NCBI GenBank assembly: GCA_017469355.1
Contig: JAFUGM010000034.1
Location: 1-48,947, forward strand
Length of the DNA: 48,947 bases
Source of the DNA: Solobacterium sp.
GTDB taxonomy: Bacteria > Bacillota_I > Bacilli_A > Erysipelotrichales > Erysipelotrichaceae
Reading direction: 5' to 3'
Made by a program: the position numbers and the translations under genes. Of the stretch, positions 1-48,947 are shown piece after piece. Each line of letters begins with the position of its first letter. The stretch's first letter is position 1. The notes beneath the pieces are model-generated. The model had not been told where the DNA came from, did not search any database, and saw nothing but the letters and a program-made list of their open reading frames with translations.

Positions 1-57
1 ATCTTCTCAAAAAGCAGTAAGCTTTTTCCCACCCATCGGCTCCTCACCATACGAATC

Positions 58-266
58 GGAAGTGGAATTTAGTCTTCTCGATTGATTGAAAGCCTTGATT
101 TCACTTCTTTTTGTCATACCTCAAAGTGGTCTGCTTACAGGAACTATTCTACCTTACCTTCTTATTTCCACCAACATAAACAATGCATATCCCACGATAT
201 GCACTGTTTCTGTAAGACTTATTTCCACTTCTTTTTTTCGATTTCTGAAGTGGAATTTACTTTTCT
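58..266. repeat. Short direct and inverted repeats in a 250-bp gene-free stretch
   Basis: The motif GAAGTGGAATTTA occurs at about 59-71 and again at 247-259. Its complement TTCCACTTC lies at 223-231 and pairs with 247-255 to give a 9-bp hairpin with a 15-nt loop. A second hairpin, GCATAT-CCCACG-ATATGC (185-202), extends outward with one mismatch to about 178-208. T-rich tracts beginning TTTCACTTC (about 99) and TTTCCACTTC (about 222) also look like copies of each other. I see no convincing gene in 1-256. The stretch may hold a terminator for the leftward gene at 257 plus degenerate repeat copies. Confidence 0.5.
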
Positions 267-853
267 ACTTCAGCGAAAATATAGAACGTCTGCCATAAGC
301 CAAACAGAACCATAGACGTCAGAATCACGGAATACCGTTCCGAGTAAATGCGGGGAGAACGTACGGTCTTATAAATGAAAATAATCAACACCGCAAGGAA
401 GATACTGTAGTCAGCGATGCGGTGGAAACTCTGTCCTGCTAAAGGAATCATACGGTAGTATGGATAGCCGTCTACGAGAATCGACTCCACCACAAACGCA
501 TGTTCGAAGATCGGATTCAGAAGCAGCTGAACCACATCAATGATTAACAACGCATAAACGACGGTGCGATGCCAGTCCTTCTTCCAGGAGATGTGACAGT
601 AGTCCAGTGTGAACCGCAGTAATGCGTACATAACAAAATCCATTCCAAGGAAGTAGATAAAACACCCCAGAATGGATATAGATCGTGTTTGGGAAGCGAT
701 AATAATTAGATTTCCGATCACCGGAGGAATCAGAGACACAAGCAGTAAGGAAAGGGACGCACCGATGGATTTACCGGAACGTTTTGCGATCACTGCACAG
801 ATCATCAGCGCTATGGTCAACACCCCAAACAGCGCGGAATACATCGTTCTCAT
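257..853 (-). CDS. Multi-TM sensor-like membrane protein (7TM histidine-kinase N-terminal type), no output domain
   Basis: A 198-residue, very hydrophobic protein with about six predicted membrane segments (roughly residues 5-22, 30-54, 58-80, 95-112, 145-165, 173-194). The pattern resembles the N-terminal 7TM sensor module that precedes GGDEF or kinase domains in Firmicutes. Here the frame stops right after the last helix (…FAEVEK) and no output domain follows in any frame leftwards. It is either a stand-alone membrane protein or a truncated receptor. The second Met, at 844, has slightly better spacing from an upstream AGG and may be the true start. The family assignment is tentative because no catalytic motif is available. 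Confidence 0.6.
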   Translation of the reverse strand: MRTMYSALFGVLTIALMICAVIAKRSGKSIGASLSLLLVSLIPPVIGNLIIIASQTRSISILGCFIYFLGMDFVMYALLRFTLDYCHISWKKDWHRTVVYALLIIDVVQLLLNPIFEHAFVVESILVDGYPYYRMIPLAGQSFHRIADYSIFLAVLIIFIYKTVRSPRIYSERYSVILTSMVLFGLWQTFYIFAEVEK

Positions 854-902
854 ACCTATTTAGAGTATCACACCTTGCGAACAACGGCGTTGCGTGTTTC
901 TT

Positions 903-939
903 CAATCATCGTGAAAATCATGTCATTTCATGACGATTG
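903..939. repeat. 14-bp imperfect inverted repeat in intergenic space
   Basis: CAATCATCGTGAAA (903-916) faces TTTCATGACGATTG (926-939). The arms match except for one wobble and one mismatch, with a 9-nt loop. It lies between the 3' end of the two-component operon and the start of the membrane protein at 853. There is no clear U-run on the minus strand, so it could be an operator for the downstream gene or a factor-assisted transcript end. Confidence 0.45.
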
Positions 940-959
940 TTGGACATTTCTTCCGGTGA

Positions 960-1067
960 TCAATGGGTTTTCTTCTTACGTACCTGTCTTAAAATAACAA
1001 GCACGATACAGAGCACCAGAGCCAATGCGCTGATTCCTGCGATCAGCGAAGCTACCACTTCATTCAT
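960..1067 (-). CDS. 35-residue single-pass membrane peptide overlapping the histidine kinase
   Basis: The reading frame begins ATGAATGAAGTG at 1067, overlaps the last 8 nt of the kinase gene and stops at 960. The peptide has a short acidic N-terminus (MNEVV), one strongly hydrophobic helix (about residues 6-26) and a basic tail (RQVRKKKTH), a classic small N-out membrane-protein layout. The stop/start overlap implies translational coupling to the kinase. I recognise no family. A role in modulating the adjacent sensor is inference from position only. Confidence 0.55.
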   Translation of the reverse strand: MNEVVASLIAGISALALVLCIVLVILRQVRKKKTH

Positions 1068-3003
1068 TGATATTCAGAATCACATCGGCACGGAACAGAT
1101 CTCCATCCACAGAGAGCTCCAGCGTTCCATTCATCAGCTCTGTGAGACTTCTGGCGATATTCAGACCAAGCCCGCTTCCTTCCGTATGACGGCTCCGATC
1201 TCCGCGGACAAACCGTTCCATCAGTTCTTCCGCATCGACATTCAACTGATCTTTCGAGATGTTCTTTACACTGATTCTGGCTTTCTGCCCTTCCTGTACC
1301 GCGCTGACATAAACGCGGGTTCCTTCCATCGCATACTTATCCACATTGGCGAGAAGATTTGCCAGAACCCTCCATAACAGTTTCCCATCCGCCTGTGCCT
1401 TCAGACCTTCTTCAGGAATGGTCATGACCGTCGTCAGGTGTTTCTCCTGGAACTTATCCTCATATTCCGCTAAGGCCTGGGAAATCAGTTCCTTTATTTC
1501 AACCGTTTCGATCGTTGCCTGAACGGTACCGCTGGCAGCACGGGAAGCTTCCACGATATCTTCCGTCATCTTCTTCAGGCGCTCACCCTGTTTCTTGAGT
1601 ACCGCTAGATATTCTTCTTCCTGTTCCTTGGTATGTTCTTTCTGAAGCAGATCAGTGTAGTTGATGATGGAGGTTAACGGGGTCTTGATATCATGAGACA
1701 CATTGGTAATCAATTCTGTCTTCATCCGTTCACTCTTCGTCTGTTCTGCCACCGCAATCTCCATTCCTTTCCCAATGGAATGAATATTGTCAGCCTGCGT
1801 TTTAAAGTCACCGACCAGAAGCCGCATATGTTTCTTATCAATCTGATAGTCCGTATTCCCTGATGCGATTTCCTTCACTGCCTTCGTCAGGATCAGGTTG
1901 GAGAACAGGCAATACAGGAATACCCCCGCAAATAACGCCCATAGAATATAGAGCAGTAATCCAAATTCGAAATATACATAACCTGCCACATAGGTGGTCA
2001 ACAGAAACATGTAAAACACAATCGCAAGGATTAACACCCGCATCGGCCAGCCCCATTCTTTCAGGAAATGGAAGACCCAGGCCAGAATCTTTACGACAAG
2101 AATATTGGAAAACAGCGTATGTGATTTGATTCGTGCGGTAAGCGTCATGAGCCAGAGATACACAAATATGGATAAGCACATAAACGCAAGAATCTCGGGA
2201 AGCGCGACTGCGATATAGGAGCTTCCATTAATCATCGCATCTGCCACCTCTTCGGTAGCCCCACACCCAAAGATAGCGCAGATCCCAAGAATGACGGTAA
2301 CGACATCAAACGGAATTCGGTCCAGCCAGGTTAATGTAATTTCATCTCCACTACCCTTATGTCCTGCCCCGCAGAACGCAAACCACAGTACTAAAAGGAA
2401 GCCAAGCGCACATCCCACAGCGGTCTGAACCAAAGATGACTTTACACGCTTAATGGAGTTAAACAGGATCACTCCCCTGCGGAACATATCATTCACCGGG
2501 AAATCTTTCTGTACATACAGTTCAACGCGATATCCGTTATACGCCTCCGGCATCAGAGTCATATCACCGGTGTAGTAATAATTGTGATATCCCGGATTCC
2601 CAATCTGAAGGACACCGAATTCTTCCGACTTTATCAGAAGATAGTCATCTTTATTTCCTTTGGTTTTAGAAAGAAGCACATACCGATTCTCCATGGGTTT
2701 CGTTGGATAATACCGATACAGCACATATTGAACATTGCTTTCACCGCTGCTGTACTCTACTTCAGTCTGCTTGATATAACCATTGTCATACTGCGCTTCA
2801 ATCGTATGTGCTGTCCTAAGAAGTTCGCGTTGAAACGCCTCGGACTCCGTATAGTATTCTGTTCCCTGATACAAGCCAAAATCATTTGCGACATAAAGCG
2901 CGCCTCCGCCAAGGGCGGTACCAACACCAAGCACACATAACAGCACTGCCGCAAGGAACTGAAGCACCCGGCTTCCTCTAATATGTTTCCAGGTTGTACT
3001 CAT
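1060..3003 (-). CDS. Sensor histidine kinase, multi-TM
   Basis: A 647-residue sensor kinase. Residues 14-36 form a first membrane helix, followed by an extracytoplasmic region of about 140 residues rich in Tyr. Several more helices fall between about 188 and 370, then a short linker and the dimerisation domain. The phospho-acceptor is His437 in NVSHDIKTPL. The ATPase domain shows an N-box-like LANLLANVDKYA and the G-box GSGLGLNIA near the C-terminus. Its start codon overlaps the response-regulator stop by 4 nt, so the two are co-translated partners. The stimulus is unknown; Firmicutes kinases with this multi-helix sensor often respond to envelope stress, which is only a family-level hint here. 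Confidence 0.9.
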   Translation of the reverse strand: MSTTWKHIRGSRVLQFLAAVLLCVLGVGTALGGGALYVANDFGLYQGTEYYTESEAFQRELLRTAHTIEAQYDNGYIKQTEVEYSSGESNVQYVLYRYYPTKPMENRYVLLSKTKGNKDDYLLIKSEEFGVLQIGNPGYHNYYYTGDMTLMPEAYNGYRVELYVQKDFPVNDMFRRGVILFNSIKRVKSSLVQTAVGCALGFLLVLWFAFCGAGHKGSGDEITLTWLDRIPFDVVTVILGICAIFGCGATEEVADAMINGSSYIAVALPEILAFMCLSIFVYLWLMTLTARIKSHTLFSNILVVKILAWVFHFLKEWGWPMRVLILAIVFYMFLLTTYVAGYVYFEFGLLLYILWALFAGVFLYCLFSNLILTKAVKEIASGNTDYQIDKKHMRLLVGDFKTQADNIHSIGKGMEIAVAEQTKSERMKTELITNVSHDIKTPLTSIINYTDLLQKEHTKEQEEEYLAVLKKQGERLKKMTEDIVEASRAASGTVQATIETVEIKELISQALAEYEDKFQEKHLTTVMTIPEEGLKAQADGKLLWRVLANLLANVDKYAMEGTRVYVSAVQEGQKARISVKNISKDQLNVDAEELMERFVRGDRSRHTEGSGLGLNIARSLTELMNGTLELSVDGDLFRADVILNINE

Positions 3004-3695
3004 CTTCTTCCTTCCTCCATCCGGTATCCCTGTCCCCAGACAACTCGAATGTATCTTGGGGATCCAGGGTCAATCTCAATCTTCTCTCTTAAGTGACGAA
3101 TATGAACCGCAACAACCCCTTCACTGCCAATGGGTTCTTCTTTCCATACCCGCCGATAGATTTCCTGGGAGGTGAACACCTTCCCGGGATGTTCCATCAA
3201 CAGTTTCAGGATTCCATATTCTACAGGTGTCAGATTTACTTCTTCCCCATCTGCGGTAACCGTCCGGCTTCGATCATCCAGACAGATTCCGCCGATTTCA
3301 ATCACGTCTTCCCGCACCGGCTGTCCACCCAGTCGGGTATATCGGCGCAGTTGGGAACGAATTCTGGCGATGACTTCAGATGGATGGAACGGTTTTGTCA
3401 CATAGTCATCTGCGCCAATGTCCAAGCCCAGAATCTTATCGGATTCTTCACTTTTCGCCGTAAGAAGAATGATCGGCACATTCGTGACTTCACGCATCTT
3501 CGCCGTGGCCGTTATTCCGTCCATATTTGGCATCATGATATCCATTAACACAAGATCAATCGGTTCCTTCTGCACCAGATCAAGCGCCTGTTTTCCATCT
3601 GTCGCTTCATATAATGTGAATTCCTGCGAAGAAAGATATATCTTCAATGCGTTCACAATATCCAGATCATCATCCACAATCAGTATTCCAGCCAT
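3000..3695 (-). CDS. OmpR/PhoB-family response regulator
   Basis: A 231-residue regulator. The receiver domain (1-115) has the acidic pocket Asp8/Asp9, the phospho-acceptor Asp52 in LMDIMMPNMDG and the switch sequence DYVTKPF. The C-terminal winged helix (about 130-229) ends in the typical VWGQGYRM. A GAGGT ribosome site precedes the ATG at 3695. It is first in the operon with the kinase (4-nt overlap). Two ATTAAGA repeats 11 bp apart lie 64-81 bp upstream, the spacing expected for OmpR-type dimers, so autoregulation is likely. Confidence 0.92.
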   Translation of the reverse strand: MAGILIVDDDLDIVNALKIYLSSQEFTLYEATDGKQALDLVQKEPIDLVLMDIMMPNMDGITATAKMREVTNVPIILLTAKSEESDKILGLDIGADDYVTKPFHPSEVIARIRSQLRRYTRLGGQPVREDVIEIGGICLDDRSRTVTADGEEVNLTPVEYGILKLLMEHPGKVFTSQEIYRRVWKEEPIGSEGVVAVHIRHLREKIEIDPGSPRYIRVVWGQGYRMEEGRR

Positions 3696-3726
3696 GGGTT
3701 ACCTCATTTCTACTGTTCATTGTAAG

Positions 3727-3750
3727 AAAACGCCTGTTAAGAAAACAGGC
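3727..3750 (-). terminator. Intrinsic terminator or attenuator hairpin
   Basis: GCCTGTT (3732-3738) pairs with AACAGGC (3744-3750). On the minus strand the stem is followed by GTTTTC. It sits between the lysine operon and the response-regulator start. It may be the second of two tandem terminators, or a leader attenuator of the two-component operon. Confidence 0.5.
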
Positions 3751-3776
3751 TTAATTCCATTAAGAGTTTATTAAGA
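3750..3776. promoter_or_regulatory. Candidate response-regulator operator (11-bp direct repeats)
   Basis: ATTAAGA occurs at 3759-3765 and 3770-3776, exactly 11 bp apart. The first copy also forms a dyad CTTAAT-TCC-ATTAAG with 3750-3755. OmpR/PhoB-family proteins bind head-to-tail repeats with one-helical-turn spacing, and this sits upstream of an OmpR-family gene. Assignment to that regulator is inferred. Confidence 0.45.
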
Positions 3777-3785
3777 TCCTCGCAC

Positions 3786-3816
3786 AAAACAGGTCCGGAC
3801 ATTCCATCCAGACCTG
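3786..3816 (-). terminator. Terminator of the lysine operon
   Basis: CAGGTCCGGA (3790-3799) pairs with TCCAGACCTG (3807-3816), a 10-bp stem with one wobble. On the minus strand it is followed by TTTTGTG. It lies about 30 bp past the ddh stop codon. Confidence 0.8.
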
Positions 3817-3844
3817 TGATTCAAATCGTTAATTTGCGTTTCAA

Positions 3845-4831
3845 TTACAGCAGATGTGCTCTCAGTTCTTCCGGACTGGATTCACTTAACAGTACCGGAG
3901 GAATATCGAAGACGGTCTTACAGCCAAAGTCACCCTGATCATACAGGCGTTTCACTGCTCTTGCGTATGCGACAAGAACACTGGAGGTAAACTCCGGGTT
4001 GGAATCCAGTTTCAGACTGAATTCAATCACATGTCCATGTTCGTGATCTACACCAGTCGTGCCGGAACGGAACACAAATCCACCATGGGCAAGACCAGAA
4101 TGATTCGCTTTCATCTCCTCTGCCGAGATGAAGTGAACCGTGGTGTCGTAATCTGCGAAGTAGTTTGGCATTTCTTTGATTTCACGCTCAATCGCTTCTG
4201 CGTCAGCGCCTTCCTTCAATACGACAAATGCCTCACGAATATGTTTCTGACGGGTGGTAAGCTCCGGGTTCTCCCCATTTCTTACCGACTGAAGTGCTTC
4301 TTCCACCGGAATCGTATACTGTCTTGCGTCGGCGACACCTTCAATCCGCCGGATTGCGTCGGAGTGACCCTGACTGACGCCCTTGCCCCAGAAGGTATAG
4401 TCCGATCCATTGGGGAGTACCGCGTTCGTATATGCCCGCATCAAAGAGAACAGTCCCGGATCCCATCCGACGGAAATCATCGCTGTATGGTGAGACGCTT
4501 CTGCGCTGGCATTGACATTTGCGAAATGTGTTGGGATATTCGCATGAGTATCAAAGCTGTCAATGACATTGAAATACTTCGCATATTCCGGCGTCTGTAC
4601 CGGCAGATCTGTCGCACTTCCACCGCAGATGACCAGCACATCAATCTTATCTTTCCAGGATAGCAGTTCTTCCGCAGCTACCACCGGCACATCCGGTGAA
4701 GCGATGGTTACGTCTGATGGATTCCGCCGTGTAAAAACAGCGACCAGCTCCGTATCATTTGTTTCTTTTACGGCGCATTCCACACCGCGTCCGAGATTTC
4801 CATAGCCGAGAATTCCGAGTCTGACTGTCAT
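3845..4831 (-). CDS. ddh: meso-Diaminopimelate D-dehydrogenase
   Basis: A 328-residue NADPH-dependent enzyme that reductively aminates tetrahydrodipicolinate straight to meso-diaminopimelate, bypassing the acylated DapD/E/F steps. The N-terminal Rossmann motif GILGYGNLGRG is characteristic. Family blocks such as SVGWDPGLFSLMRAY, FWGKGVSQGHSDAIRRI and the C-terminal DFGCKTVFDIPP are all present and the length is normal. It is the last gene of the lysine operon, 18 bp after dapB. Its presence implies that tetrahydrodipicolinate made by DapA/DapB goes to cell-wall diaminopimelate or, through LysA, to lysine in one pathway. No defects seen. Confidence 0.97.
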   Translation of the reverse strand: MTVRLGILGYGNLGRGVECAVKETNDTELVAVFTRRNPSDVTIASPDVPVVAAEELLSWKDKIDVLVICGGSATDLPVQTPEYAKYFNVIDSFDTHANIPTHFANVNASAEASHHTAMISVGWDPGLFSLMRAYTNAVLPNGSDYTFWGKGVSQGHSDAIRRIEGVADARQYTIPVEEALQSVRNGENPELTTRQKHIREAFVVLKEGADAEAIEREIKEMPNYFADYDTTVHFISAEEMKANHSGLAHGGFVFRSGTTGVDHEHGHVIEFSLKLDSNPEFTSSVLVAYARAVKRLYDQGDFGCKTVFDIPPVLLSESSPEELRAHLL

Positions 4832-4849
4832 GATTATTTCCCCTCTTTC

Positions 4850-5554
4850 TTAAAACAACAGATCGTTCATGTCATACATACCGGCAGACTGTGTTACCGC
4901 AAACTCTGCCGCGCGCACCGCACCGTTTACGAAGATCTGACGGTTCTGCGCATGGTGTGTAATCGTAATGGTTTCGTTGTCTCCGAAGAAATATACGGTA
5001 TGTTCTCCGGCCTCTGTTCCTCCCCGCAGGGAATGAACTCCGATTTCCTTTCCTCTTGCGCCAGTGATTCCTTCCCGGCCATATACTTCCCGATATTCTC
5101 CACGCTGGTTCATAATCGCAAGCAATGCCTTGGCGGTGCCGCTAGGCGCATCCTTCTTCTGATTATGATGGGTTTCCGAAAGTTCCATATCGAAGCTTCC
5201 TTCCAGAAGCGGAACCGCTGTTTCAAGCAGTTTCCGCATCACTGCGACACCATAGGAGAAGTTGGAACTGTAGAACACAGGAACCTGAGTTGAAAGATCG
5301 TTCAGTACCGCATGGTCTTCTTCCGTTATTCCGGTAGTTCCATAGACAAGCGCACAATGATGTGCAGTCACATAGTCTTTAATCCAGGAAAGATTATCCC
5401 GATGGGAGAAGTCAATGACGACATCCGCCTCTCCTGCTTCTAATGCGCTGAGATCAAACACATCGGCACAGCCGAGCACGTCATGACCCTGCGCCTCTGC
5501 GGTGGAGACGATCAGGCTTCCCATCTTTCCCTTTCCGCCGATCAGCACTTTCAT
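4850..5554 (-). CDS. dapB: 4-Hydroxy-tetrahydrodipicolinate reductase
   Basis: A 234-residue short-form DapB that reduces the DapA product with NAD(P)H. The N-terminal nucleotide-binding loop reads GGKGKMG. The catalytic and substrate blocks SETHHNQKKDAPSGTA and SLRGGTEAGEHTVYF are intact. It is about 30-40 residues shorter than the E. coli enzyme, as usual for many Firmicutes. Its ATG overlaps the dapA stop by 4 nt, indicating coupled translation, and ddh follows 18 bp later. Confidence 0.96.
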   Translation of the reverse strand: MKVLIGGKGKMGSLIVSTAEAQGHDVLGCADVFDLSALEAGEADVVIDFSHRDNLSWIKDYVTAHHCALVYGTTGITEEDHAVLNDLSTQVPVFYSSNFSYGVAVMRKLLETAVPLLEGSFDMELSETHHNQKKDAPSGTAKALLAIMNQRGEYREVYGREGITGARGKEIGVHSLRGGTEAGEHTVYFFGDNETITITHHAQNRQIFVNGAVRAAEFAVTQSAGMYDMNDLLF

Positions 5555-6429
5555 AACAGGCCAACCTTCTTCATCTCCGCATAGAGAACATTCTTGTTCT
5601 TCTCTGCCATTTCATATAGCGGCAATCGGTATCCGCCAACCTGCTTTCCCATGGCGTTGAGCGCTTCCTTAACCGGAATCGGGTTCACTTCACAGAACAG
5701 CGCATGGATGTAATCCAGGTACTTCTGCTGTATCGCCAAAGAGCCCGCACGATCACCCTCAAACCACTTCGCAACAAGATCATGTGTTTCCTTTGGATTA
5801 GTATTCGCAAATACACTGATCACACCAGAACCGCCAAGCGAGAGAATCGGAACGATCATGTCATCATTTCCACTGTACATCACAAAGTCATCACTCAGAT
5901 AACGGGAAATGCTTGTCGCAAAGCTGATATTTCCACTGGCTTCCTTAATACCGATGATATTAGGATGCTTGGAAAGACGCTCCACTGCACTGACACTGAG
6001 CGAACATCCGGTTCTGCCCGGTACGTTATAAAGAATGACCGGAGCGGATACCTGATCCGCAACGGTTGTGAAGTGACGGATCATTCCTTCTTCATTGGCC
6101 TTGTTGTAATACGGGGTGATCGCAAGAAGCGCATCCGCTCCCATATCCGCATACTTCTGGCTCTTCATTAACATCGTTGCGGTGTCGTTCGAACCAGACC
6201 CAGCAATGACCGGTACCCGATGATTTACGGTCTTCAGTGCATATTCCACAACCGCATCATCTTCTTCATGGGTCATGGTGGTGCTTTCTCCAGTTGTGCC
6301 AAGGACGAGAATTCCGTCAGTTCCGTTAGCGATATGCCATTCCAGCAGTTCACCAAGCTTTTCGAAATTTACACTTCCATCCTCATGAAACGGTGTGATT
6401 AACGCTACGATAGATCCCTTGATATTCAT
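5551..6429 (-). CDS. dapA: 4-Hydroxy-tetrahydrodipicolinate synthase
   Basis: A 292-residue TIM-barrel aldolase condensing pyruvate with aspartate semialdehyde. Visible landmarks are GTTGESTT (residues about 44-51), the catalytic Tyr in LYNVPGRTG, the Schiff-base Lys in IGIKEASGN, and the SGNDD(M) pyruvate loop. It is second in the lysine operon, 18 bp after lysA and overlapping dapB by 4 nt. The ATG at 6429 has an AGGAGAAAG ribosome site. It is likely controlled by the upstream L-box. No anomalies. Confidence 0.97.
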   Translation of the reverse strand: MNIKGSIVALITPFHEDGSVNFEKLGELLEWHIANGTDGILVLGTTGESTTMTHEEDDAVVEYALKTVNHRVPVIAGSGSNDTATMLMKSQKYADMGADALLAITPYYNKANEEGMIRHFTTVADQVSAPVILYNVPGRTGCSLSVSAVERLSKHPNIIGIKEASGNISFATSISRYLSDDFVMYSGNDDMIVPILSLGGSGVISVFANTNPKETHDLVAKWFEGDRAGSLAIQQKYLDYIHALFCEVNPIPVKEALNAMGKQVGGYRLPLYEMAEKNKNVLYAEMKKVGLL

Positions 6430-6447
6430 ATGTTCTTTCTCCTTTAT

Positions 6448-7701
6448 TTAATCTTCCAGGGAAATCATGTGTTCATAGGTTTCCCTGCGTATGACAACTC
6501 TTGCGGTTCCGTTTTTGACAAAGACTACGGCCGGTAACGGAAGTTTGTTGTAATGACTGGCCATGGAATAGCCATAAGCACCTGTCGTCTTCAGGACTAA
6601 CAGATCCCCCGGTTCCATTTCCGGAAGCGGAATGGATTGAATCAGAATATCTCCCGATTCACAGCACTTTCCGGCAATGGTATAGTCCAGCGAGGCACCT
6701 TCTTCTTTTCCATCCACGAAGGCATCATACTCTGCCTGATACAGTGCCGGACGAATGTTATCCGACATTCCGCCATCTACGAAGGCATAGCGTCGATTTG
6801 GCGTTTTCTTAATCGAGCCGACGGAATAAATCGTAACTCCCGCTTCGCCCACAATACTCCTTCCCGGTTCAATCAGAACCCGCTGAATCAGACCATGATG
6901 GTTTCGATTCTCACGCTCACATTCTTCTATGATGAAGCGACTGACTTCATCAATCGGAATCGGCGCATCGGCTGCGGTATACCGCACCGCAAACCCACCG
7001 CCCAGATTTACCGTATGTATTCCGATTTCATAGGTTTCCTTCATATGTTCCGCAAAGGTGAACAGCTTCCGGATTTCTTCCGCAAAGGCCTGACGGTCAA
7101 AGATCTGGGAACCGATATGGGAATGAATCCCATCAAAGGTAATTCCATCCTGCGCTTCGAGTATCCGAATCGTTTCTACGATTTCGTCTTCATTCAGAAG
7201 TGAGATTCCAAATTTACTGTCTACGTGGGCGGTAACGATATATTTATGGGTATGAGCTTCAATCCCCGGGTTGACCCGAAGTAAGGTATGTACACTTCCT
7301 GCGGTTTCCTGAATCAGGTTCACTAACAGCCTGGCTTCACTCTGGTTGTCTACAATTACCGTTCCAACACCCTGTTCCAACGCACAACGAAGTTCTGCTT
7401 CGGTTTTATTATTTCCGTGAAAGAAGATCTTCCCCGGATCATATCCCGCCTGAACTGCGGTATAGAGTTCCCCGCCCGATACCACATCAAGATACAGGCC
7501 ATAGGAATCAATCAGCCGTACCATCGCTTTACAGCTGAATGCCTTGGACGCATAAAGCACACCTGTTTCAAACTGGTCTGAGACAAAATTGTCACGGTAC
7601 GCACTGAGTATGGAATCCATGGTCGATTCATCATACACATACAGCGGCGTTCCGTACGTCTTCGCCAGTTCTCTGATCGCTGCTCCTCCGATTTCTGCCA
7701 T
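6448..7701 (-). CDS. lysA: Diaminopimelate decarboxylase
   Basis: A 417-residue fold-III PLP enzyme converting meso-diaminopimelate to L-lysine. The PLP lysine is in YASKAFSCKA. Other family blocks are HSHIGSQI, NLGGGF, EPGRSIVGEAG and CCESGD (active-site Cys). The frame stays open to a TTG at 7713, but that codon lies inside the terminator U-run. The ATG at 7701 has GGAGAAAG immediately upstream and is the better start (MAEIGGAAI). It is first gene of the operon. Its ribosome site begins right after the riboswitch-controlled terminator, so termination removes the whole coding region. Confidence 0.96.
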   Translation of the reverse strand: MAEIGGAAIRELAKTYGTPLYVYDESTMDSILSAYRDNFVSDQFETGVLYASKAFSCKAMVRLIDSYGLYLDVVSGGELYTAVQAGYDPGKIFFHGNNKTEAELRCALEQGVGTVIVDNQSEARLLVNLIQETAGSVHTLLRVNPGIEAHTHKYIVTAHVDSKFGISLLNEDEIVETIRILEAQDGITFDGIHSHIGSQIFDRQAFAEEIRKLFTFAEHMKETYEIGIHTVNLGGGFAVRYTAADAPIPIDEVSRFIIEECERENRNHHGLIQRVLIEPGRSIVGEAGVTIYSVGSIKKTPNRRYAFVDGGMSDNIRPALYQAEYDAFVDGKEEGASLDYTIAGKCCESGDILIQSIPLPEMEPGDLLVLKTTGAYGYSMASHYNKLPLPAVVFVKNGTARVVIRRETYEHMISLED

Positions 7702-7711
7702 AACTTTCTCC

Positions 7712-7742
7712 AAAAAAATACCGACGGAATACTATCCGCCGG
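7712..7742 (-). terminator. Riboswitch-controlled intrinsic terminator before lysA
   Basis: On the minus strand CCGGCGGA pairs with TCCGTCGG (8 bp, one wobble; 7721-7742), followed by a run of seven T after TA. It abuts the lysA ribosome site and is the expected expression platform of the L-box. Confidence 0.9.
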
Positions 7743-7760
7743 CATACAAGAACATCCTGA

Positions 7761-7915
7761 CGATAGCACTCCTACTTTCGTAGACAGTCTGACGGATATT
7801 CTCCGTCAGCCCACCATTTCCCAATGCCTTGGAAAACAGTTCGGCGGAATTGCTTATACCGGGCATCCAACGCCTGCCGGCTCTGCCCGATATCGTCGCT
7901 CCCGCGCCTCTATCA
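7761..7915 (-). promoter_or_regulatory. Lysine riboswitch (L-box)
   Basis: Read on the minus strand, the element opens with GATAGAGGCGCGG, the conserved 5' core of the lysine riboswitch. It contains CCGCCGAAC in the P3-P4 region, then GGTGGGCTGACGG…CGTCAGACTGTC and the P5-like stem CTAC-GAAA-GTAG. It closes with CTATCG, which pairs with TGATAG to form P1. It sits directly upstream of an intrinsic terminator and lysA, so lysine binding should favour termination of lysA-dapA-dapB-ddh. Boundaries are by eye. Confidence 0.93.
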
Positions 7916-7929
7916 ATGAATGAATATTA

Positions 7930-8060
7930 GCACCAGCCCGCTGGGTTTGCAACAGAAATACATGACATGCGTACCTGCTTCCCGGCAGCACGGTCATCTT
8001 CACCAGGAACTTCCTCCAATCCGCATTTCACTGCAGCTTTTTTTCGCGAGTCACTGATAT
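7930..8060 (-). other. Structured untranslated leader upstream of the L-box, unidentified
   Basis: About 180 nt separate the candidate promoter from the L-box, far more than the aptamer needs. On the minus strand ATGCG (8022-8026) can pair with CGCAT (7967-7971), enclosing AGGAA-G-TTCCT (8005-8015), a GGT…ACC stem and CTGC-CGGGAA-GCAG (7975-7988), a compact multi-branch fold. I could not match it to a riboswitch, T-box or SRP RNA consensus. On the plus strand a T8 tract follows at 8038-8045. Confidence 0.35.
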
Positions 8061-8103
8061 CACAAGATTTAGATATTTAGCCTTTGCATAACTGAATCAT
8101 GAG

Positions 8104-8132
8104 TTAGTAAATCATGATGATATAAATGGCAA
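8104..8132 (-). promoter_or_regulatory. Candidate sigma-A promoter of the lysine operon
   Basis: On the minus strand TTGCCA (8127-8132) and TACTAA (8104-8109) are separated by exactly 17 bp. Transcription would start near 8097 and run through the leader, L-box and terminator. The -10 is imperfect. Confidence 0.45.
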
Positions 8133-8219
8133 GTGGTTTCCCCTGATGCCACCCATTCCTGCATCACTATGATTCAATTACTCTATGATCAACATTTCTT
8201 CTCTGAATATAATCTCGTC

Positions 8220-11200
8220 TCAGTTCCACTTATGCAGAAGCTTCATTGCCGTGATTCCCGCAATCATACCTACGAACATTCTTACCGCATAATGCACAGC
8301 AGAGAACGTATCGGCAGTATTTGGAGCCTGGATTACCCCTGAGGGAACGTAAGTTACTGTGCTGCGTGAATTGTCAGGTGTTTTCTTTGTTGTGGAAGAG
8401 GATGGCGACGGTGCAGGAGAAGAAGGTGTTTTGATCTCCACATTCGTAAATTGATATTCCAGTGTCCCCGGAATTGTCATAAACGAACTACCATCGCAAT
8501 GATATTCATATTCGTTGACTGTTCCATCTTCTTCCTGATATGGCAGCGTTACATCCAGTGCTGTGCTTCCGGCAGGGATTACCGCTTCCTGTATGACATC
8601 TTCTCCCGAAGTAATCGTAATCGTTGTATCTTCTTCACACGCTGATGGAAGTTTGAATGTGATTTGAATTGTGGACTGACTGGTAGTCTCATACCCTGAA
8701 AGTCCTGCTTCTTCTACGGTATAAACAATCGGGTTTCCATCGGCGTCACATGCGGGAAGAGATTTAAACTCGGTCTTCCATCCTGTGGCAGATGTCACCT
8801 TACGCTCTTCCAGTTTCTCTCCATTCCCATAGAGAATGAAATTCACAGGCGTTGACGTTCCTTCCCAGGATTTTGTTACAGTGACCTGCGATGTCTCTCG
8901 ATTGGTAAAACCGGACTCTATGGTAATCCATGCCGCATGAGATTCATCGCGGAACGCATTAGCATCCTTTTCTGCGGTACTTGTAATGGTTTGAATCGCT
9001 TCCGTTTCTTCATTTTTGAATACACGAATTGATTCAATGAAATAGTTATACTTCGTAAAGGAATTTACGTTAATGCTGTAGTTTTCCGCCTGGCTCTTAC
9101 ATACCGTCACTTCTATCCGATAAACAGTGTCATCAAACTGTATCAAGGATTCACTGGACGGTACTTCTCTTAAATAATAGGTAAATGTTTTTGTGTCTGG
9201 ATCTGTCAGTGGGAAATTGGAAGGTTCAAATCCAATCCGCTTCTCAAATGTAATCAAGCCAGTTGAATCATTTGTCCCATGGATCACATTGGCGCTGAAA
9301 TCCTCACTGTCTGATAATTCAAACTCAAACTGACCTGCCTCAAGGAATTCATAGGTCTCCCCATTACGTTTGATCAGAGTCTTTTTGGTACTGAGCTCCA
9401 GCGACTTCGGAATTACCAGCTCGCTTCCTTTCCCAAACACCATCGTACCGTTATTCAGAATTCCACCACCATGCGTGAAGGAAGTATTGTTTTTGATCTG
9501 CACCGGAGCTTCGCTGTTTTCTTTTGCGGCTGTTCCAATTGGCGCAGCGGTTAATCCTGCAGTAAAGGAAGAAACCACCTGGTCTGATGTCTTACCGATG
9601 GGCTCCAGTGATTCCCCATCTACACTTCCCTTCCAATTTGCGTATTTACCGTCATACATGATATTTGAAACATATCCGGCAAGGGCAGTGTAATAATCAC
9701 GATATCCTTCTTCACCCAATCTCATGAACACCGGGCTTTCCAGACCATAGGTGTGATCCTGGTTCTTTGTGGATCCTTCTCCCGAAACATGAAGCTGAGC
9801 AGGGTCGCCCGCACGATTGTTAAAGATGGAAGCACCGTAATCAAAGATAACGGTACGGCCAGTTCCGCATCCCGCAAAACCGCCGCCGAATCCATATGCC
9901 TGGTTTTCTGTAATCGCCGCGCCGAAGGGAATTTCAAAGATCTTTGATTTATCGGAGTTAAAGATCGCGCCGCCGCCCCAGTCTACATAAGTTTTATCTT
10001 TTCCATCAATAACTGCGTGAACCTCACTGACATCCGAGTAGTCCTCGTTATACACATACCCGGTACGGTTATTCGTAAATGTTCCTGCCGCTAGTGTCAC
10101 CGTTGTCACATTGGGATCACCGCCAATAGAAAGTGCGCCGCCCTCATGAAGCTCTGCCAGATTTCCATCAAAGGTTCCTCCGTAGATGTTCAGGTTCACA
10201 CCACCGAAGATAATCGCACCGCCACTGGACATGGCAGAGTTTTTATCAAATCTTACCGCATTGTTATTCATCGATACGGTTTCGGCATTGACTCCGGTCT
10301 TATTCTCATTGATGGAGTTCTGGCCAACATTCATATCCGCTTTTCCGGAGACATTCACGGCACCACCACCGGTAAGCCAGTCTGTACTTGATGCGTAGTT
10401 TCTGGTAAAGGTGCCCTGTTCCAGTAGGAAAGTACGCTTTGTATCGTTTACGCCATTTGGCGCATTTACAGAAATCGCTCCACCAATCAATGCGCGGTTC
10501 TTTGTAAATGTGTTTGTTGAACTGTCACTCACAGCCATCAGACTTACCGCAGGTGCTGATTTAGTCAATGTGAGATCTCCGCCGGTATAAATCGCTCCGC
10601 CTTGTCCCTGAAGTACGGTATTAGAAGTGAAGGTATGCCCGGTCAGCGTGAGGCTGGTGTTGTAGATCGCAATCGCACCACCGTTTCCGCTTTCTGCCTG
10701 ATTATTTTCAAATGTGTTATTCGATACAGTTTGGAAGGTATATGTCGAATTGGAGTCCACGTTGATAGCTCCGCCATTGTTTGTTGCGATATTAGAAGTG
10801 AATGTGCTGTCTTTGATTGTAATTGTAGCGCTGCTGTTGCTCATGAAACTTACAGCGCCGCCATTTCCTGCCTGATTATTGCAAAATGAAGCGCCTTGAA
10901 TTATCACATTGTTCTGTGTGCCGGACAGCTTCAGTGCTCCGCCATCCCCATTCGCTCCTGCTTGATTTCCTTCAAATCTCGCATCGGTAATTGAAACCTC
11001 ACCACTTTCATGTACGGTGACTGCTCCGCCTCCGGTAACTGCTGTATTATCTTTAAATGTCGCGCCACTAATCACTAGCTTTGACTGGTTTCCATCGATA
11101 CGAATCGCTCCGCCATCTTCCTGGGTTGCCTTGTTTCCTTCAATACGAGCAGTGGAGTTCAGAGTTAATGTGCTTCCATTTCCATTCACATAAACTGCAC

Positions 11201-12797
11201 CGGCTCCCTTGGCAGTATTGTTGATCAGGCTTCCATTAATAGTGATCGTTGAGATTCCGTTACTGATAATCGCTCCGCCAAGGCCCCAATACTGGGATTC
11301 ATCCTGATTTGTATTGTTGGAGAGTGTAATCTTTTCTCCCACAATTAGATTTGCGGATTTCACAAAGAACGCAGTGTTTGTGGCACCGGAAATCGTAGAA
11401 TTCGCTTCATTGGAATTTTTTAATGTCAGCTTCTTGCCGGATGGGACCGTAATGGTTCCTTCATTGATTCGAAGATTGTGTCCATTCAGATCAATTGAAG
11501 CTTCCGTTCCGTTTACTTCAAACGGATGATGACTTCCGTCATCTGTGATGTCTCCAGCTAATACCGCACTGCGTCCTGAAGACATTACTGCCGCAAGCTC
11601 ATCCCAGTCGCTTACGTTTACGATATCCCCTTCCGGAATTGGAAGGATGGTCAGCTGCACTGTCTCTGTAACTGTCGGAGTACTGGTTGAGGCTACCGTC
11701 AGAGCGACTGTTTTCTTTTCATTCACCGTTCCAGCTGTAATCGTTAATCCATTCACTGTCACGGGATCACCCGCATTCGCAGTTACCGTTACTGACTTAT
11801 CTGAGGTATCGTCTGGCTGTACCTTCACCTGTAATGTCAAAGTATCTTCGCTGAAGAGGATCGCAGAAGATGGCTGTACTGTGATTGACTCTGCCGGCTG
11901 ATCTGCGACTGATACGTTGATCTGCAGTTTTACTTCCGGTTTATCCTCTGCGGTTACGGTAAGTGTAGCTTCCCCTGCCTTTACCGCATGAATTACACCG
12001 CTGTCACTAACTGTAAATATATCCAAGTTGGAAGAAGAGTATTTCAATGTTTGATTTGTCGCGTCTGTTGGTACAACGGAAAACATTGTGCTGACATCCT
12101 TATCGCTGTTTGTCTTTAATGAGAGGGTATCTCCTCCTGAAAATTGAATTCCAGAAGGATAGACATGAGCAGCGGTCACCGTCACAGTACAGATCTCATT
12201 TGTGTCTGAGTCACTGAGAGACGCAGTGATATCTGCTGTTCCTGCACTGATTCCTTTGATCAATCCATTTTCTACAGTTACCACATCAGTATTACTGGAT
12301 GTCCAGGTTATCGCATGGCCCACAGGATTGGAGCACGCTTTTAAAGTATATGTCTCGTCCACCGCAAAGGTGTAGTTCGTCTTCGATAGCTTAACGCCAG
12401 GGGTGGCTGTTTCTGGCTTTCCATAGACATCTACACTTGCGGTTTTTTGACTATCCCCTTCAGTAATCGTTGCGGTCACCCTAACCGCCTTATCATCATC
12501 GAAAAGCTCCTTGATCGTACAAGTCGTACCATTTGACCCACTGACAATTTCAACTCTGGTGGTGTCAGCGGATTCCCATGTGATTGTCTGACCCTCTGCT
12601 AAATCGCAGTCAATCGAAAGCGTTGTTGTCTTATTGATTTCCAGCGGTATTGCGTCAGGCTGGTCAAAATCCCATTCATGAACAATCCTGAAGTCAGATA
12701 TCTCCGCATGAACGGACAACACCAATGGCTCTGTTACAGCGATTCCCAGAATGACTGCACATAAAATGGTAAAAAGCTTTTTATACATGTTCCGCAT
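8220..12797 (-). CDS. Large repeat-rich surface protein (Big-2, Pmp-like beta-helix, pilin-type domains)
   Basis: The best start is the ATG at 12797, 9 nt after GAGGTG, giving 1525 residues. A signal peptide (MRNMYKKLFTILCAVILGIA… cut after VHA) is followed by several bacterial Ig-like (Big-2) modules with VSVADQP/ITWTSSNTDV-type motifs (about 35-400). Residues about 420-1030 form a parallel beta-helix rich in GGAI/GGAL and FxxN repeats, as in chlamydial Pmp-type proteins. Then come an FctA/Spy0128-like domain, a CnaB-like module starting TVTKSWEG, and a Pro/Ser/Thr stalk. The C-terminus is APNTADTF + hydrophobic segment + HKWN, resembling a sortase signal but with TA in place of TG. Likely an adhesin; the ligand is unknown. 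Confidence 0.85.
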   Translation of the reverse strand: MRNMYKKLFTILCAVILGIAVTEPLVLSVHAEISDFRIVHEWDFDQPDAIPLEINKTTTLSIDCDLAEGQTITWESADTTRVEIVSGSNGTTCTIKELFDDDKAVRVTATITEGDSQKTASVDVYGKPETATPGVKLSKTNYTFAVDETYTLKACSNPVGHAITWTSSNTDVVTVENGLIKGISAGTADITASLSDSDTNEICTVTVTAAHVYPSGIQFSGGDTLSLKTNSDKDVSTMFSVVPTDATNQTLKYSSSNLDIFTVSDSGVIHAVKAGEATLTVTAEDKPEVKLQINVSVADQPAESITVQPSSAILFSEDTLTLQVKVQPDDTSDKSVTVTANAGDPVTVNGLTITAGTVNEKKTVALTVASTSTPTVTETVQLTILPIPEGDIVNVSDWDELAAVMSSGRSAVLAGDITDDGSHHPFEVNGTEASIDLNGHNLRINEGTITVPSGKKLTLKNSNEANSTISGATNTAFFVKSANLIVGEKITLSNNTNQDESQYWGLGGAIISNGISTITINGSLINNTAKGAGAVYVNGNGSTLTLNSTARIEGNKATQEDGGAIRIDGNQSKLVISGATFKDNTAVTGGGAVTVHESGEVSITDARFEGNQAGANGDGGALKLSGTQNNVIIQGASFCNNQAGNGGAVSFMSNSSATITIKDSTFTSNIATNNGGAINVDSNSTYTFQTVSNNTFENNQAESGNGGAIAIYNTSLTLTGHTFTSNTVLQGQGGAIYTGGDLTLTKSAPAVSLMAVSDSSTNTFTKNRALIGGAISVNAPNGVNDTKRTFLLEQGTFTRNYASSTDWLTGGGAVNVSGKADMNVGQNSINENKTGVNAETVSMNNNAVRFDKNSAMSSGGAIIFGGVNLNIYGGTFDGNLAELHEGGALSIGGDPNVTTVTLAAGTFTNNRTGYVYNEDYSDVSEVHAVIDGKDKTYVDWGGGAIFNSDKSKIFEIPFGAAITENQAYGFGGGFAGCGTGRTVIFDYGASIFNNRAGDPAQLHVSGEGSTKNQDHTYGLESPVFMRLGEEGYRDYYTALAGYVSNIMYDGKYANWKGSVDGESLEPIGKTSDQVVSSFTAGLTAAPIGTAAKENSEAPVQIKNNTSFTHGGGILNNGTMVFGKGSELVIPKSLELSTKKTLIKRNGETYEFLEAGQFEFELSDSEDFSANVIHGTNDSTGLITFEKRIGFEPSNFPLTDPDTKTFTYYLREVPSSESLIQFDDTVYRIEVTVCKSQAENYSINVNSFTKYNYFIESIRVFKNEETEAIQTITSTAEKDANAFRDESHAAWITIESGFTNRETSQVTVTKSWEGTSTPVNFILYGNGEKLEERKVTSATGWKTEFKSLPACDADGNPIVYTVEEAGLSGYETTSQSTIQITFKLPSACEEDTTITITSGEDVIQEAVIPAGSTALDVTLPYQEEDGTVNEYEYHCDGSSFMTIPGTLEYQFTNVEIKTPSSPAPSPSSSTTKKTPDNSRSTVTYVPSGVIQAPNTADTFSAVHYAVRMFVGMIAGITAMKLLHKWN

Positions 12798-12866
12798 AGT
12801 TCTGCACACCTCGTAATTCCTGTTTCGCTCGCATCTTAACATGCGAAAATTCGCCGAATTCCGGGT

Positions 12867-12894
12867 ACGTCAAAAACTCACAAGAAACGTCAAA
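12867..12894. repeat. Direct repeat ACGTCAAA, 20-bp period, upstream of surface protein gene
   Basis: ACGTCAAA occurs at 12867-12874 and 12887-12894; on the minus strand each reads TTTGACGT and includes a -35-like TTGACG. Downstream CGCAT-GTTAAG-ATGCG forms a small dyad (about 12830-12845). This may be the promoter/operator of the surface protein gene, but no strong -10 was found. Confidence 0.35.
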
Positions 12895-12932
12895 TTGTCC
12901 TAAATTCAGAATAATTTTTGAGGATAAAGGGC

Positions 12933-12963
12933 ATAAAAAAACCGGGCAATATTCAACCCGGTT
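12933..12963 (-). terminator. Terminator of the C69 peptidase gene
   Basis: AACCGGG (12940-12946) pairs with CCCGGTT (12957-12963); the minus strand continues with seven T. It lies just after the peptidase stop codon and isolates that gene from the surface protein gene. Confidence 0.88.
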
Positions 12964-12968
12964 AAGAC

Positions 12969-14429
12969 TCAATGATCTGCTCTGGAATAGCCGTCTTTCA
13001 TTAATGTGGTCGCCGTCAGAAGCACCTTGTTCAGTGTTTTGATCGTCTCTTTTTTCGCCATGGCACAGAGTGCTTCGTTGGCCTCTTCCAATAGCGTAAA
13101 AGATTTCTCCTTGATCATCTTCTGATCATATTCGTTCAGAATACGATGTCCTTCTGACATCACCGCCATCTGATAGCGTTCAATATTCTGGATCGATGCG
13201 CCATAGCTCGCATCCGCAAGTGCCGCAATCAGCCTGCTTCCCCAATAGAAGTTATCGGTAGAAGTATCCAGTGTTACCGAACTGAGATAGGATGGCAACT
13301 TTGCGACATTCGTATATATCGGTAAGGCGGCGTTGAATGCGTTTGGCCCATAGAAGATCCATTCGATACCCTGAAGTGCTTCAGGCATATAGCCACGGAT
13401 CTGACAGATAGTTGTAACACCAGTACGATTGATTCCAATCGGACGGTAGATTCCCTTTCGCTGGTCTTCTGTTTTCTGATAGGGATTGTAGGGAGTTCCC
13501 TGATAGTAGGAAGACAGAATATATTTCATATCTTCCGGGGTGATTTTCCGCTCGGGTGTGAGTGCCCAGGGAATATTGTCACTTTCTGGCGTATAGTCCG
13601 CCTGTTCTCCATCCCAGCGAATGGTCGTGGGATTAAAGAACCGACCGATAAACCATGCGCGGGGATTGTTATAAATATGATCGGAATCGCTGTGTGACCC
13701 AAATACATTTCTCGGATTGAATGTGCCGTCTGTATTACAGTCCAGGTGATTCTTCTCCACGAACTCTTTCAGATCAGAAGAACACAGATGTTCCTTCTTT
13801 TCCCCATAGGCATCCTCAAAGTCAAAGGAATCAATTCCCTGACGATTCGGCATGATGACATACTGTTCATCCTTTACCCGCTTTGCCATCCAATGATGTC
13901 CGCCAATGGTTTCGAGATACCATACTTCATCCGCATCATTGAACGCGATGCCGTTGGACTCATACGTTCCATATTCCTCCAAAAGTGCCCCAAGGCGTAA
14001 TACACCTTCTCTTGCGCTTCTGATATAAGGAAGTACGAGCACTACGAAATCCTCTTCCCCAAATCCGCCGATCACTTCCGGTTCGGTTCGGGTTTTCTTT
14101 TTATACTCCACATACGGGTCTGCCCCCAATACCAGAGGATTGGTGGTAATGGTTTCGGTTGCGGTCATCCCGACATTTGCCTCATTGATTCCGCTGGCTG
14201 CCCAGATTCCATCCTTGGGATCCACACTGGGACAGGCTGTGTAACGAAGCGGATGATCGGGAAGTTCAATCTTCCGATGTCCGATCACACTCTTATACTG
14301 CTTTTTCTGCTTTTCCGGGGTAACGACAACGGTCTTCTTCACGTCATAAAAGCCGTCATCGGTACGGGCGATCATAGTTGATCCGTCATAGCTGGCCTTC
14401 TTACCGACCAGTATTGTTGTACATGGCAT
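12969..14429 (-). CDS. C69-family dipeptidase (PepD-like)
   Basis: A 486-residue Ntn-hydrolase cleaving dipeptides in the cytoplasm. The start chosen is ATG 14429, preceded by GGAGGAAACTT; the frame is open 12 codons further but without a ribosome site. The N-terminal MPCTTILVGKKAS places the nucleophilic Cys3 almost at the N-terminus, with the typical DGSTMIARTDD following. Further family blocks are GINEANVGMTATET, IRSAREGVLRLG and YLETIGGHHW. It is a single gene with its own terminator, divergent from kptA. Substrate range cannot be read from sequence. Confidence 0.92.
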   Translation of the reverse strand: MPCTTILVGKKASYDGSTMIARTDDGFYDVKKTVVVTPEKQKKQYKSVIGHRKIELPDHPLRYTACPSVDPKDGIWAASGINEANVGMTATETITTNPLVLGADPYVEYKKKTRTEPEVIGGFGEEDFVVLVLPYIRSAREGVLRLGALLEEYGTYESNGIAFNDADEVWYLETIGGHHWMAKRVKDEQYVIMPNRQGIDSFDFEDAYGEKKEHLCSSDLKEFVEKNHLDCNTDGTFNPRNVFGSHSDSDHIYNNPRAWFIGRFFNPTTIRWDGEQADYTPESDNIPWALTPERKITPEDMKYILSSYYQGTPYNPYQKTEDQRKGIYRPIGINRTGVTTICQIRGYMPEALQGIEWIFYGPNAFNAALPIYTNVAKLPSYLSSVTLDTSTDNFYWGSRLIAALADASYGASIQNIERYQMAVMSEGHRILNEYDQKMIKEKSFTLLEEANEALCAMAKKETIKTLNKVLLTATTLMKDGYSRADH

Positions 14430-14526
14430 AAGTTTCCTCCAAGTTCCAGATATAATTTTATGCATTTCCCTTCAGAATGGAACTCAAACACCTGCGCAGA
14501 ATCTTAAAACATGCGATACTTCAGCT

Positions 14527-15111
14527 ATGAGCCAGACTACCTCTACCAGTAAATACCTGAGCCTGATCCTGCGTCATAAACCGGAAGCTGTCGGAATTAC
14601 GCTGGATGGGCATGGGTGGGCACACACAGCTGAACTGATTCACCAGGTAAATCAAACCCATCCCTTAACCATGGAACTGCTGGAAGAGATTGTTCGCACA
14701 GATGAAAAACAGCGCTTCTCATTCAATGAGGATAAAACAAAGATCCGGGCCAATCAGGGCCATTCCATTCCAGTGGATGTGGAGATGGAGGAAGGAGAAC
14801 CTCCCGAGCTTCTCTACCATGGGACAGGAGAGAAGTATGTCGCTTCTATATTGAAACAGGGGCTCCTGCCAAAAAGCAGGTTATATGTTCATCTTTCAAC
14901 CGATACTTCCACCGCCCGCAAGGTTGGCTCCCGTCATGGGAACCCAATGATATTCCTGGTACAGGCAGGACAGATGTATCGGGATGGATATGTCTTTCGC
15001 TACTCAGAAAACGGAATCTGGATGACCAAACAGGTTCCAGTATCCTATCTCATCCTGTTAGATAAATGGAGTAATGATGATGAAACGAACCGTTATACCA
15101 ACTACCGCTGA
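14527..15111 (+). CDS. kptA: RNA 2'-phosphotransferase (Tpt1/KptA family)
   Basis: A 194-residue enzyme that transfers an RNA 2'-phosphate to NAD+, releasing ADP-ribose 1'',2''-cyclic phosphate and nicotinamide. Diagnostic blocks are LSLILRHKPE (Arg18, His19), IRANQGHS, LYHGTGEKYVASILKQGL and the C-terminal MTKQVPVSYL. Bacteria with kptA generally lack the tRNA splicing pathway of eukaryotes, so the natural substrate is unclear. Its last 38 nt overlap the next gene, suggesting a tightly linked pair. Confidence 0.95.
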   Translation: MSQTTSTSKYLSLILRHKPEAVGITLDGHGWAHTAELIHQVNQTHPLTMELLEEIVRTDEKQRFSFNEDKTKIRANQGHSIPVDVEMEEGEPPELLYHGTGEKYVASILKQGLLPKSRLYVHLSTDTSTARKVGSRHGNPMIFLVQAGQMYRDGYVFRYSENGIWMTKQVPVSYLILLDKWSNDDETNRYTNYR

Positions 15112-16063
15112 TGTCGGGCCAAACCGACTTGACCCACGCGTCAAAGAGCAACTGAAAACCAAACCATGGAATGGGGACTTTTATACGCCCTACCACCCTT
15201 CGCCAGAGACGATTGATCTATTCTCTGCCCGCGCAGCTGCAGGATATGGAACAGATCTCTCGCATGACATCCAGTCTGAATCTTTCAATATTCCTGCCCC
15301 AGGTCATTACATCCCCGCAAGGAAATACTTCTCAGCGCATCCTTCCAGTAATCTCATTCTGTTTCTTCATGGTGGCGGCTTTACGGTCGGATCAGTTGAA
15401 CATAAAGACAGCCAATGTCGGTATCTTGCGCAGATGTCCAAGTCTACCGTCATCTCTCTTGATTATCGGCTTGCGCCGGAAACCATGTATCCCGGGGCAG
15501 TAGAAGATGTTCTGGCAGGTTTAGACTATTGTGCTCATCTTCCCCATGACCATCTGATCATCGGCGGAGATTCTGCCGGCGCATGTCTCAGTGCCAATGG
15601 AATCTTTGCGGCGAAGGTTAAGGTGGATTATGCGTTCTTCTATTATGGGGCGTTCGATCTGGAATCCGCAGAACATATGGAAGAACCCTGGTCCTATGAT
15701 CGCTATTGTTGTGTAGAAGAAGAAAAAGATCTGATCTATAACCGGCTCAACCGATTCCGTCGTCTTAGTGAAGAGATGAAGGTGCTGTATCTGCCAGAGG
15801 GGATCTCTGCTTCTTCCCCGGATGTTTCCCCACAATATAAAACTGACTTCACCTGTTTCCCACCTACCCTGTTCCTGATTGCGGAATATGACTATTACCG
15901 CTTCTGTAATGAATCGTTCGCCGCAAAGCTTGAAGCAGCTGGTGTTCCCGCAGAAATCCTGTTCTATGAAGGTGTAGATCACGGCTTCTTTGATCGGCTT
16001 GGCGCACTCCCTCAGGCAAAACACTCGATCGAAGCGATCGCCTCAAGAATCAAAATGCTTTAA
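15074..16063 (+). CDS. Alpha/beta hydrolase, HSL-type esterase
   Basis: A 329-residue hydrolase of the hormone-sensitive-lipase group. It shows the oxyanion motif HGGGFTVG, the nucleophile elbow GGDSAGA, the acid region AEYDYYR and the catalytic His in GVDHGFFDR. The gene begins in a run of three ATG codons (15074, 15077, 15080) after TGGAGTA; which is used is uncertain. It overlaps kptA by 38 nt, an unusually long coding overlap, and ends at a terminator. It probably cleaves small acyl esters; no secretion signal is seen. Confidence 0.9.
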   Translation: MMMKRTVIPTTADVGPNRLDPRVKEQLKTKPWNGDFYTPYHPSPETIDLFSARAAAGYGTDLSHDIQSESFNIPAPGHYIPARKYFSAHPSSNLILFLHGGGFTVGSVEHKDSQCRYLAQMSKSTVISLDYRLAPETMYPGAVEDVLAGLDYCAHLPHDHLIIGGDSAGACLSANGIFAAKVKVDYAFFYYGAFDLESAEHMEEPWSYDRYCCVEEEKDLIYNRLNRFRRLSEEMKVLYLPEGISASSPDVSPQYKTDFTCFPPTLFLIAEYDYYRFCNESFAAKLEAAGVPAEILFYEGVDHGFFDRLGALPQAKHSIEAIASRIKML

Positions 16064-16090
16064 CCCCCAACATTCCTCTATCCATGCTTG

Positions 16091-16114
16091 ACCGTTCCGC
16101 AAGGAACGGTTTTA
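16091..16114 (+). terminator. Terminator of the kptA-hydrolase operon
   Basis: ACCGTTCC-GCAA-GGAACGGT (16091-16110) followed by TTTAT, 28 bp after the hydrolase stop codon. Confidence 0.88.
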
Positions 16115-16133
16115 TCGTGGTCTCAAGAGACCC

Positions 16134-16469
16134 ATGATATCTGTCAGTGAGCTTTGTAGAAGAGCAGGAGTAACGAGAAAAACACTGTTTTACTATGATC
16201 GGATCGGACTTCTGAAACCGGTAAAACGAGTCGGCAGACAACAGGCTAAACAGTACGATGAAACCTCTGTCATTCGCCTGCGCGAAATCCGCCGGTATCG
16301 GAGTGCAGGTCTTTCTCTTTCAGAGATTCGCCGCCTTCTGGATGAGGAATCTGCGGATCGGCTTATGATACTGAATACCGCATTATCACGGTTATACCGG
16401 GAATATGACGCTCTTTCACAGATGATCATGAATCTTACTTCACTCATAGAGAAGGAGACTACGTTATGA
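16134..16469 (+). CDS. MerR-family transcriptional regulator
   Basis: A 111-residue regulator with an N-terminal MerR winged helix (ISVSELCRRAGVTRKTLFYY, then DRIGLLKP) and a helical dimerisation arm (about 75-108). No C-terminal effector domain or metal-binding Cys cluster follows, so it is a minimal MerR protein. Its stop overlaps the start of the zinc-ribbon membrane protein gene by 4 nt, making that protein the probable regulatory partner or target. The ATG lies 24 bp after the preceding terminator, leaving almost no room for a promoter; transcription may start within the terminator region or by read-through. Confidence 0.85.
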   Translation: MISVSELCRRAGVTRKTLFYYDRIGLLKPVKRVGRQQAKQYDETSVIRLREIRRYRSAGLSLSEIRRLLDEESADRLMILNTALSRLYREYDALSQMIMNLTSLIEKETTL

Positions 16470-17662
16470 AACTGATTTATCTATCGTGCCCAGTATGCGG
16501 AACCGCGTTGACGGTTGAGGCAGACAGAGACAAGACATTTTGTACAAACTGTGGTTCAGAGATTACGCTTAACGCTTCCCCACCAGCGAAGAAACAGAGC
16601 CATCCGGTTCGTACCATCCTGCTCTGGCTGATTTTCTTTCCCGTTATGGCAACACTGTTTCTATGGCGCTCGGAGCTCTGTAACCAATGGGATCGTAAGC
16701 TGAAGGCTGCTCTAACCGCATTTCTCTGGATCGCAGTACTTGTGTTCGGACTGAATGGAAGAACTTCCAGTCTCCAGTCCATCATTCCATCAAAGCCCGT
16801 CACTATAAAAGCGAATCGAATTTCCTTTGGCAGCGGGTTCTACAATACGATTACCCCTTCCGATGATGCGACGATTACCTTTCAGAAAAACCATGTGGTA
16901 GAGATTGAAGTTCCAATCTATGTAGAATCTACTCCTTCACGCAGTATTGAACGCATCTTTTCTGAACATGATCTGAATCTCAAGGACTTTCAATTAACTC
17001 GGGAATTGCTGGAGATAAATGGGTTCTCCTTATCTCTTTCAGGCTCTGGAAACGAAGCCTCTCATAACCGTAATGAACTGAAAGAATTACTTGACCTTCC
17101 ACCGGGTGAAACCGCAGTACGATTCGTGTTTGATCGAGGTGCTTACGTGGAATCGAAGTTTCAGGAAGTTTCGTTTCTGGAATTTAAACTGACTCTGGAA
17201 TATCAAGGTATCGGTGAGTATGAAGGAGTGAACGTCAAGATTCCGTTCCAGCTCACCATCACACCGCAACCCTCACCAGAAGAACGTGAGGAGATGATCA
17301 CAGAGTCTGCAGAACGCATCGAAGAAATACAAGAAGAGGTACCGGAGGAACCGGTAGAAGAAGAGATCCTGGAAGAGGTCGAAGAACGCCCCACCTCAAC
17401 CGGAATTAGACCGGAAGTAAAAGATGCGATCGACAGCTACGAAGCCTTCATCGATGAATATATTGAGTTCATGGAGGTTTATGAAAGCACTGATAATCCT
17501 GCTTCTCTTTTAATGGAATATGCCTCATATATGAAAAAGCTTTCCGATATGGAACAAGAGATGGACGCATTAGACGATACCGATCTTACCGATGAAGAAA
17601 GTCTATATTACGCAGAAGTGGTATTACGATGTGATCAGAAGCTGCTTCAGGCAATGCAGTAA
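16466..17662 (+). CDS. Zinc-ribbon membrane protein of unknown function
   Basis: A 398-residue protein. A zinc ribbon at the N-terminus has paired cysteines CPVCG (9, 12) and CTNCG (27, 30). Two hydrophobic segments follow (about 49-67 and 84-101), then an extracellular or periplasm-like beta-rich region, a long Glu-rich stretch (about 268-310, with repeated EEVPEEPVEEE-type sequence) and a helical C-terminus. The architecture suggests a cytoplasmic zinc finger linked to an outside domain. It is co-translated with the MerR gene (4-nt overlap). I recognise no family for the outer domain. Confidence 0.75.
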   Translation: MKLIYLSCPVCGTALTVEADRDKTFCTNCGSEITLNASPPAKKQSHPVRTILLWLIFFPVMATLFLWRSELCNQWDRKLKAALTAFLWIAVLVFGLNGRTSSLQSIIPSKPVTIKANRISFGSGFYNTITPSDDATITFQKNHVVEIEVPIYVESTPSRSIERIFSEHDLNLKDFQLTRELLEINGFSLSLSGSGNEASHNRNELKELLDLPPGETAVRFVFDRGAYVESKFQEVSFLEFKLTLEYQGIGEYEGVNVKIPFQLTITPQPSPEEREEMITESAERIEEIQEEVPEEPVEEEILEEVEERPTSTGIRPEVKDAIDSYEAFIDEYIEFMEVYESTDNPASLLMEYASYMKKLSDMEQEMDALDDTDLTDEESLYYAEVVLRCDQKLLQAMQ

Positions 17663-17668
17663 TGCATA

Positions 17669-17693
17669 ATGGCAGAGGTAAGCCCTCTGCCAT
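17669..17693. terminator. Bidirectional terminator between convergent genes
   Basis: ATGGCAGAGG-TAAGC-CCTCTGCCAT, a perfect 10-bp stem between the stop codons of the zinc-ribbon gene (plus) and the HAD gene (minus). T-rich sequence follows on the plus side. Confidence 0.75.
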
Positions 17694-17705
17694 CATTTCA
17701 TATAT

Positions 17706-18362
17706 TCAGAATTCTCCGGAGCCAATCCGCTGTGCCGCTTCTGAAAGCGACGAGCAGATATGGGCTTCACTGTTGCGCACTGTCTCGGTTGGCCCAATAT
17801 AATCCGGAACCATAATCGTTTCACATCCCGCCGCAAGCCCTGCCATGACTCCATTGATGGAATCTTCAAATACATAGCAGTCCTTTGGATCACAACCGAT
17901 CTCCTTCGCCGCAAGCAGGAAGATATCCGGTGCTGGTTTGCCATGTTCTACAAAAGTGCCGCTGACCACCTTATCAAAATAATGACGGGTATCGGAGCGG
18001 CTCAGATTCTGTTCAATCAGTTCTGCCTTCGAGGAGCTCGCCACCGCAAGCTTGACACCACTGGCGGTAAATAGTTCCAGCAGCTCCAATAATCCGGGTT
18101 TCATCGGAACCTCATCCTTCATCTTTTCCGCAACCTTGGACGAGCACTCCTGAAACAGGGAATCCGGGTTGTCCGTATGATAATACTTCTTCACTACCGA
18201 TCGAAGCAGATCCCCGGACGTACCACAGATATCCTGTGTAAAGTGAGGCCCAAGCACCACTCCTTCCCGATCTGCGATTTCCCTCCAGGTTTCCTGATAC
18301 AGGCGTTCACTGTCAAACATCAGCCCATCCATGTCAAATATCGCGCCAGATTTCATATTCAC
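17706..18362 (-). CDS. HAD-superfamily phosphatase / beta-phosphoglucomutase-like
   Basis: A 218-residue HAD subfamily IA protein. Motif I is FDMDGLMFDSE (nucleophile Asp10, acid Asp12), followed by an alpha-helical cap, motif II VASSSKAE, and motif III/IV FEDSINGVMAG. This is the layout of beta-phosphoglucomutases and small sugar-phosphate phosphatases; the substrate cannot be set from sequence. It is a single gene, convergent with the zinc-ribbon gene and downstream of the C11 protease terminator. Confidence 0.9.
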   Translation of the reverse strand: MNMKSGAIFDMDGLMFDSERLYQETWREIADREGVVLGPHFTQDICGTSGDLLRSVVKKYYHTDNPDSLFQECSSKVAEKMKDEVPMKPGLLELLELFTASGVKLAVASSSKAELIEQNLSRSDTRHYFDKVVSGTFVEHGKPAPDIFLLAAKEIGCDPKDCYVFEDSINGVMAGLAAGCETIMVPDYIGPTETVRNSEAHICSSLSEAAQRIGSGEF

Positions 18363-18390
18363 CTCTTCAAACGATACTCATTGTACAAGG

Positions 18391-18416
18391 AAAAAGTGGA
18401 ATCACTCCCACTTTTT
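18391..18416 (-). terminator. Terminator of the C11 protease gene
   Basis: AAAAAGTGG (18391-18399) pairs with CCACTTTTT (18408-18416); the A/T ends make it potentially bidirectional. It lies 9 bp past the protease stop codon. Confidence 0.85.
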
Positions 18417-18424
18417 CATTTTGT

Positions 18425-21097
18425 TCAATTGTTATATTCCAACATCGGTGTCCAGACATTGGCGTTATAGATATCGGTAAGACGATATCCGAAGATCGCC
18501 TTCACATCTTCCAGCGCGATCGCTTCTACCTCAAGATCCTCGGAAACGATCAGCTGATCACCCAGGTAATAGGTGTCCAGATACGTTCCGTCATAGTCGT
18601 AGTAATCACACAGGAAGTCGATCGTATCTCCTGCCTCAGGCTGAAGGTAACCCTTGGCTTCCATTCCATCTTCATAGATCTTCAGAATACCAAGAACCTC
18701 ACCATCTGGATGTTCGGGGTTATATTCGATCAGAATGTTCGCCCGCTCGCCATTATAGAGAACCGGAATATATCCGTTGTAGGTATACTCACTGTCACTA
18801 ATATACTCACTGCCAGTGGAATAATAGGAGACGACCTGTCCATTGATTCCCGTCCAGGTTCCGCTGTAATCCACGATCAATGCGCCATCATCATCGAAGG
18901 AATATACTTCATCGATTCCAAGATCGATATATCCTTCCCCATCGTCAACCCAGACGTTCAGATTCACATCTGTGATCAGATCCCATTCACTCTGTGACAG
19001 GGAAAGCACACTCTGTCCCGCATCATTTTCGGTAAGAATCAGATTGGAGGTATCCACATGACTTCTACCGATCAGTAAGGAGAAAAGATCCAGGCTGTTA
19101 GAGTCAACTGCGGAGCTTCCACCCAACATGTCATACAGGGAGTAACCGCCGCCAGAATAGCCGCTTCCATAGGAACCGGAAGACCCATAGCCGGAGTTGG
19201 TATAGCCGCTTGAACCATAACCAGAGCTGTAGCTCGAGCTTCCTCCACCTAACAACAGGTTGAGAATATCGCTGGAATCATAGGAAGAACTGCTTGAGTA
19301 AGAGGAACCTCCGCCCAGAATATCAAACAGAGAGTTAGAGTTGGAGTTACTGACAATCTGGCCGGATGCGGACATCGTCGCAAAGGAACGGATTGCGTCC
19401 GTATAGTCACTGTTCATTCCAAGATTGCTGTAAACCTGAACGGCGCTGTTCACATTCCGCGGACTGTAGTACGGGAAGTAGATGGACATGCCATAGGCGT
19501 TGTTCATGTTGTTGCAGCGATTGTACTTCACGCAGGACTGAATGGAATTTGCCAGCGCATTTGCGGAAGTTGTCCCAAGGTTCTTACAGAAATGAATCAG
19601 GTCAATCTGATCAATCTTGGTAGATGTCGCAAATTCCTTCGTATTGGAACGAGCCGTCGCTACCTTCTGGAAGTTATCTCCTTTGATATCGGAGGTGATA
19701 TCCTTCGCAAACTCACTGAAGATCGCAGGAACCGTTCCGCTGAATTCTGCTAAGTCAATCAGAGAAAGCGAGGTCTTGTCTCTCGATGAAGATTGGTAGG
19801 AAGCAGTGATGAAGTCATCGATGATCTGCTTGCCTACGGTCGTAGTTGGAGTAGAAGAATTCTGTGCCAACATAGTCAGCCAGTCGGTGTAATACCAGCC
19901 AGTTCCCGGCTCGGTTTCTTCACTGGCAATCAGATAATCCGCATACGGTTCCACCGCAATGGCAGTTTCCATATTTGCCATAAGACATGCGTCAAAGCCG
20001 ACAACGTCAAACTTGATACCGCTGTTCTTCAAAGCAGAAGCGATTTCATCCACGGTCATTGTGCCGTTGGGATACAGTTCATCATGCGCATAACCGGAGA
20101 GTGAGCCTCCGCCATGGTCCCAGAGAATTAAGAAGTAACGGTCTGCCGGATAGTTAGCAGCGCCCCACTGAATGAAATCCGTAAGTGTCTGGGGATCTGT
20201 CATCGCCTTCTTTCCAAGGTTCTTATCCAGCGGGACGACGGCCCGATCAGAAATCAGCCAGCGCTGATTCGTATTCGATGCGATGACGGAGTTTTTCCAC
20301 TGTTTGGTTCCGCCGGTTTCCACAACCACATTGACCTTGGAGGAATGCGTCGCATAAACCATCTCATTGAGATCAGAGGTCGCCATGCCGTAATTGGATT
20401 CCAGATCCGTTCCGCACATGTATACAAGAACCGTCACCTGATCGTTGCCATTACCCTTGAGGGTTGTGAACTTTTCCCGGGCACCACTTGCGACAGATGT
20501 GCTCACCGCACTCTGATTCGTATTTTCATAGGTCGTACTGACCGGATTCCATGTTCCGCCTACCGATGCGGAGGAAGCAGTGGTATTCGTCGTAGTCGTC
20601 GTTGTGGTGGCAGGGGTAGATTCCGTAAATCCACTGGACGTTCCGGTGGAAGAGGTTCCGCACATGCCCAACATGTTCATGACGAACAACAGAATCAGAA
20701 CGAGCAGAATGATGCGTAACAGCCCGCCGCTGTTTCTGCGGTTGTTGTTATTTCCGGAGGGAATATTTCCCGAGGAATGCCCACCAGTCACCCCAAAGGG
20801 AACCTGTGTTCCCTGATTGATATGATTGGATGAAGATGATCCGGTATTGTATCCGCCAAGACCGCCGATTCCGTTTAACGGGCTGTTTCCGGACGCACGA
20901 TTCCCATTACCTCCAGCACGGTTTCCGTTCCCAGAAGCTGGTTTGTTATTGGATGAAGCGGCTTTGCGTTCATCATAATCAACGTTTCCGACACTTCCGG
21001 TTCCGAGTCCTTCTCCGCGTTTTCTGACCTTGCCAGAACTCTTTGCGTCAGACTGTGGACGGCCGGTCGGTCTGCCAGACGGTTTATTTTCAGCCAT
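18425..21097 (-). CDS. Membrane-anchored clostripain-like (C11) cysteine protease
   Basis: An 890-residue protein. Residues 1-125 are a low-complexity, Gly/Asn/Ser-rich cytoplasmic tail with no signal peptide. One membrane helix lies at about 126-142 and a Thr/Ser-rich linker runs to about 215. The C11 domain begins VTVLVYMCGTDLES (221) and carries the catalytic His328 (ILWDHGGG) and Cys371 (GFDACLM). A Ser/Tyr/Gly-rich linker (about 585-670) leads to a beta-rich C-terminal domain. Type II membrane topology would place the protease outside. Family members cleave after Arg or Lys, often after self-processing; specificity here is not determined. Confidence 0.9.
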   Translation of the reverse strand: MAENKPSGRPTGRPQSDAKSSGKVRKRGEGLGTGSVGNVDYDERKAASSNNKPASGNGNRAGGNGNRASGNSPLNGIGGLGGYNTGSSSSNHINQGTQVPFGVTGGHSSGNIPSGNNNNRRNSGGLLRIILLVLILLFVMNMLGMCGTSSTGTSSGFTESTPATTTTTTTNTTASSASVGGTWNPVSTTYENTNQSAVSTSVASGAREKFTTLKGNGNDQVTVLVYMCGTDLESNYGMATSDLNEMVYATHSSKVNVVVETGGTKQWKNSVIASNTNQRWLISDRAVVPLDKNLGKKAMTDPQTLTDFIQWGAANYPADRYFLILWDHGGGSLSGYAHDELYPNGTMTVDEIASALKNSGIKFDVVGFDACLMANMETAIAVEPYADYLIASEETEPGTGWYYTDWLTMLAQNSSTPTTTVGKQIIDDFITASYQSSSRDKTSLSLIDLAEFSGTVPAIFSEFAKDITSDIKGDNFQKVATARSNTKEFATSTKIDQIDLIHFCKNLGTTSANALANSIQSCVKYNRCNNMNNAYGMSIYFPYYSPRNVNSAVQVYSNLGMNSDYTDAIRSFATMSASGQIVSNSNSNSLFDILGGGSSYSSSSSYDSSDILNLLLGGGSSSYSSGYGSSGYTNSGYGSSGSYGSGYSGGGYSLYDMLGGSSAVDSNSLDLFSLLIGRSHVDTSNLILTENDAGQSVLSLSQSEWDLITDVNLNVWVDDGEGYIDLGIDEVYSFDDDGALIVDYSGTWTGINGQVVSYYSTGSEYISDSEYTYNGYIPVLYNGERANILIEYNPEHPDGEVLGILKIYEDGMEAKGYLQPEAGDTIDFLCDYYDYDGTYLDTYYLGDQLIVSEDLEVEAIALEDVKAIFGYRLTDIYNANVWTPMLEYNN

Positions 21098-21129
21098 AAT
21101 GATGCCTCCCTTTGTGAAACTATGACCAC

Positions 21130-21135
21130 ATTATA
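21130..21135 (-). promoter_or_regulatory. Candidate -10 element of the C11 protease gene
   Basis: TATAAT on the minus strand, 33 bp upstream of the ATG at 21097, which has GGGAGGC as ribosome site. No clear -35 was found at 17 bp. Confidence 0.4.
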
Positions 21136-21163
21136 TAAGAAATTTACGCTTCTGAGTGGGCTT

Positions 21164-21188
21164 TGAAAAATGCCCCATTACGAGGCAT
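21164..21188 (-). terminator. Terminator of the CHAP protein gene
   Basis: ATGCCTC (minus strand of 21182-21188) pairs with GGGGCAT (21170-21176) and is followed by TTTTTC. It lies just after the stop codon at 21194. Confidence 0.8.
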
Positions 21189-21193
21189 TCAAT

Positions 21194-21964
21194 TCAATCA
21201 CATAATAATTTGGTTGTAAGCGCGTTTGTCTCTGCGCGCTGCTCTTTTTCTTCCTTCTGGATTTCTGCCTGCGCTTCCTGTTCCTCACGCTTCACAGTTT
21301 CATCTTCCGCTACGTTATCCACCCGGATTACATCTTCATTTACCTCAGGGAAATTGATCTGTGCTGGAGTATTGGTAATAACCTGACTTTCTACCGTCTC
21401 ACCGGTTGTTTCATCATAGGTATAGACGGTGGTGATGATCTGTGTTGCAGGAATGACAGCACCGCCGCTGCCCACATAAATATATCCGTAGAAGATCTGT
21501 CCGTTGCGGTTGCTTTGGGAAGGAATCCATCCCTCATGATAACCGCCAACATAACCGCCTTCCTTGATGTAAACCATCGATCCGTCTTCGCTGACTTCCG
21601 TCACAAAGACAACGTGATTGGACCATACGCCAACCGACAGTGGGGCGGGATTCGTGCCGACGGAATACCCGTACGATGCCGCATTGGCATACCATGCGCC
21701 CGCATTGCCAAGCCGTGGCAGGGCAACTCCGGTATAGTCATAACAAAGCTGCCATGCGCCCCAGGTGCAGTTACTCCATCCGCCATAATACGGATTGACT
21801 GCCGCATAGGTCACATAACCGCCATCGCCCCAGGTATCTTCTTCTCCTTCCGCAAGCAGTGTGCTTGGATTCAATGAGAAGAGTGCCAGAGCCAGTGTTC
21901 CCGCAAGAAGCTTTGAAATCTGCTTTTTAAATCCTGTCTGAAACATGTGCTGTGATTTTAACAT
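21194..21964 (-). CDS. Secreted CHAP-domain protein (putative peptidoglycan amidase/endopeptidase)
   Basis: A 256-residue protein with an N-terminal signal sequence (about residues 12-38, LLAGTLALALF core). A CHAP domain follows at about 45-165, with the nucleophile Cys66 in WSNCTWGAW and the catalytic His117 in WSNHVVFV. The last 60 residues are highly charged and helical (Glu/Lys-rich). CHAP enzymes cut peptidoglycan stem peptides or cross-bridges, so a role in wall turnover is likely. The ATG at 21964 sits close behind GAGG; Met7 at 21946 is an alternative. It may share surface functions with the downstream C11 protease. Confidence 0.88.
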   Translation of the reverse strand: MLKSQHMFQTGFKKQISKLLAGTLALALFSLNPSTLLAEGEEDTWGDGGYVTYAAVNPYYGGWSNCTWGAWQLCYDYTGVALPRLGNAGAWYANAASYGYSVGTNPAPLSVGVWSNHVVFVTEVSEDGSMVYIKEGGYVGGYHEGWIPSQSNRNGQIFYGYIYVGSGGAVIPATQIITTVYTYDETTGETVESQVITNTPAQINFPEVNEDVIRVDNVAEDETVKREEQEAQAEIQKEEKEQRAETNALTTKLLCD

Positions 21965-21986
21965 ATCCTCTTGAATTATCCAAACT

Positions 21987-22961
21987 TCATGAATCGTATT
22001 TCATGCATGCATGAGTGATACGCTCTTCAATATCATTCGGCACCGCAAGGTGTTCCGAGGATGAAATCATATAGCCGGCGATTCCATTGGCGAAGGCGAC
22101 TGCCTGTTCTATTGAAAGGTGATGATGAATCGCATACAGGAATGCGGCGTTAAACGTATCTCCTGCGCCAATCGTCTGCCATACAAATACCGCTTCCGTC
22201 GGTACATAGGTTCTTCTTGTTTTCTGGCCCACCAGCACCGGCTTCTTTCCATCTCTTGCGATGACTGCCTGACACAGTTCGCTCAACTGATCTACTGCCG
22301 CTTCTAGCGATAAGGCACCAGTAACCGCCGCGAATTCTTCCACTCCGGATCCGATGATGATATCTGAAGCCGCAATCATACGATCATAAGCGGCTTTTCG
22401 CTCTGCGCTCATTCCATAGGTCTCTGCCCGTACATTTAAATCAAAGACTACCGTACTTCCGTTTTTCTTCAGGCGCTCGACTTTCTCACATACCGCATTC
22501 ATACTGTCGGGGTCATTGTTCATTACCATTCCCCCTGTAAATACCAGCATCGGTTCGTCTTCTGGTATTAACGAAAGATTATCATTGGAAAAGATCGGAT
22601 AATCTCCTCCTGGAGGAAGCCATGGAAACATGACACGTTCATTGTTTTCTTCGATGACCGCGATACAGATCATATTTGCTTTTGCGGGATTCCCTTTGGA
22701 CCAGGAGAGGTTTACCCCATACTCCCTCATGGATTGACTTAAATAGCGGCCGATATTATCCCCGCATAAGTCCGTCACAAAATATGGTTCTTCCCCTAAT
22801 TTCGCAAGCACCGTACATGTATTCCCACATGTGCCGCCATGACGAAAGAGAACTTCAGAGTAATCAACCGCACCCTGCTTCAGATTTCTGAGATGTTGTT
22901 TGACTTCTCCATACGGAAGTAACAGATCCGCACAGAGATCACCGATACAGCATAGTTTCAT
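21987..22961 (-). CDS. PfkB-family carbohydrate kinase
   Basis: A 324-residue ribokinase-fold kinase. The N-terminal CCIGDLCADLLLP and HGGTCGNT, and the C-terminal TIGAGDTFNAAF with the catalytic Asp and anion hole, are intact. Its ATG overlaps the stop of the TrpF-like gene by 4 nt, so it is the third gene of an overlapping operon. The substrate (sugar, nucleoside or sugar phosphate) cannot be told. Its partnership with an isomerase-like barrel and an aminotransferase hints at an amino-sugar or ketose derivative, but that is inference. Confidence 0.9.
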   Translation of the reverse strand: MKLCCIGDLCADLLLPYGEVKQHLRNLKQGAVDYSEVLFRHGGTCGNTCTVLAKLGEEPYFVTDLCGDNIGRYLSQSMREYGVNLSWSKGNPAKANMICIAVIEENNERVMFPWLPPGGDYPIFSNDNLSLIPEDEPMLVFTGGMVMNNDPDSMNAVCEKVERLKKNGSTVVFDLNVRAETYGMSAERKAAYDRMIAASDIIIGSGVEEFAAVTGALSLEAAVDQLSELCQAVIARDGKKPVLVGQKTRRTYVPTEAVFVWQTIGAGDTFNAAFLYAIHHHLSIEQAVAFANGIAGYMISSSEHLAVPNDIEERITHACMKYDS

Positions 22962-23638
22962 AGTGTTTCCTGATATTGATGCACGATGTCACAGAACTGC
23001 GTTACCCGGGCAATATCCTTGCGTACCAGTTTCCCATTTTCCTTAATACTGGTGGCAGTCAATGAGTCTACGCCATCAGGATGAACGGTATTCATCGCCG
23101 CAAGCACATTTTCCGGCCCCAGTCCTCCCGCAAGTATCACCGGAACCGTTACCGCTTCCTTAATACGGCGGTCAATCGACCAGTCATGTGTTTTTCCAGC
23201 TGCGCCAATGCCCGGCACATCTACAGCGACCGTATCCAACAGAATAATATCCGCATAGGATGCCCGATAAATGGCATCTTCAATCGCTTCTTCTCCCGTT
23301 ACTCCAACCGCTTCCATAAGCAATACGTCAGGACAGGCGGCACGGAGTTTTTCCCGGAATGAAGGGTTTCCTCGATATTCCGCACAAAGATGCAAAACAT
23401 CCGGGTTGAGCTCCTTTGTCTCCGCGATGATCGCTTCTTCATTATCCTTTACCGAGATCAGAACCTTTACTGCCTGATTTCCTACTGCCTTAAAGATTTC
23501 CTTACACAATTCTTTTGACACGCCGCAGGGATACGCTCCGTCTGCTTCTTCGGTAAGTACGCCAATGCGGTCTGCCCCTGCCTTAACGCAGGCCAATGCC
23601 TCCTCCACACTCTGCATACTGTAAATCTGCGCAAACAT
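22958..23638 (-). CDS. TrpF-like (phosphoribosylanthranilate isomerase-related) barrel of unknown substrate
   Basis: A 226-residue beta/alpha barrel. The C-terminal half resembles TrpF: LLDTVAVD, GKTHDWSID, VILAGGLGPENV. However, the catalytic Cys of the usual KICG start is absent (QIYS here), and the SGVE-type phosphate loop reads DGVDSLTATS. No other trp gene is nearby. It overlaps the aminotransferase gene by 1 nt and the kinase gene by 4 nt. It is therefore probably not a tryptophan enzyme but a related isomerase or aldolase acting with its operon partners. Confidence 0.75.
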   Translation of the reverse strand: MFAQIYSMQSVEEALACVKAGADRIGVLTEEADGAYPCGVSKELCKEIFKAVGNQAVKVLISVKDNEEAIIAETKELNPDVLHLCAEYRGNPSFREKLRAACPDVLLMEAVGVTGEEAIEDAIYRASYADIILLDTVAVDVPGIGAAGKTHDWSIDRRIKEAVTVPVILAGGLGPENVLAAMNTVHPDGVDSLTATSIKENGKLVRKDIARVTQFCDIVHQYQETL

Positions 23639-24849
23639 CAGTCTTCCTCCGCGTTGAATACATATCGATCCAACCGTTCCAAAGCGTCTTTCAGCTGATG
23701 GTTGGGAACCGCCACATTCATACGAATCGCATAGGGACGATGGAACGGCCGTCCATCCTGCCAGAGCACTCCATATTCCACTCCCTTACGAAGCAGGTCA
23801 TCCATGGAAGTATGATGCGACGCACACCACTTTTCACAATCCAGGAATAACATATAGGTTCCTTCCGGTTTTGCGACAGAGACTCCGTCAAACCGGGTTG
23901 TGATAGTCTCATATGCTTCATTCACGTTTTCACTCAGCACCTGGCAGAGCTCATCTGTCCATTCCTGGCCTTCTTTACTGTAAGCGCCAAGCATCGCATA
24001 CATCCAGAGCACACTCATCTCGTTGTAATGCGAAAGATTGGATTCCTTCTGAATCCGCTCATTCAGCCAGCCGTCAAAGCAGATATGATAGCTCCCGACA
24101 ATTCCCGCAAGAGAAAATGTCTTGGATGGCGCATATTCCGTAACGGTATGCATTTTTGCGTAATCACTGACACTGTATGCCGGGACATGGGTATATCCTT
24201 CCAGAATCAGATCACTCCAGATCTCATCAGATATGACATAGACTTCATATTTAGCAAAGAGATCCATCATTTCCCGAATCTCTTCTCTTGTCCATACCCG
24301 TCCACACGGGTTATGGGGATTACAGAATACTGCCGCATGAATATGGTACTCTTTGATCTTGCGTTCCATATCCGCAAAATCCATGCGCCAGACACCATGA
24401 TCATCCTGTTTCAGATCAGATAACACCATGTTGTATCCGTAGGAATCGATCACATGAGTAAACCCGATATATGTCGGAGAATGAAACAGCACATTATCTC
24501 CTCTTGAACAAAGCACATTCAATGCGGACACTACCCCGCCAAGGACACCATTCTGATAAGCAATATGTTCCTTTTTGATTTCTTCCCCATGGCGCAGCTT
24601 ATGCCAGTTGATAATTCCCTCATACAGTTCTTCCCGTGGTTCAAAATAACCAAAGCAGGGATGTTCAATTCGCTCAATCATCCTGCGGGTAATTTCCGGG
24701 CAGGTGGGGAAGTTCATATCCGCAACCCACATCGGAATACGAGAAAAGCCTTCCTTTGTGGGAACGTCAATCTGATAAAACCTGTTTGGTTCAGCCGCAA
24801 TGGAATCTTTTCCTCTGCGGTCAGGTGCGGTTGTAAAGTCGTATTTCAT
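23638..24849 (-). CDS. MalY/PatB-type PLP aminotransferase or C-S lyase
   Basis: A 403-residue fold-I PLP enzyme. Features include PMWVADMNFPTCPEI near the N-terminus, CNPHNPCGRVW, the PLP region SDEIWSDL, and the Schiff-base Lys in YAPSKTFSLAGI. These match the MalY/PatB group, whose members act as cystathionine beta-lyases or aminotransferases. It is the first gene of a three-gene overlapping operon with a TrpF-like barrel and a PfkB kinase, unlike the usual stand-alone patB, so the substrate may differ. It is divergent from the transketolase genes. Confidence 0.9.
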   Translation of the reverse strand: MKYDFTTAPDRRGKDSIAAEPNRFYQIDVPTKEGFSRIPMWVADMNFPTCPEITRRMIERIEHPCFGYFEPREELYEGIINWHKLRHGEEIKKEHIAYQNGVLGGVVSALNVLCSRGDNVLFHSPTYIGFTHVIDSYGYNMVLSDLKQDDHGVWRMDFADMERKIKEYHIHAAVFCNPHNPCGRVWTREEIREMMDLFAKYEVYVISDEIWSDLILEGYTHVPAYSVSDYAKMHTVTEYAPSKTFSLAGIVGSYHICFDGWLNERIQKESNLSHYNEMSVLWMYAMLGAYSKEGQEWTDELCQVLSENVNEAYETITTRFDGVSVAKPEGTYMLFLDCEKWCASHHTSMDDLLRKGVEYGVLWQDGRPFHRPYAIRMNVAVPNHQLKDALERLDRYVFNAEED

Positions 24850-24924
24850 AAGTTATCCTTCCGGCATTCATTCTACCATGGGGCGGGGTCAGCACTCGCA
24901 CGTTTCCGATTCCTCGCGCAGGAT

Positions 24925-24953
24925 TTCGCCAGTTGCGAAGAAAGTTGTAGAAT
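24925..24953 (+). promoter_or_regulatory. Candidate promoter of the transketolase operon
   Basis: TTCGCC (24925-24930), a 17-bp spacer and TAGAAT (24948-24953). The -10 is good and the -35 weak. Confidence 0.35.
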
Positions 24954-25007
24954 GATCATGAACTGAGCTTCTTTTATAGAAGAACGTTCAGGATGAGGGA
25001 AATAAAT

Positions 25008-25823
25008 ATGAACAATGAAGAATTAAAGCTTCACGCAAGGAATATCCGAAAGAATATCATTCGCCAGGTATCTGAAGCAAAATGCGGTCACCCGGGCGGA
25101 GCGCTCGGAGCAGCAGATATTCTGACCCTGCTCTATTTTGAAATCATGGATATCAATGAAACCAATGTCGGCTCTATTGACCGGGATCGCTTTGTATTAT
25201 CCAAAGGACATTCTTCTCCCCTGCTCTATGCGGTATTAAGTGAAAAGGGCTTCCTTCCGGAAGAAGAACTTCTGACCTTCCGTAAGATTGACAGTCGTCT
25301 TCAGGGACATCCAAACATGAACTATGTGAAAGGTGTGGATATGTCGACAGGCTCCCTGGGTCAGGGACTTGCGGCAGCCGATGGCATGGCAATTGCCAAC
25401 CGGCTTTCCGGCAACTCGCACCGGGTCTATTGTCTTGTCGGAGATGGAGAAAGTGAAGAAGGTGAAATCTGGGAGGCCGCGATGGCCGCAGCTCACTATA
25501 AGAGTGATAATCTCTGCGCAATCATCGATGTGAATGGGCTTCAGATTGACGGCACGACCGATGAAGTCATCGGCCCTAATCCACTCGATGAAAAGTTCAA
25601 GGCATTCGGCTGGCATGTGATCAACGTTGACGGTCATGACTTTGACGCCCTCCGCGATGCGTTTAAGGAAGCTGCCGAAACCAAGGGTAAGCCAACCGCT
25701 ATCGTAGCGAAAACCATCAAGGGAAAAGGTGTTTCTTTCATGGAAAACCAGGTCGCATGGCATGGTGTGGCACCAGATGCAGAACAGACGAAGATCGCAT
25801 TAGCAGATCTCGATAAGGAGTAA
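25008..25823 (+). CDS. Transketolase, N-terminal (TPP-binding) subunit
   Basis: A 271-residue subunit of a split transketolase. The ATG at 25008 follows GAGGGAAATAA and is preferred over the in-frame ATG at 24993. Family blocks are AKCGHPGGALGAADIL, SKGHSSPLLYAVL, the TPP/metal motif GDGESEEGEIWEA, and KTIKGKGVSFME. It transfers two-carbon ketol units between sugar phosphates only together with the C-terminal subunit, encoded 5 bp downstream. It is divergent from the aminotransferase/kinase operon, which may feed or use the same sugar pool. Confidence 0.95.
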   Translation: MNNEELKLHARNIRKNIIRQVSEAKCGHPGGALGAADILTLLYFEIMDINETNVGSIDRDRFVLSKGHSSPLLYAVLSEKGFLPEEELLTFRKIDSRLQGHPNMNYVKGVDMSTGSLGQGLAAADGMAIANRLSGNSHRVYCLVGDGESEEGEIWEAAMAAAHYKSDNLCAIIDVNGLQIDGTTDEVIGPNPLDEKFKAFGWHVINVDGHDFDALRDAFKEAAETKGKPTAIVAKTIKGKGVSFMENQVAWHGVAPDAEQTKIALADLDKE

Positions 25824-25828
25824 TCATT

Positions 25829-26749
25829 ATGGCAAAAGCTACTAGACAGGCATATGGCGAAAAGCTCGCCGAACTGATAAAGGAAAATGAGAAGATCGTC
25901 GTACTTGACGCGGATCTCGCCAATGCGACAAAGACAAATATCGCTCAGAAAGCTGTTCCGGAACGGTTCTTCGATATGGGAATCGCAGAAGCAGATATGA
26001 TCGGACATGCGGCAGGACTCGCCGCAAGCGGATATATCCCCTTCGCTTCCAGCTTCGCCATGTTTGCGACAGGAAGAGCCTGGGAACAGATCCGCAACAG
26101 CGTAGCTTACCCTCATCTCAATGTGAAGGTATGCGGAACCCATGCGGGCATCACCGTCGGAGAAGACGGCGTCAGCCACCAGGCAATTGAAGATATCGCT
26201 CTGATGCGGGTAATTCCGAATATGGAAGTTTATGTCCCAAGTGATGAGAAACAGACCCATGCGGTCCTGGATCATATCGTAAAAACCGACGCTCCAACCT
26301 ATGTAAGACTGGGACGGGCCGCAGTTGCGGATGTCTATGATTCCAGTGACATGGATGTCACAAAAATCAATGTGCTTCGCACTGGTACGAAAGCCGCGAT
26401 CTTTGCGTGTGGTGTCTGCGTCGCCTCTGCGGTAGAAGCCGCAGATCGTCTGAAAGAAGAAGGCATCGACATTACGGTGGTAGATGTATGTGCGATCAAA
26501 CCATGTGATGAAGAAGGCATTGTAAAGATTCTGGAATCCCATGACCTCATATTCGCCGCCGAAGAGCATAATGTGGTCGGAGGTCTGGGTGGAATGATTG
26601 CGGAACTCTCTACAACAAGATGTCCCCGCCGAATCATTCGCTTTGGTATTCAGGATGCCTTTGCGGAAAGCGGACACTATGCCGCATTAATGAAAAAATA
26701 CCGACTGGACGGAGACGGTATTTACGAACAGCTGAAAGAGCATCTCTGA
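25829..26749 (+). CDS. Transketolase, C-terminal (pyrimidine-binding) subunit
   Basis: A 306-residue partner of the preceding subunit. It has the pyrimidine-domain hallmarks DADLANATKT, FDMGIAEADMIGHAAGLA (Glu needed for TPP activation) and GTHAGITVGEDGVSHQ, plus a C-terminal transketolase-C domain with AAEEHNVVGGLGGMIAE. It starts 5 bp after the first subunit's stop. Splitting the enzyme into two genes is common in Firmicutes and archaea. Confidence 0.95.
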   Translation: MAKATRQAYGEKLAELIKENEKIVVLDADLANATKTNIAQKAVPERFFDMGIAEADMIGHAAGLAASGYIPFASSFAMFATGRAWEQIRNSVAYPHLNVKVCGTHAGITVGEDGVSHQAIEDIALMRVIPNMEVYVPSDEKQTHAVLDHIVKTDAPTYVRLGRAAVADVYDSSDMDVTKINVLRTGTKAAIFACGVCVASAVEAADRLKEEGIDITVVDVCAIKPCDEEGIVKILESHDLIFAAEEHNVVGGLGGMIAELSTTRCPRRIIRFGIQDAFAESGHYAALMKKYRLDGDGIYEQLKEHL

Positions 26750-26787
26750 TACAAACAAAGGCTCCCACAACAGCACCTTTGTGATGC

Positions 26788-26874
26788 GTTCAAGTCTTTC
26801 AAATTTAGGGGTATCGCTTGAAAATGCAACCCCTTTTTTATGGCACCTTAAATTGAATGGCTTGAAAGTATAAA
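26788..26874 (+). terminator. Terminator of the transketolase operon within a larger inverted repeat
   Basis: AGGGGT (26807-26812) pairs with ACCCCT (26829-26834), followed by TTTTTTA. The hairpin sits inside a wider imperfect inverted repeat: TTCAAGTCTTTCAAATTTA on the left faces TAAATTGAATGGCTTGAA on the right. Confidence 0.7.
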
Positions 26875-26947
26875 ACCGCCTGTAGTGCGGGCTTTTCTGA
26901 CTGTCTGCTCTGCATACATGATCATCATCACACAGAGAAGATCTGGG

Positions 26948-27874
26948 TTAGCTGATGCAGTTCATGATCACGCTGACCATCATTTCCTTTTCTTCCGGCC
27001 TGGATTCTGCAATCATGATGGTCAGTGCCACCAGGGTGTGATCATCCAGGGATTTGTTGCCATCCGCATCATAGAGGATTCCATTCCTGTCAAGAAAATA
27101 AAGGAACATGGTGGCTGCAATGCGCTTGTTGCCATCGACAAAGCTATGGTTTTTCGTCACAAAGTACAGCAGATTGGCAGCCTTCTCCTCCAGAGAGGGA
27201 TAGACCTCCTGCCCACCAAAGGACTGGTAGATATTGCCGATACTTCCCTTGAAGGAATCATCCTTTTCCTGTCCAAAGAGATCTGATTCATTTCCGAAGC
27301 GCATTTGGTTGATCACACTGCGGCACTCCTCATAGGTCAGCACATAGGCTGATTCTGTTCCCTTCGGTCGCTTCATCGTCTGATGATCATAATCATCCAG
27401 CAGATCAAGAGCAACACTGTACCGTTCAATGACAGTCAGCACCTGCTGGCTGTCCAGATCATTTTGCGTACGTTTCATCAACCGCACAACTTCACCCAGC
27501 TGTTTAACACGACTTTCATTGATGGCATAACCCCGCAGAATATAATCCTTCAGCACCCTGTTAGCCCATTTGCGGAATTCAACACCTCGCTTTGACTTGA
27601 CCCGGTAACCAACGGAGATGATCACATCGAGGTTATAATACATTGGTGGTCTTGATGCATTTCCTGAACTTCTGTCGAAAATTTCGACAGAAGTATCGCG
27701 ATTCAGTTCCCCCTCGCCGAATATCTTGCCAATATGATATGCGATGGATGATCTTGCCGTGTCAAACAACTCGCTCATTTGATCCTGTGTCAACCATACT
27801 GTCTCCCGATCTGGTGTGACAGGAACACTCAATGTCAAATCCCCACTAGTAAACAATATCAATTCTGTACTCAT
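26948..27874 (-). CDS. RhuM-like / Fic-DOC fusion protein
   Basis: A 308-residue protein starting at ATG 27874 behind AGGAGGAAAAAC. Residues 1-170 match RhuM-type proteins (VWLTQDQMSELFDTARSSI, then the YYNLDVIISVGYRVKS and FRKWANRVLKDYI blocks). Residues about 175-308 form a DOC/Fic domain with the core HSFVDGNKRI at 243-252, containing the catalytic His243. Fic domains usually AMPylate or phosphorylate proteins, and DOC types act as toxins. No separate antitoxin gene is visible on either side. Surrounding sequence is accessory in character. Confidence 0.88.
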   Translation of the reverse strand: MSTELILFTSGDLTLSVPVTPDRETVWLTQDQMSELFDTARSSIAYHIGKIFGEGELNRDTSVEIFDRSSGNASRPPMYYNLDVIISVGYRVKSKRGVEFRKWANRVLKDYILRGYAINESRVKQLGEVVRLMKRTQNDLDSQQVLTVIERYSVALDLLDDYDHQTMKRPKGTESAYVLTYEECRSVINQMRFGNESDLFGQEKDDSFKGSIGNIYQSFGGQEVYPSLEEKAANLLYFVTKNHSFVDGNKRIAATMFLYFLDRNGILYDADGNKSLDDHTLVALTIMIAESRPEEKEMMVSVIMNCIS

Positions 27875-28061
27875 GTTTTTCCTCCTGATATATTCGCTCA
27901 TTTCTGATCTTTGCCAAAAATATACAGCAAATGCCTGCCTGCAACTGGTCCGCTAGGTGCTGTTGGTATTTCCATATTCGAAATCTGCTATATTGAAACT
28001 CTGATGATCAAAAGTCAATTACCCAATCGGCGACTAGACAAATTCGTTATTCTGTATCATG

Positions 28062-28092
28062 CCAATTGTTCAACTCCTGATTAGACAATTGG
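28062..28092. repeat. 8-bp perfect inverted repeat in a gene-poor gap
   Basis: CCAATTGT (28062-28069) faces ACAATTGG (28085-28092) across 15 bp, in the gap between the RhuM-Fic gene and the phosphatase gene. Function unknown. Confidence 0.45.
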
Positions 28093-28138
28093 AAGCTCAC
28101 AATCTATGTATGAGGATGTAGAACTTTCTCATTCAAGA

Positions 28139-28180
28139 GCGCCTCGAACCCCCTTCAGCGAAACGGGGCTCATCAGGCGC
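28139..28180. repeat. Nested GC-rich hairpin in a gene-free gap
   Basis: GCGCCT (28139-28144) pairs with AGGCGC (28175-28180). Inside it, CCCC (28149-28153) pairs with GGGG (28165-28168), closing an apical loop. The gap 27,902-28,229 has no gene I can support. The hairpin is more GC-rich than its surroundings and is not followed by a U-run. Confidence 0.45.
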
Positions 28181-28229
28181 ATGTACGAGTTCCCCGCCTT
28201 GTTTCTTTCAACCCATAAACTGGAACGTG

Positions 28230-28796
28230 TTATTTTACACGATATTTGTTGATCCCGGTACAGTTTGCATTTTCATCAAAATCAAATTCAACAATCCAAG
28301 GCATAACATGCTTGATGTGTTCAAAATCGTTATATCCAAAGGACTTATCATAATAGTTGATAACAGTACTGAGCGCTGTCCCGTGACTGCCTATTACAAT
28401 GTTTTTGCCCTGATATTTCTTCAACACAACTTCTAATGCAGAGATATTTCTATTCTGCACTTCTTTTAAGCACTCGCCATCCGATAATTTATAGGTAAAA
28501 TCGCTCCACTGTCTTTTCGTAAATTCCGAGAAGTTATCAATCCAGCAGCTATCAACCTTTCTTTCCCGAAAAGCATCTATGATTTCGATCGTGAAACCAG
28601 TCTTTTCTGCAAAGTCTGCCACTGTATCCATAGCCCTCTTGAAGGGACTTGAAATCACGATATCGATATGTTTGTCGGATAAAAACTTTGTGACAAGTTT
28701 TCTGTCTGCCATTCCTTGAGGACTTAATTCCCGAAGGGTATCGTTGTGATTGTTATAGTTAGGCTCAGCATGCCGAACAAAAAACACTTTTGTCAT
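28230..28796 (-). CDS. Histidine phosphatase family protein
   Basis: A 188-residue phosphoglycerate-mutase-like phosphatase. The ATG at 28796 has GGAG eight bases upstream. The phospho-histidine motif is FVRHAEPNY (His10) and the second His lies in IVIGSHGTALS. Family members dephosphorylate small metabolites or proteins; the substrate is unknown. It lies in a run of small accessory genes. Confidence 0.88.
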   Translation of the reverse strand: MTKVFFVRHAEPNYNNHNDTLRELSPQGMADRKLVTKFLSDKHIDIVISSPFKRAMDTVADFAEKTGFTIEIIDAFRERKVDSCWIDNFSEFTKRQWSDFTYKLSDGECLKEVQNRNISALEVVLKKYQGKNIVIGSHGTALSTVINYYDKSFGYNDFEHIKHVMPWIVEFDFDENANCTGINKYRVK

Positions 28797-28844
28797 AGCG
28801 ACATCTCCACAAATCACGATTTATCCAGTTCAGCAAGCTGGTAT

Positions 28845-29255
28845 TTATGAATCCTTTTCTTCGTAGGGCTTATCCCACGAACCAATCTCAATCAGATTAC
28901 CTTCGGGGTCAGCAATATAACAGGTTTTTTGTCCCCAAGGCTCAAGCTCCGGCTCAAGTACAGGCGTAGCTCCGTTTTCCACAGCTTTTTTGAACGCAGT
29001 ATCGACCTCATCAAATGTATCAACATAAAGAGCCATTTCAAAATGTCCGTTCAGTCCCTTAATATAGTCGTATCTGCGGTTTGTCATCTTTTCAAAGTCA
29101 TTTCTTCCATATAGCAGAAACAAAGTGCCGTCTTTCACAAGATACACATTGGATGTCTCCTCGTTCTCTTTAATCTCAAAACCAAGAACATCTCTATAAA
29201 AACGGATCATCTTTCCCATATCATTTACAAATAGTCCAAAACCATCTAACCGCAT
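28845..29255 (-). CDS. VOC-family (glyoxalase/bleomycin-resistance fold) protein
   Basis: A 136-residue single VOC domain: MRLDGFGLFVNDMGKMIRFY at the start, FEMALYVDTFDEVD in the middle, and the C-terminal AYIADPEGNLIEI-like segment (CYIADPEGNLIEIGSW). Such proteins are glyoxalase-like lyases, dioxygenases or drug-binding proteins; no specific role can be assigned. It lies between a phosphatase and an acetyltransferase gene. Confidence 0.87.
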   Translation of the reverse strand: MRLDGFGLFVNDMGKMIRFYRDVLGFEIKENEETSNVYLVKDGTLFLLYGRNDFEKMTNRRYDYIKGLNGHFEMALYVDTFDEVDTAFKKAVENGATPVLEPELEPWGQKTCYIADPEGNLIEIGSWDKPYEEKDS

Positions 29256-29278
29256 TTGTGTCTCCTCCTACACCTTTC

Positions 29279-29728
29279 TTACAGCTTATACTGCATAAAG
29301 TTTCCGTTCTTTACGAATCCAAAATCCGTATACAGAAGCACGCCCATATCCGATGCAGTAATTTGTACTGTGCCGCACCCGTAATCCTTGGCCTCATTAA
29401 CAACAAGTCCGAGCAATTCTTTCGCTATACCTTGACGCCTGTATGCCGGATCCGTAAACATACTCGACAGAAGACCGATCTTCCCGCTTGGACATCCAAA
29501 GTATGGCGGCTTCTCCACAAATGACATCCCGCTGGTTCCAACTATTTTCTTTCCATCCATTGCAAGCCAAGACACAAATGTGCCATCAGCTATATGACGG
29601 CTATAATAATCCTGCAGTGCTGGAACAAGGTCAATATCCTCTGTTGCACCTTCCTCTCGAAGCTGGTGGATTCGCATCTGTATGAAGATATTCAATTCTT
29701 TTTCTGTAAGCTTCTGATAGGTTATCAC
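29279..29728 (-). CDS. GNAT-family N-acetyltransferase
   Basis: A 149-residue acetyltransferase. I chose the GTG at 29728: it has GGGAGG seven bases upstream and overlaps the preceding stop by 4 nt, whereas an earlier in-frame TTG has no ribosome site. The acetyl-CoA motif is MFTDPAYRRQGIAKELLGLV, followed by GCGTVQITASDMGVLLYTDFGF. It acetylates an unidentified amine. Co-translated with the larger double-GNAT protein. Confidence 0.88.
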   Translation of the reverse strand: MITYQKLTEKELNIFIQMRIHQLREEGATEDIDLVPALQDYYSRHIADGTFVSWLAMDGKKIVGTSGMSFVEKPPYFGCPSGKIGLLSSMFTDPAYRRQGIAKELLGLVVNEAKDYGCGTVQITASDMGVLLYTDFGFVKNGNFMQYKL

Positions 29729-30735
29729 CGCATAGCCTCCCAATCGCCCTTCGTCATGGCATTCACATGCCCCGTTCGTTTTTCATGCATCAACAGAACA
29801 TCAACACCCTCGCTCTTCCATTGATACTTAAATCCAACCTTCTCCTGGACACGCTTCGACTTGGTATTTCCTTCATAGTATCCGCACCAGACCTTGGTCA
29901 TCCCGATATCCTCAAAGGCATGGCGCAGCATTTCCTTTGCCGCTTCCGGCATGATGCCTTGTCCCCAGAATGGTTTTCCAAGCCAATAACCCAGCTCGCA
30001 CTCGTCATCACGGTCAGTCATATCCGTATGCCCATTCAGTTTCAATTCGATTGCGCCGATAGCCTTGCCGTCTTCTTTGAGGCAGATGGCATAAGCCTCT
30101 TTGCCATGAAAGACATTTTGGATCACGTCCCGGCTTTCATCAATGCTCTGATGAGCAGGCCAACCGGCCATCGGGCCGACATCCGGATCACTGGCGTATT
30201 TATATAAATCCTCTGCATCGCTGTCATCCCAGCGGCGCAGGATCAGGCGTTCTGTCTCCATTTTCTTTTTCACCTCAAACGCGAGAACCGTTTCCTCTTC
30301 ATTCAGATGATGCACATCTGGTGCATAAGGAGCGGCCACTGTATTCCATAACTTCTTCGCACCGCCATTTTTCTCGTTGTATTTGATCTCCCACTTCCCC
30401 GGATGCTTATCCAGGATCATTTCTGCTACATCGAAAGCAAAATGCTTTCTTCGGAAAGAAGGAAAGATCGTAAACTCTGCCATTGTATAGTCCGGGTTCT
30501 GGTCAATGTTTGAATATGGGCAAAGCATTGCAAAACCCACCAAGATATCATCGTTGTATATGAAATACGCCAATCTCTTCGGATCTGAGAAGTAATCATC
30601 AAAATGACCGTAATGGTAATTGCCATTTTCATCCATCGGATCATCATAAAAGTTTGTCATCTCATATAGATATTTCTGATTGATATTCCAAAGCAGATCT
30701 CTGTCTTTTTTCTGAATAGCCTGTAATCTCAGCAT
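29725..30735 (-). CDS. Tandem GNAT acetyltransferase (two domains)
   Basis: A 336-residue protein of two GNAT domains. The first (1-150) has a FTIFPSFRRKHFAFDVAEMI acetyl-CoA loop with a degenerate consensus. The second (about 156-325) is of the RimJ/RimL type, METERLILRRWDDSDAEDLY, with ELGYWLGKPFWGQGIMPEA and VQEKVGFKY. The fusion probably arose by joining two neighbouring acetyltransferase genes. Substrates unknown. It overlaps the next GNAT gene by 4 nt. Confidence 0.87.
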   Translation of the reverse strand: MLRLQAIQKKDRDLLWNINQKYLYEMTNFYDDPMDENGNYHYGHFDDYFSDPKRLAYFIYNDDILVGFAMLCPYSNIDQNPDYTMAEFTIFPSFRRKHFAFDVAEMILDKHPGKWEIKYNEKNGGAKKLWNTVAAPYAPDVHHLNEEETVLAFEVKKKMETERLILRRWDDSDAEDLYKYASDPDVGPMAGWPAHQSIDESRDVIQNVFHGKEAYAICLKEDGKAIGAIELKLNGHTDMTDRDDECELGYWLGKPFWGQGIMPEAAKEMLRHAFEDIGMTKVWCGYYEGNTKSKRVQEKVGFKYQWKSEGVDVLLMHEKRTGHVNAMTKGDWEAMR

Positions 30736-30759
30736 ATAAAGTTCTCCATAACATCTATG

Positions 30760-30903
30760 TCATTTCACTGATACAATCCATTTATCGCCATTCACCAGAT
30801 ATTGAAACTCTGTCAATTCCTTACCTGTATTATCCTTTTCCCAACAATCAGTAAAACAGGACAAGGAATTCACAGGCAGATTGCCATATATGGAGGAATA
30901 CAT
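30760..30903 (-). CDS. Small 47-residue protein, unknown
   Basis: The ATG at 30903 is preceded by AGAGGAAATCAT, a plausible ribosome site, and the frame overlaps the 3' end of the ATPase gene by 34 nt. The product is mixed in character, with two Cys (SCFTDC) and a C-terminal NGDKWIVSVK, which resembles the last beta-strand of a larger domain. It may be a genuine small protein or the remnant of a truncated one. No family recognised. Confidence 0.35.
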   Translation of the reverse strand: MYSSIYGNLPVNSLSCFTDCWEKDNTGKELTEFQYLVNGDKWIVSVK

Positions 30904-32228
30904 ATGATTTCCTCTTTTAATACCAAATTCCTCGGATGAATCACATAACAATCTCCAATTCTTGCTCTGTACTTTTCTCTAAATTTTTCTAATGATGACG
31001 TACTGTACCTCTTTCCGGATTTCACCTCTAACGGATACATTTTGTATTTCAGCTTACTATTATTGGAAATGATAAAATCTATCTCGATATCATTCCGATG
31101 TTTTTCTTCTGCGTAATGCGTGTAAAAAAACAGCTTATGCCCATTTGCCGTAAGCATTTGAGCAATCGCATTTTCATACAACATTCCCTCATTGATCGAA
31201 AGCTTGTTATTAAGTATCTGACTGTATACTGCACCTTCCAACAATTCATTTTCATCAAATGCGTGGCTCAGCAGCAATCCGGTATCTCCCATGTAGCATT
31301 TCACATATCCCCGATCCTTATTGACCGAAAGTCCTACATTAGGATCGCTGCACAAAAAGCATTCATTTGAAATCATGGAATCAGACAACCAGAAAAATGT
31401 TTCACTATATTGATCCGCATAGCTTCCTTTCTGTATTTCCTTGAAAATCACTCTTTTTTCATGTTTGGATAAAAGCCCGGGAATCTGATCGTAGATCGTC
31501 AGCACTTTACTTCTATACTGCGTCTTTATCTTCATAATATCGTTTCTGTAAAGATTAAGAATATCCCTTTTCTCTGCGTCAACGAGATCAAAGCTTTTGT
31601 TGTTTTCTATGAAAAGAGAGACCGGTTTTGGCATTCCTCCGACAAGCATATATTGTTTAAAAAGCAACATGGCTTTATTATGCATTCCCCTTTCCAGGGG
31701 TTCTCTGTTTGCAAAGCAGCTTTTTATATATGTAATCAGCTGATCCTCACCCAATGCCCACGCAAACTCCTCGAAGTCCATCGGATACATGCGGATACTG
31801 CGTTCCTCGGATGGAATTACGATGTCTTTCACATTTTCTTTAATGGATATAAGAGAGCCGGTTTCAATGTAATCATATCTACCATCGGCAACAAGATACT
31901 TTATAGCCGCCCTGGCCACAGGAAACATCTGCACTTCATCAAAAATAATCAGCGATTCCCTCGGAATAAGCTTCACTCCAAAATAAGTTCCGAGCATCAT
32001 AAACAGGTCATCCAACCTGTTTAAATACTGATTAAAATAGCCTTCCACAGTTTTATCATTTTGGGCAAAGTCTATAAATATATAGGATTTATATTCCTTC
32101 TTTGCAAATTCTTCAACAATTGTCGACTTTCCGATACGTCTGGCTCCTTCAATTAATATCGCTTTTGTTCCGTGACTCTCATTTTTCCATTCGACCAACT
32201 TGTCATATATTTTTCTTTTCAGTATCAT
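30870..32228 (-). CDS. AAA ATPase with DUF4143 C-terminal domain
   Basis: A 452-residue protein. Start ATG 32228 follows AGGAG at good spacing. Walker A is EGARRIGKST, Walker B LIIFDEVQMFP, and the C-terminal nuclease-like DUF4143 region contains IEIDFIISNN and PLEVKSGK. This family is common in anaerobes and often variably present between strains. Its biological role is not established. Base composition is more AT-rich than the lysine-operon region, consistent with acquisition. Confidence 0.9.
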   Translation of the reverse strand: MILKRKIYDKLVEWKNESHGTKAILIEGARRIGKSTIVEEFAKKEYKSYIFIDFAQNDKTVEGYFNQYLNRLDDLFMMLGTYFGVKLIPRESLIIFDEVQMFPVARAAIKYLVADGRYDYIETGSLISIKENVKDIVIPSEERSIRMYPMDFEEFAWALGEDQLITYIKSCFANREPLERGMHNKAMLLFKQYMLVGGMPKPVSLFIENNKSFDLVDAEKRDILNLYRNDIMKIKTQYRSKVLTIYDQIPGLLSKHEKRVIFKEIQKGSYADQYSETFFWLSDSMISNECFLCSDPNVGLSVNKDRGYVKCYMGDTGLLLSHAFDENELLEGAVYSQILNNKLSINEGMLYENAIAQMLTANGHKLFFYTHYAEEKHRNDIEIDFIISNNSKLKYKMYPLEVKSGKRYSTSSLEKFREKYRARIGDCYVIHPRNLVLKEEIICIPPYMAICL

Positions 32229-32407
32229 ACAGCTGCTCCTATTCACAGAAAGTATTTTATCGTTTGATAATACGCACTGTTTATAATCCGTATATTTTTG
32301 ATTATACGCAATTATAGTTCAAAATCTTGATTATGCGCTAGTATTTATATCGATTGTTTTCCTATTATGCGCGCATTTCCTTCGTCGTGCCTATTTCCGG
32401 GTCAAAG

Positions 32408-32441
32408 AAACCGCTTGCGACACAGGTATCGCAAGCGGTTT
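32408..32441. repeat. Perfect 13-bp inverted repeat
   Basis: AAACCGCTTGCGA (32408-32420) pairs exactly with TCGCAAGCGGTTT (32429-32441). T-rich sequence (TTTCTTTG) follows on the minus strand, so it may be a terminator, although the nearest upstream minus-strand gene ends 480 bp away. It lies in the 670-bp gap 32,247-32,918. Confidence 0.55.
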
Positions 32442-32560
32442 ACAGGGGGAATACTGATTGAATAACCTACATTTTTGTGTTTTAAGTTTCGTCATTCATC
32501 TCAAAATTCTGTTCACCGAAAATTAAAGCAGCATTCTATCTGAATTGGAGGTATATTCCT

Positions 32561-32611
32561 GTTATATTTTTCGTCAATTTGATTTTTTGTTCTTTCCGCG
32601 AAAAATATAAC
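32561..32611. repeat. 51-bp hairpin element, copy A
   Basis: GTTATATTTTTCG at 32561-32573 and CGAAAAATATAAC at 32599-32611 form a perfect 13-bp stem around a 25-nt centre that begins TCAA and ends CCG. It has the same size and layout as copy B 32 bp away. No gene covers it. Confidence 0.7.
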
Positions 32612-32643
32612 AAGGTTCTGTATGCGATTCGCTAAATTTCGTT

Positions 32644-32694
32644 GTTATAAATTTCGTCAAAACGAGAATTTTGGCGATCTGCGAAATTTATAAC
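32644..32694. repeat. 51-bp hairpin element, copy B
   Basis: GTTATAAATTTCG at 32644-32656 and CGAAATTTATAAC at 32682-32694 form a perfect 13-bp stem around a 25-nt centre that also begins TCAA and contains CAAAA…TTTTG, a possible inner stem. Stem positions that differ from copy A are changed in both arms, so pairing is kept. Confidence 0.7.
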
Positions 32695-32811
32695 ATGATT
32701 TTGAAGCAGAATCACAAGATCTAACCCACCTATCACCAGCCACTACATCCTTCCAGTCATGTGCTTATCTTCAAAAAACGGCAAGACGTTCGAGGCTTGA
32801 GCCGGACAAAG

Positions 32812-32854
32812 AGAAAACTCCCGATCATCGGTTTTCTGTCATTGAACGGGAGTT
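32812..32854 (-). terminator. Terminator of the flavin-enzyme operon
   Basis: AACTCCCG (32816-32823) pairs with CGGGAGTT (32847-32854); the minus strand continues TTCTC after the stem's own TT. It is the first hairpin past the stop codon at 32919. Confidence 0.65.
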
Positions 32855-32918
32855 ATCGAGCTCTTTCACATGGATAATGCACTAGCGAAAGAACAACTGT
32901 ATGATTTCATTTATGTAT

Positions 32919-33491
32919 TCACTTTTTCATCAATCCAGCACCGGCGTTCCATGCTTTTCCAACCTGTTCGCCGGATACATAGTATCCATGCTGGAACTGA
33001 TCGAATATCAGAGCCTGCAGCTTTGCCGGATCGACCTTGCCATTCTCGGCCAGAACCCTTTCTTCCGCTGCCGTGTTCACGATCTTTCCTACAATCGCAT
33101 AGAAGCTTTCCGTTTCAGATACTTCCGCAAGTTCACACTCCATCACCACAGGGAACTCTTCAATAACGGGCGCGTTTACAAACTCACTCTTTACGGCATG
33201 ATATCCGGTTCTCTCAAATTTATCATCCATCTTATTGCCGGAAGCGATCCCAAAGAAGTCCGCAACATCCATGTGATCTCTGTCCGCAATACTGACCGTA
33301 AATGCCTTTGTCTTAAGCAGGTTCTGTGTTGTTTTATGATCCTCATCAATAAACAGGGCAATCCTGTCTTCATTGCAGATCATACCCCAAGCGGCATTCA
33401 TGGCATTTACCTTGCCGTTTTCATCGTAAGCCGCCACCATAAGTACAGGCATCGGATATACCGCCTGCACCACACCCAAATTCTTCTTCAT
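32919..33491 (-). CDS. Flavin reductase-like (flavoredoxin-type) FMN protein
   Basis: A 190-residue split-barrel flavoprotein. Features are the N-terminal YPMPVLMVAAYDENGKVNAM, the WGMICNEDRIALFI block, and the helix around TTQNLLKTKAFTVSIADRDH. It carries FMN and passes electrons or reduces small acceptors. It is the last gene of a four-gene operon (NTF2-like, nitroreductase, flavodoxin-like, this), 12 bp after its neighbour. The whole set is divergent from an HxlR regulator, a common arrangement for electrophile or quinone response. Confidence 0.9.
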   Translation of the reverse strand: MKKNLGVVQAVYPMPVLMVAAYDENGKVNAMNAAWGMICNEDRIALFIDEDHKTTQNLLKTKAFTVSIADRDHMDVADFFGIASGNKMDDKFERTGYHAVKSEFVNAPVIEEFPVVMECELAEVSETESFYAIVGKIVNTAAEERVLAENGKVDPAKLQALIFDQFQHGYYVSGEQVGKAWNAGAGLMKK

Positions 33492-33503
33492 CTCTGTTCT
33501 CCT

Positions 33504-34052
33504 TTACTGAATCGACTTTCCAAGCTCATATGCCTGCTGCAATTCCTTTTTTCCTTGTGTATCTCCGGGCTGTGTCACGTATCCACAAAGAATCTTTCCA
33601 AGGCTCTTCCATCCGATGTGTTTTTCCAGATGGTCATACCAGTGTTCGCTCTCTTCAAATCCTGCACCTTCAGCTGCCATAATGAGAACGGATTCTTTTT
33701 TCGGATTCCTGTAATTAGGATCATTCTCTGCGATAGCAAACAGTCTGTCAAACGCATTCTTCAGGAATCCGGATACGAACCAGTAATAAAGCGGAGATGC
33801 AAGCACAACGACATCTGCCTCTCTATACAGCGGATAAATCTGTTCCATATCATCCCTTTGCGTGCATGGATGATCAGAATCTTTTCCTCCACCCCAGCAT
33901 CCAAGACATCCATTGATCTTCATCCTGGAAAGCTGGAACTCCGTCACCTTGTTCCCTGCTTCTTCTGCGCCGCACTTAAACTCCGCCGTCAGAGCGGATG
34001 TATTCCCCTTAACCCGCGGACTTCCATTCAGAATGATTATAGTTTTTGCCAT
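33504..34052 (-). CDS. NADPH-dependent FMN reductase / flavodoxin-fold protein
   Basis: A 182-residue protein. It has the flavodoxin-fold phosphate loop ILNGSPRVKGNTSAL, the central CLGCWGGGKDSDHPC pair of cysteines, and ASPLYYWFVSGFLKNAFDRL. These match the iron-sulfur flavoprotein/NAD(P)H reductase group, although only part of a cluster-binding set is visible. It starts 3 bp after the nitroreductase stop, so translation is probably coupled. Likely reduces quinones or nitro compounds. Confidence 0.9.
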   Translation of the reverse strand: MAKTIIILNGSPRVKGNTSALTAEFKCGAEEAGNKVTEFQLSRMKINGCLGCWGGGKDSDHPCTQRDDMEQIYPLYREADVVVLASPLYYWFVSGFLKNAFDRLFAIAENDPNYRNPKKESVLIMAAEGAGFEESEHWYDHLEKHIGWKSLGKILCGYVTQPGDTQGKKELQQAYELGKSIQ

Positions 34053-34055
34053 TAC

Positions 34056-34574
34056 TTAAAGTTCCTCTACAAAATCCTCAATTGGTCTGTACACATCATG
34101 CCACGGAGCATATGGCACTGAGTCCTCTGTGGCATATCCCACCGGAAGAAGACAGACTGGCTTGATATTTGCCGGAAGACCAAACGCCTTGGCAACCGCC
34201 TTCACATCAAACAGCCTTACCCATACAGATCCTATGCCCTGTTCCCATGCTTCCAGCATCATGTGAGTACAAACGATGCTGCAATCCATCTCACCACTGC
34301 TGTAACCACGCTCTGTATGGCTCTTCCATGTCTTGCTTTCATCACTGCAGATCAGGAACACCATAGGTGCTCCATAGATACAGCGGCAGAGGCGGTTGAT
34401 CTTCGCCATCGCCTCTTCGCTCTTCAGCACATAGATCATCTGCGGCTGGAAATTGACCGCTGTCGGTGCCAGCTGTGCAGCCTTCAGGATGTTGTTGATC
34501 TTCTCCTGCTCCACAGGTCTGTCTGAAAAGGAACGGACAGAATATCTGTCGGCAGCAAGTTCCATAAAATCCAT
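34056..34574 (-). CDS. Nitroreductase family protein
   Basis: A 172-residue compact nitroreductase. MDFMELAADRYSVRSFSD is the typical N-terminal FMN site, then LKAAQLAPTAVNFQPQ, and the C-terminal LPVGYATED. The short length fits the small Clostridium-type group. Its ATG has GGAGGAGAGCA upstream. It is second in the operon, with 16 bp to the NTF2-like gene. Substrate unknown. Confidence 0.92.
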   Translation of the reverse strand: MDFMELAADRYSVRSFSDRPVEQEKINNILKAAQLAPTAVNFQPQMIYVLKSEEAMAKINRLCRCIYGAPMVFLICSDESKTWKSHTERGYSSGEMDCSIVCTHMMLEAWEQGIGSVWVRLFDVKAVAKAFGLPANIKPVCLLPVGYATEDSVPYAPWHDVYRPIEDFVEEL

Positions 34575-34590
34575 TGCTCTCCTCCAAGTC

Positions 34591-34959
34591 TTACTGGTAC
34601 TGGTGGAATACCTTTGCGAGGATCTTCCACTGACCGTCTTCCTTGATCAGACTGTGGAAATCCGTAAATGCCAGCCCATGCCAGTCTTCCAATGTTACGC
34701 GGACAACTGCAGCTGTTCCTTCGATGTTCAATACATCTACTCTTGCCTTTGTCTCCGGTGCAGGTCCGAACGCATCCACAGCGCCATAGAGCGCTTCGAT
34801 GGAACCGTTATAATACTCTCCGTTCAGATAGCCGTACATCAGTGCATTCTCTGTAAATGCAGGCTTCATGATGTCACTCTTGCCTTCCTTGCAGGCCTCC
34901 GTGTACTTTGCGATTGTTGCCAGAACCCCTTCGTAATCTGTTACCTTGATCTTTTCCAT
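34591..34959 (-). CDS. NTF2/SnoaL-like protein
   Basis: A 122-residue cone-fold protein. The ATG at 34959 is chosen because AGGAGGAACGATC precedes it; the frame is open upstream but lacks a ribosome site there. A helix-rich first half (YEGVLATIAKYTEACKEGK) and the strand run TAAVVRVTLEDWHGLAFTDFHSLIKEDGQWKI are typical of putative lumazine-binding/SnoaL-like proteins. First gene of the flavin-enzyme operon, divergent from hxlR. Its role is unknown. Confidence 0.85.
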   Translation of the reverse strand: MEKIKVTDYEGVLATIAKYTEACKEGKSDIMKPAFTENALMYGYLNGEYYNGSIEALYGAVDAFGPAPETKARVDVLNIEGTAAVVRVTLEDWHGLAFTDFHSLIKEDGQWKILAKVFHQYQ

Positions 34960-35001
34960 GATCGTTCCTCCTGTTTGTTTTATTGTTTTATTCTCTTTGA
35001 A

Positions 35002-35073
35002 TATAGTTTTAGCTATAATACACATATTGACAAGAACGCACATTTTTGTGAAATACTATCAAAATGTATAGTA
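35002..35073. promoter_or_regulatory. Divergent promoter/operator region of the HxlR regulator
   Basis: Two dyads lie in the 126-bp space between the divergent genes: TATAG-N6-CTATA (35002-35017) and TACTAT-N8-ATAGTA (35054-35073). They share an ACTATA/TATAGT core and are good HxlR-binding candidates. TTGACA occurs at 35027-35032 on the plus strand. The second dyad abuts the hxlR ribosome site, consistent with autoregulation. Confidence 0.5.
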
Positions 35074-35085
35074 AGGAGAAACTCC

Positions 35086-35433
35086 ATGAACATCGAAAAG
35101 ATCAAAACCTATAGCTGTCCGGTGGAAGCGGCAATGGATGTCATCGGCGGAAAATACAAAGCTCTGATCGTTTATGAACTGATCAACGGAACCCGCAGAT
35201 ACAATGAGATCCAGAAAGCAGTTCCGCAGGCTACGCCTCGGATGCTAAGTAAGCAGCTGAAGGAACTTGAAGAAGACGAGATCATCAACCGCACCTTATA
35301 CCCTGTCGTACCGCCCAAAACAGAATACTCTCTGACGGAGTTCGGGCAGTCCCTTGTTCCGATCGTACAGGCGCTATGCGATTGGGGTGAACACTACTTT
35401 GAAGTAGCGGGCGTTCCCGTTCCCTGCGACTAA
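35086..35433 (+). CDS. HxlR-family transcriptional regulator
   Basis: A 115-residue winged-helix regulator. The ATG at 35086 follows AAGGAG; the frame is open far upstream, but that part lies antisense to the NTF2-like and nitroreductase genes. Family blocks are YSCPVEAAMDVIGGKYKALI, RRYNEIQKAVPQATPRMLSKQL and YPVVPPKTEYSLTEFG. The Cys in the N-terminal YSCPVE is conserved in redox- and aldehyde-sensing members. It is divergent from the flavin-enzyme operon, its probable target. Confidence 0.93.
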   Translation: MNIEKIKTYSCPVEAAMDVIGGKYKALIVYELINGTRRYNEIQKAVPQATPRMLSKQLKELEEDEIINRTLYPVVPPKTEYSLTEFGQSLVPIVQALCDWGEHYFEVAGVPVPCD

Positions 35434-35460
35434 AAATGTCCGGCAGTCACCGGGCATTTT
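35433..35460 (+). terminator. Terminator of the hxlR gene
   Basis: AAAATGTCCGG pairs with CCGGGCATTTT (one wobble), directly after the stop codon. Confidence 0.8.
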
Positions 35461-35579
35461 CATATGGTTTAACACCTTGCTTAAAAAACTGAATGTGAGG
35501 CCGCTTGGAACGACGTCAAAGAAATAACTCTGCCATTTACTATAAATGCGGACAACGCAGATTATTTGTTTAAGCCTGT

Positions 35580-36146
35580 CTATGCTCTAAGTTTAAATAT
35601 CCTGGCCGTGAGATTTACAATCAACACCGATGCAGCAATGCCAAGTATTACAACAACGGGCAGTGCCCAGGCAGGACTGCAGCTCATTAGTGTATCGGCA
35701 TATCCGGCAGGCATCTCTTCAATTGCCTCGGTATAAGTAAAGTCACGGTTAAACCAGATCTGACCATAGAAGCCAAAGGTAGAGAATGACATAACGGCAG
35801 TGGAAATTACATCTCCTGTCCAATTGTATTTCGAAACTGCTCTAACGGCCTCTGCCACGATTCCAATGACAAGAAACGGAACGCAGTGCCATGCACTCGC
35901 ATCCCCAATCAGAAAGAACATTAATATGCCGCCTAAAGCTAACGCCGCGGCCACGCCCGGTGCTTTCACCCTGTCAAATGCCTTGATCACGATTCCCGAA
36001 AGCAGAACTCCCGCAATAATCTGATAGCACACAAACATGATCGGATGTATCGCACCCATGAAACAGGTTATTGCTGTTCCGACCAGGTAAAGTACCAGGT
36101 ACACCAGCATCCATAAAGCATTTTTTCCATTCCATTTGTTTTCCAT
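35580..36146 (-). CDS. MptD/Trep_Strep-like ECF S-component-type membrane protein
   Basis: A 188-residue protein with five to six membrane helices (about 10-30, 35-55, 65-85, 88-105, 115-135, 160-183). The spacing, the N-terminal NALWMLVYLVLY and the central FLIGDASAWHCVPFLVIGIV resemble MptD-family putative ECF transporter S components. No T component or ECF ATPase lies nearby; the neighbours are a TetR regulator and an ABC exporter pair. A TTAGCTAA motif upstream, shared with the TetR gene's own operator candidate, suggests common control. Family call is moderate. Confidence 0.6.
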   Translation of the reverse strand: MENKWNGKNALWMLVYLVLYLVGTAITCFMGAIHPIMFVCYQIIAGVLLSGIVIKAFDRVKAPGVAAALALGGILMFFLIGDASAWHCVPFLVIGIVAEAVRAVSKYNWTGDVISTAVMSFSTFGFYGQIWFNRDFTYTEAIEEMPAGYADTLMSCSPAWALPVVVILGIAASVLIVNLTARIFKLRA

Positions 36147-36176
36147 AACTCATTACTCCTTTAGCGAATTATTTCA

Positions 36177-36192
36177 GTTAGTATTAGCTAAC
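36177..36192. promoter_or_regulatory. Candidate TetR operator upstream of the S-component gene
   Basis: GTTAG-N6-CTAAC, containing TTAGCTAA. It shares the TTAGCTAAC core with the palindrome upstream of the adjacent TetR gene. Confidence 0.5.
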
Positions 36193-36274
36193 CCCATATA
36201 CGACAGAAAGTACGCGATTGCGTACTTTCACTGTTGTCTGAATTAAGGCGAAATCTGATCTGGTTATTTCGATC

Positions 36275-36877
36275 CTACAAACCGTAAAGCTTCTTCATGC
36301 CCGGATACAGAAACTCCTTGATAAAGTCGATATGCTCCTCCGCCTTTTTGCGCGGCATATCATGTCGGATAATCTCCGTAAGAGCTCTGACATACAGCGT
36401 CGCCACCAGATGCCACTGTTCATCTGTCATGGGTATCGGATTGCCGCCTGCTTTTTGCCGCGATGCCGCAAACTCTTTTGAGGAGGCTTCTTCCTTCATG
36501 ATGAGCTGTTCCTCAAAATCCCCGTATCTTGAACCGGCCGAACAGCAAATCAAGAGCTTCAATCCATCAAAATGAGAATACACAAAGTCGAGCAGTTCGC
36601 CTGTCCACTCCATTCCAAATGGGTCATTTTCTTCATAACTGCGAACAGTGGCGCTCTGCCATGTCCTGCAAAGTCTGCCATATTCTGTGAGCGTCTCATC
36701 CACGAGGGATGCGAACATATCTTCTTTATCCCTATAGTGGCGATATAGCCCTGCTGCACTCATACCCGCAAGTTCCGCAATGTGGTTGACCGATGCCTTT
36801 TCATACCCATATTCAAGAAACTCCCGTTTCACGATGGGAACCAGCTTCTCGTGTGTGGCTGTTTTGTCCCTCGGCAC
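36275..36877 (-). CDS. TetR/AcrR-family regulator (1)
   Basis: A 200-residue regulator starting at GTG 36877, five bases after GGAGGTGA. The N-terminal helix-turn-helix (YEKASVNHIAELAGMSAAGLYRHYRDKEDMF region, about 24-55) is canonical, and the C-terminal ligand domain is helical. It is clearly paralogous to the TetR gene at 40,682 (both begin MP[RK]DKT.TH). It lies between the S-component gene and the ABC pair. The palindrome 36898-36920 just upstream is its likely own operator. Confidence 0.9.
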   Translation of the reverse strand: MPRDKTATHEKLVPIVKREFLEYGYEKASVNHIAELAGMSAAGLYRHYRDKEDMFASLVDETLTEYGRLCRTWQSATVRSYEENDPFGMEWTGELLDFVYSHFDGLKLLICCSAGSRYGDFEEQLIMKEEASSKEFAASRQKAGGNPIPMTDEQWHLVATLYVRALTEIIRHDMPRKKAEEHIDFIKEFLYPGMKKLYGL

Positions 36878-36897
36878 TTACATCACCTCCCTTTGCA

Positions 36898-36920
36898 AAA
36901 TAGTTTAGCTAACACTATTT
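36898..36920. promoter_or_regulatory. Palindromic operator of TetR (1)
   Basis: AAATAGT-TTAGCTAAC-ACTATTT is a 23-bp near-perfect palindrome with one non-matching pair, 20 bp upstream of the GTG start. Confidence 0.6.
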
Positions 36921-36965
36921 GCTATTATAGTAATCGACTCATGATTTGACAAGACTAACCCAAAT

Positions 36966-37002
36966 AAGAACCACTCCAAACCCATGATTCAGAACGGTTC
37001 TT
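36966..37002 (-). terminator. Terminator of the ABC exporter operon
   Basis: AAGAACC (36966-36972) pairs with GGTTCTT (36996-37002), with T-rich sequence after the stem on the minus strand. It is the first hairpin past the stop codon at 37018. Confidence 0.6.
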
Positions 37003-37017
37003 TTATGACTAACTTGA

Positions 37018-38751
37018 TTATGATATTGACCAGTTCTGGCCCTCGGTCTGGAGCCGCACCATCTCGGCAAAGATGCCACCCCGCTGCATCAGCTCTGCAG
37101 GCGAACCCTGCTCCGCTACGCCGCCGTCCGAAAGCACTACAATTTTGTTTGCTCCGGCTACGGTACGCATACGGTGGGCAATAACCATGACAGTCTTGTT
37201 CTTGATGAGCCTTGACAATGCTCCCTGAACCTTTGTTTCATTTTCCACGTCAAGGGATGCCGTAGCCTCATCAAGCAGGATAATTGGTGCGTCCTTGAGG
37301 AATGCTCTTGCTATGGAAATGCGCTGGCGCTCCCCACCTGAAAGCTCACTGCCATTTTCACCGATGACGGTATCGTAGCCGTTCGGAAGTGCCCGTACGA
37401 ATTCTTCACAATTGGCAAGTCGCGCCGCATTCAGCACCTCTTCATCTGTAGCATCCTTTTTGCCTACACGGATGTTTTCCATGACCGTATTGTTAAAGAG
37501 CGTCACATCCTGGAACACGATAGAGAAGGAGGCAAGGAGTGTTTCCGGATCGACCGTGGACACATCCACGCCACCGACAAAGACCTTGCCCTTGTCAGCG
37601 TCCCAGAATCGGGCGGCCAGTCGGCTGACGGTGGTCTTCCCTCCACCAGAGGGTCCGACAAGAGCCGTGACCTCGCCCTGCTTTGCCATGAATGAAACAT
37701 CAGAAAGCACGGTCTTCTCGTCCTCGTAGGAGAATCCGGCATGGTCAAAGACAATGTCATACCCATTCGGTGCAAAGTCTGCTAAGCCGGTCTGTTCCTT
37801 TGCGTTCTTAATTTCATTCATACGATCTACATTGATCTGCAGAGCGTTGATGGCGGCAAGGTTAATAAGAGTACTGCTCATCGGCTCGTAGAGTCTCGAT
37901 GCTACAAGCAGGAAACAAAAGAACTGCATTAATGTAAGCTGTCCTTTGATCAGCATCGTACCGCCAACAAGCGCCACTGTTCCGATACCGAACTTCAAAA
38001 GCATCTGTGAGGACACTACAAACATAGCCGTGCCCAGTTCACTTCCGATTGCTCTTTTTTCAAGCGCATCGATCTTCTCATCCAGCCCTTTTAAATATTC
38101 GTTTTCTGCGTTATTGTTCTTTAAGTCGCGGGAGGTCTCGATAAACTCCTGCACACCCTCATTGAGGTCAATCTGCGCTGCTCTCTGCCTGCGGGAGAAG
38201 CGGTTCTGCACGCTCTTTGAAGTTAATACGATGATGAGTGCAATAGGAATCGGCCACACCGCTGCCAGTGCCATTTTCCACTGGAAGAAGAACAGTCCAA
38301 TACTGATGATCAGCGTGGATACAATACTGCCGTAATACTGCGGGATCATATGGGACCCAGCATGTTCCAGCACTTCCGAGTCGGACATAATGGTACTCGT
38401 CAAGTCTGCAAGGTCACGCTTGGCAAAGAATGAAAGAGGGAGTTTCCGCAGCTTCTCCGCAAGAGAAATCCTTCTTGCCGCAGATTCCTTATAAGTCGCC
38501 TTGTATGCCGTATTATATTGCCAGATACTTGTTAAAACGATTAATACCAGGCACAGCGCGATGCCTCCGATATAGAATCCCGTGCGCCTTTGCAAATTCA
38601 CGCCATTGATGTAGTCTCCCGTGAAGAGATACAGCAGAGAGACAGGAAACATGAGCGCCAGATTCTGCGCCACAACCGACAAAATACCAAGGATCATCTC
38701 CTTTGCGCCCTGGTCGGACAGGGCGAATTTATTCTTGAAGTATGTTTTCAT
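37018..38751 (-). CDS. ABC exporter half-transporter (2), permease-ATPase fusion
   Basis: A 577-residue type IV exporter half. Six membrane helices occupy about 1-300. The nucleotide-binding domain has Walker A GPSGGGKT, a Q-loop, signature LSGGERQR, Walker B IILLDEATASLD and the H-loop His (VIAHR). Its start overlaps the previous gene by 4 nt, so it forms a heterodimer with it. The substrate could be a drug, peptide or siderophore-like molecule. The flanking paralogous TetR genes suggest induction by the substrate. Confidence 0.93.
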   Translation of the reverse strand: MKTYFKNKFALSDQGAKEMILGILSVVAQNLALMFPVSLLYLFTGDYINGVNLQRRTGFYIGGIALCLVLIVLTSIWQYNTAYKATYKESAARRISLAEKLRKLPLSFFAKRDLADLTSTIMSDSEVLEHAGSHMIPQYYGSIVSTLIISIGLFFFQWKMALAAVWPIPIALIIVLTSKSVQNRFSRRQRAAQIDLNEGVQEFIETSRDLKNNNAENEYLKGLDEKIDALEKRAIGSELGTAMFVVSSQMLLKFGIGTVALVGGTMLIKGQLTLMQFFCFLLVASRLYEPMSSTLINLAAINALQINVDRMNEIKNAKEQTGLADFAPNGYDIVFDHAGFSYEDEKTVLSDVSFMAKQGEVTALVGPSGGGKTTVSRLAARFWDADKGKVFVGGVDVSTVDPETLLASFSIVFQDVTLFNNTVMENIRVGKKDATDEEVLNAARLANCEEFVRALPNGYDTVIGENGSELSGGERQRISIARAFLKDAPIILLDEATASLDVENETKVQGALSRLIKNKTVMVIAHRMRTVAGANKIVVLSDGGVAEQGSPAELMQRGGIFAEMVRLQTEGQNWSIS

Positions 38752-40529
38752 ACCGCTTCACCTACCTTCCAGCTAATTGCACTCTGGTATTCCTTCCACA
38801 TTGCGCTGTAAAGTCCATCCTTTTCGATTAACTCATCATGCGTTCCTTTTTCCACAACCTCGCCATGATCAAGAACATAAATCTTATCCGCATTCCGGAT
38901 GGTGGAAAGCCGATGCGCAATCATGATAACTGTGCTGTGCTTCGTCAGTTCCGTGAACGCTTTCTGCACCAGCACTTCGTTTTCAGGATCAGCGAAAGCT
39001 GTTGCCTCATCAAGAATGACGACGGGAGCCTTCTTCAGAATTGCGCGTGCAATAGCAATACGCTGTTGTTCTCCTCCGGAAAGATAGGTGCCTTCCGATC
39101 CAAGAACAGTATCCATCCCCTGTGGGAGTCTCCCGATAATATCATCACACTGTGCGGCATGAAGTGCCTCTTTCAGTTCCGTATCTGAAGCATCCGGCTT
39201 TGCAATACGAAGGTTATCTGCGATCGATCGCTTGAGGAGTCTTGAATCCTGGAAGACATAGGAAACCGTATTCATCAGTTCGTCCTTGCCGATGTCCCGC
39301 ACATCCACACCGCCGATCCTGATGCTTCCCTCCTGTGCATCAAAGAAACGCGAAATCAATCCAGCCACTGTTGTCTTGCCACTGCCAGACGGTCCCACAA
39401 GCGCAACGATCTGATCCTTGTCTGCAGACAGAGAGAGATTTTTCACAGCGGGTTGCGCATCTTCTCTATACCGGTACGTTGCATCTTTGATTTCCACATA
39501 TGCGCCAGACGGTTCTTTCTTCTCCTTCGCTTCCGGAAGCGGCCTGATATCCAGAATGGAATTCACTCTTGCAACAGCGTCATCAATCTTCATGCTGTTT
39601 TCCGATATAAACATTACCCGCATCATCGTGGTAGTGATGATTGGCGTGAAGATCACATAAAACAGGAAATTTACAAGTATATCTGTCGTCGCTGCACCAC
39701 CACGTGTCAAAAACAGCGTCAATCCAATCAGGAACGCAAATGCGGAGTTGATAAACATCTCAAACAAAATCATCGACTTTCGGCATCGGAAGGTATACTG
39801 CAGGCAGAAGTTGCCGTAATCATCAATCGATTTCTTGAACCGATGAAAGGAAAACACGGTTTGTCCGAAGGTCTTGACCACAGGGATGCCGCGTACATAT
39901 TCCACCGCCTCGTTGCTCATGTTTTCCAAAGCATTCTGATACTGCCTCATATCTTCTGCCATTGCAGGCCCCGCCATCTGAAACATCATTGCGAATGCCA
40001 GGATAATAGAAACAAGGCAGGCAAGCCCAAAACGCCAGTCATAGATAAACAGCAGCACGACCATAGCAATCGGAGTGACTATAGCCTGAGCCATATCGGG
40101 CAGGTTATGCGCCAACAGCGTCTCCGCGCTGGATGTCGCCTCCATTACAATGCGCCGCACCTTGCCGGAACCCATTTCGTCTGCGAATCCGATAGGCAGC
40201 TTTGCAATGTGATGAAGAAGATCCTTCTTCATGTTTCCTGCCACACGGAACGCTGACAAGTGAGAACACATCAGAGCCCCGAAGTATACCAGCATAAAAA
40301 CAAGGGAATAAACAACTGCCATCCAGCCGTTGTGTGTGATACTCGTTGCTGCAGAGAAATCAGGAGCGACATCGATCACTTCCTTGATAATCCGCCAGAG
40401 GCAGACGAACGGCATCAGCGCCAGCCCCCCACACGCAGCAGACAAAAGCAGCGACATATACGTCAGTACCTTATGTCCTCCCGCGTAGCCCATCAGTGTC
40501 TGAAATGCCGATGGTTTCTTTTGTTTCAT
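38748..40529 (-). CDS. ABC exporter half-transporter (1), permease-ATPase fusion
   Basis: A 593-residue partner of the downstream half. It has an N-terminal six-helix permease (about 15-310), Walker A GPSGSGKT, signature LSGGEQQR, Walker B VVILDEATAFAD and an H-loop in MIAHRLST. The residue after the Walker B Glu region is FAD instead of SLD. The ATG at 40529 follows GGAGG. The pair is regulated, by position, by TetR (2) upstream. Both ATP sites look intact. Confidence 0.93.
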   Translation of the reverse strand: MKQKKPSAFQTLMGYAGGHKVLTYMSLLLSAACGGLALMPFVCLWRIIKEVIDVAPDFSAATSITHNGWMAVVYSLVFMLVYFGALMCSHLSAFRVAGNMKKDLLHHIAKLPIGFADEMGSGKVRRIVMEATSSAETLLAHNLPDMAQAIVTPIAMVVLLFIYDWRFGLACLVSIILAFAMMFQMAGPAMAEDMRQYQNALENMSNEAVEYVRGIPVVKTFGQTVFSFHRFKKSIDDYGNFCLQYTFRCRKSMILFEMFINSAFAFLIGLTLFLTRGGAATTDILVNFLFYVIFTPIITTTMMRVMFISENSMKIDDAVARVNSILDIRPLPEAKEKKEPSGAYVEIKDATYRYREDAQPAVKNLSLSADKDQIVALVGPSGSGKTTVAGLISRFFDAQEGSIRIGGVDVRDIGKDELMNTVSYVFQDSRLLKRSIADNLRIAKPDASDTELKEALHAAQCDDIIGRLPQGMDTVLGSEGTYLSGGEQQRIAIARAILKKAPVVILDEATAFADPENEVLVQKAFTELTKHSTVIMIAHRLSTIRNADKIYVLDHGEVVEKGTHDELIEKDGLYSAMWKEYQSAISWKVGEAV

Positions 40530-40572
40530 TACATGAACCTCCTTTTCTCTATGTAAACAAACCCCGAACTTT

Positions 40573-40603
40573 GACCGCTGACGTTTACCTGGATTTGATT
40601 ACT
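40573..40603. promoter_or_regulatory. Candidate TetR (2) site upstream of the ABC operon
   Basis: TTGATTACT (40595-40603) and GACCGCTGACG (40573-40583) resemble parts of the operator at 41311-41340 (CGTTGATTACT and the central TTAGCGGTC), suggesting the same regulator binds both. Confidence 0.4.
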
Positions 40604-40612
40604 AACAAAAGT

Positions 40613-40634
40613 AAAAAGGCCCGAAGGCCTTTTT
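40613..40634 (-). terminator. Terminator of the TetR (2) gene
   Basis: AAAAAGGCC-CGAA-GGCCTTTTT, a 9-bp stem with A/T ends, between the TetR stop and the ABC operon promoter region. Confidence 0.85.
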
Positions 40635-40681
40635 ATACGGTATAAAAATATGCAAAACGTTGTCTCATATTCTTTTCTCCT

Positions 40682-41293
40682 TTAGCACCCCATCAGGTCA
40701 TGCCATCCAGGCAGGAAGAAATTTTCAATGGTCTTCAAATGGTGCATAGCTTTTTCCAGGGGATAATTATGGACTACCGGTTCAAACATGGCTGTTGTGT
40801 ATGCGCTCATGAGAATATGCAGTTCTTCCTCACTGATATCCCTGACCGGCACCCCCTGTGCGCGGAGCTTATCAAAAACACCCAGCATGAGCTGCTGATG
40901 CTCATTCACCAAATCGTTGACGAAGTTCTCATACCGCGTTCCCTGTGCACAGCACAAGAGCAACCGAAAGGCGTCCAGATTGGGATAGACAACCTCTCGA
41001 ATCATGTCGATCTCATTGTCCTTCCACATGGCTTCATAATCCCCAGACAATGCGCCGCCATATCCGCGCCGCACATGCTCGCTCATCCATGCGTTGAACT
41101 CCTTAAGTGCCGGTTCAACCAAGGCCGCAAACATATCTTCCTTATCCTTGAAGTGCCGATACAACCCACCAGAGGTCAAGCCAGCCCGTGCCGCAATGGA
41201 ACGGGTAGACGCATTTAGAAACCCCTTTTCCAGAAACTCCTGTGTTGCTGCGGGAATAATACGATTATGGGTCTCTGTTTTATCCTTCGGCAT
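40682..41293 (-). CDS. TetR/AcrR-family regulator (2)
   Basis: A 203-residue regulator. The helix-turn-helix (ASTRSIAARAGLTSGGLYRH, about 28-47) and KDKEDMFAALVEPAL linker are canonical. It is paralogous to TetR (1). The ATG at 41293 has AGAGGGGC upstream. A perfect 11-bp inverted repeat (41311-41340) sits right before the gene. It is the likely repressor of itself and of the ABC exporter pair downstream. Confidence 0.92.
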   Translation of the reverse strand: MPKDKTETHNRIIPAATQEFLEKGFLNASTRSIAARAGLTSGGLYRHFKDKEDMFAALVEPALKEFNAWMSEHVRRGYGGALSGDYEAMWKDNEIDMIREVVYPNLDAFRLLLCCAQGTRYENFVNDLVNEHQQLMLGVFDKLRAQGVPVRDISEEELHILMSAYTTAMFEPVVHNYPLEKAMHHLKTIENFFLPGWHDLMGC

Positions 41294-41310
41294 AATATGC
41301 CCCTCTCTTT

Positions 41311-41340
41311 AGTAATCAACGTTAGCGGTCGTTGATTACT
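41311..41340. promoter_or_regulatory. Perfect palindromic operator of TetR (2)
   Basis: AGTAATCAACG-N8-CGTTGATTACT: 11-bp perfect arms and an 8-bp centre, 17 bp upstream of the TetR start codon. The length fits a TetR dimer site. Confidence 0.7.
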
Positions 41341-41675
41341 ATAATGCAGGAGTTGGAATTTATCAAGACTGGGGATTGCCGTGTCATGCGATATGGTGAA
41401 TCCCCTTTTCATGCAGATGATGCCGCATGAGTGAATCCCTGAAAATAAGGACACTTCCCAGAGCCATAACAACAAATGACGCAAAACACAACGACATCAG
41501 CCCCTTCCTGTTGCATTTCTTTTACACACATTTCCACTTCCGACAGTAATATTCAAAAGCGTGAATGTAATGTATGGGTTTGAATTTGATATCTCATTCT
41601 CCACATGATCGTTACGATATTATCAGCTGCGGTACCAGAGACATGATGCACAAGAAAGGAACAAGATAAAAAAGA
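41341..41675. other. Gene-free stretch
   Basis: About 335 bp between the TetR (2) operator and the terminator of the deformylase-like gene. Open frames here lack ribosome sites and recognisable domains. Nothing further seen. Confidence 0.5.
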
Positions 41676-41708
41676 GATATCCGCAATAATTACTAATATG
41701 CGGGTATC
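41666..41708 (-). terminator. Terminator of the deformylase-like gene
   Basis: GATATCCGCA (41676-41685) pairs with TGCGGGTATC (41699-41708), one wobble; the minus strand continues TCTTTTTT. Confidence 0.8.
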
Positions 41709-41757
41709 TACTCGAATTCACTCATGTATTTTGCAATAACTTCAATGCGTGCCTGTT

Positions 41758-42165
41758 TTATATAAGAATACCTTCCAGATGATCCATTTCATGTTGGACA
41801 ATTTCTGCGGGAAGCCCATGAAATGTAATAGTACGCAGCTTCCAGTCGGGGTCTCTATATTCCACGGTAATGGTAAAGTATCGGGTTACGGTTCGAGCCC
41901 CTTCAAGCGACAGACACCCCTCTTCATTTGTGTAGCGGGTATGTTTTGCCCGCAGCACCGGATTGAACATGAGAAGCTCTGTTTTTCCGAATTTCACGAC
42001 AATAATCCGCTTGGATACACCGATCATATTCGCTGCCAATCCCACCGATCGCTTGTTCGCATGTAATGTATCCACAAGATCCTGGCCAATCGAAAGATCG
42101 GACCTCTGTGCCGGTTCGCATTTCTTAGAAAGTATCACGACATCTTTTACAATTTCTCGCTCCAT
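41758..42165 (-). CDS. Peptide deformylase-type metalloprotein
   Basis: A 135-residue short deformylase. Motif 2 EGCLSLEG and motif 3 QHEMDHLEG supply the metal-binding Cys and two His plus the catalytic Glu. Motif 1 reads GLAANMIG, so the usual Gln (GxGLAAxQ) is Met here. Deformylase removes the formyl group from nascent N-termini in the cytosol. The small size and changed motif 1 match a secondary deformylase group in anaerobic Firmicutes; whether it is the main enzyme of this cell is unknown. Single gene with its own terminator. Confidence 0.88.
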   Translation of the reverse strand: MEREIVKDVVILSKKCEPAQRSDLSIGQDLVDTLHANKRSVGLAANMIGVSKRIIVVKFGKTELLMFNPVLRAKHTRYTNEEGCLSLEGARTVTRYFTITVEYRDPDWKLRTITFHGLPAEIVQHEMDHLEGILI

Positions 42166-42196
42166 GATTCCTCCCCCAGTTCTTCCTCAATTATAC

Positions 42197-42225
42197 TTGC
42201 GTGATGTTCTTCTTGGACCTAGAAT
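42197..42225 (+). promoter_or_regulatory. Sigma-A promoter of the P-II/antiporter operon
   Basis: TTGCGT (42197-42202), a 17-bp spacer and TAGAAT (42220-42225), 28 bp upstream of the start codon. Confidence 0.6.
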
Positions 42226-42253
42226 AACTGCGGTCTTATTAAGGGGGTACGAT

Positions 42254-42598
42254 ATGCAGTTATTAATTCATATTACCAACCATGAGGATACGGTTAATCC
42301 AATCATGGCGAACTTACTGAACAACGGATTCCACGGTGCTACGATTGTGGACTGCGAAGGGATGCTAAATGCGCTGAATGAAGACAGCGTCGATGCGCCG
42401 TCCATCTTCGGAGGCCTTCGTAAATTCGTGAATCCGGATCGTCAGTCTCACAAGATGATTCTGCTTGTATTGAAGGATGAGGAAGTTTCACAGGCGATTG
42501 AAGTGATTCATGGCGTATCTGGAGATCTGAAGCTTCCTAATACCGGAATTCTCTTTACGGTCCCGATTACCCGCTGGGAAGGAGTCGCGAAGAATTAA
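42254..42598 (+). CDS. P-II-like signalling protein
   Basis: A 114-residue protein. The ATG at 42254 follows AGGGGG; the upstream part of the frame is antisense to the deformylase gene. The order strand (QLLIHITN), helix, strand (GATIVDCEGM), long loop (about 36-66), strand (MILLVLKDEE), helix, strand (GILFTVPITRWEG) is that of the P-II ferredoxin-like trimer. The T-loop region contains no Tyr, so GlnB-style uridylylation is unlikely. The antiporter gene starts within its stop codon (TAATG), so it most likely senses a nucleotide or metabolite to control that transporter. Confidence 0.82.
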   Translation: MQLLIHITNHEDTVNPIMANLLNNGFHGATIVDCEGMLNALNEDSVDAPSIFGGLRKFVNPDRQSHKMILLVLKDEEVSQAIEVIHGVSGDLKLPNTGILFTVPITRWEGVAKN

Positions 42599-43767
42599 TG
42601 AATACGTTATTCTACATCGCTCTTGCGATGATAGGTGGGTTATTGATGACCCGGTTAACACGTCTTGTGCGTCTGCCGAATGTCACAGCCTACCTGATTG
42701 CGGGAGTTCTGATCGGTCCCTATGTTCTGAATCTTGTCGGAAGTGAAACCCTGTCTGGTTTCAGTATCATTACGGAATGTGCGCTTGGCTTCATCGCCTT
42801 CTCTATCGGTGATGAGTTTAAGCTCAAGAATTTGAAGGCCATCGGTAAATCAGCACTTCTGATTACCGCATTCGAGTCCTTATTCGCTGTTATCTGTACC
42901 ATGAGTATTACTCTGTTATGCGGGTTTCAGCCCGTGGTATGTATCATGTTAGGCGCACTTTCCGCCTCGACTGCTCCGGCAGCCACATTACTGATTGTTC
43001 GTCAGTATAAGGCCAAAGGCCCATTAACTGACATGTTATTGCCGGTCGTGGCTGCGGATGATGCGGTGGGACTCATTTCCTATTCCATCTGTGTTTCCTT
43101 AGCCCAGGGCATGATCGCCCATACCGCGTTCAGCGTCTATGGAGTTCTCATCAAACCGTTGCTTACAATCGCCGCTTCCCTGCTTCTGGGCGCCCTGTTG
43201 GGTGTGGTGCTGGCAATCAGTCATCGGTATTTCCGCTCCCATACCAACCGTATGTCCGCCTGTATCGCTTCGGTCATGATCGGGGTTGGACTGGCGGATT
43301 GGCTGGGGTTATCCAATCTGCTTTTATGCATGGCACTAGGTGCGGTGTATGTAAATATCTGGAATGATTCGGAGCGTATCCTTTCCTGCATTGATGACTG
43401 GACGTATCCGCTGTTCCTGCTGTTCTTTGTAATTTCGGGAGCGCAGTTGAATCTCACTACCCTCCCCAAAGTCGGTCTGCTTGGTGTCATCTATGTATGC
43501 GCAAGGTTTTTCGGAAAGTTCCTTGGTGCCTATCTTGGCGGAACCGTTACCCATCAGCCTGCGGTAGTCAAACAGAACCTTGGCTGGGCACTAATGCCAC
43601 AGGCGGGTGTTGCGATCGGTATGGCTACCATGGCATTGAAACAGCTGCCTGGCGAATACAGTCAACTGATCCAGACCGTTATCCTCAGCGCCACATTAAT
43701 TTATGAGATTGTCGGCCCACTTGCAGCGAAATCCGCGCTTGCCCGAGCTGGGGAAATTCACGCATGA
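42598..43767 (+). CDS. CPA2-family cation:proton antiporter
   Basis: A 389-residue protein with about 12-13 membrane helices. It has the CPA2/Kef-NapA layout: LPNVTAYLIAGVLIGPYVLN near the N-terminus, ECALGFIAFSIGDEF, the unwound-helix region SASTAPAATLLIVRQ, and VVAADDAVGLISYS with paired Asp residues expected to bind the ion. There is no cytoplasmic TrkA-N domain, so regulation may instead come from the P-II-like partner overlapping its start by 1 nt. It exchanges Na+ or K+ for H+. A terminator follows. Confidence 0.9.
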   Translation: MNTLFYIALAMIGGLLMTRLTRLVRLPNVTAYLIAGVLIGPYVLNLVGSETLSGFSIITECALGFIAFSIGDEFKLKNLKAIGKSALLITAFESLFAVICTMSITLLCGFQPVVCIMLGALSASTAPAATLLIVRQYKAKGPLTDMLLPVVAADDAVGLISYSICVSLAQGMIAHTAFSVYGVLIKPLLTIAASLLLGALLGVVLAISHRYFRSHTNRMSACIASVMIGVGLADWLGLSNLLLCMALGAVYVNIWNDSERILSCIDDWTYPLFLLFFVISGAQLNLTTLPKVGLLGVIYVCARFFGKFLGAYLGGTVTHQPAVVKQNLGWALMPQAGVAIGMATMALKQLPGEYSQLIQTVILSATLIYEIVGPLAAKSALARAGEIHA

Positions 43768-43773
43768 ACCCTT

Positions 43774-43795
43774 AACCGCATAACCTGCGGTTTTT
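43774..43795 (+). terminator. Terminator of the P-II/antiporter operon
   Basis: AACCGCA-TAACC-TGCGGTT followed by TTTC, shortly after the antiporter stop codon. Confidence 0.88.
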
Positions 43796-43844
43796 CTTTC
43801 TTCGAATTCTCAGTCTCTTCTGGTATTCTTCTAAGTGAAGAGTC

Positions 43845-46265
43845 ATGAAAGAGTTTCTTTATTTCAAACCAAGTGATAATAGTGTGGACTGGGAGCGGAC
43901 CGCACGGTTTCAGCGTTTCATGGAGAAGCGCCGTGCCAGCATCTGCAGTGAACGTGCCCTCCTTTATACCGAATCCTTTCAAATGACTGAGGGACAGCCC
44001 TACATTCTTCGTAAAGCGAAGGCGTTTGCGTATACCCTTGAACATATGCATATCTATGTGGATGAGGATTCTTTGATCTTTGGGAATCAGGCATCCCGTA
44101 ACTTTGCGGCACCGATTTTCCCGGAATACTCCATCCAATGGGCCATCGATGAACTGGATACATTCTCTCTTCGTGAAGGAGATGTATTCATGATCGATGA
44201 ATCCACGAAGGAAGACCTCCGTTCCATCGCTCCATATTGGATTGGACATACGCATGAGGATGCGGTCAATCAGGCAATACCAGAAGAACTCCGTATGGCA
44301 GAAAAACAGGGTGTCATTCATCGCGGAGGGATTTCCATGTCCGGTGACGGTCATATCGTTCCCGATTATCCGACTATATTAAAACAAGGCCTTCGTTGTA
44401 TTGCTCGTGAGGCAGATGAAAAGAAATATGACACTGCCTATACACTCGAGCAGCGCCAGTTCTATGAAGCAGTCTCCATTTCCTTAACTGGCGTATTAAC
44501 CTACATTCATCGCTTTGGCCCATATTTAAGAGCGAAGGCATCGGTATGTGAAGACCCAAGGCGAAAAGAAGAACTTCTCGCCATGGCTCTCATGGCAGAT
44601 ACATTAATGGAACAGGGGGCCCGCTCCTTCCATGAAGGATGTGAGACAGCCTACCTGATTCATATGTTACAGATGATCGAATCCAATGGGCATTCCTTCT
44701 GTTATGGCCGCTTTGATCAATACATGTATGATCTTTACCGCTCCGACATTGAACAGGGACGAATCACAGAAGATCAGGCGCTGGAGATTGTGACACATAT
44801 GTTCATCATGAATTCCGGCAATAATAAAGTGCGTCCTTATGGCCATACCCGGTTCTCTCAAGGGTATCCCCTTTATTCCAACCTTGTTGTCGGGGGAATG
44901 AAGCCGGATGGCACAGACGGAACCAACGGGCTGACCTATCTTTGTATTGAAGCGATGAATCTGACCAGTCTTGCGGAGCCAAACTTCTCTGCCCGCTACT
45001 GGTCAAAGTCACCGAAGGAATATCTGCGTGCCTGCGCGAAGCTGATTCGCACCGGCTGTGGAATGCCAAGCATGTTTAATGATGAAACAGCGGTAAAGGG
45101 CCTTGTGGATCTTGGAATTCCCGAAGCGGATGCCAGAGACTACTGCCCGATCGGATGTGTGGAAACCGGTGTTCCCGGGAAATACGGGCACCGTGCCACA
45201 GGAATGACCTATGTGAATTGGGGCAAGGTCTTTGAGCTGATGTTATATAACGGCTTTGACCCGAATTCCGGCATTCGGCTGATATCAGTAAATGACAGTG
45301 ATGTAAGAGAATCTGAATTTACTTCCTATGAAGAAGTCTGGAATACATGGAAACGGTTCTTGAAGTACTATTCTGATCGTTCCGTTGAATGTGACAGAAT
45401 CTGTGATACCTACCTTGCGGTCTATGACGCAGATCCGTTTGCGAGTGCTCTGATTCAGGATTCCATGAAACTTGGAAAGACATTGAAAAACGGTGGTTGC
45501 CGGTATGATGTGATTTCTCAGTCAAACATCGGACCCAGTGTTGTCGGAAACAGCCTTGCGGTAATACGCCAGCTGATCTTTGAAGATAAGAAGATCACCT
45601 TTCATGAACTGATGGACGCCTTACGGGATAACTGGACCTCCCGTTCTTCCATGAGAATTCATAAACTTGTGAATTCCGTTCCTAAATTCGGCAATGACAA
45701 TGACATGGTCGATGAGATTGTAAAAGAGGTATTTGACTCCTATCTGGAACTGCTTCCGGGATATGAAACACTGCGTAGTGGGCAGGGACCTCAGATCAGC
45801 CGCTATACCATGTCTACGTCCAATATCACAAGCTACGTTCCCAATGGATTTGTGGTTGGCGCAACCCCAGATGGTCGCGCTGCAGGAACACCCTTAAATG
45901 AAGGCTGTTCTCCTACGCAGGGAACCGACCATAACGGCCCGACCGCTGTCATCAACAGTGTTGCCAAACTCCCTAACGATAAAGTGGCGGCGGGACAGTT
46001 GTTGAATATGCGGTTCAATGCGGCGGCACTGTCTGGAGATGAAAATCTGGATAAGTTTGTCAGTTTCCTGGAAACCTCACAGAAAAAAGGAATCTATCAT
46101 AACCAGTTCAATGTCATTTCATCAGAAACCCTTCGGGAAGCACAGCTTCACCCGGAACAATATACCGATCTGATTGTCCGGGTCGCCGGATACTGCGCAC
46201 AGTTTGTTTCTCTGATGCCGCAGACACAGGATGCGATTATTGCCCGTACGGAAAACGACTGGTAA
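43845..46265 (+). CDS. Glycyl radical enzyme of the dehydratase-type (CVE) group
   Basis: An 806-residue PFL-like radical enzyme. The active-site thiyl is Cys438 in IGCVETG; the Glu two residues on (Glu440) is the acid/base found in dehydratase-type members such as glycerol dehydratase and hydroxyproline dehydratase, not in pyruvate formate-lyase (CC). The radical site is Gly782 in LIVRVAGYCAQF near the C-terminus. Blocks such as PNGRAAG-like TPDGRAAGTPLNEG and NGPTAVINSVAKL are conserved. Such enzymes need a radical-SAM activase, and none lies in this window. The substrate is not assignable by eye; hydroxyproline, diol or amino-alcohol elimination is possible. Confidence 0.9.
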   Translation: MKEFLYFKPSDNSVDWERTARFQRFMEKRRASICSERALLYTESFQMTEGQPYILRKAKAFAYTLEHMHIYVDEDSLIFGNQASRNFAAPIFPEYSIQWAIDELDTFSLREGDVFMIDESTKEDLRSIAPYWIGHTHEDAVNQAIPEELRMAEKQGVIHRGGISMSGDGHIVPDYPTILKQGLRCIAREADEKKYDTAYTLEQRQFYEAVSISLTGVLTYIHRFGPYLRAKASVCEDPRRKEELLAMALMADTLMEQGARSFHEGCETAYLIHMLQMIESNGHSFCYGRFDQYMYDLYRSDIEQGRITEDQALEIVTHMFIMNSGNNKVRPYGHTRFSQGYPLYSNLVVGGMKPDGTDGTNGLTYLCIEAMNLTSLAEPNFSARYWSKSPKEYLRACAKLIRTGCGMPSMFNDETAVKGLVDLGIPEADARDYCPIGCVETGVPGKYGHRATGMTYVNWGKVFELMLYNGFDPNSGIRLISVNDSDVRESEFTSYEEVWNTWKRFLKYYSDRSVECDRICDTYLAVYDADPFASALIQDSMKLGKTLKNGGCRYDVISQSNIGPSVVGNSLAVIRQLIFEDKKITFHELMDALRDNWTSRSSMRIHKLVNSVPKFGNDNDMVDEIVKEVFDSYLELLPGYETLRSGQGPQISRYTMSTSNITSYVPNGFVVGATPDGRAAGTPLNEGCSPTQGTDHNGPTAVINSVAKLPNDKVAAGQLLNMRFNAAALSGDENLDKFVSFLETSQKKGIYHNQFNVISSETLREAQLHPEQYTDLIVRVAGYCAQFVSLMPQTQDAIIARTENDW

Positions 46266-46358
46266 CCCAAGCACTGCATCAAGAGAAAATCAAGCATTGT
46301 TTTGAACTGTTTTTGAACGTAGGATTAGGTGCAGAAGGCAGAAAAGAGGATAAGCACC

Positions 46359-46478
46359 ATGGAAAAAGAAACAACCACCCAGGAAAACGAAACACCAATT
46401 GTATTTGACTGGGAGGTATCCCCTTCCTCATTGACTGCGGAAGAACTCGAAGAAGTTACCGCAGAACTTCGCTTCTGA
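46359..46478 (+). CDS. Small acidic 39-residue ORF after the glycyl radical enzyme
   Basis: ATG 46359 is preceded by AGAGGATAAGCACC; the stop is at 46476-46478, followed 16 bp later by a terminator. The peptide begins MEKETTTQENETPIVFDWEV and ends in an acidic helix LTAEELEEVTAELRF. It is strongly acidic, with no Cys and no membrane segment. It could be a small regulatory or precursor-like peptide, or a chance ORF; the ribosome site and terminator argue mildly for a gene. Confidence 0.4.
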   Translation: MEKETTTQENETPIVFDWEVSPSSLTAEELEEVTAELRF

Positions 46479-46493
46479 TACGCAAGAACCGCC

Positions 46494-46545
46494 AAAGGGC
46501 TGTAAAAACTCCTAGGTGAAACTGGATGTTAAACAGCCCTTTTAT
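46494..46545 (+). terminator. Terminator
   Basis: AAAGGGCTGT (46494-46503) pairs with ACAGCCCTTT (46533-46542), followed by TATAATT. The loop of about 29 nt is long. Confidence 0.65.
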
Positions 46546-46651
46546 AATTCAACCTGAATTATTCATCGAGCTAATAGAATTGAATGGTATGCTCCGCTGG
46601 TACGCTGTCATCCTCATCCAGTGGATATAGGGCACGGGACTCAGCCATATT

Positions 46652-46759
46652 ATGAATAAGGCTATCGAATTCAAACAGCAGAATCCCGACTCCGGCGTTC
46701 AGGTCAACGGCAAGCAGGAGCGCTGGAGCCGCAAGGGAATCGGCAGATATACAGTATAA
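46652..46759 (+). pseudogene. 35-residue gene fragment, unknown parent
   Basis: An open frame beginning ATGAATAAGGCTATC ends at TAA 46759 and encodes a polar peptide rich in Gln, Lys and Arg (…GKQERWSRKGIGRYTV). There is no ribosome site. It looks like the C-terminal piece of a larger accessory protein left beside other fragments. The rest of 46,546-46,800 shows no gene. Confidence 0.25.
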
Positions 46760-46801
46760 TATACCGGAAATATTTGTAGACTAATAGCGGAGGTAAAACC
46801 T

Positions 46802-48254
46802 ATGATACATCCACTTCCACAAGAACTACTGGAACTGATCCGCGGAGGCGAAAACATCACCGTGGAATTTAAAAAATCGAGAACTGAAGTCACAAAGGAT
46901 GTCTATGAGACCGTTTGCGCCTTTTCCAACCGCGACGGCGGTCATATCTTTCTCGGCGTGAAGGACAACGGAGAAATTCTTGGCATTGAGGAGGAGAAGG
47001 TTGACAAGGTCAAAAAAGAATTCGTGACATCCGTTAATAACGAAAACAAGATATACCCCCCCCCCGCTCTACCTCACGCCAATTGAATATGAGTTGGATG
47101 GAAAGCACATCCTTTATATCCGAGTGCCGGTTTCACAGGACGTCTGCCGCTGCAACGGTCGAATCTACGACAGAAACCACGAATCTGATATAGACATCAC
47201 CCACCACTCTGATGAGGTGTATCGGCTGTACGCTCGGAAAAACGGCAGCTACTATGTCAATAAAGTTTTCCCGGCATTTGGGATGGCTGATTTGCGACCT
47301 GATCTGATTGACCGCGCCCGGAACATGTCGCGCTCCCGTGATAAGAATCATCCCTGGCTCGCCATGACCGATGAGGAGATTGTCCGCAGCGCAGGGCTTA
47401 TCCTGAAAGACAAAGATTCTGCCAATGAAGGAATTACACTTGCCGCCATTCTGCTTTTTGGTACAGATCAGCTGATTATGTCCGTTCTGCCGCAGCACAA
47501 GACCGACGCCATTTTCCGTGTGTTCAACACCGACCGCTATGATGACCGGGAGGTGGTCATAACAAATCTCATCGAAAGCTACGATTGCCTCATGGAATTC
47601 GGCAAGAAGCACCTAAATGATACGTTCAATCTGGATGGCATTCAGAGCGTTAGCGCAAGGAATCACATCCTTCGAGAGATTATCTCAAATCTACTCATGC
47701 ACCGAGATTTCTCAAGCGCCTATGTTGCAAAACTGGTTATTGAGAAAAACCGCATTTATACTGAAAATGCCAATCTATCCCACGGCCACGGGGTATTGAA
47801 TCTTGCTACCTTTGAACCGTTTCCGAAGAATCCGCCGATATCAAAGGTTTTCCGTGAAATCGGTCTTGCTGACGAACTAGGCTCTGGTATGAGAAACACT
47901 TACAAGTATACGAAAATGTACTCCGGCGGCGAACCGCAGTTTTTTGAGGGAGATGTGTTCCGTATTACCATACCGCTAACAGAGGTTGCTACAGCAACTG
48001 TGGGGCCTGAGTTTATTGCCCCAAACCATGAGGCAATAAATGGGGCAACAAGTGGGGCAATAAACTTAACCGAAAACGAACAGAAAGTTCTCACAGCCAT
48101 AACTGAAAATCCGAAAATTACAAAAAAGATGCTGATTTCCGTCCTTGGCATCAGCAAGGGAACCATTGACAGAGCTATCAAATCGCTGAAAGAGAGAAAT
48201 ATAATTGAACGCATTGGTTCGAATAAAACCGGATATTGGAAAGTGCTAATTTGA
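46802..48254 (+). pseudogene. AlbA/Schlafen-type DNA-binding regulator split by a poly-C frameshift
   Basis: Two frames, 46802-47086 and 47094-48254, encode consecutive parts of one protein of about 480 residues. The first has the AlbA_2 (divergent AAA_4/Schlafen) domain: ITVEFKKSRTEVTKDVYETV, then FSNRDGGHIFLGVKD. The second continues it (IEYELDGKHILYIRVP), then a RecG-like C-terminal ATP-binding region with HILREIISNLLMHRDFSS and GLADELGSGMRNTYK, and a final winged helix (KKMLISVLGISKGTIDRAIK). The break is at ten C residues (47056-47065); nine would restore one frame. It may be inactivated, phase-variable or a read error. GGAGG lies before the ATG at 46802. Confidence 0.85.
47056..47065 (+). 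repeat. Homopolymeric C10 tract inside the AlbA/Schlafen-type gene
   Basis: Ten consecutive C at the exact point where the two reading frames part. Long G/C tracts are hot spots for slipped-strand changes and for sequencing errors. Confidence 0.85.
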
Positions 48255-48307
48255 TGCAATGAGCCGCCCGTAACCAGGTGGCTCAATACGTTCTTTGACT
48301 TTGCTTC

Positions 48308-48460
48308 CTACGCAGACAGCATACGCTCCGCATTCCACATGGATTCATACTTACCATGAATCTGGAGCAGTTCCTCATGAGTGCCTGACTCGATGATTCT
48401 GCCATCTCCAACTACCATAATCTGATCTGCATTTTTTACAATAGAGAAAGAGCCTCCGGA
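48308..48460 (-). pseudogene. C-terminal fragment of an ABC transporter ATPase
   Basis: The last 45 or so codons read SIVKNADQIMVVGDGRIIESGTHEELLQ…, the conserved end of an ABC exporter ATPase after the H-loop, finishing AERMLSA at 48308. The Walker A, signature and Walker B are all missing. Upstream the frame runs into DYGHSGGSF, which looks like a piece of a serine recombinase, so the fragment seems to have been joined to it by a deletion. Confidence 0.75.
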
Positions 48461-48699
48461 GTGTCCATAATCTCCGAAAGCCCTCGATTTCAAGCCGTTC
48501 TGACAACAGTGTTTCTTTGTATCAATCTTTGGTTATACATATCGGTATAGTGGCGGAAGGAGGTCATCCCGTGGGAGAGAGCGTAGTCTTCGAGGATCCT
48601 TTTCTGATTGGATATTGAACTCGACTTTCCCTGCAGTTCGTCATCATGGCTGAGCCTCTCATAGAGGGCCACGTACCTGTGTTCTTTTATCTTTGCCAT
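48445..48699 (-). pseudogene. Truncated serine recombinase N-terminus
   Basis: From ATG 48699 the frame encodes MAKIKEHRYVALYERLSHDD, then ELQGKSSSISNQKRILEDYA and a short TDMYN, and stops at 48490. This is the start of a large serine recombinase as found on Tn916/Tn5397-like conjugative elements: catalytic Arg region YERLS and the SSSISNQ helix. The catalytic Ser position of the usual (L)YxRxS is in RLSHDD. About 170 amino acids of catalytic domain and the whole recombinase domain are gone. DYGHSGGSF in another frame (about 48440-48470) is probably a continuation. Confidence 0.75.
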
Positions 48700-48832
48700 A
48701 TTCTTAGCCCTATCTGTGGAAATAAATAGAGAACAGCTTTTCAGCATTCCTCTTGTACTTTCGGTATGTAAAAGGGACTGCCAAAAACTATCCCCAATCT
48801 ATAACACCAGGTATTCCTGGAAGGATAATAAA

Positions 48833-48863
48833 AGCCATACTACCTCATGGAGACAATATGGCT
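48833..48863 (-). terminator. Terminator-like hairpin
   Basis: AGCCATA (48835-48841) faces TATGGCT (about 48857-48863); the minus strand continues TTTATTATCC. It follows the partial gene at the window edge. Confidence 0.6.
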
Positions 48864-48893
48864 GTTATATCTATTCTTTGATGTTTTAGAGAA

Positions 48894-48947
48894 TTATTTC
48901 CGGCGGGTGATGTCTGCTTCGTCGTTGATCTGGAGGAGTTTCTGATT
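48894..48947 (-). CDS. C-terminal end of a gene running off the window
   Basis: Seventeen codons open to the window edge, ending in QINDEADITRRK and TAA (48894-48896), followed by a terminator-like hairpin. Too short to identify. Confidence 0.35.
   Translation of the reverse strand, partial: NQKLLQINDEADITRRK

Follow-up and report, generated by a model that had tools for sequence, protein, structure and literature searches.

Two long palindromes and the decayed remnant of a third were found in tandem in a gene-free interval of a Solobacterium sp. contig, where they probably represent the orphaned operator of a PDC-S27 gene that has since been lost. PDC-S27 is a PADLOC phage defence candidate, described as an ATPase_2 protein (PF01637) fused to PD-(D/E)XK (PMC12988326). 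The window, that is, the entire stretch of 48,947 nucleotides that was analyzed (contig JAFUGM010000034.1), has the following features in this region, where R1 denotes a model of the palindrome family that was used to find second copies and L023 is a related locus with an intact PDC-S27 gene.

30870-32246, minus strand: AAA_14 + DUF4143 gene (PDC-S01), of another family than PDC-S27; the neighbour, on the same strand
32364-32372, 32330-32338, 32301-32309 and 32267-32275, minus strand: four iterons GCG(C/T)AT(A/T)AT, 29-34 bp apart, upstream of the window PDC-S01 gene
32408-32441, minus strand: terminator-like hairpin, rich in GC and with TTTCTTT after it, located between the PDC-S01 gene and the palindromes
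32472-32766, minus strand: homologous counterpart (72%, by alignment) of the L023 sequence that forms the PDC-S27 5' flank
32478-32530, minus strand: palindrome C, decayed third copy, by R1 match, with a counterpart in L023
32560-32612, gene sense minus: palindrome A, arms 32560-32573 and 32599-32612, 25-nt centre, by inverted-repeat search and R1 match
32643-32695, gene sense minus: palindrome B, arms 32643-32656 and 32682-32695, 25-nt centre, by inverted-repeat search and R1 match

A and B are genuine inverted repeats with arms of 14 nt, 100% complementary, and centres of 25 nt. The original prediction had described them as 51-bp hairpins with perfect 13-bp arms around a 25-bp centre; the elements proved to be real and self-complementary and the centre was correct, while the arm length needed correction. 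The distance from the start of A to the start of B is 83 bp. Folding z-scores relative to dinucleotide shuffles were -7.1 on the plus strand and -8.0 on the minus strand for A, and -3.7 (moderate) and -6.7, respectively, for B. The two copies scored 61.6 and 60.2 bits with R1. Both were part of the R1 training set, so their membership of the family is partly by construction; a pattern-free alignment with L023 agrees with it. Only two elements had been recognized previously, and the decayed copy C had been missed. It is located 82 bp from A and was scored by R1 at 24.7 bits on the plus strand and 20.1 bits on the minus strand (E 2.8e-4).

The possibility was considered that the arms carry compensatory changes, as had been proposed from differences at several positions. 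Only two positions differ between the arms of A and B (TT versus AA), and compensation is not supported. Of the 14 family members, 5 lack pairing at one of these columns and 2 at the other, the L023 ortholog of B is mismatched at both positions, and the covariation term of the 14-member alignment is 0.01. The members were recovered with a pattern that fixed other arm bases, and the invariance of those bases is therefore partly by construction.

The search of the genome and its relatives that had been suggested gave a divided result. No further copy of the strict pattern was found elsewhere in the assembly (2.69 Mb, 92 contigs), whereas relatives do have copies. The pattern scan, run on one genome per species, returned 15 stretches, of which eight (L016, L017, L019, L022, L023, L027, L028 and L029) were taken for true family members; the remainder resemble palindromes that arose by chance. 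The hosts are Lachnospiraceae, other Clostridia MAGs, a Succinivibrionaceae MAG and an Erysipelothrix-labelled MAG, apparently G262, of the window's own family. The 83-bp spacing recurs in the window, L016, L022, G317 (L019) and G322 (L029), and the second copy identified by R1 in L023 is at 85 bp. A spacing of 83 bp amounts to about 8 helical turns; 62 and 52 bp are likewise close to whole turns, 65, 78 and 92 bp less so. In the Succinivibrionaceae locus L022, a PDC-S27 gene is preceded by an array (3430-4070) of at least seven palindrome copies, 83 or 62 bp apart, which contains a stretch of N.

The association between gene and array is strong. In L016, L022, L023, L027, L029 and G317 the copies stand immediately in front of ATPase_2 genes, all of which belong to one clade, and the genes adjoining the palindromes match PADLOC PDLC04984 from end to end (E 7.6e-179), which identifies them as PDC-S27. 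Among nine distinct seed genomes (G262 and G321 look like one genome), 7 of 10 R1 arrays are beside a PDC-S27 gene of one clade (at least 58% identity), one of these genes being broken, and the remaining three, in the window, L017 and L028, have no PDC-S27 neighbour. The clade that carries R1 arrays ranges from Clostridia to a Succinivibrionaceae MAG. None of the other PDC-S27 paralogs listed in the seed genomes (at most 53% identity over the full length) is beside an R1 match. A structure prediction of PDC-S27 from 5 sequences had a mean pLDDT of 46, too poor to show a DNA-binding domain. At 33055-36017 of G319:C219 (L045, L063), a PDC-S27 gene with its cognate palindrome is seemingly interrupted, the PDC-S27 matches at 33206-33532 and 34914-36017 being separated by about 1.4 kb.

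The candidate defence family ranks with the commonest ones in the rumen too (PMC13356809), and experimental validation of most such candidates is said in PMC12988326 to be pending. The window differs from the PDC-S27 described there in lacking the gene itself, and promoter palindromes are not mentioned in the passages available from either paper. Titles, abstracts and a few passages of the open-access literature likewise contained no report of upstream palindromes or iterons for the PDC-S27 or PDC-S01 families.

The array in the window is called orphaned because there is no PDC-S27 gene directly downstream; the R1 family sequence and the spacing of about 83 bp (82 and 83 bp) that characterize the upstream array of this clade are both present. 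Alignment of L023 4980-5276 with window 32472-32766 showed 72% identity, and the homology ends beside the L023 start codon. The L023 flank has three palindromes about 83 bp apart, the gene-proximal one visible as half-sites. The window has the same three, with C decayed, and the bases at C that correspond to the promoter-like site of L023 have decayed too. Neither a PDC-S27 gene nor a remnant was found beside the array. No member of the R1-associated clade turned up in the assembly; the PDC-S27 copies that it does contain, six in number, reach no more than 52% identity with L023. The window would appear to have lost the gene, rather than to have gained the flank alone. When the flavin-reductase neighbour was used for an empty-site comparison with 14 relatives, nucleotide similarity stopped at that gene and no clean empty site was obtained. 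A to C probably do not serve the neighbouring PDC-S01 gene, because the terminator-like hairpin at 32408-32441 separates them from it. The hairpin is a putative terminator by its sequence, and a terminator consensus scan did not report it. Elsewhere in the window, a lysine riboswitch (Rfam RF00168, 85.4 bits) is present at 7756-7920 on the minus strand.

Palindromes are a common feature of PDC-S27 genes. An inverted repeat with a score of at least 11 was present within 260 bp upstream at 35 of 52 PDC-S27 loci, compared with 9 of 1040 dinucleotide shuffles and 4 of 26 PDC-S01 loci. When the search required a gap of 9 or more and covered 200 bp upstream, palindromes were found at 33 of 50 PDC-S27 genes, 3 of 26 PDC-S01 genes and 16 of 255 control ORFs (Fisher 6e-20, which is a guide only, since the loci are mutually related and the controls are raw ORFs from the same loci). 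Approximately one third of the PDC-S27 loci have no palindrome at the threshold used. Many of the genomes are MAGs, and the loci are not independent. Upstream palindromes, mostly 44-61 bp across, also accompany distant PDC-S27 genes, which are located on plasmids of Bacteroidota and Butyrivibrio and on a phage-labelled contig; in this distant set the evidence from Malaciobacter is weak, and the form seen in Wolbachia is a different one. In the Wolbachia phage WO record (L140, about 650-788), a PDC-S27 relative annotated as an archaeal ATPase (DUF234) is found beside a head gene, and two direct copies of a short-armed dyad with TATAAT stand in front of it.

The palindrome sequence differs between PDC-S27 clades, and paralogs within the window's own genome (L056, L062, L071 and L076) carry unrelated palindromes. 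Half-sites are alike mainly at protein identities of at least 60%. Overall co-divergence of protein and half-sites was rejected, as a Mantel test of their similarity across the whole set was not significant. Most PDC-S27 genes keep a long upstream palindrome though its sequence changes between clades, which supports selection on dyad symmetry at the level of the family. Selection on structure, as originally proposed, is upheld in this sense, although the argument from compensatory changes by which it had been reached fails.

Most loci have a good sigma-70-like site, as judged by consensus match, with the palindromes on or beside it. The palindrome precedes the -35 box in L085, L086, L094 and L102, extends across it in L057, L075 and L081, covers most of the promoter in L072 and L073, and is just past the expected start in L060, L066, L074, L080 and L100. 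In the R1 clade, the -35 box falls between two copies and the -10 box within the left arm of the proximal copy. A dyad at the gene promoter is present in the relatives, by consensus promoters, and is decayed at C in the window. An operator in the DNA fits such varied placement better than a leader in the RNA does. At the intact loci, the palindromes are dyads of roughly 50 bp, specific to the clade in sequence but conserved in geometry, and they bracket or overlap a sigma-70-like promoter. The PDC-S27 protein may bind its own dyads as an oligomer and, when bound, would repress its own promoter; activation of the protein, or its being drawn elsewhere, would then relieve the repression.

Many toxin-antitoxin and phage repressor promoters, which drive autoregulated genes, have palindromic operators in tandem. 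The PDC-S27 dyads resemble these in that they are over or beside the -35 and -10 boxes and occur as tandem copies at near-integral helical turns. However, they are unusually long (about 50 bp, with arms of 9-19), and these putative operators differ between paralogs of one genome. Several observations speak against an operator. Besides the PDC-S27 loci that have no palindrome and the non-significant Mantel test, L054, L062 and L065 have palindromes directly behind the stop codon as well, where an operator does not need them, and A and B are still perfect despite the missing gene.

The main rival to the operator reading holds that the palindromes are recognition sites or ends for movement of the PDC-S27 unit, bound or cut by the ATPase-nuclease, and that A to C were left after excision. 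We regard this as unlikely. In L054, L062 and L065 the cognate palindrome recurs no more than about 30 bp past the stop codon, which is consistent with this reading, as are the patchy copy number per genome and the location of a number of PDC-S27 and PDC-S01 genes between direct repeats (29-319 bp), whose score is reached by 0 of 300 random placements. However, the palindromes are upstream only at most loci, track the promoter and range from 1 to 7 or more per gene; no clean empty site was found, and the direct repeats are located outside the palindromes. This last arrangement suggests that a gene may move together with its operator, rather than that the palindromes form the ends. The genes flanked by direct repeats are in L086, L090, L092, L093, L067, L071, L121 and L123, where the repeats are 78-100% identical; some of the repeats contain a terminator-like hairpin, and no tRNA or tmRNA was found at them. 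Rather improbable, too, is the proposal that the palindromes are operators of a separate host regulator encoded elsewhere and not of the ATPase. Their position at promoters is typical of any operator, and DNA binding is ascribed to the ATPase by inference only. The paralogs with unrelated palindromes in a single genome argue against this proposal, and one host regulator would be hard to reconcile with a motif that stays with a single ATPase clade both in Clostridia and in a Succinivibrionaceae MAG.

Structure in RNA had been one of the original suggestions; a function of the hairpins within a transcript's 5' leader, or as a small RNA, is now very unlikely. Folding is strong, in L016 and L027 the ribosome-binding site follows closely on the end of the proximal copy, and the A-rich stretch of the centre recurs in the gene sense. 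However, several palindromes of the family are upstream of or across the -35 box (L085, L086, L094, L102, L057 and L075), and the -10 box inside the left arm means that in this clade the arm would go untranscribed. Furthermore, the variable arm columns are often unpaired, and an Rfam search gave no match at the hairpins. The suggestion that A and B are a pair of miniature mobile elements unrelated to any gene fared worse and can be regarded as highly improbable. The arrays in the window, L017 and L028 do lack an adjoining PDC-S27 gene; against this, the assembly contains a single array, the pattern occurs in just 2 of 315 genomes of the order, and most arrays elsewhere adjoin one gene clade. 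As with REP/REPIN and MITE hairpins, the elements are small, intergenic and sometimes arrayed (L022). In contrast to these, the A/B family is not dispersed in the genome, is tied to the promoters of one gene clade and is associated with a protein that is no transposase; identification as a MITE or REP was rejected on the lack of dispersed copies and the rarity of the pattern in the order. A viral origin was also rejected, the pattern being absent from viral contigs.

The most notable result is that repeated private promoter arrays occur, in two forms, in two candidate defence families. The iterons of PDC-S01 are clade-specific, direct and upstream of the gene (loci L107-L132 and L156-L164). 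Strict arrays of at least three 11-mers were present at 10 of 26 PDC-S01 loci, in 0 of 130 shuffles and at 3 of 255 control ORFs, one of these three being apparently a PDC-S01 array seen on the opposite strand; 22 of the 24 spacings in the strict PDC-S01 arrays are exactly 33 bp. Distant plasmid-borne PDC-S01 genes from five phyla have arrays at 32-34 bp in 6 of 9 cases. It is conceivable, though doubtful, that PDC-S27 and PDC-S01 share a principle in which the ATPase reads a private, fast-diverging array at its own promoter. In the occupied state of the array, the gene would be repressed and the enzyme kept inactive, and loss of this bound state during infection would be the trigger. The arrays so read would be the palindromes of about 50 bp for PDC-S27 and the 33-bp direct iterons for PDC-S01. 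The arrays name the DNA that each protein may read, which makes autoregulation directly testable, and they can serve to locate gene starts and to recognize lost copies, as in the window. Another ATPase-like gene may have an array of its own: at about 225-376 of L082, a control ORF is preceded by five copies of AAAGTAGTAAT at a spacing of 19-20 bp.
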